Positions 1 to 38,950 of a stretch of DNA of 38,950 nt are shown here, piece by piece. The stretch is taken from NCBI GenBank assembly GCA_949743265.1, contig CATJSX010000040.1:1-38950 (forward strand), in the 5' to 3' direction. The position numbers were made by a program, and so were the translations under genes. This DNA is from an uncultured Peptococcaceae bacterium (GTDB lineage: Bacteria > Bacillota > Peptococcia > Peptococcales > Peptococcaceae). Position 1 is the first letter of the stretch. Each line of letters begins with the position of its first letter. The notes below the pieces were generated by a model. The model did no database searches, was not told the DNA's origin, and saw nothing but the letters and a program-made list of their open reading frames with translations.

Positions 1-134
1 AGCGCTTCGCAGGCTAGAATTTGATTGGAAATATCAATACAGTAGCGGTCGTCATCAATCATACGTAGGACACCTTCGATTTGTCCTTTAGTTGTTTTTA
101 GAAGTTGTTCAACAGGTTCTCTTTGTGCTTTCAT
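1..134 (-). CDS. csoR: CsoR-family copper-sensing repressor (N-terminal part, cut by window edge)
   Basis: The first 44 codons are present; the gene runs off the left edge. The product begins MKAQREPVEQLL and contains KGQIEGVLRMI followed by RYCIDI, the typical start of the CsoR/RcnR (DUF156) four-helix repressor family; the Cys in RYC matches the first Cu(I) ligand of CsoR. The remaining ligands (His and Cys of helix 2) lie outside the window, so metal specificity cannot be checked. The ATG at 134 follows a GGAGAAG ribosome binding site and lies 8 bases after the copA stop, so copA and csoR form one operon. A CsoR-like operator sits in the copA promoter, which suggests autoregulation. The family is known to release DNA on binding Cu(I). 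Confidence 0.85.
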   Translation of the reverse strand, partial: MKAQREPVEQLLKTTKGQIEGVLRMIDDDRYCIDISNQILACEA

Positions 135-142
135 ATCTTCTC

Positions 143-349
143 CTAACTGATGGAAACCACCGTATAATCAGCGTCTGTGACGGCTTTGGTTAGAATGTCG
201 TCGTCAACTGTTTGAGCTAAAGTGATGGTAGCTGTCTTGCTGGCTAAATCAACAACCGCGCTGACGCCGTCAATAGCATTTAAGGCTTTTTCTACACGAG
301 CAGAACAATGGGGACAAGTCATACCGTCAATAATCATTTTTTTGGTCAT
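143..349 (-). CDS. Possible internally initiated CopZ-like copper chaperone (same frame as the copA 3' end)
   Basis: Seen: inside copA, in frame, an ATG at 349 is preceded by GAAGGAGAG about 7 bases upstream, as good a ribosome binding site as those of the real genes here. Initiation there would give a 68-residue protein starting MTKKMIIDGMTCPHC, which is the length and shape of a free CopZ chaperone (one heavy-metal-associated domain with a CxxC Cu(I) site). Inference: either an ancestral copA-copZ pair fused by losing the copA stop and keeping the copZ start, or the cell makes both the long pump and a free chaperone from one message. E. coli copA is a known case where a free metal-binding domain is also made from the pump gene, there by frameshifting. 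No separate copZ is visible in the window. Confidence 0.4.
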   Translation of the reverse strand: MTKKMIIDGMTCPHCSARVEKALNAIDGVSAVVDLASKTATITLAQTVDDDILTKAVTDADYTVVSIS

Positions 350-2698
350 AGTAATCTCTCCTTCAGATATAAGTTCTATGGAATCGGCTGTTGATACAGC
401 CGGTACCTGCTGTGGGAAGTTTAGCGCCGCTTTGCTGCTTTTAAAATGGCGTAGTCTTAACGCATTGGTGACGACGCAAACGGAACTTAGACTCATTGCT
501 GCCGCTGCAAACATAGGATTGAGTTTTAAACCCAACGGTATAAAAAGCAGACCTGCTGCCAGCGGAATGCCGACGCTATTGTAAAAAAATGCCCAAAATA
601 AATTTTGCTTAATATTGGTAATAACCGCTTTGCTCAATTCAATAGCGCTGACTGCGTCAAATAAATCGCTTTTCATTAGTACGATATCTGCTGATTCGAT
701 AGCAACATCGGTGCCGCTGCCAATAGCAATCCCCACGTCGGCTTGTGCCAGCGCTGGCGCATCATTGATGCCGTCTCCAACCATTGCTACAATTTTTCCC
801 TGTTGCTGTAATTTTTGTACTTCATGGGCTTTATCTTGTGGCAGCACTTCGGCAATAACGTGATCAATATGAACTTGTTTACCAATAGCGGCAGCAGTTT
901 TTTGATTATCACCAGTCAGCATAACCACTTCAAGACCGAGATTTTTAAAAGCAGTAACAGCGGCAACGCTAGTATCTTTAATGACATCGGCGACAGTGAT
1001 TAGTCCTACAGGTTGATGGTCTTTGGCAAAATACAGCGGCGTTTCACCTAAAGCCGCCAACTGTGCGCCTTTTTGTGCTAATGCGCCAAAATCAATTTGT
1101 TTTTGTGACATCAATTTGAGATTGCCTGAGCAATAATTTTCGCCATTTAAAACAACGTTAATTCCTTGACCGACAATAGCTTCAAAAGAATCAACTGCTA
1201 TCAGCTCAAGATGATTTTCAACGCTTTTAGCAACGATGGCTTCCGCTAAAGGATGTTCCGAAGGTTTTTCCATTGAAGCGGCAAGTGTTAAAAGTTGTTC
1301 TTCTGTATAGCCTTCAGCAGGCAATATATGAATTACTTTAGGTTTACCTAATGTGATGGTGCCAGTTTTGTCTAAAACAATCGTGTTAATGGTATGAGCT
1401 GTTTCCAGCGCTTCTGCTGATTTAATCAAAATACCGTTTTCAGCGCCTTTTCCAGTGCCAACCATGATTGCTACTGGCGTAGCCAAGCCTAAAGCGCAAG
1501 GACAAGAAATAACAAGTACAGCAATGCCAATAGACAGGGCAAAAGTAAAATCATAGCCTAACAACAGCCAGATAGCTGCTGCAATGACAGCGATGGATAT
1601 TACTGTTGGAACAAAAATACTGCTGACTTTATCTGCTAATTTGGCGATAGGCGCTTTGGAAGCGCTGGCGTCTTCTACCAACTGAATAATTTGCGCTAAA
1701 GTAGTATCGCTACCTACTTTAGTAGCACGAAACTGAAAATATCCTGTTTTATTAACTGTAGCGGCAATGACGGTGTCCCCTTGTTTTTTGCTGATGGGAA
1801 GGCTTTCGCCAGTTAGTGCGGACTCATCAATAGTAGAAGCGCCTTCTGTAATGATTCCGTCTACTGGAATACTTTGTCCTGGCTTAATAATCACAATGTC
1901 GCCAACAATAACGTCGTCTACTGAAATTTCTCTTTCGCTGTTGTCCCTTAGAACCGTTGCCGTTTTAGGCGCTAAATCCATCAATTTGGTGATAGCTTCT
2001 GATGTGCGGCCTTTGGATTTGCTTTCCAAATATTTACCCACTGTAATAAGTGTTAAAATGGTAGCGGCTGATTCAAAATACAAATCCATGGCGTACTGTG
2101 TTACCAGCGTCAAATCATTATGTCCCAAACCGTAACCAATCTGGTAGATAGCGAATATCCCGTATAAAACAGCTGCCGAAGAACCGATGGCAATGAGAGT
2201 ATCCATATTAGGGGCGCCTTTAGCTAATGTTTTAAAGCCGACGATAAAATATTTCTGATTGAGATAAATAACTGGTAAAACCAACAAAAATTGTGTAAAG
2301 GCGAAAATTAACGCATTTTCTGTTCCATGAAAAATATCAGGCAATGGCCAGTTCAACATGTGTCCCATAGAAATATAAAACAAGGGGATTAAAAACGTGA
2401 AAGACAGTATTAGCCGTTTTTTCGTCTGCGCTGCCTCTTGCTCGGCTGTTTTTGGTTGATTTTGCACAACGGTTTGCTTTTGCTGCTGATGAATTGATGC
2501 GCCATATCCAGCGTCAAGGACAGCTTGAATAATTTGGCCTTGATTGAGCTGGCTTTGATCGTAATCAACCGTCATGTTATTAGCTAAAAGATTTACATTG
2601 ACGCTAGCAATACCTGAAAGTTTTTTGACGCTCTTTTCGACATGAGCGGAACAAGCAGAACAAGTCATGCCAGTAATATCAAATTTTTCATGAGTCAT
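143..2698 (-). CDS. copA: Copper-exporting P1B-type ATPase with N- and C-terminal metal-binding domains
   Basis: An 851-residue Cu(I)-translocating P-type ATPase of the inner membrane. In order it has: an N-terminal heavy-metal-associated domain (GMTCSAC, Cys13/Cys16), membrane segments, the actuator motif TGES, the membrane metal site SCPCALGLATP near residue 398, the phosphorylation motif DKTGT near 441, the SEHPLAEA motif of the N domain, the hinge GDGINDAPAL, and a second heavy-metal domain at the extreme C terminus (GMTCPHC). A C-terminal domain is unusual, because CopA proteins normally carry these domains only at the N terminus; it looks like a CopZ chaperone fused to the pump. The frame is open upstream to 2797, but the ATG at 2698 is chosen because it has an AGGAGTG site 8 bases away and directly precedes the first domain; the upstream part overlaps the promoter and operator. 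Confidence 0.95.
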   Translation of the reverse strand: MTHEKFDITGMTCSACSAHVEKSVKKLSGIASVNVNLLANNMTVDYDQSQLNQGQIIQAVLDAGYGASIHQQQKQTVVQNQPKTAEQEAAQTKKRLILSFTFLIPLFYISMGHMLNWPLPDIFHGTENALIFAFTQFLLVLPVIYLNQKYFIVGFKTLAKGAPNMDTLIAIGSSAAVLYGIFAIYQIGYGLGHNDLTLVTQYAMDLYFESAATILTLITVGKYLESKSKGRTSEAITKLMDLAPKTATVLRDNSEREISVDDVIVGDIVIIKPGQSIPVDGIITEGASTIDESALTGESLPISKKQGDTVIAATVNKTGYFQFRATKVGSDTTLAQIIQLVEDASASKAPIAKLADKVSSIFVPTVISIAVIAAAIWLLLGYDFTFALSIGIAVLVISCPCALGLATPVAIMVGTGKGAENGILIKSAEALETAHTINTIVLDKTGTITLGKPKVIHILPAEGYTEEQLLTLAASMEKPSEHPLAEAIVAKSVENHLELIAVDSFEAIVGQGINVVLNGENYCSGNLKLMSQKQIDFGALAQKGAQLAALGETPLYFAKDHQPVGLITVADVIKDTSVAAVTAFKNLGLEVVMLTGDNQKTAAAIGKQVHIDHVIAEVLPQDKAHEVQKLQQQGKIVAMVGDGINDAPALAQADVGIAIGSGTDVAIESADIVLMKSDLFDAVSAIELSKAVITNIKQNLFWAFFYNSVGIPLAAGLLFIPLGLKLNPMFAAAAMSLSSVCVVTNALRLRHFKSSKAALNFPQQVPAVSTADSIELISEGEITMTKKMIIDGMTCPHCSARVEKALNAIDGVSAVVDLASKTATITLAQTVDDDILTKAVTDADYTVVSIS

Positions 2699-2713
2699 TA
2701 CGAACACACTCCT

Positions 2714-2736
2714 ATACCCCCCTGTGGGGTGGGTAA
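2714..2736. promoter_or_regulatory. CsoR-type operator of the copA-csoR operon
   Basis: A G/C-run inverted repeat in otherwise A/T-rich DNA: a TACCCC half followed, after a short centre, by a GTGGGGTGGGTA half. This pattern of C-run/G-run halves bounded by TA is the known CsoR operator type. It lies just downstream of the copA -10 element, across or next to the transcription start, where a bound repressor would block transcription. Cu(I) binding to CsoR should relieve repression. Confidence 0.75.
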
Positions 2737-2746
2737 TTCTGAATTT

Positions 2747-2775
2747 ATTATAGTTAGTATGCGCTGACTTGTCAA
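2747..2775 (-). promoter_or_regulatory. Sigma-70-type promoter of copA-csoR
   Basis: On the minus strand a perfect TTGACA (2770-2775) and a perfect TATAAT (2747-2752) are separated by 17 bases. Such a full-consensus promoter is strong unless repressed, which fits the operator immediately downstream. Confidence 0.85.
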
Positions 2776-2804
2776 GCATTATTTTTCGTTTAGCCAAAAT
2801 AATT

Positions 2805-2832
2805 TTGACAAAGTTTCAGCATTGTCTATGGA
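2805..2832 (+). promoter_or_regulatory. Candidate promoter of the YhgE gene
   Basis: TTGACA at 2805-2810 and a weak TATGGA at 2827-2832, spacing 16. It lies 55 bases before the start codon at 2887 and is divergent from the copA promoter. The -10 match is poor, so this is tentative. Confidence 0.35.
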
Positions 2833-2886
2833 AAAAATAATGTTGATATGCTAAATTTAAACATCATCAAAAAAGGAGCGCGATCA

Positions 2887-5748
2887 ATGAAAGAAAAACG
2901 AAAGCTCAAACTGAAAAATATTTTAGCCGTCTATGGCAGGGATTTTAAAAACATCGCGACCAATCCAGTAGCTTTGATTGTGACGTTGGGATTAGTTGTT
3001 CTGCCATCGTTGTACGCATGGGTAAATATTATCGCTTGTTGGGATCCTTACGGCAGTACTAGCGGTATAAAAGTTGCTGTCGTTAATCTTGATGAAGGCG
3101 TTATGTTGCAAAATGAAGCCATCAATGTCGGCAATATGATTATTGACAATTTAAAAGAAAATCATAGTATCGGTTGGCAATTTGTAAATGAAGAAGAAGC
3201 TGAATATGGCTTAACACATGATAAATATTATGCCATGCTGGAAATTCCTGCCGATTTTTCTGCACAATTAGTCGATGTTTTTAACAGTGAATTGGAAAAA
3301 CCGCGCATTATTTATCGAGTTAATGAAAAAAGTAATGCTATTGCTCCGAAAATTACCGATACTGGTGCTAAAACCCTTACTAATCAAGTGACCAAAGCAA
3401 TTATCGAAGTAGTTGACAAAGCCGTTTTTGTCGTCAGTGAAGAATTGGGTGAAGGAGTTGCCGATAATCAAAATAAGATTAAAAATTTTCGCGATGCAGT
3501 TCTTCAAGTCAACAGTCATTTTTATGAAATTGAAGAAGCGCTGGACAATGCCCAAAATGATTTGCTTTTGGTCAACGATATTTTGGCTGATGCGGATAAA
3601 AGTTTGCCAGAAATTGAAAGCGGTCTTGCCAATCTGAAGGATTTTTCTCTCTATGGTGCTACGCTTTTGGCTGATGCTGAAGAAGTTAAGGCTGAAGCTG
3701 TCGCTTATTTGGATGGTAAATTTGATGAAGTGCTTACGCTTAGCGATCAGTTGACTGAACTATTGCGCGAAGCTGAAGGAGAAGTCAATGATATTGATGA
3801 TTTAAGTCAAAAAGTACCAGCGATTTTAGCAAAAGCTGAACAATTAAAGGATGTTTTAACTAAAATCATCGAATTTTTAACGCCTTATCAACAGCTTGCG
3901 CCTAATTATGAACAACTTTTACGCCAATTACAAACGGCGGAAAGCGCCTTGGAAACGATGGTAAATGCTTTTGGTTCTTTGAGCGATCATTCCGGTGAAT
4001 TGAGAGAATTTTTGTTACAAACTGTTGCGCTCAACCAGACGTTGCTTTCTTCACAGATTGATCAGTTGCAAAAATTAGCGACGGATGCGCAAAATGAATT
4101 AAAAACAGATGTGCCTATGTATCTGGATAATATTCGTCAAACCGTTATGCAATATCGTTCTGATCAAATAGAGAAAGAGCAATTAAAAACGTATTTAATA
4201 GAAGCTGAACGTAAAGGCGCACTTTATCAAATTAAATATCCTCAATTGGGAATTAAAACCTTGCAGGCTGATCTCTTAGCTGCTCTTCTTGCTATAGAAC
4301 AAGGAAAAGATGAAACGCTGAACCAGTATTTAACCGCTATTGAAAACGATTGTACAGCCATTGACGATGCCTTGCCTCAAGTGCGGCAAGAAACTGACGA
4401 TAAATTTTCCAAAGCCTGCGAGGCTTTAAAAGAAGCTTATACCAACCAAGAAAATTTGCAAAAAGAGTTGGAAAAAATGACCGATGAAGAAATCGCTGCC
4501 AAATTTGACCAAATCACTGAAAAATTGCTGACAGGCAAACAATTTTTGGATAAAGCACAGGAAGCACTGGCAATTTTGGCTGAAAGAAATTTTTCGGTTG
4601 GGGATATTATTGCTGAACTCGCCCATATTGACAGTCTCGTTGCAGAAGCATTGCAAAAAGCTGAAAACGCCCTGAAAACACTGGATAATGGTTTGCTTTT
4701 GGCTGATGACTTATTTGCTTTTGCCGATCAAACGGTTCTTGAGGTGCAGACTGCTATTGAACAACTACGGCAAAGTTATAATGAACGCTGGAATGATATT
4801 ATTGAAGCGATGTTTGCCGATTTAGAACAATCATTGGGAAATTTGGATAATATTTTGTTAAGTGCTGATGATGCTATGCCCAAATTGAATGAACTTTTAG
4901 CAGATGGCAAAAATGCCAGCGCTAAAGGACAGGAAATGATGGATCAAGTTACAACTCATATCCCTGAGATCAAAGAAAAAATCCACCGTTTAAGCGATCT
5001 AATGCGCCAAATGACCGATGATAATTTGGATCTTTTAATCGATATCTTAGAAAATGATCCCGATGAAATGAGTGATTATTTTTCTGGACCAGTAGAATTG
5101 GTGGAAGAAAGATTGTATCATTTGGATAATTATGGATCGGCCATGGCGCCTTTTTATACGATTCTTGCCATTTGGGTTGGTTGTCTATTGCTATGCGCAG
5201 TACTTACTACTGAAGCCGAACCTATCGAAAAAGACGAACCGCTATTGATTATGGAGGAATATTTCGGCAAGATGCTGACCTTTGTGACTTTAGCGTTAGC
5301 ACAATCTTTGGTTGTTGCAGTAGGTGATAAATTTTTGTTAGGGATTACTGTAACTGATCTAGGTTTATTTATAGGCTTCTGTCTTTTAAGCAGCATTGTT
5401 TTTACATTGATTGTCTACACTATTGTTTCCATGCTAGGCACAGTGGGCAAAGCTGTCTGTGTCGTGTTTTTAGTCTTGCAGCTTGCTGGTGCTGGCGGAA
5501 CTTTTCCCGTAGAAGTCATGCCGGAATTTTATCAAATTATCAAGCCATTTCTTCCTTTTACGTACGCTATTGGTGCATTAAGAGAAGCTGTGGCTGGACC
5601 TATGGTTGATAATCTTTGGTATGATTTTAAGATTTTGCTGGTTTTCGGTGTCATTGCCTTGCTTTTGGGATTAACATTGAAAAAACCGCTTCACCCATTA
5701 TTGGAATGGTTTAATAAAAAATTCAAAGAAAGCGGTATTAGCGAATAA
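2887..5748 (+). CDS. yhgE: YhgE/Pip-family membrane protein
   Basis: A 953-residue protein with the layout of the YhgE/Pip (phage infection protein) family: one N-terminal membrane segment (about residues 28-48, with the family-typical LPSLYAWVNI), a very long hydrophilic, largely helical middle region of about 700 residues rich in Glu, Leu and Lys with coiled-coil character, and a C-terminal block of about five membrane segments resembling ABC-2 permeases. Lactococcal Pip is a phage receptor; related proteins take part in ESX-type secretion or membrane transport, but the family's general role is not settled. The ATG at 2887 is chosen because AAGGAG lies just upstream; the frame opens earlier at 2848 without a site. 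It stands alone between the divergent copper operon and a terminator. Confidence 0.85.
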   Translation: MKEKRKLKLKNILAVYGRDFKNIATNPVALIVTLGLVVLPSLYAWVNIIACWDPYGSTSGIKVAVVNLDEGVMLQNEAINVGNMIIDNLKENHSIGWQFVNEEEAEYGLTHDKYYAMLEIPADFSAQLVDVFNSELEKPRIIYRVNEKSNAIAPKITDTGAKTLTNQVTKAIIEVVDKAVFVVSEELGEGVADNQNKIKNFRDAVLQVNSHFYEIEEALDNAQNDLLLVNDILADADKSLPEIESGLANLKDFSLYGATLLADAEEVKAEAVAYLDGKFDEVLTLSDQLTELLREAEGEVNDIDDLSQKVPAILAKAEQLKDVLTKIIEFLTPYQQLAPNYEQLLRQLQTAESALETMVNAFGSLSDHSGELREFLLQTVALNQTLLSSQIDQLQKLATDAQNELKTDVPMYLDNIRQTVMQYRSDQIEKEQLKTYLIEAERKGALYQIKYPQLGIKTLQADLLAALLAIEQGKDETLNQYLTAIENDCTAIDDALPQVRQETDDKFSKACEALKEAYTNQENLQKELEKMTDEEIAAKFDQITEKLLTGKQFLDKAQEALAILAERNFSVGDIIAELAHIDSLVAEALQKAENALKTLDNGLLLADDLFAFADQTVLEVQTAIEQLRQSYNERWNDIIEAMFADLEQSLGNLDNILLSADDAMPKLNELLADGKNASAKGQEMMDQVTTHIPEIKEKIHRLSDLMRQMTDDNLDLLIDILENDPDEMSDYFSGPVELVEERLYHLDNYGSAMAPFYTILAIWVGCLLLCAVLTTEAEPIEKDEPLLIMEEYFGKMLTFVTLALAQSLVVAVGDKFLLGITVTDLGLFIGFCLLSSIVFTLIVYTIVSMLGTVGKAVCVVFLVLQLAGAGGTFPVEVMPEFYQIIKPFLPFTYAIGALREAVAGPMVDNLWYDFKILLVFGVIALLLGLTLKKPLHPLLEWFNKKFKESGISE

Positions 5749-5752
5749 ATCA

Positions 5753-5806
5753 AAAAGTCCTTGCTTTTGAGCTAGTGAACAGCACATGGAAAGCAGGGGC
5801 TTTTTT
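5753..5806 (+). terminator. Rho-independent terminator after yhgE
   Basis: AAAAGTCCTTGCTTT pairs with AAAGCAGGGGCTTTT (mostly Watson-Crick, with G-T pairs) and is followed by six T. It begins 5 bases after the yhgE stop codon. Confidence 0.85.
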
Positions 5807-5883
5807 ATACTGTTTTAAGCAAATTAGCAGTAAAGCAATTTAATGGGAATTGTTTAGCTTTTGCAAGAATTTTATTTTGGCAG

Positions 5884-6144
5884 ATGCTGTTCTTTATAAA
5901 GCTGCTAAGTGCAGCATTTTTCAAATTTGTCTTTTTTAGTTATAAGAAAACGCATGGTTATTATGCTTGTATAATTGCTCAGCATAATTTGGTAAAAAAT
6001 ATTCCGTAAGACAAGCCGCACGAATTTGCTTTAATGATTGCAAAAGAGTATCTATCAGCTGCCGATATTTTTGGTACTTATTGGAATAATGATAATTGTT
6101 TTGCCAACACTATTGAGGTACGAAAATTATACCTTCTGCAATAA
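5884..6144 (+). pseudogene. Possible decayed reading frame interrupted by one stop
   Basis: The 390-base gap between yhgE and the MATE gene has no intact gene. One frame reads from ATG 5884 for 41 codons to TAA at 6007, then continues open for 44 more codons to TAA at 6142. The downstream half (containing PHEFALMIAKEYL and DIFGTYWNN) looks protein-like in composition, but I do not recognise a family and there is no good ribosome binding site. It may be a remnant or chance. Confidence 0.2.
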
Positions 6145-6147
6145 AAC

Positions 6148-6178
6148 TTGACATTATTGTTGCTTTAGGATTTATTAT
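6148..6178 (+). promoter_or_regulatory. Candidate promoter of the MATE exporter gene
   Basis: TTGACA at 6148-6153 and TATTAT at 6173-6178 (spacing 19), or TTTATT at 6171-6176 (spacing 17). It lies immediately before the ribosome binding site, so the leader would be very short. Confidence 0.5.
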
Positions 6179-6196
6179 AAGGATATGAGGTGATAA

Positions 6197-7543
6197 ATGA
6201 TGACCAATAAATTGGGAAATACCATAGAAAAGCAATTTTGGAAATTTGTTCTGCCCAGTATGCTAACGATGGTTTTAGGTGGATTTTATGGTATTGTCGA
6301 CGGTTTTTTTATTGGCAATGCCGTTGGTGATGAAGGATTAGCGGCAATCAATCTGGCATGGCCTTTGACAGCGCTCATTTTAGCGACCGGGACAGGCCTT
6401 GGCGTTGGTGGTGCGGTGCTAATGAGTACAAAGATTGGTGAAGGACGTATTCAAGAAGCGGCAAGAGCTAAAGGTAACTGTTTTTCGTTACTTTTGTTAA
6501 TATCTGTTATTTTTACGATTTTATTTATGTTGACAGCTTCATATATTATGCGCTTTTTCGGTGCAGAAGGTTATGTTTTAACGTTATGTATTGATTATAT
6601 TCAAATAATTGTTTTAGGAGCGTCTATGCAAATTATTGGCGTTGGCTTGACGCCAATTCTGCGCAATCATGGGCATACTGTTTTGGCAATGACCATTATG
6701 ATCAGCGGTTTTATTACTAATATTGTTTTAGACGCTATCTGCATTATGGTGTTTGATTGGGGATTAGCTGGCGCTGCAATTGCTACTGTAGCTGGTCAAA
6801 CATTAGTTACTGTCTGCACTTTGACGGCTATTTTTATCAATAAAGAAATGCGTATCAAACCGACAGAAATGAAATTGATTCGCTCAACGGCAGCTACCAT
6901 TGTTCGTATTGGATTGTCGCCTTTTGGTTCGTCACTGGCACCTTCGTTGGTTATTGTGATTTGTAATTGGCAATGTATTCGCTATGGCGGCAATTTGGCT
7001 GTAGCAGCTTATTCTGTACTTTCTTATATTCTGTTTTCTGCCAATTCTTTGATGGGCGGCGTTGGGCAAGGTATTCAGCCTATCATCAGCCATGCTAACG
7101 GTGCAAAGCATTATCCTGCTATTTTGCAAATTCGTCGCAAAGCAATCGCTTTGATTCTGTTCATTAGCGTGGTGCTTTTTGGGCTTTGCTTACCAGCTCA
7201 AACCGTTATTGCACAATTCTTTGGTTTATCAGCGGAAGCGTCAATAATTTTTGCTCGGAGTTTATGGATTTCTAGTTTTGCTTTTCCTTTTATTGGCGTA
7301 GTTAAGTTGGCGGCGGAATTTTTTTGTGCCATCAATAAAACCAGTAATTCATCAATTTTGATCTATTGTGATCCGTTACTGCTGTCACCATTGGCTTTTG
7401 CTATTTTACCGCTGATTTTCAAGTTAGATGGCGTTTGGTTAGCGTTACCAGTAGTGCAAATAATTTTAGCAATAGTAGCAGTTAGGATGTTCAGCCGTTA
7501 TGAACGAAAATTGAAATATATTATTAGCGTGTCAAGCAAATAA
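6197..7543 (+). CDS. MATE-family multidrug/toxin efflux transporter
   Basis: A 448-residue polytopic inner-membrane protein, the usual size for the MATE (NorM/DinF/MepA) family, with about twelve hydrophobic segments in two similar halves. The N-terminal part shows the family pattern: PSMLTMVLGGFYGIVDGFFIG, then GLAAINLAWPL and a Gly-rich stretch (GTGLGVGGAVLMS). Such proteins export cationic drugs and toxins in exchange for Na+ or H+; the substrate cannot be told from sequence. Two ATG codons follow one another (6197 and 6200) after GAGGTGAT; either could be used. The gene appears to be transcribed alone from the promoter just upstream. Confidence 0.9.
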   Translation: MMTNKLGNTIEKQFWKFVLPSMLTMVLGGFYGIVDGFFIGNAVGDEGLAAINLAWPLTALILATGTGLGVGGAVLMSTKIGEGRIQEAARAKGNCFSLLLLISVIFTILFMLTASYIMRFFGAEGYVLTLCIDYIQIIVLGASMQIIGVGLTPILRNHGHTVLAMTIMISGFITNIVLDAICIMVFDWGLAGAAIATVAGQTLVTVCTLTAIFINKEMRIKPTEMKLIRSTAATIVRIGLSPFGSSLAPSLVIVICNWQCIRYGGNLAVAAYSVLSYILFSANSLMGGVGQGIQPIISHANGAKHYPAILQIRRKAIALILFISVVLFGLCLPAQTVIAQFFGLSAEASIIFARSLWISSFAFPFIGVVKLAAEFFCAINKTSNSSILIYCDPLLLSPLAFAILPLIFKLDGVWLALPVVQIILAIVAVRMFSRYERKLKYIISVSSK

Positions 7544-7571
7544 TTTGGTGTTTGATTTTTGAAAATCATTA

Positions 7572-7605
7572 CATAACTGGCTTTTATTGGCTAAAGTCAG
7601 TTGTG
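7572..7605 (+). terminator. Hairpin after the MATE gene, probable terminator
   Basis: A 13-bp stem (CATAACTGGCTTT with AAAGTCAGTTGTG, two G-T pairs) and an 8-base loop, 28 bases after the stop. There is no clear T-run after it, so intrinsic termination is uncertain. Confidence 0.5.
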
Positions 7606-7705
7606 AATCGTTTATGGTCGATTTTGAAAGTATAACTGTCATAAGAAACGATTAGCGAGAAGCTCAATTCCATAGGGTATAATAAAGATAAAGGAGTTGA
7701 TAAAA

Positions 7706-8260
7706 TTGAAACGAGATATTGAACGAGATATCATGCCAGAAATCATTGAGCGATATTCAACAAGATATTTTAATTCGGAACCTGTGCCGGAAAAAGATAT
7801 TAACGATATTTTATTGGCGGCAACATTAGCGCCGTCAGCTTATAATGAACAGCCATGGCGTTTTTTTGTAGCGAGTACTGAAGAAGATCGGCAGATGATC
7901 ATGGAGTATATGACGCCTAGCAATATTGAATGGGCAAAAGAAGCGCCGGTTTTGATTGTGGTGGCGGGAGCGCTGTACGAAACGCATAATGGATTGTTTA
8001 ATTACTGGGGAGCCTTTGACAGCGGTTGCGCATGGGGGTACTTATCATTGGAAGCGGCGCGTAAAGGTTATGTTACGCATTGCATGGGAGGATTTGATCG
8101 ATTCGATTTGAAACGAGAGTTTAATATTGGCGATAATCATGAGCTTTATGGCATTATTGCTTTGGGTAAGCCAAGTGATAGTGAAGCTGTATTAAATGAA
8201 AAACCCGGCGGACGTAGACGAATGAGTGAAATTATGTTAAAACGAGCAAAGAAGGAGTAA
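7706..8260 (+). CDS. Nitroreductase-family FMN flavoprotein
   Basis: A 184-residue cytoplasmic protein of the nitroreductase fold. The N-terminal FMN-phosphate pattern RYSTRYF, the APSAYNEQPWRFFV segment (typical AxSxxNxQPWxF) and the C-terminal ALGKPSD, near the family's xxGxP motif, are all visible, and the length is normal for single-domain members. These enzymes reduce nitroaromatics, quinones or other electron-poor compounds with NAD(P)H; the physiological substrate is unknown. The start is taken as TTG 7706, nine bases after AAGGAG; an earlier in-frame TTG at 7697 overlaps that site and an ATG at 7733 would cut into the conserved start. Terminator-like hairpins flank it on both sides. 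Confidence 0.85.
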   Translation: MKRDIERDIMPEIIERYSTRYFNSEPVPEKDINDILLAATLAPSAYNEQPWRFFVASTEEDRQMIMEYMTPSNIEWAKEAPVLIVVAGALYETHNGLFNYWGAFDSGCAWGYLSLEAARKGYVTHCMGGFDRFDLKREFNIGDNHELYGIIALGKPSDSEAVLNEKPGGRRRMSEIMLKRAKKE

Positions 8261-8272
8261 AGCGTATCAGGA

Positions 8273-8314
8273 CTTATAAAAAGTATTGGTTGATATTTTT
8301 TATAAGCGTTTTTA
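8273..8314 (+). terminator. Rho-independent terminator after the nitroreductase
   Basis: A 14-bp stem (CTTATAAAAAGTAT with ATATTTTTTATAAG, one G-T pair) with a 6-base loop, followed by CGTTTTTA. It lies 13 bases after the stop codon. Confidence 0.75.
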
Positions 8315-8493
8315 TACACTAAGGTTTATGGTTTATTATTGAGACGTTATTATATAACTTTTTTATCACAATAGTTTACATGAAGAAAAATGTGGTGAAT
8401 TGATTACAGTTTGAGCAGTCTTTCACAAACCTGAGCTGAAAAAGGAATTTAATCGTCACTTATCATGGAGCAAATTGAAGGAAGGAGAAAGCA

Positions 8494-8847
8494 ATGGAGG
8501 AGAGCTTAGTTTGTGAGGAATTTTGTGCTCATGAGCATATTTTAGCACATTTTGCCGATAAGCGTCTAAAAGAAGAAACGGCTTTGTCTCTTACAGAGCT
8601 TTTTAAAACACTATCAGAGCCGACAAGGGTTAAAATCTTATATTATTTGCTTCAGGAGCCGTTATGCGTCTGTGATCTCAGTGTTTTAGTTGGCGCTAGT
8701 CAGTCGGCAATTTCCAACCAACTACGAATTTTGCGTAACAGCAAGATTGTTTCTGGTCAAAAAGATGGCAAGCAAGTGATTTACTCTATTCGTGATGAAC
8801 GAATCAGGGAATTGCTTGATCTAGGATTAGATTGTTTGACTGTTTGA
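8494..8847 (+). CDS. ArsR/SmtB-family metal sensor of the CadC type
   Basis: A 117-residue winged-helix repressor. It carries all four thiolate ligands of the N-terminal (alpha3N) site of Staphylococcus aureus CadC at the same residue numbers: Cys7 and Cys11 in the N-terminal arm and Cys58 and Cys60 in LCVCDLS. The recognition region (GASQSAISNQLRILR) and the wing (KDGKQVIYSIRD) are typical. The second (alpha5) zinc site seems degraded: the position matching CadC His103 is Arg in RDERIRE. CadC proteins sense Cd(II), Pb(II) and Zn(II) and repress the exporter cadA, but no exporter adjoins this gene; the nitroreductase lies upstream and the hydrogenase operon downstream. Start ATG 8494 follows GAAGGAGAAAG. 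Family assignment is firm, the regulated target is unknown. Confidence 0.88.
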   Translation: MEESLVCEEFCAHEHILAHFADKRLKEETALSLTELFKTLSEPTRVKILYYLLQEPLCVCDLSVLVGASQSAISNQLRILRNSKIVSGQKDGKQVIYSIRDERIRELLDLGLDCLTV

Positions 8848-9148
8848 CTGTTGAAAGAAAAATTATGGTTATTGAGGTAAGAAGAAAGAAGCGAATTGTG
8901 CAGCATTTCACAATTAAAAAGCTGTTGCTTATTTTTCGTCTAGGTAATACAATATTATTAAGAAGAATGACACTTTTTATTGATTATTATCGGTTAGTGT
9001 GTTCAGGCTCTCTATTAAAAGGAAAACTTTTGATGAGCCTAAATATAAATCACAGTCTTAAGTAGAGGACATTTCGGCATTCATAAATTCGATTATTATT
9101 TTGTGAGTGAGTCCTTAATTTAAAATTTATATGTATGGGGTGAAAAAA

Positions 9149-10735
9149 ATGCAAAAACACGAAGAAGTAGAAAACAAAGGCATCAGCAGAAGACGTTTTC
9201 TAAGTGTTATGGCAGGAGCAGGGGTAGTAGGTGCGACGGCAACAATGACAGGCTGTTCACCAGTAAGCGATCCAAGCGGTACAGGTTGGCTTCCAAATCA
9301 ATATCGCAGTGCAAGCGCTATTCCGGCACAAGTAAAAGGACGGGTTCCATTGGATCCAAACAACAGATCTATTGTAAGAAATGATGAAAAATGTATCTTG
9401 TGCGGTCAATGTATTGAAGCCTGTGAAAAAGTACAGAGTGTATTTGGGTTTTACGAATTGCCAGTTCAAGACGATTTTATCTGCGTTCATTGTGGACAAT
9501 GTTCTTTATGGTGCCCAACAGGTGCAATTAAGGAAAGAGAAGACATTGAAAAGGTTAATGCTGCGCTTAATGATCCTGAGACTATCGTAGTGGTTCATAC
9601 TTCACCAGCTACTCGTGTAGGCATTGGCGAAGAATTTGGTATGCCTGCTGGCGCTTGGGCAGAAGGGCAACAAGTTGCCGCTTTGCGTGCCTTGAATTTC
9701 GATTATGTCTTGGACACGAACTTTAGCGCTGATTTGACCATTATGGAGGAAGGTTCTGAATTAGTTCAGAGAATTACGACTGGCGGCGTTTTGCCACAGC
9801 TGACTTCTTGCTGTCCGGGATGGGTAAAATTTGTTGAATATTATTATCCAGATTTGATTGCCAATCTTTCTAGCGCTCGCTCACCAACCATGATGCATGG
9901 TTCTACTATTAAAACTTATATGGCAGAAAAAAGAGGAATTGATCCTAAAAAGATTTTCAACGTGGCGATTATGCCTTGCGTAGCCAAAAAATTTGAAATA
10001 GATCGTCCTGAATTCAATGCTGCTGGTAAATACGTACACAATGATGAAAATATGCGCGACATGGACGCTATTTTGAGTGTGCGTGAATTGGCGAATATGA
10101 TTCGCCAAGCTGGTATTGACTTCAATTCTTTGCCGGCTGATTCGCCATATGACCAATATGAAGGCATTGGTTCCACTGCTGGATTGATTTTCGGTAATAC
10201 TGGCGGCGTTATGGAAGCAGCAGTCAGAAGTGCGTATTATTTAATTACAGGTAGTCAACCGCCAGAATTGTTGTATCATTTAGAACCAGTTCGCGGTTTG
10301 GAAGGGATTAAAAAGGCAACTTTAAATATTCCCGGCGTCGGCGATGTCACTGTTGCCGTTGCTTCTGGGTTAGGTAATGCACGAAAATTATGCGAAGATA
10401 TTCGTGCTGGTAAAGCTGATTTTCAATTTTTGGAAGTTATGGCTTGCCCCGGTGGGTGTATTGCTGGCGGCGGTCAACCAAGAACTGCTGTACCTCCGCA
10501 AGACTGGGTACGTCAGTCCAGAATTGACACGATTTATGCTAAAGATAATGCTGGAGATGTATTGGATTCCAAAGAAAATGGCGGTACAATAAATGTTAAA
10601 TTGTCTCATGAAAATCCAGAAATCAAGAAAATTTATGAAGAATATTTGGGGGCTCCGCTAAGTCATTTAGCGCATGAGTTATGCCATACGAGCTATACAT
10701 CCAGAGCAGATTCGATTAAACCAAAAAATGTTTAA
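9149..10735 (+). CDS. hydA: Tat-exported [FeFe] hydrogenase, catalytic subunit
   Basis: A 528-residue [FeFe] hydrogenase predicted to act outside the cytoplasmic membrane. It begins with a twin-arginine signal (SRRRFLSVMAGAG, residues 13-25), followed by TMTGC, a possible lipobox with Cys36. Two [4Fe-4S] motifs follow (CILCGQC from Cys82; CVHCGQC from Cys112). The H-cluster motifs are complete: TSCCPGW (Cys221 for proton transfer, Cys222), MPCVAKKFE (Cys277) and MACPGGC (Cys433, Cys437). The last 60 residues (SHENP...IYEEYLG...LAHELCHTSY) match the small-subunit domain, here fused to the large subunit. Start ATG 9149 is chosen over 9131 because GGGGTGA precedes it. It is first in an operon with a HybA-like and a HybB-like gene, so H2 oxidation linked to the quinone pool is the likely role. 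No hydEFG maturation genes are in the window. Confidence 0.93.
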   Translation: MQKHEEVENKGISRRRFLSVMAGAGVVGATATMTGCSPVSDPSGTGWLPNQYRSASAIPAQVKGRVPLDPNNRSIVRNDEKCILCGQCIEACEKVQSVFGFYELPVQDDFICVHCGQCSLWCPTGAIKEREDIEKVNAALNDPETIVVVHTSPATRVGIGEEFGMPAGAWAEGQQVAALRALNFDYVLDTNFSADLTIMEEGSELVQRITTGGVLPQLTSCCPGWVKFVEYYYPDLIANLSSARSPTMMHGSTIKTYMAEKRGIDPKKIFNVAIMPCVAKKFEIDRPEFNAAGKYVHNDENMRDMDAILSVRELANMIRQAGIDFNSLPADSPYDQYEGIGSTAGLIFGNTGGVMEAAVRSAYYLITGSQPPELLYHLEPVRGLEGIKKATLNIPGVGDVTVAVASGLGNARKLCEDIRAGKADFQFLEVMACPGGCIAGGGQPRTAVPPQDWVRQSRIDTIYAKDNAGDVLDSKENGGTINVKLSHENPEIKKIYEEYLGAPLSHLAHELCHTSYTSRADSIKPKNV

Positions 10736-10756
10736 AAGACGGGAGGTTGATAGATT

Positions 10757-11587
10757 ATGTCAAGCAAAAAAACAACACCAAATAAAGGTGTATTGGTTGA
10801 TCTGACCAAATGCGTCGGTTGCGGTAGCTGTACAGTCGCCTGCAAGCTGTGGAACAATCAGAGCTTCCAAAATCCTGAAAATAGAGAAGAAGAGTTTCGC
10901 AATGCTCATGGTGAAAATGTAAAATTAGATTCCAACACATGGACGACAGTTGAGCACATGAAAGTTCAAAAAGATGGCAAAGAAGTTTGGCGTTATGTTA
11001 AAAGACAATGTATGCACTGCCAAGATCCATCTTGCAAATCAGTTTGTTTTGCTAATGCATTTCATATCACAGAAGAAGGTGCTGTTCAGTACAATCCTGA
11101 ATTATGCGTTGGTTGTCGTTACTGCATGATTGCATGTCCTTTTGATATTCCTAAATACGAATGGGAAAAAGTCATGCCGTCTGTTATGAAATGTCAATTC
11201 TGTTCCTCAAAATTGGCAGAAGGCGAAGCGCCGGCTTGTGCTAGCGTATGCCCAACGAATGCGCTTATTTTTGGCGATCGTGAGGCTTTATTAGCGCAAG
11301 CTCATGCAACGATTAGCGCTAATCCAAATTTATATATTGATCATGTTTATGGTGAAAGTGAAGTTGGCGGTACCAACTGGCTCTATATTTCCGATGTTCC
11401 TTTCGGTGATTTAGGCTTCCCAACAAATTTACCAATGGGAAAATCAGTGCCAGAAAATATTCATGGTTTTACTCGGTTTACACCGTTTATTTTTGCCGGC
11501 GGCGCAGCATTATGGACAGGGGTTCATCTCTATTCCAAACGTCGTCATGCCGTAGCAGAAGCGGAAGGAAATGAAAAACACGATTAA
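10757..11587 (+). CDS. hybA: HybA-like four-cluster ferredoxin subunit with C-terminal membrane anchor
   Basis: A 276-residue iron-sulfur protein of the HybA/DmsB/FdhB class. Four cysteine groups bind four [4Fe-4S] clusters: CVGCGSCTVAC, CMHCQDPSCKSVC, CVGCRYCMIACPFDIP and CQFC...CASVCPTNA. A single hydrophobic segment near residues 247-266 (FTPFIFAGGAALWTGVHLY) followed by KRRH is a C-terminal anchor, as in HybA of E. coli hydrogenase 2. There is no signal peptide, so it would have to cross the membrane bound to the Tat-carrying HydA, or else work on the inside. It starts 21 bases after hydA with GGGAGG upstream. It should pass electrons between HydA and the membrane subunit encoded next. 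Confidence 0.88.
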   Translation: MSSKKTTPNKGVLVDLTKCVGCGSCTVACKLWNNQSFQNPENREEEFRNAHGENVKLDSNTWTTVEHMKVQKDGKEVWRYVKRQCMHCQDPSCKSVCFANAFHITEEGAVQYNPELCVGCRYCMIACPFDIPKYEWEKVMPSVMKCQFCSSKLAEGEAPACASVCPTNALIFGDREALLAQAHATISANPNLYIDHVYGESEVGGTNWLYISDVPFGDLGFPTNLPMGKSVPENIHGFTRFTPFIFAGGAALWTGVHLYSKRRHAVAEAEGNEKHD

Positions 11588-11628
11588 TGAACAGAGCTCT
11601 TAGCTTGAAAAAAAGGGGAGGTTAGATT

Positions 11629-12804
11629 ATGTCATCTCGCAGATGGAATTTCCGCATTACGCCGGTAAGAATAGGCATGTTTGCTATTTTTGCGCTGGCT
11701 ATCTTGATGATATTATTTCGGTATTACACAGGTTTAGGTTATACTACCAATTTGTCTGATGAATGGGCGTGGGGCGCATGGATCATGGCTGATATGAACG
11801 TTATTGCTTTGGCTGGCGCTGGTTTTAGTATGGCGATCATCACTCATGTCTTTCATGTTGAAAAATATAAACCATTATCCAGACGTTGTTTATTGATTTC
11901 TTTCATTGGCTATGTCTTGGTATTGTTGATTTTGATTATTGAAATTGGTCGTTGGGATAACTTCTGGCGTCCATTCGTATCGCCAGGTATTCATTCGCCA
12001 ATGTTTGAAGTTTACATGTGTATCGTAGCTTATATGATTTTACAGGTGATTGAATTAGTTGAAGTCGGTACAGAAAAAGTTGCGCCAAAAGTTAATCATA
12101 AAATGCATAAATTTATGCCCGTTGTTTTCATCATTGCGTGTGTTGTACCTCTAGGTCATCAGGCTTCTTTGGGATCTTTATATTTGGCAATGCCTGCCAA
12201 ATTAGATGGCATTTGGGCAACTCAAATGATGCCTTGGCTGTATCTGTTGTCAGCATTTTTTGTAGGTCCGGCAGTTGCTATCGTTGAAAATATTTGGAGC
12301 AACCATCGTTACAATATGCCTACTGATACCAAAATGTTACATGGATTAACGAGAATTTCCGCTTGCTGCATGGTCGTTTATTTTGTTTTAAAAACGGTTG
12401 ATTTGGTTACTCGTGGACAAATTGGTAATGTTTTTGCTTTTGATTTGCAAGGCAATATGTTTATTTTAGAAATGTTTGCTTTGTGTATTTTGCCAATCAT
12501 TATTAGCTTTTTGCCAGTAGGTAAAACAGTTGGCGGATTGTTGATTTTTGGTTTGTCTACAATGGTTGGTTTAGTATTGACTCGTTTCAATACGGTTTAT
12601 ACAGGTATGGTAGAACATTTGGGCGCTACTTATTTCCCATCGTTCTTAGAACTTTTCACTACGGTTGGTTTGTTCTGTTTAGCTTTCCTAGCGTATTTGT
12701 ACATCACAGAAAACTTCCCATTCTTCTATGGTGTTCCTACTGATGCTCAAGATAAAGAAGCAGCAGAAGCTTCCGAAAGTGGCTTCAATCAGGCTATTAT
12801 GTAA
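11629..12804 (+). CDS. hybB: HybB/NrfD-family integral membrane subunit
   Basis: A 391-residue protein with about ten membrane segments, of the HybB/NrfD/PsrC family, which binds menaquinone and exchanges electrons with a HybA-type ferredoxin without heme. The N-terminal region (GLGYTTNLSDEWAWGAWI) and the segment LVLLILIIEIGRWDNFWRPF are typical of HybB. It is last in the hydA-hybA-hybB operon, 41 bases after hybA, with a GGGGAGG site, and is followed by a strong terminator. The set predicts an H2:menaquinone oxidoreductase in which the usual [NiFe] catalytic dimer is replaced by an [FeFe] enzyme. Confidence 0.88.
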   Translation: MSSRRWNFRITPVRIGMFAIFALAILMILFRYYTGLGYTTNLSDEWAWGAWIMADMNVIALAGAGFSMAIITHVFHVEKYKPLSRRCLLISFIGYVLVLLILIIEIGRWDNFWRPFVSPGIHSPMFEVYMCIVAYMILQVIELVEVGTEKVAPKVNHKMHKFMPVVFIIACVVPLGHQASLGSLYLAMPAKLDGIWATQMMPWLYLLSAFFVGPAVAIVENIWSNHRYNMPTDTKMLHGLTRISACCMVVYFVLKTVDLVTRGQIGNVFAFDLQGNMFILEMFALCILPIIISFLPVGKTVGGLLIFGLSTMVGLVLTRFNTVYTGMVEHLGATYFPSFLELFTTVGLFCLAFLAYLYITENFPFFYGVPTDAQDKEAAEASESGFNQAIM

Positions 12805-12816
12805 ATAATATTAAAG

Positions 12817-12867
12817 AGGACCGTTGCAAACGAGTATGTCAAACTCGGCAATGCAGCGGTTCTTTTT
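12817..12867 (+). terminator. Rho-independent terminator of the hydrogenase operon
   Basis: AGGACCGTTGCA pairs along its full length with TGCAGCGGTTCT (two G-T pairs), an inner CGAGT/ACTCG hairpin extends the structure, and TTTTTG follows. It begins 13 bases after the hybB stop. Confidence 0.85.
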
Positions 12868-12869
12868 GT

Positions 12870-13432
12870 TGTATATCATGCAATGTAGACGACTAAGAAG
12901 TTTGTTTCTTGCTTTGCACATCATAAAGTTAAAAATGCTGAAATTCTTTGAGTGTTGCTTGTATTGGTGAAACGTTATGAAATCGTGCGTGTCAGCATGG
13001 TTAGCGAGTTTTGGACAAGTGCATATAAGTTTTGCGTTTAGTGGAAATGTGCATTAAAAAGTAGAGTGTTATATATGATGGTCTGCTTTTATTTTGCATT
13101 ATTTTTCAGTAACCTTTGTTTAGGCATAAGTGCAAAAACCGAGTAAATGCTAGTAAGGCATCAAAATTAGCGTGATAAACTAGCTGATTTAATAATTAGT
13201 GTGAAAGTCACTAATTAGCGCTAATTTTCTTTGCCGCCAAAGAAGGTTTAAAATCAGGGAAAACAGTTTCGCAGATTATTGTTCGTTAAATCGTATTGCA
13301 CCGATAATTTTTGGCTTTGATTGGCTTAGAAATACCAATACCACTGACTGCGAAGATGCACCGATTTATCAAATTTTTGCTGAAGAATATGGAGAGGATT
13401 TTTCTTGTCAAATTTTAAATAACACGCAACAA
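12870..13432. other. Long intergenic region with nested inverted repeats
   Basis: About 560 bases without a recognisable gene between the convergent hydrogenase operon and rpsO. At 13163-13228 AAAATTAGCG pairs with CGCTAATTTT, and nested inside it TAATTAGTG (13193-13201) pairs with CACTAATTA (13209-13217) around a 7-base loop. Downstream, one plus-strand frame over about 13215-13494 is open and partly protein-like (DAPIYQIFAEEYG) but has no ATG or ribosome binding site and runs through the rpsO terminator, so it is at most a gene remnant. Confidence 0.4.
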
Positions 13433-13474
13433 AACAGCGGCAGCGAATTCTCAAAAAGATTCGCTGCCGCTGTT
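13433..13474 (-). terminator. Terminator of rpsO
   Basis: A perfect 15-bp G/C-rich stem (AACAGCGGCAGCGAA with its complement) and a 12-base loop, with TTTT at the 3' end on both strands. It lies 44 bases past the rpsO stop and could also act on rightward transcripts. Confidence 0.85.
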
Positions 13475-13518
13475 TTCGCTTTACTTGTTGTGTAACAATA
13501 TAACTCAATAATGTCCAG

Positions 13519-13788
13519 TTACCGACGAATACCCAATAAAGCGATAATCTTACGGTATCTTTCAATGTCTTTTTCCATCAAATAATTTAATAAACCTCTG
13601 CGTTTACCAACCATTTTCAATAGTCCACGACGAGAATGATGATCCTTTTTGTGAACTTTTAAATGTTCAGTTAAATAGTTAATTTTGTTGGTCAAAATAG
13701 CAATTTGTACTTCTGGAGAACCTGTATCGTTCTCATGTAATTGAAATTCTTTAATCAACATCTGTTTTGTTTGATTGTCTAATGCCAT
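13519..13788 (-). CDS. rpsO: 30S ribosomal protein S15
   Basis: An 89-residue protein, the standard S15 length, beginning [15 protein letters not shown] and containing the family segments [20 protein letters not shown] and [10 protein letters not shown]15 binds 16S rRNA early in assembly of the 30S platform. ATG 13788 is chosen over an in-frame GTG nine bases upstream because AGGAGGTG overlaps the latter. It has its own promoter and terminator, separate from the ribF end of the upstream operon, which is a common arrangement. S15 often represses its own translation through leader RNA, but I could not identify a specific structure in this leader. Confidence 0.97.
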
Positions 13789-13883
13789 AACAGACACCTC
13801 CTAAAATATTTGCTAAACGCCATAAGCTAAGCCAACGCCGGAGATTTGCGTACAGCCGAGCTAATGGTTTACAAGCAGATTTT

Positions 13884-13912
13884 ATTATAGACTAAGCGTG
13901 AACAAAAAACAA
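13884..13912 (-). promoter_or_regulatory. Promoter of rpsO
   Basis: On the minus strand TTGTTT (13907-13912), 17 bases, then a perfect TATAAT (13884-13889), located between ribF and rpsO and about 95 bases before the rpsO start. Confidence 0.7.
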
Positions 13913-13936
13913 CTGTTTTTTGCTGAAATGACGATT

Positions 13937-14851
13937 TTATTTCAAAATTTTTCTAATGCGTGTCATATCTTGTTGGATTTGTGCTTTTAATTCTGCTAAG
14001 CTGTTGAATTTACTTTCGCCCCGCAAATAATGATGCAGTGTCACTGAAATAATTTCTCCATAAATTTCGCGGTCAAAATCCAAAATATGCACTTCTACTG
14101 ACGTATCATTGCCATTATCTACTGTGGGGCGCATGCCAATATTTAATACCCCTAATTTTTCTTCTTTACCAACAGTTACTTTAGCTGCATATACGCCGTT
14201 TTTTGGCAGCAATAGATCGTTACCAAGTTTGAGGTTAGCTGTGGGAATACCAATAGTGCGCCCCACTTTGTGTCCATGAATCACTTCGCCTTTGAGTGAA
14301 AAATTGTAACCCAAAAAAGCGTTAGCTTTTTCAATTTGTCCTTGCTTCAAAAATTGACGGATACTGCTGCTGTTGATCAGTTGTTTATCGCAATACACTG
14401 GAGAAACAATATGAACGCTCACTTGATGTTTCTGTGCCAGTTCAGCCAATAATTCAGCATTGCCTGCTCCCTTATAGCCAAACGTGTAATTAAACCCCAC
14501 TATAATATGTTTTGCCTGTAAATAGTCAAGCAGTATTTTTTCTACAAAATCTTCTGGCGAAGTCTGCGCCAGTTTTTTTTCAAAAGCTAGCGCCAAAACA
14601 CGATCAACGCCTAATGCTTGAAAATGGGCGTTTTTTTCCGCTTGTGTTATCAAATATTTAAATGTTTGATCAAATACCGCTTGCATTTGCGGATAAAAAG
14701 TCATGACTAATAATTCCTGTTGAGCATCGGTGGCCTTATTTTTCCCTAAGGTAATCAGTTTTTGATGTCCCAAATGAACGCCATCAAAGTTGCCTAACGC
14801 AATGGTTCTATTTTGTTGAGGGACATCAGTTATTGTTGTGTGGATCTTCAT
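13937..14851 (-). CDS. ribF: Bifunctional riboflavin kinase / FMN adenylyltransferase
   Basis: A 304-residue RibF that converts riboflavin to FMN and then FAD with ATP. The N-terminal adenylyltransferase domain shows LGNFDGVHLGHQKLI and, near the end of that domain, INSSSIRQFLKQG. The C-terminal flavokinase domain shows GRTIGIPTANLKL and VLNIGMRPTV. ATG 14851 follows CAGGTGA and overlaps the end of truB by 26 bases, so translation is probably coupled; the frame is open to 14911 but without a site. It is the last gene of the rimP operon and supplies flavin cofactors, which the many flavoproteins in this window need. Confidence 0.95.
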   Translation of the reverse strand: MKIHTTITDVPQQNRTIALGNFDGVHLGHQKLITLGKNKATDAQQELLVMTFYPQMQAVFDQTFKYLITQAEKNAHFQALGVDRVLALAFEKKLAQTSPEDFVEKILLDYLQAKHIIVGFNYTFGYKGAGNAELLAELAQKHQVSVHIVSPVYCDKQLINSSSIRQFLKQGQIEKANAFLGYNFSLKGEVIHGHKVGRTIGIPTANLKLGNDLLLPKNGVYAAKVTVGKEEKLGVLNIGMRPTVDNGNDTSVEVHILDFDREIYGEIISVTLHHYLRGESKFNSLAELKAQIQQDMTRIRKILK

Positions 14852-15731
14852 GACGTTCACCTGCTTTGAATACTTTATCTGGTTTAAAATAATTTTCTTC
14901 CAGATGACCAATTGCTAATAGCTGCTGTGTTTCGTTGAGCGCTTTATAAATGCCCGTTTGATTTTCAGTTGCAATTTTTTGTTTCATTCCATTCGCCAAT
15001 TCTTGCTGAGCTTTTTTATCAGCAAAAATGATTTGCGGCATATCTTTTAGCGCTTCATTTAAACCAATAATGGCTTCCTCTGGATGTTCCATTTGAGTTA
15101 ATTTTTCTAATGGTATACTATCTTCAATTTTGAAAGCGCCACTTTGCGTTCTTAACAAATAACTCATGTAAGCGCTGCTTTGGCAAGCCCGTCCAATATC
15201 TTGACAAAGCGTGCGAATATACGTGCCTTTACCGCAACGAATTTCTAACATTGCTGACTGTGGCGTATACATCAGTAACTGAATATCCTTAATTACTACT
15301 TTGCGTGGCGCAATTTCGACAGAAATGCCTTTTCTGGCTAATTGATATAATGGCTGTCCATCTTTTTTGATGGCTGAATACATTGGTGGAATTTGCTCAA
15401 TTTCACCAACAAAAGACGTCAAAATTTGGCTGAATTCTTCGCGGCTCAGAGAAGGCAAAGCAGTTTCTTTCGTCGGTTGTCCAGAAATATCTTGTGTGTC
15501 GGTTTCACGACCAAAATTCAGGATCGTTTTATACACTTTTTCTTTGTCCGTCAAATATTCTGCCAATCGCGTACCTTGTCCTATACAAATAGGCAAAACG
15601 CCGACAGCATTGGGATCAAGCGTGCCAGTATGACCAACTTTTTTAGTGTGAAAAATTTTGCGCACTTTATTGACAACGTCATGTGAAGTCATGCCTTCAG
15701 GTTTTAAAATATTAACTACGCCGTCAATCAT
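14826..15731 (-). CDS. truB: tRNA pseudouridine-55 synthase
   Basis: A 301-residue TruB that makes pseudouridine 55 in the T-loop of tRNAs. The start VVNILKPEGMTSHDVV and the catalytic motif HTGTLDPNAVGVLP (Asp is the nucleophile) are present, as are KGTYIRTL and the C-terminal PUA-like part. ATG 15731 has GGAGGG upstream and overlaps the nrnA end by 8 bases; its own end overlaps ribF. The truB-ribF pair is conserved across Firmicutes. Confidence 0.96.
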   Translation of the reverse strand: MIDGVVNILKPEGMTSHDVVNKVRKIFHTKKVGHTGTLDPNAVGVLPICIGQGTRLAEYLTDKEKVYKTILNFGRETDTQDISGQPTKETALPSLSREEFSQILTSFVGEIEQIPPMYSAIKKDGQPLYQLARKGISVEIAPRKVVIKDIQLLMYTPQSAMLEIRCGKGTYIRTLCQDIGRACQSSAYMSYLLRTQSGAFKIEDSIPLEKLTQMEHPEEAIIGLNEALKDMPQIIFADKKAQQELANGMKQKIATENQTGIYKALNETQQLLAIGHLEENYFKPDKVFKAGERHEDPHNNN

Positions 15732-16707
15732 GAGTGCCCTCCGCTAAATAAGCTCTCGTGTAAGCCAAAACTTGCGTTTTCACTTCTTCCAAAGGGGCTA
15801 AAATAGTACAGCCAGCTGCACGGATATGACCGCCGCCACCAAAATGAGCGGCTAATTGGTTAACGTCGGCCCAATTTTTGCTTCTAAAGCTAATTTTCAC
15901 TTTGTTTTCGTCTAATTCTCGAAACAAAATAGCAATTTCTACACCATCGATATTTTTGATATTATTGATTACACCATCAATATCAGCGCTATCTGCTTTC
16001 GTTTCCATTAGCAATTCATGACTAAATTGACTCCATGATAAAACGCCGTTATATTCTAGTGTAGTATGCTCATAAATATGTTTCAACAGCCGGAATTTGG
16101 CAACAGATGTACTTTCATAAATATTCATGCGCACTTGGTCTGTATCTGCGCCGGCATCAATCAATTCGGCGGCTAAGCGATGGGTATTGGCGCTAACGCT
16201 GTCAAATAAGAAAGAACCTGTATCGGTGCTTAAGCCTAAGTAAAGAGCGGTAGCAATAGCGGGCGTAATTTTAGCCTCCATTACTTGCAGCAGCTTTACA
16301 ATAACTTGCACATTAGCGGCCGCTGAATCTTGAACATAATTAAGCGCACCATACAGCTGATTGCTAAGATGGTGGTCAATATTAATGATTATGCGATCAC
16401 AAAATCGCTTATCATTGGCAGCATAACCGCTGCGTTCCATACTGGCGCAGTCTACAAAAACAATGACCTTTGGCGTGATTTCATTATCTTCTAGCGGTCT
16501 GACTTGTTCATATTTATTCAAAAAGCTATATTTGACTGACAGCTCGTCTTTGTTAATCAAAACAGCATCAATACCAAATTGGTTCACAGCATCGGCTAAA
16601 GCCAGCTGTGAACCAAGTGTATCTCCGTCAGGATTGCTGTGTGAAATGATCATGATCTGCTGTTGTGCCAAAATAATCTCTTTCATTTGCACTAAAATCT
16701 CTGACAT
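15724..16707 (-). CDS. nrnA: DHH-family nanoRNase / pAp phosphatase
   Basis: A 327-residue DHH/DHHA1 phosphoesterase of the NrnA type, which degrades very short RNAs and hydrolyses pAp to AMP. Metal-binding motifs are present in order: SHSNPDGDTLGSQ, VDCAS and the DHH motif itself (NIDHHLSN), followed by the C-terminal DHHA1 motif GGGGHIRAAGC that binds substrate. ATG 16707 follows AGGAGGATACC. The gene lies 9 bases after rbfA and overlaps truB, which is its usual place in Firmicutes. Confidence 0.93.
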   Translation of the reverse strand: MSEILVQMKEIILAQQQIMIISHSNPDGDTLGSQLALADAVNQFGIDAVLINKDELSVKYSFLNKYEQVRPLEDNEITPKVIVFVDCASMERSGYAANDKRFCDRIIINIDHHLSNQLYGALNYVQDSAAANVQVIVKLLQVMEAKITPAIATALYLGLSTDTGSFLFDSVSANTHRLAAELIDAGADTDQVRMNIYESTSVAKFRLLKHIYEHTTLEYNGVLSWSQFSHELLMETKADSADIDGVINNIKNIDGVEIAILFRELDENKVKISFRSKNWADVNQLAAHFGGGGHIRAAGCTILAPLEEVKTQVLAYTRAYLAEGTHD

Positions 16708-16716
16708 GGTATCCTC

Positions 16717-17061
16717 CTATTGCTCATTTATGCCGTGCAAGATCGTTTCAATCTTAGCGCCGTATTCCAAAGAATCGTCCAGCTTAAAAATCAATTCAGG
16801 CACTGAGCGCATTTTCAGCCGTTTACTCAACTCGCTACGAATAAAACCTGCCGCTTTTTCCAAGCCTTGCAGCGCTTCTTGGCGCGAATCAAGTGAGCCG
16901 TATTTGCTGATATAAATTTTAGCATAACTCAAATCTCTAGTGACTTCCACATCTGTTACGCTAACCAATCCGCTAACGCGGGGATCTTTGATTTCCGTGC
17001 GAATGATCGCCACTAATTCTCTTTTAATTTCTTCTGCAATTCTATTAGGTCTTATTTTCAA
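16717..17061 (-). CDS. rbfA: Ribosome-binding factor A
   Basis: A 114-residue KH-like protein of normal RbfA length that assists late 30S maturation and 16S 5'-end processing. The N-terminal RPNRIAEEIKREL, the EIKDPRVSGLVSVTDVEVTRDLSYAKIY core and RSVPELIFKLDDSLEYG near the C terminus are typical. The start codon is TTG at 17061 with GAGGTGA 7 bases upstream; no ATG fits. It is 18 bases after infB. Confidence 0.95.
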   Translation of the reverse strand: MKIRPNRIAEEIKRELVAIIRTEIKDPRVSGLVSVTDVEVTRDLSYAKIYISKYGSLDSRQEALQGLEKAAGFIRSELSKRLKMRSVPELIFKLDDSLEYGAKIETILHGINEQ

Positions 17062-17079
17062 TCTTATTCACCTCGATTT

Positions 17080-19608
17080 TTAGAGGGCGCGTTTAATCTC
17101 CTCAAAACCATACGCCTCTAAAACATCGCCTTCCTTAATATCGTTAAATCGTTCCAGTCCAATGCCACATTCGTAACCGGACGCCACTTCTTTAACGTCG
17201 TCTTTAAATCGTCTCAGCGAGGCTACTTCGCCATCAAAAATCACTACGCCGTCACGAACGACGCGTACTTTGCTGTTGCGAGCAATTTTTCCTTCTGTAA
17301 TATAACAACCAGCAACTAAGCCTACTTTAGGAACTTTGAAGACTTCGCGCACTTCTGCTTGCCCTAATTCCACTTCTTTAATTTCTGGCGTCAGCATACC
17401 GCTCAAAGCCGCCTTAACGTCTTCTACTGCTTCGTAAATAACGCGGTAAGTATTGATTTCAATATTTTCTTTTTCCGCCAATTTTTTGGCATTGTTATCG
17501 GGACGAACATTGAAACCAATAATAATCGCATTAGATGCCGAAGCCAAGTTAACGTCTGTTTCTCTGATGCCGCCAACACCAGTATGAATAATACGTACTC
17601 GTACTTCATCAGTACTAATTTTCTCCAGCGATTGCCGCAACGCTTCAATAGAGCCTTGTACGTCGGCTTTTAAAATGATATTTAATTCTTTGATTTCTCC
17701 TTCTTGAATCTGGGCGAAAATATCTTCCAAAGAGACTTTGATATTGCGCTGAATTTCGCTGGCGTGTTTATCTTTCTGTCGTTTTTCGGCGACTTGTTTA
17801 GCCAATCGTTCATTTTCTACGGCAATAAAATCATCACCTGCCGCTGGCACGTCGTTTAATCCCAAAACTTCCACCGGCATAGAGGGCGGCGCTGTTTTAA
17901 CTGCTTTGCCTCGATAATCAAACATGGCTCTGATACGTCCTTGTGTTGAACCGACGATTAAGAAATCGCCGACGCTTAATGTTCCTGTTTGTACCAACAA
18001 AGTAGCTACAGGTCCGCGACCTTTATCCAATTTTGATTCAACTACTTTGCCTCGTCCGCTGCGTTTGGGGTTAGCTTTCAATTCTGCTACTTCGGCAACC
18101 AGCAAAATCATTTCCAGTAAATCGTTAATGCCCACGCCGCTTTTAGCTGATACAGGCACCATGATGGTATCGCCGCCCCAATCTTCGGCAACTAGACCAT
18201 AATTGGTCAATTCCTGCATAATGCGTTCGGCATTAGCTTCCGGTTTATCGATTTTGTTGATAGCGACAATCATTGGAACATTAGCGGCTCTGATATGGTC
18301 AATAGCTTCTATGGTTTGCGGCATAACGCCGTCATCAGCCGCTACGACCAAAATGGCAATATCTGTAATCTGTGCTCCTCTGGCACGCATGGCGGTAAAA
18401 GCTTCATGTCCGGGCGTATCAAGAAAAGTAATTTTTTCGCTGCGAATTTCTACTTGATAAGCCCCAATATGTTGCGTAATGCCGCCGGCTTCATTCATTG
18501 TTACATTAGCGGAGCGAATTTTGTCTAATAGCGATGTTTTGCCGTGATCGACGTGCCCCATGATAGTAACAACTGGTGGTCTGGTAACTAAGTCTTCTGG
18601 TTTATCTTCAACTTCGACCAATAATTCTTCTTCTTTGGTAATCTTGACTTCCACTGTAGCGCCAAATTCTTCAGCAATGATAGTAGCAGTTTCTACATCT
18701 AGATCTTGGTTAATGGTTGCCATGACGCCTAAAGACATCAGCTTCATAATCACATCCGTTGCTTTTTTGCCCAACTGATGGGCTAAGTCCTGTACGCTGA
18801 TGGATTCATCAATGACGACGTTATATTTGACTTCAGCAAATTCTCTTGGCGGAGGCGCTTCTTGTCCTCTTTTTTTACCTTTGGATTTGTTGTTTTTGTC
18901 GTTTTTGTGATCAAATTTATTTGTAGGATTCTTTTCTTGATAATTGTCTTGCTGTCTTTTTTTGTTCTGTGGCTTTTGTCCAGAACGGTTCGGCTGATTG
19001 TTATTAGGACGATTTTGTTTGTCGTTTTGATGATTGCTTTGATCGATTGAGTTATTTTTTTTGTTATTATTGTTATTATCTTTATTATCCTTAAAGCGTT
19101 TATTTTGATTTGACACTTTTGCGTTTTGTTCCGATTTATTGTTTTCGGCTTTAGATGATACTTTGTGGTTATTATTATTTTTTGACGACGCGTTTTTGGC
19201 GTTTTGATCGCGATTGCGGTCGTTGTTTTTAGGTGTTTCATGAGTCCGTTCTGCATTATTATTTCTCTGATCGAACTTTTTATGACGATCATTATTTGAT
19301 CGATTATTGTTGTTATTTTTATTTTGTTTTGGTTTTTGCTGATTATTTTGCGGTTTTGTATTTTCAACAGCCGTCTTTTTTGGTGTGTCTTTTGATTTTT
19401 CCTGTGTTTTTTGTGCTGTTTCTTTTTGGGAAACCGCCGGTTTTGGTTGCGGCTTTTGATAAGATTCTTTAACCTTTTGCGCCACTTCATCAGAAACCAT
19501 ACTCATGTGATTCTTTACCGGATGGTTCAATTCATTCAATTTGTCAATTATGGCTTTGCTGTCCATATTTAGCTCTTTAGCCAATTCATATACGCGAGAT
19601 TTGCCCAT
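17080..19608 (-). CDS. infB: Translation initiation factor IF-2
   Basis: An 842-residue GTPase that places initiator tRNA on the 30S subunit. It has an N-terminal IF2N domain (residues 1-50), a long low-complexity linker (about 52-255) made mostly of Asn, Lys and Gln, a second IF2N domain, the G domain with GHVDHGKTS (near 350), DTPGHEAF and NKID, and the C-terminal domains II to IV. The Asn-rich linker is the odd part: IF-2 linkers vary, but one this rich in Asn and Lys is unusual and probably disordered. ATG 19608 follows a full GGAGGTGAT. The same base bias opens a long false frame on this strand at 18783-19490. Confidence 0.97.
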
Positions 19609-19626
19609 CGGATCACCTCCATAATT

Positions 19627-19929
19627 CTATAACAATTTTTTCAATAAAGCCTGTGCCATTTGGGCGTCGGTAATACCAATAACGCTGCGCGGCGACATCC
19701 CTATTGCCAATCCCAGCTGGCTTTTCGTCGAAAAAATGATCGTTTCTATTTCATTTTCAGCAGCTTTTTGCTGCCAGCTTGTTTGTCTTTCTGCTGCTAA
19801 ATCAGATGCAATAATCATTAACTGCAGCTTATCTTTTTTTAAAAAAACGTCGACTCCCGATTCTCCGGCGACCAGCATTCTGCCTTTTTGAGCAAAACCC
19901 AATAAAGTTAAGGCTCCTTTTTCATCCAT
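19627..19929 (-). CDS. ylxQ: L7Ae-family K-turn RNA-binding protein YlxQ
   Basis: A 100-residue protein of the ribosomal L7Ae/L30e/Gadd45 fold, with ALTLLGFAQKGRMLVAGE and the ILxxxxSP-like end (IGMSPRSVIGITD). YlxQ-type proteins bind kink-turn RNA; the cellular role is not well established. The ATG at 19929 overlaps the rnpM stop as TGATG, so translation is coupled; a TTG just before it (19932) is 8 bases from AAGGAG and could be the true start. It sits in its conserved place between rnpM and infB. Confidence 0.9.
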   Translation of the reverse strand: MDEKGALTLLGFAQKGRMLVAGESGVDVFLKKDKLQLMIIASDLAAERQTSWQQKAAENEIETIIFSTKSQLGLAIGMSPRSVIGITDAQMAQALLKKLL

Positions 19930-20186
19930 CAAGACAGTTGCTCCTTTAATTTTTCATAAACTTCATCAGAAATCGCTACTTCAAGACTGCGCTCTAATCG
20001 CTTGGATTTGATCACTTTATTTAAGCAAGCTAAATCATTGCAGATATACGCGCCGCGACCAGATTTTTTGCCCGTAGGATCAATGGAAATTTCACCTTCC
20101 GGTGAACGAACAATGCGGATCAATTCCCGCTTGTTTTTGCGCTCTTGACAGCCCAAACACATTCTTTGCGGTATTTTTTTCGCCAT
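19929..20186 (-). CDS. rnpM: YlxR/RnpM, RNase P modulator
   Basis: An 85-residue basic protein of the YlxR (DUF448) family with RMCLGCQERKNKRELIRIV, GRGAYIC and a second Cys pair region. The family was linked to RNase P RNA binding in Bacillus subtilis, hence RnpM. ATG 20186 follows GGAGGTGG; the start directly abuts the nusA stop and the end overlaps ylxQ, as in most Firmicutes. Confidence 0.93.
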   Translation of the reverse strand: MAKKIPQRMCLGCQERKNKRELIRIVRSPEGEISIDPTGKKSGRGAYICNDLACLNKVIKSKRLERSLEVAISDEVYEKLKEQLS

Positions 20187-21281
20187 CTATTCCACCTCCG
20201 TATTGCTGACGGTTGCAAACTCTCTTTTCTCATAAACGATACCAGCTTCTTTTGCTTGACTTTCGCTTTTAATATCAATTTTCCAGCCGGTCAGCTTAGC
20301 TGCCAAACGAGCATTTTGTCCTTCCTTGCCGATTGCCAAACTTAATTGATAATCCGGCACAATAACAGCAGCTTTTTTTTCTGTTTCCATCACTTGAACG
20401 TCAACTACTTTGGCGGGACTCAAGGCGCTGGCGATATATTCCGCTGCATCTTTGCTCCAGTTAACGATATCAATTTTTTCTCCCCGTAATTCTGTCACGA
20501 TAGCCTGCACTCTGGCGCCTTTAGGTCCTACGCAGGCACCAACGCAGTCTACCGTTTCATCATTGGAATAAACCGCAATTTTGGATCTAGCGCCGGCTTC
20601 TCTGGCAACGGATTTAATTTCTACGATACCATCTTGTATTTCTGGCACCTCTAGTTCAAAAAGCCGTTTTAATAATCCCGGATGTGTACGTGAAACCATG
20701 ATTTGCGGTCCTTTAGCTGATTTTTTTACTTCGACGATATACGTTTTGATGCGGTCAAAAATAGCATATTCTTCACCAGCAATTTGTTCTGTTGGAGCCA
20801 GAATCGCTTCAATTTTACCCAAATCAATAAAGTAATTTTTGTTTTCTATACGCTGAATTGTACCCGTCACAATATCACTTTCTCTGTTAGAGAATTCATC
20901 ATAAATCATGCCTCGTTCTTCTTCGCGAATACGTTGAACTACTACTTGTTTGGCGGTCTGCGCTGCAATACGACCAAAATCTTTGGGAATGACTTCTGTC
21001 TCAATGATATCGCCCAGTACATAGTTGGGATGAATCTTTTGCGCTTCTTTCAAAGATATTTCTGAACGATCATTAAAAACTTCCTCAACAACTTCCTTGC
21101 GAGCAAAAACTTTCACTTCACCGCTTTCACGGTCAACATTGACCCGTACGTTCTGCAAGAAACCAAAATTCTTCTTATATGCAGAAATCAAAGCTGTTTC
21201 GATAGCTTCCAAAATGATTTCTTCATCAATACCCTTTTCTCTGCCTAAATCTTTTAATGCTGATAAAAACTCCGCATTCAC
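20187..21281 (-). CDS. nusA: Transcription termination/antitermination factor NusA
   Basis: A 364-residue NusA with the N-terminal RNA-polymerase-binding domain (LREKGI-type start, ALISAYKKNFG), an S1 domain (about residues 130-200, DIVTGTIQRIEN) and two KH domains (CVGACVGPKGARVQAI and LAIGKEGQNARLAAKLTGW). The length is normal for Gram-positive NusA, which lacks the acidic repeats of E. coli. The start is GTG 21281, 8 bases after AGGAGG; an ATG two bases downstream is out of frame. NusA is known to stimulate intrinsic termination, which makes the hairpin in the leader of this operon a candidate for self-control. Confidence 0.96.
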   Translation of the reverse strand: MNAEFLSALKDLGREKGIDEEIILEAIETALISAYKKNFGFLQNVRVNVDRESGEVKVFARKEVVEEVFNDRSEISLKEAQKIHPNYVLGDIIETEVIPKDFGRIAAQTAKQVVVQRIREEERGMIYDEFSNRESDIVTGTIQRIENKNYFIDLGKIEAILAPTEQIAGEEYAIFDRIKTYIVEVKKSAKGPQIMVSRTHPGLLKRLFELEVPEIQDGIVEIKSVAREAGARSKIAVYSNDETVDCVGACVGPKGARVQAIVTELRGEKIDIVNWSKDAAEYIASALSPAKVVDVQVMETEKKAAVIVPDYQLSLAIGKEGQNARLAAKLTGWKIDIKSESQAKEAGIVYEKREFATVSNTEVE

Positions 21282-21312
21282 TTCATTAACCTCCTAATTG
21301 TTTTTAACGCTC

Positions 21313-21771
21313 TTAAAATTCCCATACTAAATTTACCCGACTGATTTTATCTCTAGGCAAAATTTTTTGTACTGCGTCAAGCATAAGTATCAGATCATTA
21401 TCGTCAACTTCGCCTAAAACCCCCACAAACTCTTTAGTGCCGTCGATGGGCGAAAAAGTTCTAACGCGCACTTTTTCGCCTTTAAACCGCACAAAATCCT
21501 TCATTCGTTTCAAAGGCCGCTCGATTCCCGGCGAAGAAACTTCCAAACGATAAGCCTGCTCAATAGGATCTTTTTTGTCCAATAAATCGCCTATAGTTCG
21601 GCTCATATTTTCACAATCATCAAGTTCGACAGCGCCGTTTTCCTTATCAATATACAGCCGCAAATACCATTCTGCGCCTTCTTTTACATATTCAACATCA
21701 ACCAGTTCCACACCATATTCTTCTGCTAATGGCTGCGCCATTGTCCAAATTATTTCTTCAACCTTGCTCAC
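21313..21771 (-). CDS. rimP: Ribosome maturation factor RimP
   Basis: A 152-residue RimP, needed for 30S maturation, with EEYGVELVDVEYVKEG, LRLYIDKENG, the central DLLDKKDPIEQAYRLEVSSPGIERPL and an Sm-like C-terminal domain. The start is GTG 21771 after AGAGGTGACAAT; the frame is open to 21846 but that part overlaps the leader hairpin and has no ribosome binding site. It is first in the operon that runs to ribF. Confidence 0.94.
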   Translation of the reverse strand: MSKVEEIIWTMAQPLAEEYGVELVDVEYVKEGAEWYLRLYIDKENGAVELDDCENMSRTIGDLLDKKDPIEQAYRLEVSSPGIERPLKRMKDFVRFKGEKVRVRTFSPIDGTKEFVGVLGEVDDNDLILMLDAVQKILPRDKISRVNLVWEF

Positions 21772-21810
21772 ATTGTCACCTCTTTGCTGTTTTTTGGGGG
21801 ACCTTAATAA

Positions 21811-21840
21811 ATAATAAAGAGTGGGTTTCGCCCACTCTTT
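21811..21840 (-). promoter_or_regulatory. Leader hairpin with T-rich tail before rimP, possible attenuator
   Basis: On the minus strand AAAGAGTGGG, a 5-base loop CGAAA, and CCCACTCTTT form a perfect 10-bp stem, followed by ATTATTTATT. It lies between the rimP promoter and the rimP start, so it is transcribed in the operon leader. Its form is that of an intrinsic terminator. Confidence 0.65.
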
Positions 21841-21868
21841 CGTCAAAGTTACATTCAGCTATGTTGTC

Positions 21869-21897
21869 ATCTTATCACATTTATTTCAGATTGGCAA
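21869..21897 (-). promoter_or_regulatory. Promoter of the rimP-nusA-infB operon
   Basis: On the minus strand TTGCCA (21892-21897), 17 bases, TAAGAT (21869-21874). It is downstream of the marR terminator and about 100 bases before the rimP start codon. Confidence 0.65.
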
Positions 21898-21915
21898 CCT
21901 TATCACTAAAATTTA

Positions 21916-21937
21916 AGGCAAATTTTTTATTTTGCCT
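21916..21937 (-). terminator. Terminator of the marR gene
   Basis: AGGCAAA and TTTGCCT form a 7-bp stem around an 8-base A/T loop, overlapping the marR stop codon, followed on the minus strand by TAAATTTT. Short but well placed. Confidence 0.55.
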
Positions 21938-22575
21938 CAAAAATTTCTTCCTTGTCTTCTTGTCAAATGATGATGTTTTCTATGATGTTTGGTATGAGTA
22001 TGGTGTTTTTGGGCAAGTTCATGCCAGCTATCCAGTAATTTATCTAACAGTTGTGCAAAGGTATGTTTTTCATCATCATCGAAACACGCAAAAATAGTTT
22101 CCATTCTTTGCTGATGCATTTTTTGCATCTGTTCAGCGTAAATTTTTCCGCTTTCTGTTAAGCTGATATCAATTTGTCGTTTGTCATCAGCGTTTTTTTG
22201 TCGCGTGATCCAGCCGGTCGCTTCAATTTTAGCTAAAATCTCGCTTAAAGAACCAGCTTGAATGCCCAAAATTTCCTGTAATTGCCGTTGGCTGATTATA
22301 TCTTCGTTTTGTTCCAGCAAAACTAACAAAATATGTTTTTGTCCTGTGTGTTCTCCATGATGATGACGCATAAAGTAATTGCACATTTTTAGCTTAACTA
22401 ATAATTGTTCATCAAATGAATCGTGATGAAAATGATTTTCATCATGAAGGTAATTTTCAGTTGTTGTTGATTCTTGTTCAGTTATACGGAAATAATTTTT
22501 GCCTCTGCCACAGTTTAAATTTTCTTTAGTACAATGATTAGGACAGCAGGGGCAAATTTGTTGTTCTTCATTCAT
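21937..22575 (-). CDS. MarR-family regulator with Cys-rich N terminus and His-rich C terminus
   Basis: A 212-residue protein. The middle (about residues 70-180) is a MarR winged helix: QRQLQEILGIQAGSLSEILAKIEATGWI is the recognition region and NADDKRQIDISLTESG the wing. Two additions are unusual. The N terminus holds CPCCPNHC and then LNCGRG (Cys8, 10, 11, 15 and 22 with His14), which could bind zinc or an Fe-S cluster; the C terminus (about 190-205) is packed with histidines (HHTHTKHHRKHHH). His-rich stretches also occur before the winged helix. A metal- or redox-responsive regulator is a reasonable inference. ATG 22575 follows GGAGTG; a GTG nine bases upstream is less well placed. A palindrome in its promoter suggests autoregulation. 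The flx-hdr operon is next on the same strand, but it has its own terminator and promoter. Confidence 0.8.
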   Translation of the reverse strand: MNEEQQICPCCPNHCTKENLNCGRGKNYFRITEQESTTTENYLHDENHFHHDSFDEQLLVKLKMCNYFMRHHHGEHTGQKHILLVLLEQNEDIISQRQLQEILGIQAGSLSEILAKIEATGWITRQKNADDKRQIDISLTESGKIYAEQMQKMHQQRMETIFACFDDDEKHTFAQLLDKLLDSWHELAQKHHTHTKHHRKHHHLTRRQGRNF

Positions 22576-22604
22576 CAGAAACACTCCTCAGTTTTTTTAT
22601 TTTC

Positions 22605-22614
22605 AAGGTACCTT
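22605..22614. promoter_or_regulatory. Palindromic operator candidate before the marR gene
   Basis: A perfect 10-base palindrome, AAGGTACCTT, lies 9 bases downstream of the marR -10 element, across the expected transcription start. Position and symmetry fit an autoregulatory MarR site. Confidence 0.45.
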
Positions 22615-22622
22615 ATAATATT

Positions 22623-22651
22623 AGTATAACGCAGATCACACATTTTATCAA
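22623..22651 (-). promoter_or_regulatory. Promoter of the marR gene
   Basis: On the minus strand TTGATA (22646-22651), 17 bases, TATACT (22623-22628). Confidence 0.7.
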
Positions 22652-22702
22652 GCTATTTATTAAATTTTTTTCGTTTTTGAAAGGATTCGATTATCGAAAC
22701 AT

Positions 22703-22754
22703 AAAAAAACGTCTTTTGTTTCAGTTCAGTACTGATAACAAAAGACGTTTTTTT
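22703..22754 (-). terminator. Terminator of the hdr-flx operon
   Basis: An 18-bp perfect stem (22703-22720 with 22737-22754) containing ACGTCTTTTGTT, with A/T runs on both outer sides, so it can stop transcription on either strand. It lies 19 bases after the flxA stop. Confidence 0.9.
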
Positions 22755-22773
22755 GTTGTGTGAGCAAAATAAT

Positions 22774-23616
22774 TTAGTATTCTGCAGGCAATTTTTTCAG
22801 TTGTTCTTGTGTAAACACTGGTCCATCAAGGCAAACGTAACAAGAACCAATATTGCAGCGGCCACATTTGCCAACACCGCATTTCATACGCATTTCTAAC
22901 GTTGTAATAATATCTTGATCACTAAAGCCTAACGCTGACAAAGCAGGCAAAGAAAATTTGATCATAACTGGCGGTCCACAAATGATAGCGACTTTTGGTG
23001 TTGGCGCTAATTCTTTGATATAATCGGGCACAAAACCAACGTGTCCTTTCCAATCTTCTTGTGGTCGGTCAATAGTAACATAAACATTCATATTTTTCAC
23101 TTGAGGCCAATGTTCAAACAGATCCTCTTTAAAACAAAGATCTTCTTTTGAACGAGCGCCATAGATTACTGTCAGCGTGCCAAAATTTTCTCTATATTTC
23201 ACACAGTAATCAATCATGCTTCTTACCGGCGCTAAGCCAATACCACCAGCAATAAAAAGCATATCTTTGCCTTGACAATATTCTAAAGGAAAACCGTTGC
23301 CATAAGGTCCCCTAACGCCTACTTGCTGACCTTCTTCCAATTGATGCAAAGCGTCAGTTAAATGGCCTGTCGCCTTAATTGCCATATCAATGCTATTTTC
23401 CTCTTGAGCCGTAATAGAGAACATTGCTTCACCTATTGCTGGCAAAGAAAGCATTCCCAGCTGTCCGGGATTAGGGGTAAATGGTTTCAGACCGTCTAAA
23501 GAAGAAATGCGAAATGTTTTAACATCGCTGGATTCTTCTCTAATAGCAGTAATAACGCCTACTGTTGGTGTCAGACAGTTAATGCGCAAAACATCTTGTG
23601 CTGTTGCCTTTGTCAT
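22774..23616 (-). CDS. flxA: Flx-type NAD(P)H/FAD oxidoreductase subunit (FlxA)
   Basis: A 280-residue ferredoxin-NADP-reductase-like flavoprotein. An FAD-binding beta barrel (with RGPYGNGFP) is followed by a nucleotide-binding domain (FIAGGIGLAPVRSMI, VIYGARSKEDL, CGPPVMI) and a C-terminal [2Fe-2S] motif CGVGKCGRCNIGSCYVC like PyrK and AsrB. In the known FlxABCD-HdrABC complexes this subunit takes electrons from NADH. ATG 23616 follows CAGGTGAGCGT, 4 bases after flxB. It is the last gene of a seven-gene operon and is followed by a strong terminator. An AsrB-like sulfite reductase subunit is the alternative by homology, but the hdr neighbours decide for FlxA. Confidence 0.88.
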   Translation of the reverse strand: MTKATAQDVLRINCLTPTVGVITAIREESSDVKTFRISSLDGLKPFTPNPGQLGMLSLPAIGEAMFSITAQEENSIDMAIKATGHLTDALHQLEEGQQVGVRGPYGNGFPLEYCQGKDMLFIAGGIGLAPVRSMIDYCVKYRENFGTLTVIYGARSKEDLCFKEDLFEHWPQVKNMNVYVTIDRPQEDWKGHVGFVPDYIKELAPTPKVAIICGPPVMIKFSLPALSALGFSDQDIITTLEMRMKCGVGKCGRCNIGSCYVCLDGPVFTQEQLKKLPAEY

Positions 23617-23620
23617 ACGC

Positions 23621-24628
23621 TCACCTGCTTTCTTCTTTCATAACTTGCTGAACAAATTTGCTGATATCAATATTCATAGGACATTTGGTCAAACAGCGAC
23701 CGCAGCCAACACAAAGAAACATTTGATGTTTTTCGTAAAAGTATTGCAATTTGTGTAGGAAACGATTGCGAATCCGTTCTTTTTTGCCCGTTCTGGGCTG
23801 GTGTCCGCCAGCCATTAAGGTATATTCATCAAACATGCAGCTGTCCCATGTCCGTAATTTTAAACCGTCTTCACCGCGCAGTTTGTTATTGATATCAAAA
23901 CAATGACAGGTCGGGCAGAGATAAGTGCAAGTACCGCAACCCAAACATTTAAACATAAAATCGTTCCAAATAGGCGCATCAAACGTTGTACTCAATTTTT
24001 CTGGCAATCCTTCGGTTTTTAGCTGCAATTTTCGTTCCGGTACAGGTGGCAAAATAACGTTATCTTGATTAGAAAGCAGCTCTGCCGCTTGTGATAAAAC
24101 TTTTTCTCCGCGTTCATTAAGCGCTTCAAAAGCAAATTGATCGCCTAAATCATAAACTTCTACATCAGCTGCCGCAGGATTAGCTTTTTCTGGATCAACG
24201 CCCATGGATGTACAAAAACAGCTTTCTTTAGAACCATTGCAACGCAAAGCAAAAATCGTTGTTATTTCGCGTTTTTTAGCATATTGTTGATCGGTGTATT
24301 CCGGCGACATGAAAACTTTATCTAAGCAAACAATTCCTTGCACATCACAATGGCGCACAAAAAATAAAACTTGCGGCGTTTGTTGATTTTCCATTTCTGC
24401 AATAAGCAAATTTTTTCCTTGTGCTTTGAAACGGTAGATAGCTTCCGTTTGCGGCAAAAAAATGCCTTTGGGTGAAACAGTGGGCTTACCATCTAGTAAA
24501 AGCGTCATCTGCGCCTGATAAGGAGCATATTGGCTTAGTCCATCTACATCAGTCGGAACAATTACCGGTTGATGTTTAGCCAACATCTGCAAAAAATCGT
24601 CAAGTTTACTCTTTTCTAATATCTGCAT
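23621..24628 (-). CDS. flxB: Flx iron-sulfur subunit with two 4Fe-4S motifs (FlxB)
   Basis: A 335-residue cytoplasmic iron-sulfur protein. The first two thirds resemble AsrA/Hmd-like 4Fe-4S dicluster proteins (with FFVRHCDVQGI and CFCTSMG), and the C-terminal third has two [4Fe-4S] motifs, CLGCGTCTYLCP and CVGCGRCLTKCP. It should relay electrons between the FlxA flavin and the other subunits. The ATG at 24628 is chosen because GGGGGTG precedes it; the frame starts with a GTG nine bases earlier. The gene lies 12 bases after flxC and 4 before flxA. Confidence 0.83.
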   Translation of the reverse strand: MQILEKSKLDDFLQMLAKHQPVIVPTDVDGLSQYAPYQAQMTLLLDGKPTVSPKGIFLPQTEAIYRFKAQGKNLLIAEMENQQTPQVLFFVRHCDVQGIVCLDKVFMSPEYTDQQYAKKREITTIFALRCNGSKESCFCTSMGVDPEKANPAAADVEVYDLGDQFAFEALNERGEKVLSQAAELLSNQDNVILPPVPERKLQLKTEGLPEKLSTTFDAPIWNDFMFKCLGCGTCTYLCPTCHCFDINNKLRGEDGLKLRTWDSCMFDEYTLMAGGHQPRTGKKERIRNRFLHKLQYFYEKHQMFLCVGCGRCLTKCPMNIDISKFVQQVMKEESR

Positions 24629-24640
24629 AGCCAACACCCC

Positions 24641-25531
24641 CTACATAAATTCTTCAGGATCATCTTTTTCAAAATGTCCTAAGGGCGGCTGCCCTTCAAT
24701 AGATAAGCCCGCATCGTAGTCGCCGAAAAGCAAATCAATATCTTTTATCAGTTTTTTATTCATCAGCATAATAGGAATATTAGCGGGACAAACATATTCG
24801 CACTGACCGCATTCAATACAACGACCGGCAATATGAATCGCTCTCGTCATCGCATAGAATTGATTTTCTGAGGCATTGACGTCTTTGCTGTTCCAGCCGG
24901 AAGTAGCCTGGTCAAAAATACACTTGCGACAGTTACAAGCGGGACAAACATTACGACAAGCGTAACAGCGAATACATTTGGTATGTTCTTTTTGCCAAAA
25001 TTCATATCGTTCATCAGCACTCATTTGCTCAATAGCTTCTACATCGCTGAAATCTACTATTTTTTGGCGAGGCGTTACTTCTTCAGTCAGCAATTCATCA
25101 TAAATAACGGGATTAGGGTAGCGACAGCTTTGACAAATTTTTGCCAGCGGAAGGTCGTCGCCTTCATTTTTGCTTTGAGCAAGACGATGATCTTTCATAC
25201 CTTCGCAAGGAATACCGATAATATAAGTTTTTTCACGCTCGATTTGCTTATCTTGCAATAAGCGATTAAAAGCGCGGCTGTCACATCCTTTAAGAAATAA
25301 GGCGATTTTTTCATTAGTAAAGCGAAAATCCAATAAATATTTGCTCAAATTATTTTGACAAAAATCATTCCAAACCAATTTATCGGCATCTTCCGCTTGC
25401 CGAATTAAAATTGGCGTAGATTGATACCAAAACGTACCAGCTTCCCAGCCAAGCACCATAGTTACGGCACCGCTATTTAAAAGCTCTTTTGCTCTCTGGC
25501 GCATTTTTGTCTGAATGGCTTCTTGATTCAT
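24641..25531 (-). CDS. flxC: Flx iron-sulfur subunit, FrhB/FdhB-like (FlxC)
   Basis: A 296-residue protein with an N-terminal region resembling coenzyme F420 hydrogenase/formate dehydrogenase beta subunits (FLKGCDSRAFNRLLQ, IGIPCEGM, CQSCRYPNP) and two C-terminal [4Fe-4S] motifs: CIRCYACRNVCPACNCRKC and CIECGQCEYVCP. It corresponds to FlxC of the FlxABCD-HdrABC complexes. ATG 25531 overlaps the flxD stop as ATGA and uses GGAGGCGAT inside flxD as its ribosome binding site. Confidence 0.82.
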   Translation of the reverse strand: MNQEAIQTKMRQRAKELLNSGAVTMVLGWEAGTFWYQSTPILIRQAEDADKLVWNDFCQNNLSKYLLDFRFTNEKIALFLKGCDSRAFNRLLQDKQIEREKTYIIGIPCEGMKDHRLAQSKNEGDDLPLAKICQSCRYPNPVIYDELLTEEVTPRQKIVDFSDVEAIEQMSADERYEFWQKEHTKCIRCYACRNVCPACNCRKCIFDQATSGWNSKDVNASENQFYAMTRAIHIAGRCIECGQCEYVCPANIPIMLMNKKLIKDIDLLFGDYDAGLSIEGQPPLGHFEKDDPEEFM

Positions 25532-26022
25532 TGATTATCGCCTCCTTCATTAGGCAATAGAGTTTCTGTCGGAAAATAATCGCACAACTTTTGATTCGGT
25601 CCTATTGCTTTAATGGCAGCGGTAATATCGGTAACAACTTCCTGAAATTTTGGCCCTTCTGCGCCGGAAATCCAACGCACATGAAACCGCTCGCTGTCAA
25701 TACCAACAAAATCCAGCAGTCGCTTAGTTAATAAAAACCGTCGTCTGGTATAATAATTGCCCGTTGTATAATGGCAATCGCCGGGATGACATCCTGCCAC
25801 TAAAACGCCGTCAATACCTCTTTGAAAAGCGCGAATCACAAACTGAGGATTCACACGACAAGAACAAGGAACTCGTAAAACGCGCACATTAGGCGGATAT
25901 TCCAAACGACTTAGCCCTGCCAGATCAGCCCCTGCATAAGTACACCAATTGCAAGCAAACACTAAAATCTTAGGCTCAAAACCATTTTCAGCAGTTTTTA
26001 TTTGTTCTGTATGGTCTGACAT
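25528..26022 (-). CDS. flxD: MvhD/FlpD-type [2Fe-2S] linker subunit (FlxD)
   Basis: A 164-residue protein of the MvhD/FlpD family, which passes electrons to HdrA. The family cysteine pattern is complete: CNWCTYAGAD (Cys24, Cys27), VPCSCRV (Cys53, Cys55) and GCHPGDCHY (Cys78, Cys83). It overlaps the end of hdrA by 25 bases and the start of flxC by 4, so the three are translationally coupled. Its place between HdrA and FlxC matches the physical order of electron flow in the known complexes. Confidence 0.92.
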   Translation of the reverse strand: MSDHTEQIKTAENGFEPKILVFACNWCTYAGADLAGLSRLEYPPNVRVLRVPCSCRVNPQFVIRAFQRGIDGVLVAGCHPGDCHYTTGNYYTRRRFLLTKRLLDFVGIDSERFHVRWISGAEGPKFQEVVTDITAAIKAIGPNQKLCDYFPTETLLPNEGGDNQ

Positions 26023-27995
26023 AACGCATCCACCTCCGCTAAGATTTGTTCATTGGTAAAATGACGTAAGTTGATAGAACTGCTGCGACAAGTAACCGTA
26101 CACGCTCCACAGCCTTGACACAAACTGGTATTAACATTAGCTACACTACGAGTAATCGTTTGACCCAAGAGCCGCTCTTCGATGGTTGTTAGACTAATTG
26201 CATGATATGGGCAAACGTCGACGCAGTGACCACAGCCAGCACAGGTTTTTGTATCAACTTCTGAGGTAATTGGTTCCGTTTCTAACATATCTTTAGAAAG
26301 CAATGCACAAACTTTGACCGCAGCAGCGCCAGCTTGCGCTACTGAATCGGGAATATCTTTCGGTCCTTGACAAGCGCCGGCGAGGAATACACCAGCGGTA
26401 TGAGTTTCTACTGGTGCTAATTTGGGATGACTTTCTGTATAAAAATCATCTTTATCATAGCTGAAACCCACCAACTGAGCAATTTTAGCGGCATCGGCAT
26501 TAGCTACCATGGCTGTCGCCAAAACAACCATGTCCGCTTCAATTTCTACAGGACGTCCCAATAAAGTATCCTCACCTCTAACCCGCAGTTTATCGCCGTC
26601 TTGCGTGATTTTAGATACTCTGCCGCGAATATAGTGAGCGCCATACGTTTCGGTTGTCCGATTATAAAATTCTTCGTAGCCTTTGCCCGGCGTGCGCACA
26701 TCCATGTAAAAAACATAAACGTTGGAGTCTTTGATTTTTTCTCTGACCAGCGTTGCTTGTTTTGCCGTATACATACAGCAAGTTCTGGAGCAGTAAGCTT
26801 TGCCTTTGGTTTCATCACGAGAACCGACACATTTAATAAAGACCACGTTTTTGGGTTCAGTATGATCGCTGGGGCGTTTGATTTTACCCATAGTAGGACC
26901 AGAAGCATTGATTAACCGTTCAAAATGCAAACCCGTAATAACGTCAGGGTATTTGCCATAGCCATATTCACCGTAAACGCTATGATCGAAAAGTTCATAA
27001 CCTGTAGCCATTACGATAGCGCCGTAACGGGTCGTTACCAGTTCGTCTTCTTGTGTGTAGTCAATAGCGCCGGTAGGGCAAATTTTTTGACAAAGACCAC
27101 ACTTGCCAGTTTTAAATTTCAAACAATGTTCGCGATCAATAACAGGTTTATTAGGAATAGCTTGAGGAAACGGTGTAAAAATTGCTTTGCGTTTAGTCAT
27201 ACCCAATTCAAATTCGCTATCCACTTTCGTTGGGCATTTGCCCCAACAAGTTCCACAACCAGTACACTTGTTAAGATCAACGCTTCTAGCTTTGCGACGA
27301 ATAGTAACGTCAAAATTACCTACATAACCTTCAACTTTTTCTAATTCAGCATACGTAATTAAATTGATATTAGGATGGCTGGAAGCTTCTACCATTTTCG
27401 GTGTTAAAATACATGCCGAACAATCCAGCGTAGGAAACGTTTTATCAATTTGCGCCATCTTACCGCCAATAGAAGGCTGTTTTTCCAGAATATCTACTTG
27501 ATAACCATTATTGGCAATATCAATAGCTGTTTGGATTCCGGCTATACCGCCGCCAACTACCAAAGCACGTTTGGTAACAGGTGAAAAAGATTTCGCTAAC
27601 GGGGCATCGTGACTGACCTTGGCTACTGCCATTTTAACCAAATCAGTTGCTTTAGCGGTTGCTCGTTCCATATCGTGGGGATGTACCCACGAACATTGCT
27701 CGCGAATATTAGCCATTTCTAATAAATAAGGATTTAAACCTGCATCAGCAATGCAGCGACGAAAGGTTGGCTCATGCATTCTGGGCGAACAAGAAGCGAC
27801 GACAACGCGATCTAATTTTTCGCGTTTAATCGTTTCTTTAATCATTTCCTGTCCCGGCTCAGAACACATATATTTATAATCGGTACTAAAAACAACGTTA
27901 GGATAGCCTTTCAAATTTTCAGCTACTTGAGCGCAATCTACGCTAGCTGCAATATTGGTTCCACAATGACAAATAAAAACACCGACTCTTTTCAC
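25998..27995 (-). CDS. hdrA: Heterodisulfide reductase-like flavoprotein subunit A
   Basis: A 665-residue HdrA, the flavin-bifurcating subunit of Hdr complexes. It begins with the Cys-containing N-terminal domain (VGVFICHCGTNI and VVVASCSPRMHEPTF), then the FAD-binding GGGIAGIQTA near residue 148, a [4Fe-4S] motif CTGCGTCWGKCP, a second one in CGLCQKICPTGAID, and a C-terminal ferredoxin domain with CAGCGHCVDVCP and CQGCGACTVTC. Length and domain order match methanogen and sulfate-reducer HdrA. In these systems HdrA bound to HdrBC and the Flx module couples NADH oxidation to reduction of ferredoxin and of a disulfide. It overlaps hdrB by 4 bases. Confidence 0.95.
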   Translation of the reverse strand: MKRVGVFICHCGTNIAASVDCAQVAENLKGYPNVVFSTDYKYMCSEPGQEMIKETIKREKLDRVVVASCSPRMHEPTFRRCIADAGLNPYLLEMANIREQCSWVHPHDMERATAKATDLVKMAVAKVSHDAPLAKSFSPVTKRALVVGGGIAGIQTAIDIANNGYQVDILEKQPSIGGKMAQIDKTFPTLDCSACILTPKMVEASSHPNINLITYAELEKVEGYVGNFDVTIRRKARSVDLNKCTGCGTCWGKCPTKVDSEFELGMTKRKAIFTPFPQAIPNKPVIDREHCLKFKTGKCGLCQKICPTGAIDYTQEDELVTTRYGAIVMATGYELFDHSVYGEYGYGKYPDVITGLHFERLINASGPTMGKIKRPSDHTEPKNVVFIKCVGSRDETKGKAYCSRTCCMYTAKQATLVREKIKDSNVYVFYMDVRTPGKGYEEFYNRTTETYGAHYIRGRVSKITQDGDKLRVRGEDTLLGRPVEIEADMVVLATAMVANADAAKIAQLVGFSYDKDDFYTESHPKLAPVETHTAGVFLAGACQGPKDIPDSVAQAGAAAVKVCALLSKDMLETEPITSEVDTKTCAGCGHCVDVCPYHAISLTTIEERLLGQTITRSVANVNTSLCQGCGACTVTCRSSSINLRHFTNEQILAEVDALCQTIQNK

Positions 27996-28876
27996 TGCCC
28001 GCCACCCCCTGTAGTTGGTTCGATTTTGTTTAATAAATCTATCGCTGGCACAAAATGCCGATCAATGCCCAAAGATTTCGGCGGCAGATTTAAGGCAATT
28101 CCCAATAATTCTGTAATGTAATATACAGGCAAACCATAATGAACGCCTTTTTTCTTGCCGATTTGTTCCTGACGCATATCCAAATTAGCCATACACATTG
28201 GACAAGCGGTAACAATGCAATCTGCACCGCTTTTTTGAGCATCATCTAAAATTTTCTCAATCATTGGAAAACCAACGGTACTTTTGCAAGCTGATAGACT
28301 AGCGCCGCAGCATTCTGTCTTAGAAGACCATGACATAACTTCTGCGCCTAAAGCCGTCATAATCTCATCCATGCTGATGGGATTTTCGGCATCGTCAAAA
28401 GCTGTTTTCGTTGGTCGTACAAATAAACAACCATAGTAAGTCAATACTTTTAATCCTTTTAAAGGCTTCTGCACTTTTTGCTTAATCATTTCTGTGCCTA
28501 AATCATGATAAAAAACATCAACCAATGCTCTGGCTTTGCTTTCGCCTTTGTATTCCCGTCCAATCATCATGGCTACTTTGCGGCGAGTATCATCTGATTC
28601 TTTGACTGCCAGTTCGACATTCTTACTTCTGGCATAGCAAGCAGCACAAGGAATAGCGACGTCAAGTCCAGCTTCTTCAGCAATCGCCATATTTCTAGCC
28701 GGTAATCCCAATGCCAAATAAGGATTAGTAACATGAGCGCTGCTTGAACCACAACAATTCCAATCGGGAATTTCCCACAACTCTACATTCAGAGCTTTGC
28801 AAACCGCTTTTGTAGAAAGATTGAATTCTATCCCTGTTGAATCCAGTGAACAGCCCGGATAATAAGCATATTTCAT
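27992..28876 (-). CDS. hdrB: Heterodisulfide reductase-like subunit B
   Basis: A 294-residue HdrB with two CCG domains, which hold the non-cubane [4Fe-4S] clusters that reduce disulfides in methanogen HdrB. The first domain has PGCSLDSTG, WNCCGSSSAH and CAACYARSK; the second has YYGCLFVRP, TECCGASLS and CPMCMANLD. All expected cysteines appear present, so a heterodisulfide-type reaction is possible, although the bacterial substrate (in D. vulgaris linked to DsrC or thiols) is not known here. ATG 28876 follows AGAGGGGCGATAG; the frame is open to 28903 without a site. One base separates it from the hdrC stop. Confidence 0.93.
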   Translation of the reverse strand: MKYAYYPGCSLDSTGIEFNLSTKAVCKALNVELWEIPDWNCCGSSSAHVTNPYLALGLPARNMAIAEEAGLDVAIPCAACYARSKNVELAVKESDDTRRKVAMMIGREYKGESKARALVDVFYHDLGTEMIKQKVQKPLKGLKVLTYYGCLFVRPTKTAFDDAENPISMDEIMTALGAEVMSWSSKTECCGASLSACKSTVGFPMIEKILDDAQKSGADCIVTACPMCMANLDMRQEQIGKKKGVHYGLPVYYITELLGIALNLPPKSLGIDRHFVPAIDLLNKIEPTTGGGGQ

Positions 28877-28877
28877 A

Positions 28878-29465
28878 CTATCGCCCCTCTCTAAATTCGG
28901 CAAGATCTTGCTGCATTAGTTGCTCGGCGGTTTCAAAAATACGCTTGATGTCGTCTTTCTGCTTTGGCCGATAAGGCAGCAGATTCAATTTTCGTTTCAC
29001 CAAATAAGGGATCCCATAGGAAAAATCTTTCAGCAAATGACCCGTCGTTACGTTGCGTCCGACAATCAACCCTGGTTCGTACATTCTGCCGAAACCTTTC
29101 ATCAGACCAATATAAATATTATGAAACTTATCAATATCTTTTTCTGGAATATAGCCTCGCTCTTTAGCCATAATCCGCAAAGTTTCCATTTCATGAGCAA
29201 TATCTACTCCTTTAGGGCAGCGAACGGAACAAGTGGAACACCCTGCGCAAAGCCAAATCGCTTTTGATTTTAAGGCTTCTTCCACCAGACCTAATTGAAC
29301 CAAACGCATTACTTGTCTGGGCATTATGTCCATGTAATCGGCTACAGGACAGCCGCCGCTACATTTGCCACACTGATAGCATTTAGCTGCTTCTACATGG
29401 CTGCGTTTTTGCAATTCTTCAGCAGCGTTTTTACTCTTTGCTTGAGATTGGCTGAACTCCTCCAT
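28878..29465 (-). CDS. hdrC: Heterodisulfide reductase-like subunit C
   Basis: A 195-residue HdrC with two classical [4Fe-4S] motifs, CYQCGKCSGGCPVADY and CAGCSTCSVRCPKGVD, and a helical C-terminal part. It wires HdrA to HdrB. ATG 29465 is chosen because AAGGGGAG lies upstream; the open frame extends to 29549 across the promoter. It is the first gene of hdrCBA-flxDCBA. Confidence 0.92.
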   Translation of the reverse strand: MEEFSQSQAKSKNAAEELQKRSHVEAAKCYQCGKCSGGCPVADYMDIMPRQVMRLVQLGLVEEALKSKAIWLCAGCSTCSVRCPKGVDIAHEMETLRIMAKERGYIPEKDIDKFHNIYIGLMKGFGRMYEPGLIVGRNVTTGHLLKDFSYGIPYLVKRKLNLLPYRPKQKDDIKRIFETAEQLMQQDLAEFREGR

Positions 29466-29514
29466 ATTATTCTCCCCTTCATTCCTAATTTTCAACGCGT
29501 CATACGATAGTTTT

Positions 29515-29593
29515 ATTATACACCACCTCTTTTGCATTTTGCCATACAAAAAATATACCGTCCATTAAATTGTTAGTAATTTTTTTCACTAAC
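29515..29593 (-). promoter_or_regulatory. Promoter and upstream inverted repeat of the hdr-flx operon
   Basis: A perfect -10 TATAAT (29515-29520, minus strand) lies 50 bases before the hdrC start, but no good -35 is found at the right spacing, which suggests an activator. About 65 bases upstream, GTTAGT (29572-29577) and ACTAAC (29588-29593) form an inverted repeat with a 10-base spacer. A second similar repeat lies at 29714-29733. Confidence 0.45.
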
Positions 29594-30077
29594 TCTTAGT
29601 TATATTTTACCCCTTGGTTAATATTTCGCAACGTTTTTATTTGGTAAATCTATTTATGCTATTTATTCAAATTAATGTAAATTATTTTATAAATGCTTCC
29701 TATTTTAAAAATGTTAGTGCTTATTACCACTAGAATATGTTGAAAAAATAGTAAAAGATGACTATTAATGCAAGACTGCTCTGCTTCAACTTTTGAAAAA
29801 AATTTCAACAACGCATCATTCTCTATATTGCCATCGGTTATATGCTCATGTTTCGTTTGTATTAGATTTAGGCAGTAGATACTGCATACTGCCTAAACCC
29901 TTTATTCTTTTTTGGGAGTAGTTTTTTATTTTATCCCATTTGTAATTTGTTAGTTTATATTATCTTTATAGAGTTGTTATTTTTTATTTTAACTCTTTAT
30001 GCACTTTTTAACATGCCCTAATATTATTAGTTTCAATAAATCAGAGGAATTTCATGTTCTCCTATATCCATTATATC
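29594..30077. other. A/T-rich intergenic region with one hairpin
   Basis: No gene is seen between the hdr promoter and the amidohydrolase gene. TTTAGGCAGTA (29867-29877) and TACTGCCTAAA (29887-29897) form a perfect 11-bp stem with a 9-base loop, followed on the plus strand by CCCTTTATTCTTTTTT. It could end leftward transcripts of the 30078-32321 operon, about 180 bases past that stop, although its T-run is on the plus side. TTAGTG-N8-CACTAG occurs at 29714-29733. Confidence 0.5.
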
Positions 30078-30911
30078 TTATAATCCTAAAACTGTTGCTG
30101 CGTTTTTATATAGCACCTTTTCTAATGCTTGCTCACTTAAACCACTATTTCGATAGCATTCTACCGCATCGCCTAAGGGCAATACTGGATAAGCCGAAGA
30201 AAAAATGATTTTATCCGACAGCAAGGCGTTTGCTGCTTCTACATAGTCTTTACAGCCGGGCGATTTTATAAAATAAAAGTCAGGTGCCAGATAAACATTA
30301 GTGCGATTCAGACAAATTTGGCAAACTTCGGTCACGTATGGCCATCCACCATGAACTAAGATCAATTTTAATTCTGGAAAATCGGCAGCAATATCATCAA
30401 TCAATTCTGGATTATAATAACGCAAACTTGGCACACTAATACCGCCAAAGGTCATTGCAATGGGAATATTATTTTTTTCACAGTACTTATAGATCGGATA
30501 GGCTTTTTGATCATTCGCCATCCACGGATCCAAGTCTTGCCCTGGCTCCATAACGATTCCTTTACAAGAACCGTTTACAACATATTTTTCTATCTCTCTT
30601 AAAGAGTAATCGACCTGAACGAGATCTATTCCTGCCAGACCTATGATTTCATCTGGATATTGCTCAATCAGATCAACCAGATCAGCGTTTTGACCACCCG
30701 ATGCTTTTCTAACAGGTACCACGATCTTATCCACTTTTGCTTCGCGTTTCTCTTGCATAAGCATTTCCAAAGAGAATGCTTTCATTGACGGAGCAACTGG
30801 CTTGCCCGTACGAGGCATACAATGACACTGTTCAGCAAATTCAACCATAGAAAACAAATTACTGCCTTCATACATTTTGTAAGGCACCCTCACGCGAAAA
30901 TCAATAATCAT
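30078..30911 (-). CDS. Amidohydrolase-2-like TIM-barrel protein lacking most metal ligands
   Basis: A 277-residue protein with the overall pattern of the amidohydrolase-2 family (PF04909; ACMSD, 4-oxalomesaconate and gamma-resorcylate-type enzymes). The usual ligands are mostly missing. The strand-1 HxH is RVR (Arg6, Arg8 in IIDFRVRVP); the strand-5 His is replaced in IAMTFGG (Thr154); the His in LILVHGGWP (His187) is kept; and the strand-8 Asp of the common FGSDYP is Ala240 in FSSAYP. Thus it either works without metal, as LigI-type lactonases do, or has a binding role. ATG 30911 follows AAGGAGAG. It is 24 bases downstream of an SLC13-like permease gene and probably acts on what that permease imports. 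The reaction cannot be named. Confidence 0.7.
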   Translation of the reverse strand: MIIDFRVRVPYKMYEGSNLFSMVEFAEQCHCMPRTGKPVAPSMKAFSLEMLMQEKREAKVDKIVVPVRKASGGQNADLVDLIEQYPDEIIGLAGIDLVQVDYSLREIEKYVVNGSCKGIVMEPGQDLDPWMANDQKAYPIYKYCEKNNIPIAMTFGGISVPSLRYYNPELIDDIAADFPELKLILVHGGWPYVTEVCQICLNRTNVYLAPDFYFIKSPGCKDYVEAANALLSDKIIFSSAYPVLPLGDAVECYRNSGLSEQALEKVLYKNAATVLGL

Positions 30912-30935
30912 TTTTCTCTCTCCTTTTTCAATCGC

Positions 30936-32321
30936 TTATAATAAACCAATCAATTTCCAGTATGTTATACCAGCTGTCATCAAGAAAACAAAGCAGATGA
31001 TGTTTTTAACAATCATGACTTTTACAAAATCCTTCATTTTTATGATGCCAAAACTAAAAGCAACTAGTCCCATGGTATATTCATAAGGGAAAATAACTGT
31101 AGCTCCACCTTGGATAAACGTATAGATCATTGGATAAGGGTTGATACCCAAATCCACACATAATTGAGCAATTGGTGCTCCTAGTGCTGCAAATTCTGCC
31201 ATAGGTGTCATTAAAAGATTGAGAAAAGCTATGATGATCCAAATCAACGCAAAAAATCCATTAATACTCGTATTCTGTAAATAGGGTAATAACATAGCAG
31301 ATATGAAAGGACCAATTTCTACATAGGCAGCAACATTACCGATTGTCATACAGGCCGTCATAAACAGCATGACCGAATAATTGATCTGCTTTAAATCCTC
31401 ACTTTCCCCAACATCAATTCCCGGAAAGTACATGATAAAAGGTGCTATAATAAAACCATACAGCATAGGGAAACCATGATAAGATTCAGTAAGTAGATAA
31501 ACCATAAAAAGAAGTAAAACCATCAATATCTTTTTTTCTTTTTGCTCAATAGATCCCATGAGTCTTAATTGTTCTCTGAAATAGGCTTTACTGCTGATAG
31601 GTATCTCTGGCTTAAAATATTTTGTTAAAAGAAATCCAATCAAATAAATAAGTGGAAGAAAAATCAAATTGTGGAATGCAAAACTAGTCATACTAACAGG
31701 CACTGGTGTAACCGTTCCCACATTGGCAAATAAGACACTGAAATAATCGGGCATATATCCCACACAACTGTCCATAAATCCCAAAAGCATAGCCATGATG
31801 ATGCCTGCGCCAGCTTTACTTTTTTCTAAATTTAAGGCTTTAACAATGCTATAAGCCAGTGCCAGCATGGCGATACCTGTAGTACAGCCGGGTAAAATAA
31901 ATTTGATCACTACTCCCAATGTAATCATAGCAAAAATAATACCGCTATATGTTCCGCCAGATGCGATAACGCAAAAATATGCCAATCTTTTTAAAAGCGT
32001 AGTTTTTTGTACAATAGCAATCAGCGCAAAACAGCCAAAAGTCATCCAAACCGCCCCTGCCGTCCATGCGCTTAATGCAACATTAAGGGGTGCTATTCCG
32101 AAAATCACGTAACCAAATACTAATAAGATACTAGTCACAGCATTATCGATTAGTTCAAACATATACATCAAAATCCCCCAAAGGGTCACAGCAAGAAAAT
32201 TCCTCATAGGAACAGTAAACGCTTCACTTGTTGGCAATAATACAATTATCATCAGTGGAATGGCAAAAACAGCAATCCATTTGACCCAATCTATTATAGA
32301 TTTTTTTGTAGCTATCATCAT
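30936..32321 (-). CDS. SLC13/DASS-like anion permease
   Basis: A 461-residue inner-membrane protein with about twelve hydrophobic segments and the general pattern of the divalent-anion:Na+ symporter (DASS/SLC13) or ion-transporter superfamily. Visible landmarks are the paired re-entrant-like regions GCTTGIAMLALAYS in the first half and MTPMAEFAALGAP in the second. Such carriers import dicarboxylates, tricarboxylates or sulfonates; substrate unknown. ATG 32321 follows GGAGGTTTTAG. It is first in a two-gene operon with the amidohydrolase-like gene and is divergent from a LysR gene, the standard layout for a substrate-induced uptake operon. Confidence 0.72.
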   Translation of the reverse strand: MMIATKKSIIDWVKWIAVFAIPLMIIVLLPTSEAFTVPMRNFLAVTLWGILMYMFELIDNAVTSILLVFGYVIFGIAPLNVALSAWTAGAVWMTFGCFALIAIVQKTTLLKRLAYFCVIASGGTYSGIIFAMITLGVVIKFILPGCTTGIAMLALAYSIVKALNLEKSKAGAGIIMAMLLGFMDSCVGYMPDYFSVLFANVGTVTPVPVSMTSFAFHNLIFLPLIYLIGFLLTKYFKPEIPISSKAYFREQLRLMGSIEQKEKKILMVLLLFMVYLLTESYHGFPMLYGFIIAPFIMYFPGIDVGESEDLKQINYSVMLFMTACMTIGNVAAYVEIGPFISAMLLPYLQNTSINGFFALIWIIIAFLNLLMTPMAEFAALGAPIAQLCVDLGINPYPMIYTFIQGGATVIFPYEYTMGLVAFSFGIIKMKDFVKVMIVKNIICFVFLMTAGITYWKLIGLL

Positions 32322-32351
32322 CTAAAACCTCCATATGTTCTAATGTTGATC

Positions 32352-32432
32352 AGATACGTATCTTTGATCTGTTTACAGCATACCAGAAGGTTTTTGACTT
32401 GAAAAATACTTTTCTTTTATAGTAGATCTATA
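32352..32432. promoter_or_regulatory. LysR-type binding sites between permease and lysR genes
   Basis: The 230-base divergent intergenic region holds a perfect 12-base palindrome, AGATACGTATCT (32352-32363), and TATAG-N5-CTATA (32418-32432), which contains the T-N11-A core typical of LysR sites. Both lie between the two divergent starts. Confidence 0.5.
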
Positions 32433-32464
32433 AGATAGAGTTATACTGTAGACTGAAAAAGCAT

Positions 32465-32494
32465 TTCATAATAAAAAATATTTTATGCTATAAT
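32465..32494 (+). promoter_or_regulatory. Promoter of the first lysR gene
   Basis: A perfect TATAAT (32489-32494) is preceded at 18 bases by a weak TTCATA (32465-32470); it lies about 60 bases before the start codon. Confidence 0.5.
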
Positions 32495-32551
32495 ATGCTT
32501 TATACGACATAAATTGATTGGTAAACAATGCTATTCAAGGAGGTCTATTCA

Positions 32552-33490
32552 ATGAAGTTAGAGCTACTAATGTATTTTGTACAAGTTGTGGAAAGTCGTT
32601 CTTTTACTCAAGCTGCCAAAAAATTATTTATTACACAGCCTGCTTTAACAATGGCTATGAATTCGCTCGAAGAAGATATGAATCTCAAATTGTTGAAACG
32701 CTCTAATAAAGGGGTCATCCCAACAACGATAGGCTTAGAATTTTATCATGACTGTAAAGAGATATTGCATTTGATGGCAGAAAAAGAGAAAAAATGGAAG
32801 AACTTCTCACAAATAGATGAAGAACCAGCAGGAAATGTTCATATTTTAGCCATATCAGCCATGTTCTCATTTATTTTGAATGATCTTATAATCGCTCTGA
32901 AAAAGCAATATCCCAAAATTACCATCATTTCGAGAGAATTGTATCAATTCGATTTTTTATCAGAGCTGCAAATAAGCAATACTAATATTGGTCTTAGCGT
33001 CTGTTTTTTAGAAGAACAAGAAAGTCTTATGCAAAAAGCAAAAGCCTTGAATCTAAATTTCGAACCTTTGTGTGAAGACCAATATAACGTTTTCATGAGC
33101 CGTCAAAACTTTTACGCTAAACAAAAAGAATTGTCACAGAAAGATTGTGCAGAATTGGCAGCAGTCGTTTTATCATCAGACAAAATAATAGCGCCTAAGA
33201 TAAAACATCTATTCAACCCAAATAAAACTTATTATTTAGGCAGCAAAGATAATATGTTTCAGTTTATTGCCAAAAATAATGCTGTGGGCGTTTTTCTGGA
33301 AAAACTGCATTATAATAATTACTGGATAGAAAATGGTTTTATATGCCAAAAGCGAATAAAAAATCAAACACTACTACCATCTATACATTATTTGATTACT
33401 GCTAAAGACAATAGTTTATCTTCAGCTGAAAAGATGGTGATTCAACAGATTCAACGTTCGTATGAGCCATATTGTACAAACCATTGTTAG
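32552..33490 (+). CDS. LysR-family regulator, divergent from permease/amidohydrolase operon
   Basis: A 312-residue LysR regulator with an N-terminal winged helix-turn-helix (FVQVVESRSFTQAAKKLFITQPALTMAM, residues about 7-34) and a C-terminal periplasmic-binding-protein-like effector domain. ATG 32552 follows AAGGAGG; the frame opens at 32528 without a site. By layout it should control the divergent permease and amidohydrolase-like genes and respond to their substrate. The effector is unknown. Confidence 0.88.
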   Translation: MKLELLMYFVQVVESRSFTQAAKKLFITQPALTMAMNSLEEDMNLKLLKRSNKGVIPTTIGLEFYHDCKEILHLMAEKEKKWKNFSQIDEEPAGNVHILAISAMFSFILNDLIIALKKQYPKITIISRELYQFDFLSELQISNTNIGLSVCFLEEQESLMQKAKALNLNFEPLCEDQYNVFMSRQNFYAKQKELSQKDCAELAAVVLSSDKIIAPKIKHLFNPNKTYYLGSKDNMFQFIAKNNAVGVFLEKLHYNNYWIENGFICQKRIKNQTLLPSIHYLITAKDNSLSSAEKMVIQQIQRSYEPYCTNHC

Positions 33491-33536
33491 TAAACGAAAA
33501 TTCATGAGCAAAATTGAAACGGTGAGCATGCTCTAT

Positions 33537-33556
33537 CTATCCTAAAAATCGGATAG
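33537..33556 (+). terminator. Weak hairpin after the first lysR gene
   Basis: CTATCC and GGATAG form a 6-bp stem around TAAAAATC, 46 bases past the stop, preceded by the palindrome GAGCATGCTC (33524-33533). There is no T-run, so termination is doubtful. Confidence 0.25.
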
Positions 33557-33597
33557 TTATGAATCCAAGTGATATGCGTAAATCATGATCTTATTTA

Positions 33598-33714
33598 ATG
33601 ATTTATAAACGCTGTTCCATTGCCCATGCGTTTGGACATGTCACGCCATGGGACACTATTGTGATACTATTAGCGTTAGGGGATATCTTTGTAAGGACAC
33701 CTTTAGGGAAGTAG
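33598..33714 (+). pseudogene. Possible remnant of a membrane-protein C terminus
   Basis: In the 346-base gap between the two lysR genes one short plus-strand frame (38 codons, ATG 33598 to TAG 33712) reads like protein: HAFGHVTPWDTIVILLALGDIF then TPLGK. The hydrophobic stretch and the abrupt end resemble the tail of a permease. There is no ribosome binding site and nothing else of such a gene remains. I do not recognise a family; it may be chance. The rest of the gap, 33715-33836, shows nothing. Confidence 0.2.
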
Positions 33715-33836
33715 TCTTCTATCCCATTCTTGATTTATTCATTCATATTATTGTCATTTTCTATTATATCTGTACCTTATACACATTTTTGCATCTCTGT
33801 GCGTTTCTTGATACGCCCTAATTTACCGATAATAGC

Positions 33837-34751
33837 TTATATTTTTTTGAGCAATGATTGGTAGTGTTTAATCAGCGCTTCCATAAATACTTGCAAATCA
33901 TGTGTATCTTTTTGAGAGACAATACCTAATTTTACTGGCCATTGATAATCTGCAATGGTAATAACTGCTAATTGTTCAGAAAAATTGGAGATTGTTGTAT
34001 GAGCAATGCTATAAGGACATAATGTTATGCTGTCACTCTGAGCAAGATATGCTTTTAAGGCTTCAAAATCACTGATATGCACAATTTCCTGATGATATTG
34101 GTTAGCTTTGAATAAAGCTAAGGTCGATTGAGCGAGATGAGTTTTACCAGTGACATAGGGATATTTTAAAATATCCTCAAGCCTTGGCGTTTCCAGCTTA
34201 AACAGAGGATGTTCTTTTCGCAACAAAATACACATGGTATCTTCATAAAGCAAAGTAAATTGCAATCTGCTTTGCGCTAATTTTTTAATTAATAATGAAT
34301 CAGTAGGTGAAACTTGAATTAGTCCCATATCAATTGTTTGATCAAGACATTGGTCAATAATAGTATTGCTGTCAGCGTGCAAAAGTTGTATGGAAAGCGT
34401 TGGGCGGGTAGTTTTTAACTCTAAAATAATTTGAAGCAAAATTTGTCCCCAAAATGGCGGAGCAGCAATTTTAACAACTGATGAACGCTGAGAAAAAAGC
34501 GTTTTGCTATTTTCCAAATCGTCAAGTGTTTCAATGATAATATGAGCTTTTTCCAACACCCAAAGCCCTTGCGGTGTAAATTCTATACCTCCTTTTTTAT
34601 GGCGAAGTAGAATGGGATAGCCCAATTCATCCTCCAATTCTTTAATAGCCTGACTGATGGAAGGTTGGGCTATCAATAATTGTTCTGCGGCTTTGGAAAA
34701 TGTTTTATGTGTTTCTAAAGCAAGCAAAAATCGAAACTGGTTTAATCGCAA
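33837..34751 (-). CDS. LysR-family regulator, downstream of the flavoprotein/permease cassette
   Basis: A 304-residue LysR protein: winged helix-turn-helix with FLLALETHKTFSKAAEQLLIAQPSISQAIKELEDELG-type sequence near the N terminus, then an effector domain (PPFWGQILLQII, DMGLIQV). The start is taken as TTG 34751, 7 bases after AGGGGGAT; the ATG at 34793 has no ribosome binding site. It is co-oriented with the permease gene ending 116 bases upstream of its start and may be the last gene of the ferredoxin-flavoprotein-permease operon or have its own promoter. It probably regulates that cassette. Confidence 0.87.
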   Translation of the reverse strand: MRLNQFRFLLALETHKTFSKAAEQLLIAQPSISQAIKELEDELGYPILLRHKKGGIEFTPQGLWVLEKAHIIIETLDDLENSKTLFSQRSSVVKIAAPPFWGQILLQIILELKTTRPTLSIQLLHADSNTIIDQCLDQTIDMGLIQVSPTDSLLIKKLAQSRLQFTLLYEDTMCILLRKEHPLFKLETPRLEDILKYPYVTGKTHLAQSTLALFKANQYHQEIVHISDFEALKAYLAQSDSITLCPYSIAHTTISNFSEQLAVITIADYQWPVKLGIVSQKDTHDLQVFMEALIKHYQSLLKKI

Positions 34752-34867
34752 GAGAAATCCCCCTTTTATACGCGTTTTTATATATCGTATCATTGATCAT
34801 TGGGATAATCCAGTATGATTTAGCCGCATTATTTGAGTTTGATGAGATCGTTATTTAAATAACAATT

Positions 34868-36316
34868 TCATTGGAATAAAAATTGTACATATGGTATGCC
34901 AAACGCGCAGGAAATTATAAATGATGATAAAACGACCAAAAATCCGTAGCGATAGATATCTTTGGCATGCACCCATTCGGAGTTGCCATGCAAAAGCGCT
35001 GCCATTGGTGAAGCAGCTGGCGTTAACAAAGCAAAATGACAAGTATAGACCAATAAACTAGTCATTGCTAACGGCGAAATATCTAATTGCAATGCAAAAG
35101 GATAAAACACAGGCAACAGGATAGCGCCAACGATATTATTAACGGCAAACTGTGTTAAAATAACGGCAGATGCTATGGCGATCACTAAAAATAGAAAAGG
35201 GGTTTTGCCTTCAAAAAACGGGCTTAATAATTTCACCAGAAAAGCAGTAATGCCAGCCTTATCAGAGCCAATCGCGCTGGCCAAAGGCATCGTCGTTGCT
35301 GTAATAAACAACACGTCCCATTGCATTCCCCGTGAAGCCACCAGTTTAAAATTCATCAAGGGTTCGCCTTCTACTTTCAAACAACACATTATTGCAATGA
35401 TAATAGCTGCTGCACCCGAGGCTTCAATTTTTTTCAAAATTACGGCTAAAAACGTCTGTGCAGGCAGAATACTAGGCAAGAGAAGTACAACAATCAAAGC
35501 AAACATGAAACCAATGACGAATTTTTGCCGCTTGGTTAATCGCAAATTTGTGTTTTTAAAAGAATCTTCGTTTAAATCACGTAGTTTACTGACATCTATT
35601 CGAAAAATGAATTTGCCGATAATGACAAAAGCAGCGATACATAAAATGCCCATAGGAATTGTAAAACATAAATAGGTTAAATAATCTACCGTCAAACCAG
35701 ACATATCCTGCAAAACGCCGAAAACTAAAATTCCCACTGGCTTGAAAGGAAAGACTGCTAGACCAAAAGTTCCTACAATAACAACGCCGATGACCATAAA
35801 GGAAGCAAAGGGATCATACGGTTTATAGCCTACTTGTTGACAAATACCGTATAAAATAGACCAACAAATGATAATAGTCGGTATGGTACTGGTAATCGCT
35901 GATAATAAAAATACCGTACACATAAAGATAAAAATAAAGGTCCACGGTTTACCTAAAACCCATTTTCGGGAGATAAAGTAAATAGAGATAAAACTGCTAA
36001 CTCCAGATTGTTCTACAATAGCCGCCATCATAATCATAAAAAAGATTAACAACAGCGTTGTACTGCCCCATCCGCCAGCAAAAGCCTCTTTAAGCGATAG
36101 AGCGTTGACTAACACCAATCCCATCAAACCAGCGATACTGGGCCAGATCAAACCAATGAAACACCAGCCGAATAAACAACCTAAAAAAATCCCTAAAACA
36201 TCCATGACGGCATCAGTTAACGGTTCTACTGCCGGTAAACGCCCTACGCCAATCATAATGGCTAAACAGATCAGTGCTTTCAAATAGTACATCACATCAT
36301 TTTTTGTTTGAGCCAT
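34868..36316 (-). CDS. SLC13/DASS-family anion:Na+ symporter-like permease
   Basis: A 482-residue inner-membrane protein with about twelve segments. It shows DASS landmarks: STIPTIIICWSIL in the first half, and AVNNIVGAILLPVFYP and LLTPAASPMAALLHGN in the second, near the family's SNT and TPxANPxxAxxxG type motifs. The family carries succinate, malate, citrate, tartrate, sulfonates or sulfate; specificity is not readable here. ATG 36316 follows AAGGGGAAT. It is 117 bases downstream of the flavoprotein gene on the same strand and so likely imports the substrate that enzyme reduces. Confidence 0.8.
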   Translation of the reverse strand: MAQTKNDVMYYLKALICLAIMIGVGRLPAVEPLTDAVMDVLGIFLGCLFGWCFIGLIWPSIAGLMGLVLVNALSLKEAFAGGWGSTTLLLIFFMIMMAAIVEQSGVSSFISIYFISRKWVLGKPWTFIFIFMCTVFLLSAITSTIPTIIICWSILYGICQQVGYKPYDPFASFMVIGVVIVGTFGLAVFPFKPVGILVFGVLQDMSGLTVDYLTYLCFTIPMGILCIAAFVIIGKFIFRIDVSKLRDLNEDSFKNTNLRLTKRQKFVIGFMFALIVVLLLPSILPAQTFLAVILKKIEASGAAAIIIAIMCCLKVEGEPLMNFKLVASRGMQWDVLFITATTMPLASAIGSDKAGITAFLVKLLSPFFEGKTPFLFLVIAIASAVILTQFAVNNIVGAILLPVFYPFALQLDISPLAMTSLLVYTCHFALLTPAASPMAALLHGNSEWVHAKDIYRYGFLVVLSSFIISCAFGIPYVQFLFQ

Positions 36317-36433
36317 AGTAAATTCCCCTTTCAGATTTTAAAGAAACCATATTGGCAGGCAGTTTTTTTCAAAGATGAATATCATGTCTTCCGATATGGT
36401 CGTGACGGATGATTGATTTTTTAATAAGGAATC

Positions 36434-38115
36434 TTATCTGTGTTTATCACGAAAAGCAACTTTGATGGTATCGTTGTCTTTTTCGATGGTTTGGAATTTA
36501 TTATTGTACAAGGGATTCGTATAGGTGTAATCAGTTCTGTTATGACATTTGCCCCGCGTTTCTTTTCTGCCTTCAGCAGAAATTGCCGATGCTTCTGCAA
36601 CATCTAACATATCCAATACTTCTAAACAGCGCATCAATTCATGGGCATTTTCCGCTTTTAATTGTTCATGAGCATATTTTTTTAAGTCGCTAATATATTT
36701 AATTCCCGATTTTAACAATGTTTCTGAACGGACTTCTGTTCCGACATATTTATTCATAATTTGTTGCATGGTAGAATTGGCTTCTTTCCAATGAGCCCCT
36801 GTTTGACGTTCCATAATGGCGCTATAAAGTGTAAGTGTTTCTTGAATCATCGGATGATTGCGCACGTCGTATTCTTCTATCGTTTGAATATAACGATAAG
36901 CGCTTTCGGCATCAATGTGACCGAAAACAGCAGCACTGCTAATGTCTCCGCGCACATTTCCTGTAATATTGCCTGCAGCGAAAAGCCCTTTGACTGTCGT
37001 CATGCCATCAATATCAATATCTAATCCTCTAGCGGTATAGTTATACTCATAAGTGCCAAATTCAACCATATGTTTTTTTAAATCAATATGATACTGTTCC
37101 ATATAGTCAATCAGTGAGGTGTCGCCTTCTGAAACGAACGATTTAAACATATGCGCTAAATCTTCTTCGCTAGTTTCAGAACAATTCATAAATACTGGTC
37201 CTGTACCGTCCTGCATTTTTCACGAAAGACAGTTTGCCAAATATCAGCTGTTACATCGCCTAATTCGCGAGTGGGTTTGGTCACGAAAGGACCTACAGGT
37301 TTGCCGTAATAATCTGTCAGTACGCCAATCCATGTAGCTTTACCACAACGTTGAAACATACTTGGTCCAGCATGAACGTAAGGAATATCCAGATTGACTA
37401 AACGAGCGCCAGCGCGGAAGCCCATAGCAATGCCACTTCCTGTATCAGCAGGACAGTTGCTGGCATTAAAAGGATAGGCTGGATTCATACCGGGATAAAT
37501 ACGCACGCTGTGGCCGGTGCAAACTAAGACGGCTTTGGCTTGAAAGACTACTAATTCGGGCTCATCGTTGGCGATATTGACGCCAATTGCACCGACAACT
37601 CTGCCAGTATCGTCAGTCAGCAACTCATTTACCGTCGTTTTGTTCAGAATACGACAACCATTTTTTAACGCTTGCTTTGTTAACAAAGGTTTTTGGTCAT
37701 GACCATCGTATTTCAAATGATATCGTCTGCGTCCCGGCATAGAATGACCTTCAAAATTCCATTTGCCAGTAGGGCGCATGTTAATTCCGTAGCTTTCCCA
37801 TAATTCAATAACTTCTTGCGAACGTTTCATCATTAAACTTAATAAATCTTTATCTTGCCATGGCCCTACTAGTGTTTCACTAATCTCACGCAGAATTTCT
37901 TCAAAATCATCGCCATGGTATTCCGGGATGTAACAAATAAAATGGTCGTTTCCAGTGGCGCCAGAACCAGAGCGGCGTGTATCGGCTTTTTCTGCTACAA
38001 CGACGTCCATGCCTAAAGCAGAGCCCGTTATTGCTGCTTGCATACCAGCTATACCTCCGCCAACAATTAAAAAATCACATTTTATAATATCCTCTCTCAT
38101 TTTCATCGTCATCAT
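36434..38115 (-). pseudogene. AprA/fumarate-reductase-like FAD flavoprotein, split by a one-base frameshift
   Basis: Two overlapping frames (37186-38115 and 36434-37216) are the halves of one flavoprotein of about 560 residues. The first half has the FAD-binding FLIVGGGIAGMQAA and EKADTRRSGSGATGND; the second has VKGLFAAGNITG followed by SSAAVFGHIDAE, the C-terminal FAD-contact region of the AprA/SdhA/FrdA superfamily. The break is at a run of five A (minus strand, 37216-37220): reading ...REK then out of frame; a sixth A would restore ...REKMQDGTGPV. It may be a recent mutation, an assembly error, or rarely -1 slippage on the A run. The start follows AAGGAGGAATAA and abuts the ferredoxin stop. 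No signal peptide or FMN-binding domain is seen, so it is cytoplasmic and its partner is the adjacent ferredoxin, as in AprBA. Substrate unknown. Confidence 0.85.
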
Positions 38116-38349
38116 TTATTCCTCCTTTGTTTTGGTTGGCACATCAACATGAAGCATCATATGTGATAACGGATAACGCATCGTGATGGCTTGCTTTGGA
38201 CAATCAATAGCACAAGCGCGGCAGTGCCAGCATTCATCTGGATACTTGACAATGATACGTTTCTGTTCAACCTTGATAACGTCTAAAGGACAAATTTGAG
38301 CACATAGCCCACATTTTACACATTTTTCTTCGCTGATAATTGGCGGCAT
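38116..38349 (-). CDS. Two-cluster 4Fe-4S ferredoxin, AprB-like partner of the flavoprotein
   Basis: A 77-residue ferredoxin with CVKCGLCAQICPLDVI and CWHCRACAIDCPKQAI, which bind two [4Fe-4S] clusters. It resembles the ferredoxin domain of AprB but lacks AprB's C-terminal tail. ATG 38349 follows AAGGGGGAA. It is first in the operon, and its stop codon is immediately followed by the flavoprotein start, so the two form an electron-transfer pair. Electrons would go from a cytoplasmic donor through the clusters to FAD. Confidence 0.9.
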   Translation of the reverse strand: MPPIISEEKCVKCGLCAQICPLDVIKVEQKRIIVKYPDECWHCRACAIDCPKQAITMRYPLSHMMLHVDVPTKTKEE

Positions 38350-38393
38350 AAGATATTCCCCCTTAAAAAATTTAAGATATAGTTATTTATCCA

Positions 38394-38405
38394 TAATGTA
38401 CATTA
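38394..38405. promoter_or_regulatory. Palindromic operator candidate before the ferredoxin/flavoprotein operon
   Basis: A perfect 12-base palindrome, TAATGTACATTA, lies about 45 bases before the ferredoxin start and just downstream of a -10-like TATACT (38423-38428, minus strand). This is a repressor-like position. Confidence 0.4.
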
Positions 38406-38422
38406 AGATATTTTATGAACAA

Positions 38423-38701
38423 AGTATAACATAGATTGTTTTAAGATAAAAATACTAATTAGTCTTATTTATTATAGGAACAGCCTATAATATTTTTCTC
38501 GTATCATCTTTTTTGAGTATTTATGCGTTAAAAATTCATTTAGCGTTTGGTTGCAAAAAACGCTTATTCAGTGATGAGAAATATGAATATAATAATTTCT
38601 TTGTTTAAAAGTTGCAGCGCTTAGATTTTTTGATAACCTGATAATTTTTACTGATTACTGTACATAGAATGTCTATAGATATGTCTATAATGTTTACCTC
38701 A
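38423..38701. other. Intergenic region: -10 element, inverted repeat, no gene
   Basis: On the minus strand TATACT (38423-38428) is a likely -10 for the ferredoxin operon, with only a weak -35. Further upstream are ACTAATTAGT (38454-38463) and a 9-bp inverted repeat TATTATAGG-AACAG-CCTATAATA (38470-38492). Near 38670 ATGTCTATA occurs twice in direct orientation. No coding sequence was found. Confidence 0.4.
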
Positions 38702-38748
38702 AATCAAAAAGAGTGCCAGTAGAATATCTACTGGCACTCTTTTTGATT
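38702..38748 (-). terminator. Strong terminator after the NifU-like gene
   Basis: A perfect 22-bp stem (38702-38723 with 38727-38748) and a 3-base loop, containing GAGTGCCAGTAGA, with A/T runs at both outer ends. It can act on both strands; the gene it most likely ends is the leftward NifU-like one, 100 bases away. Confidence 0.85.
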
Positions 38749-38847
38749 CAATAGTTTATTTGATAAATAGTTTTTTAAGGTTTTAACATCTTTGCTTTCT
38801 TCTAAAGAAACGCTTTGCAGTTTGTTGGTGTTATTTAATGATTTTTA

Positions 38848-38950
38848 CTAGTCTTCGTCGCTAGTAACGACGCCATTACGGTAGTTTTCAATAGCTTTTT
38901 TTAAAGCGGCAATACCCACCAATGAACAATGCATTTTCTTTTCTGGCAAA
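38848..38950 (-). CDS. NifU/IscU-like Fe-S cluster scaffold (C-terminal end, cut by window edge)
   Basis: Only the last 33 residues are in the window. They read LPEKKMHCSLVGIAALKKAI and then a short tail ending TSDED. The KxHCS followed by ALKKAIENYR matches the end of the NifU N-terminal/IscU fold, where this Cys is the third cluster ligand. Such scaffolds build Fe-S clusters, which fits the many Fe-S proteins here. Whether it belongs to a nifS-nifU or suf-type operon cannot be seen. Confidence 0.75.
   Translation of the reverse strand, partial: LPEKKMHCSLVGIAALKKAIENYRNGVVTSDED

Follow-up and report, generated by a model that had tools for sequence, protein, structure and literature searches.

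A probable H2:quinone oxidoreductase with an exported [FeFe] hydrogenase and HybAB-type partners in a gut Peptococcaceae bacterium

A module of three proteins, namely, a Tat-lipoprotein group A [FeFe] hydrogenase, a signal-less Fe–S protein with a C-terminal tail, and a HybB-like protein, has been described in Desulfotruncus alcoholivorax, Desulforamulus hydrothermalis, and Proteus (Gallego-Parrilla et al. 2024, PMC10924467). The module was described earlier in the Desulfotomaculum genome papers (D. ruminis, PMC3569383; D. nigrificans, PMC4149029; D. gibsoniae, PMC4148979), and the D. nigrificans hydrogenase, which has a 10-TM subunit, was compared by the authors to an extracellular formate dehydrogenase (PMC4149029). 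The gene trio, to which an earlier note on the present DNA had drawn attention, was already on record in these four papers. Its occurrence in a gut Peptococcaceae bacterium is a well-supported addition to a gene set known from soil sulfate reducers, and not a new kind of enzyme.

The trio was analyzed in a window of 38,950 nucleotides, the whole stretch of DNA under analysis. The features of the locus are as follows.

7697..8260, + strand: nitroreductase-family protein, upstream neighbor (PF00881)
8494..8847, + strand: ArsR/SmtB-family regulator upstream of the trio (PF01022; NF033788 above cut-off)
9149..10735, + strand: hydA, group A [FeFe] hydrogenase of 528 aa that carries a fused small-subunit domain and is predicted to be exported
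9149..9256, + strand: Tat signal peptide (SRRRFL, residues 13–18), ending in lipobox-like MTGC with Cys36
9392..9514, + strand: two [4Fe-4S] F-cluster motifs, HydA Cys82/85/88/92 and Cys112/115/118/122
9803..10459, + strand: HydA H-cluster motifs L1 TSCCPGW, L2 MPCVAKKFE, and L3 EVMACPGGC
10595..10705, + strand: fused Fe_hyd_SSU domain of HydA (PF02256, residues 489–525 of the 534-aa form)
10757..11587, + strand: HybA-like electron-transfer subunit, four [4Fe-4S] clusters, without N-terminal signal (276 aa, PF13247)
11629..12804, + strand: HybB/NrfD-like 10-helix membrane subunit, putative quinone site and proton path (391 aa, PF03916)
12808..12872, + strand: intrinsic terminator hairpin, end of operon

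The earlier note had placed the trio at 9149–12804 (+) as one operon with one terminator, and both the coordinates and the operon were found to be right. The intergenic gaps are short (21 bases between hydA and hybA, 41 bases between hybA and hybB), hybA and hybB have good ribosome-binding sites, and the promoter/terminator scan found no convincing terminator between the trio genes on the + strand. The terminator hairpin (approximately 12808–12872, UUUUU end, −30.6 kcal/mol, z −6.4) lies directly 3′ of hybB, and its stability was matched by 0 of 200 shuffles. The ArsR/SmtB-family protein is a possible regulator of the trio. The hydA start at ATG 9149 has a GGGGTG ribosome-binding site and agrees with the starts of relatives; an alternative in-frame ATG at 9131 would give 534 aa. 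An Rfam search of the window returned no matches. As a separate observation on synteny, the nitroreductase gene is a conserved upstream neighbor in the family, only a candidate for operon membership, and the ArsR gene keeps its place next to the trio in the majority of Peptococcaceae genomes.

The [FeFe] catalytic subunit with Tat signal and fused small-subunit domain claimed for hydA was recovered through PF02906 (E 4e-86), PF02256 (small subunit, E 3e-17), TIGR02512, and the SRRRFL motif. The TIGR02512 (group A) score was 463.4 bits, over the curated cut-off of 405.95. All 8 F-cluster cysteines and every H-cluster cysteine are present, with the F-cluster pattern being kept in 50 of 51 relatives, and the best PDB matches were HydA1 of 8a6t and DdHydAB-type chains. 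By its sequence, HydA is a group A [FeFe] hydrogenase with two F-clusters and intact H-cluster motifs. The H-cluster maturase HydG is also present in the genome (TIGR03955, 901.7 bits).

All trio HydAs with a complete N-terminus carry the RR motif. A cysteine at the lipobox position was found in 45/49 relatives and a canonical lipobox in 35/49; the MTGC of the present HydA is a weak, non-canonical match, and LSGC, LAGC, or IAGC occurs in relatives. HydA is probably a Tat lipoprotein via this lipobox-like cysteine. TatC is encoded in the genome, and tatC adjoins hydA in Desulfallas, Soudan_19, and D. copahuensis. The signal of the D. ruminis hydrogenase was read by the authors as an uncleaved membrane anchor (PMC3569383). 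However, the trio of a D. ruminis-type genome (G242) is a direct homologue with 56% HydA identity, and the IAGC lipobox of its HydA suggests a lipoprotein rather than an uncleaved anchor, in line with PMC10924467.

The second protein was likewise confirmed as a four-cluster HybA-like protein, with PF13247 and exactly 16 cysteines; its first cluster begins at residue 19, and it aligned with E. coli HybA at 34% identity. None of the [FeFe]-linked HybAs (0/45) has an RR motif or export signal, and HybA, with no export signal of its own, would have to hitchhike on export. Its C-terminal tail is weakly hydrophobic, with a maximum hydropathy of 1.13 over 17 residues, compared with 1.05–2.14 in relatives and 1.88 in E. 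coli HybA. The protein misses the HybA equivalog cut-off (NF008134, 218.6 vs 263 bits), and its best-scoring NCBIfam model, HmcB (NF045715), is yet sub-cut-off (274.6 vs 420).

The HybB/NrfD-like membrane protein of the earlier note was upheld by PF03916 (58 bits, cut-off 25.8) and the NrfD fold. The ten best Foldseek matches of its AlphaFold model (pLDDT 84.5) were ActC, ActF, or PsrC chains, whereas a PDB sequence search with HybB gave no match. HybB misses the HybB equivalog cut-off (NF008133, 221.9 vs 450 bits) and that of HmcC (NF045714, 156.4 vs 550). Residues R85, Y95, E142, H177, and D55 are conserved and correspond to E. coli R89, Y99, E148, H184, and D58, which are required for H2 oxidation or menaquinone reduction; D58, the equivalent of D55, is required for menaquinone reduction. 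Reconstituted QrcD carried out electrogenic quinone reduction, and HybB was argued to work alike (PMC6303296). Judged by the kept residues, the present HybB would couple quinone reduction to proton uptake.

The frequency of the trio and the association of HydA with HybAB had been set beforehand as checks. Of the 398 genomes sampled across the phylum, 26 encode a Tat-type HydA, and hybA adjoins at least one copy in all 26. The order hydA-hybA-hybB occurs in 10 of 12 other Peptococcaceae genomes (one truncated at a contig end). Outside the family, it was found in further Peptococcales families, in genomes of Desulfosporosinus, Desulfallas, and the Desulfotomaculum type, and in one MAG of Desulfobulbus. 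Because the gene order recurs across the family, the order, and other genera, the trio is not a chance arrangement.

The Tat-HydA sequences formed a single clade (SH-aLRT 100), by which a polyphyletic group was ruled out, and on this tree Tat-HydA is of one origin. One signal-less protein with a very long branch (L199/L172) falls inside the clade and may be misplaced. The HybB tree requires several partner swaps, with one clade of formate-dehydrogenase-linked HybB being rejected by the AU test (p 4e-34). The nearest HybAB modules outside the hydrogenase set adjoin Tat formate dehydrogenases; E. coli HybB falls outside the clade, its exact placement being unsure owing to a long branch. [NiFe] hydrogenase 2 was accordingly rejected as the nearest module source. 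The trees suggest that the HybAB module was swapped repeatedly with Tat formate dehydrogenases, and not visibly with hydrogenase-2. Assembly by module exchange, as proposed in the earlier note, is thus supported by the partner swaps, whereas the implied hydrogenase 2 origin was not borne out, given the neighboring formate dehydrogenases, the HybA without Tat signal, and the missed equivalog cut-offs.

Genome-wide absences refer to family searches of a 208-contig assembly that is 98% complete and not closed. MenA is present over its equivalog cut-off and is retained across the family. In these searches, MenB and MqnA were not found, and MenD gave matches below the cut-off only; neither classical nor futalosine menaquinone synthesis was found in this genome, and the family members tested likewise gave no recognized menaquinone route. 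The host thus seems to lack de novo synthesis of menaquinone. Since MenA is present with no recognized MenB, MenD, or MqnA, the quinone of the host may depend on an imported precursor. Of the proposed H2:menaquinone oxidoreductase, the coupling of an exported [FeFe] subunit to a quinone-reductase module is supported, and the menaquinone step is weaker than had been assumed. The genome also contains a gene cluster of cytochrome b558-type SdhCAB, fumarase, and malic enzyme, whose SdhC belongs to the quinone-reactive b558 class. It further encodes a second hydrogenase for H2 production, a HydA of group A6 that is cytoplasmic and NADH-type. The [NiFe] hydrogenase large subunit (PF00374) was absent from the whole genome by family search.

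We consider the likely product of the operon to be a membrane-bound H2:quinone oxidoreductase that faces outward, is electrogenic, and feeds fumarate reductase. From the observed gene content, motifs, synteny, phylogeny, and predicted HybB fold, we infer its export route, assembly, direction, coupling, and acceptor. The H-cluster would be inserted into HydA in the cytoplasm, where signal-less HybA would bind, and the folded HydA–HybA pair would leave through Tat on the HydA signal peptide. At the outer face, a lipid attached to Cys36 would hold HydA in place, and the C-terminal tail would do the same for HybA. HydA would split H2 and release protons outside, and electrons would pass through two F-clusters and four HybA clusters to the HybB quinone site near the outer face. 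If HybB takes the quinol protons from the cytoplasm, as the HybB/QrcD work suggests, H2 oxidation would build proton motive force. The SdhCAB-type fumarate reductase would probably reoxidize the quinol, so that fumarate respiration would be driven by H2.

The same complex might run mainly in reverse, with quinol electrons being released as H2 outside, driven by proton motive force, as has been proposed for E. coli Hyd-2 on glycerol and for syntrophs. Modules of the HybB/QrcD kind can work in either direction (PMC6303296), Desulfotomaculum-type bacteria capable of syntrophic growth carry the same trio (PMC4149029), and the same HybAB module serves formate dehydrogenases in Pelotomaculum. However, electron flow from H2 to menaquinone is strongly downhill by established potentials, and the genome already has the group A6 HydA for H2 production and fumarate reductase as a quinol sink, which makes mainly reverse operation unlikely. 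Somewhat less likely still is a HybB that uses no quinone and hands its electrons to a different partner, either exported or in the membrane, comparable to the respiratory complex of Dehalococcoides with an NrfD-like subunit. The missing menaquinone route would fit this, and Dehalococcoides is without quinones (PMC10772276). In contrast, MenA is kept in the family, SdhC is quinone-reactive, E. coli D58 is conserved as D55, and no candidate molybdopterin reductase partner was found in the genome. A hydrogenase that has decayed, or that serves regulation or sensing instead of respiration, is highly improbable, having no specific support, as all catalytic motifs are intact, no sensory domain is present, and the trio is conserved together across the phylum.

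More tentatively, the preferred H2:fumarate respiration might use a naphthoate precursor imported from other gut bacteria and finished by MenA, in which case a vitamin K precursor obtained by cross-feeding would gate it; we regard this extension as possible rather than probable. In gut ecology, the host might consume H2 without being a methanogen, an acetogen, or a sulfate reducer, and it may need a quinone precursor from its neighbors. The family-wide set makes testable the export of a cytoplasm-built [FeFe] enzyme with a signal-less partner, energy conservation by an NrfD-like HybB with a non-[NiFe] catalytic partner, and the passage of one quinone-reducing module between hydrogenases and formate dehydrogenases.

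Compared with known systems, the periplasmic HydAB of Desulfovibrio shares the exported group A core, two F-clusters, and the small-subunit domain, but consists of two polypeptides and is soluble, with a c-type cytochrome as partner and no HybAB. E. coli hydrogenase 2 (HybOCAB) likewise links H2 to quinone, using a protein with four clusters and an NrfD-like 10-TM subunit in which the functional residues are conserved; it differs in its [NiFe] catalytic dimer, the Tat signal of its own on HybA, and a HybB that is 25% identical and outside the clade. The closest HybA and HybB outside the hydrogenase set belong to the Tat formate dehydrogenase modules of Pelotomaculum and Desulfotruncus arcticus, which also have a signal-less Fe–S subunit and tatC nearby; they differ in having as catalytic subunit a molybdopterin formate dehydrogenase whose gene is apparently interrupted by a TGA in frame. 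The membrane-associated [FeFe] hydrogenases of Desulfotomaculum share the extracytoplasmic catalytic subunit with Tat signal, although their hosts are sulfate reducers. Relative to the module of PMC10924467, the present trio has a gut Peptococcaceae host without recognized de novo menaquinone genes, a weaker lipobox (MTGC), a weaker HybA C-terminal tail, and nitroreductase-ArsR genes upstream. Both have three proteins, a HydA Tat signal (with an SPase II-type site that is putative in the present HydA), a signal-less Fe–S protein, and a HybB-like partner, with the two partner genes directly downstream of the hydrogenase gene.

The earlier note described a single operon with one terminator, and this was borne out by the short gaps, the ribosome-binding sites and, at the end of the hydA-hybA-hybB run, a strong hairpin followed by a U-tract:

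9149-10735, + strand: hydA, good ribosome-binding site
10757-11587, + strand: hybA-like gene, good ribosome-binding site, short gap after hydA
11629-12804, + strand: hybB/nrfD-like gene, good ribosome-binding site, short gap after the hybA-like gene

Its protein assignments also held. HydA belongs to the group A [FeFe] hydrogenases and carries a fused small-subunit domain; its N-terminal region contains SRRRFL, then a hydrophobic stretch, then MTGC. The HybA-like protein has four cluster motifs with exactly 16 cysteines, and the HybB-like protein has an NrfD fold (AlphaFold model pLDDT 84.5; top structural matches ActC, ActF and PsrC). The genome (3.04 Mb, 208 contigs including the window as C40, completeness 98.4%) has gut and rumen Peptococcaceae MAGs of a named collection as close relatives. 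Upstream, a nitroreductase-like gene and an ArsR-family regulator (7697-8847), are kept in most family genomes; the regulator possibly controls the operon. A fumarate reductase/APS reductase-like flavoprotein (36434-38115, - strand) spans two overlapping ORFs in different frames, a frameshift or an assembly error.

A twin arginine was found in every trio HydA with a complete N-terminus. The cysteine lies in a lipobox-like setting in 45 of 49 HydA (the exceptions include loci L069 and L117 of relatives), and the lipobox is canonical in 35 of 49 (LSGC, LAGC, IAGC). This pattern is consistent with a Tat lipoprotein, which is what Gallego-Parrilla et al. (PMC10924467) predicted for relatives. In the HybA-like protein, the first cluster lies near the start and no signal is present there. 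Among the sequences examined, the RR motif occurred in none of the 45 [FeFe]-linked and 12 formate-dehydrogenase-linked HybA-like proteins, in both [NiFe]-linked ones and in 20/26 others; E. coli HybA has it. Lacking a signal, the HybA-like protein must therefore, we infer, be exported together with HydA. Several relatives have tatC adjoining hydA, and the window's genome encodes both TatC and HydG.

The frequency of the trio was determined, as the earlier note had proposed, in 398 genomes drawn evenly across the phylum. Tat-type HydA, defined by at least 510 bits and a matched N-terminus except where a contig end cuts, was found in 26 genomes, its scores being clearly apart from those of cytoplasmic group A enzymes. 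A lack of association with HybAB was not seen: hybA adjoined at least one hydA copy in all 26 carriers, and hybB came next in 25 (exception, genome G396). In genome G335, hybA is broken by an insertion; at L192:10701-13271, from one genome of the phylum, the insert in hybA holds an oppositely oriented ORF of 461 aa. Carriers of the trio further include a Desulfobulbus MAG (L089) and a MAG labelled Proteobacteria (L088).

In the phylogeny, Tat-HydA formed one clade with a long stem among other group A enzymes (SH-aLRT 100). HydA copies without hybAB nest within it. A single protein without a signal also falls there; its branch is very long, and it may be misplaced. HybB from [FeFe] and Bacillota formate dehydrogenase loci formed a single clade (SH-aLRT 99) in which the two kinds of partner are interleaved. 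Constraining formate-dehydrogenase-linked HybB to a single clade cost 214 log units and was rejected (AU p 4e-34, reduced set). The interleaving and this rejection argue that the HybAB module has been swapped between hydrogenase and formate dehydrogenase. The proposed module exchange thus stood in this form, whereas hydrogenase 2 was not supported as the nearest source: E. coli HybB falls outside the clade, on a long branch that leaves its precise position unsure. The name HybAB should not be taken to imply descent from hydrogenase 2. The HydA and HybB trees agree on the position of the window's family, with L175 and L179 as its neighbours.

In five relatives' loci (L067, L071, L078, L080, L084), a Tat formate dehydrogenase alpha subunit is apparently split by an in-frame stop, probably selenocysteine, into about 200 + 810 aa; hybAB-type genes lie nearby, as does tatC in most. 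Solo Tat-lipoprotein HydA paralogues without hybAB were observed in six gut Peptococcaceae (L047-L052; ORF starts 7178, 7000, 992, 150, 2273 and 7179, respectively), with varying gene neighbours. In all six, TSCCPAW replaces TSCCPGW in motif L1, TPC replaces MPC in motif L2 and EEA replaces EEG. These are fixed second-sphere substitutions in an otherwise complete H-cluster site.

Replacing E. coli HybB R89, Y99, E148 or H184 is reported to reduce H2 oxidation (Lubek et al. 2019, via PMC8076601), and replacing D58 to abolish menaquinone reduction (via PMC13059093). The window's HybB has the equivalents R85, Y95, E142, H177 and D55. The related QrcD reduces menaquinone electrogenically with cytoplasmic protons in liposomes (PMC6303296). 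Because of these matching residues and the QrcD precedent, energy-conserving H2:quinone oxidoreduction is the most likely activity.

The menaquinone link is less secure than the earlier note took it to be. MenA exceeded its cut-off in the window's genome (NF004749, 397 vs 277 bits), but MenD matched only below cut-off, and MqnA and MenB were absent in protein-family searches of the assembly. The same held for the five further genomes of the family that carry the trio and were searched: MenB was absent from all of them, and so was MqnA, bar one weak match (G009). The quinone may be finished from an imported precursor or made by an unrecognised route, or HybB may use something else; other bacteria are known to grow on an imported precursor. 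At two relatives' loci (L146:6887-7906 and L148:6174-7070), menA stands alone, and genes for an ABC transporter and for a GntR-type regulator lie close by; the sequence examined there holds no further men gene.

Neither a [NiFe] hydrogenase nor a molybdopterin oxidoreductase was found in the window's genome. The genome does encode SdhCAB of the b558 type, clustered with fumarase and malic enzyme, which would form a natural fumarate-reducing branch. Besides the operon's HydA it has two more hydrogenases, one of the NADH-type group A6 and the other distant. An FlxABCD-HdrABC-like cluster in the window (22774-29549, - strand; AsrB-like, AsrA-like, Fe-S protein, HdrA2-like, HdrB, HdrC) is likely an NADH-linked bifurcating complex.

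No biochemical study of the module was found in the literature covered, which leaves out most subscription journals. Membrane-associated Tat [FeFe] hydrogenases were reported for D. ruminis (PMC3569383), D. gibsoniae (PMC4148979) and D. nigrificans (PMC4149029). The D. nigrificans enzyme was described as having a 10-TM subunit and was likened to the extracellular formate dehydrogenase. Genome G242 carries the homologous trio. The three-protein module itself has already been described (PMC10924467) and comprises the same three proteins as the window's trio. It was concluded, with good support, that the trio is a further example of this module and not a new kind.
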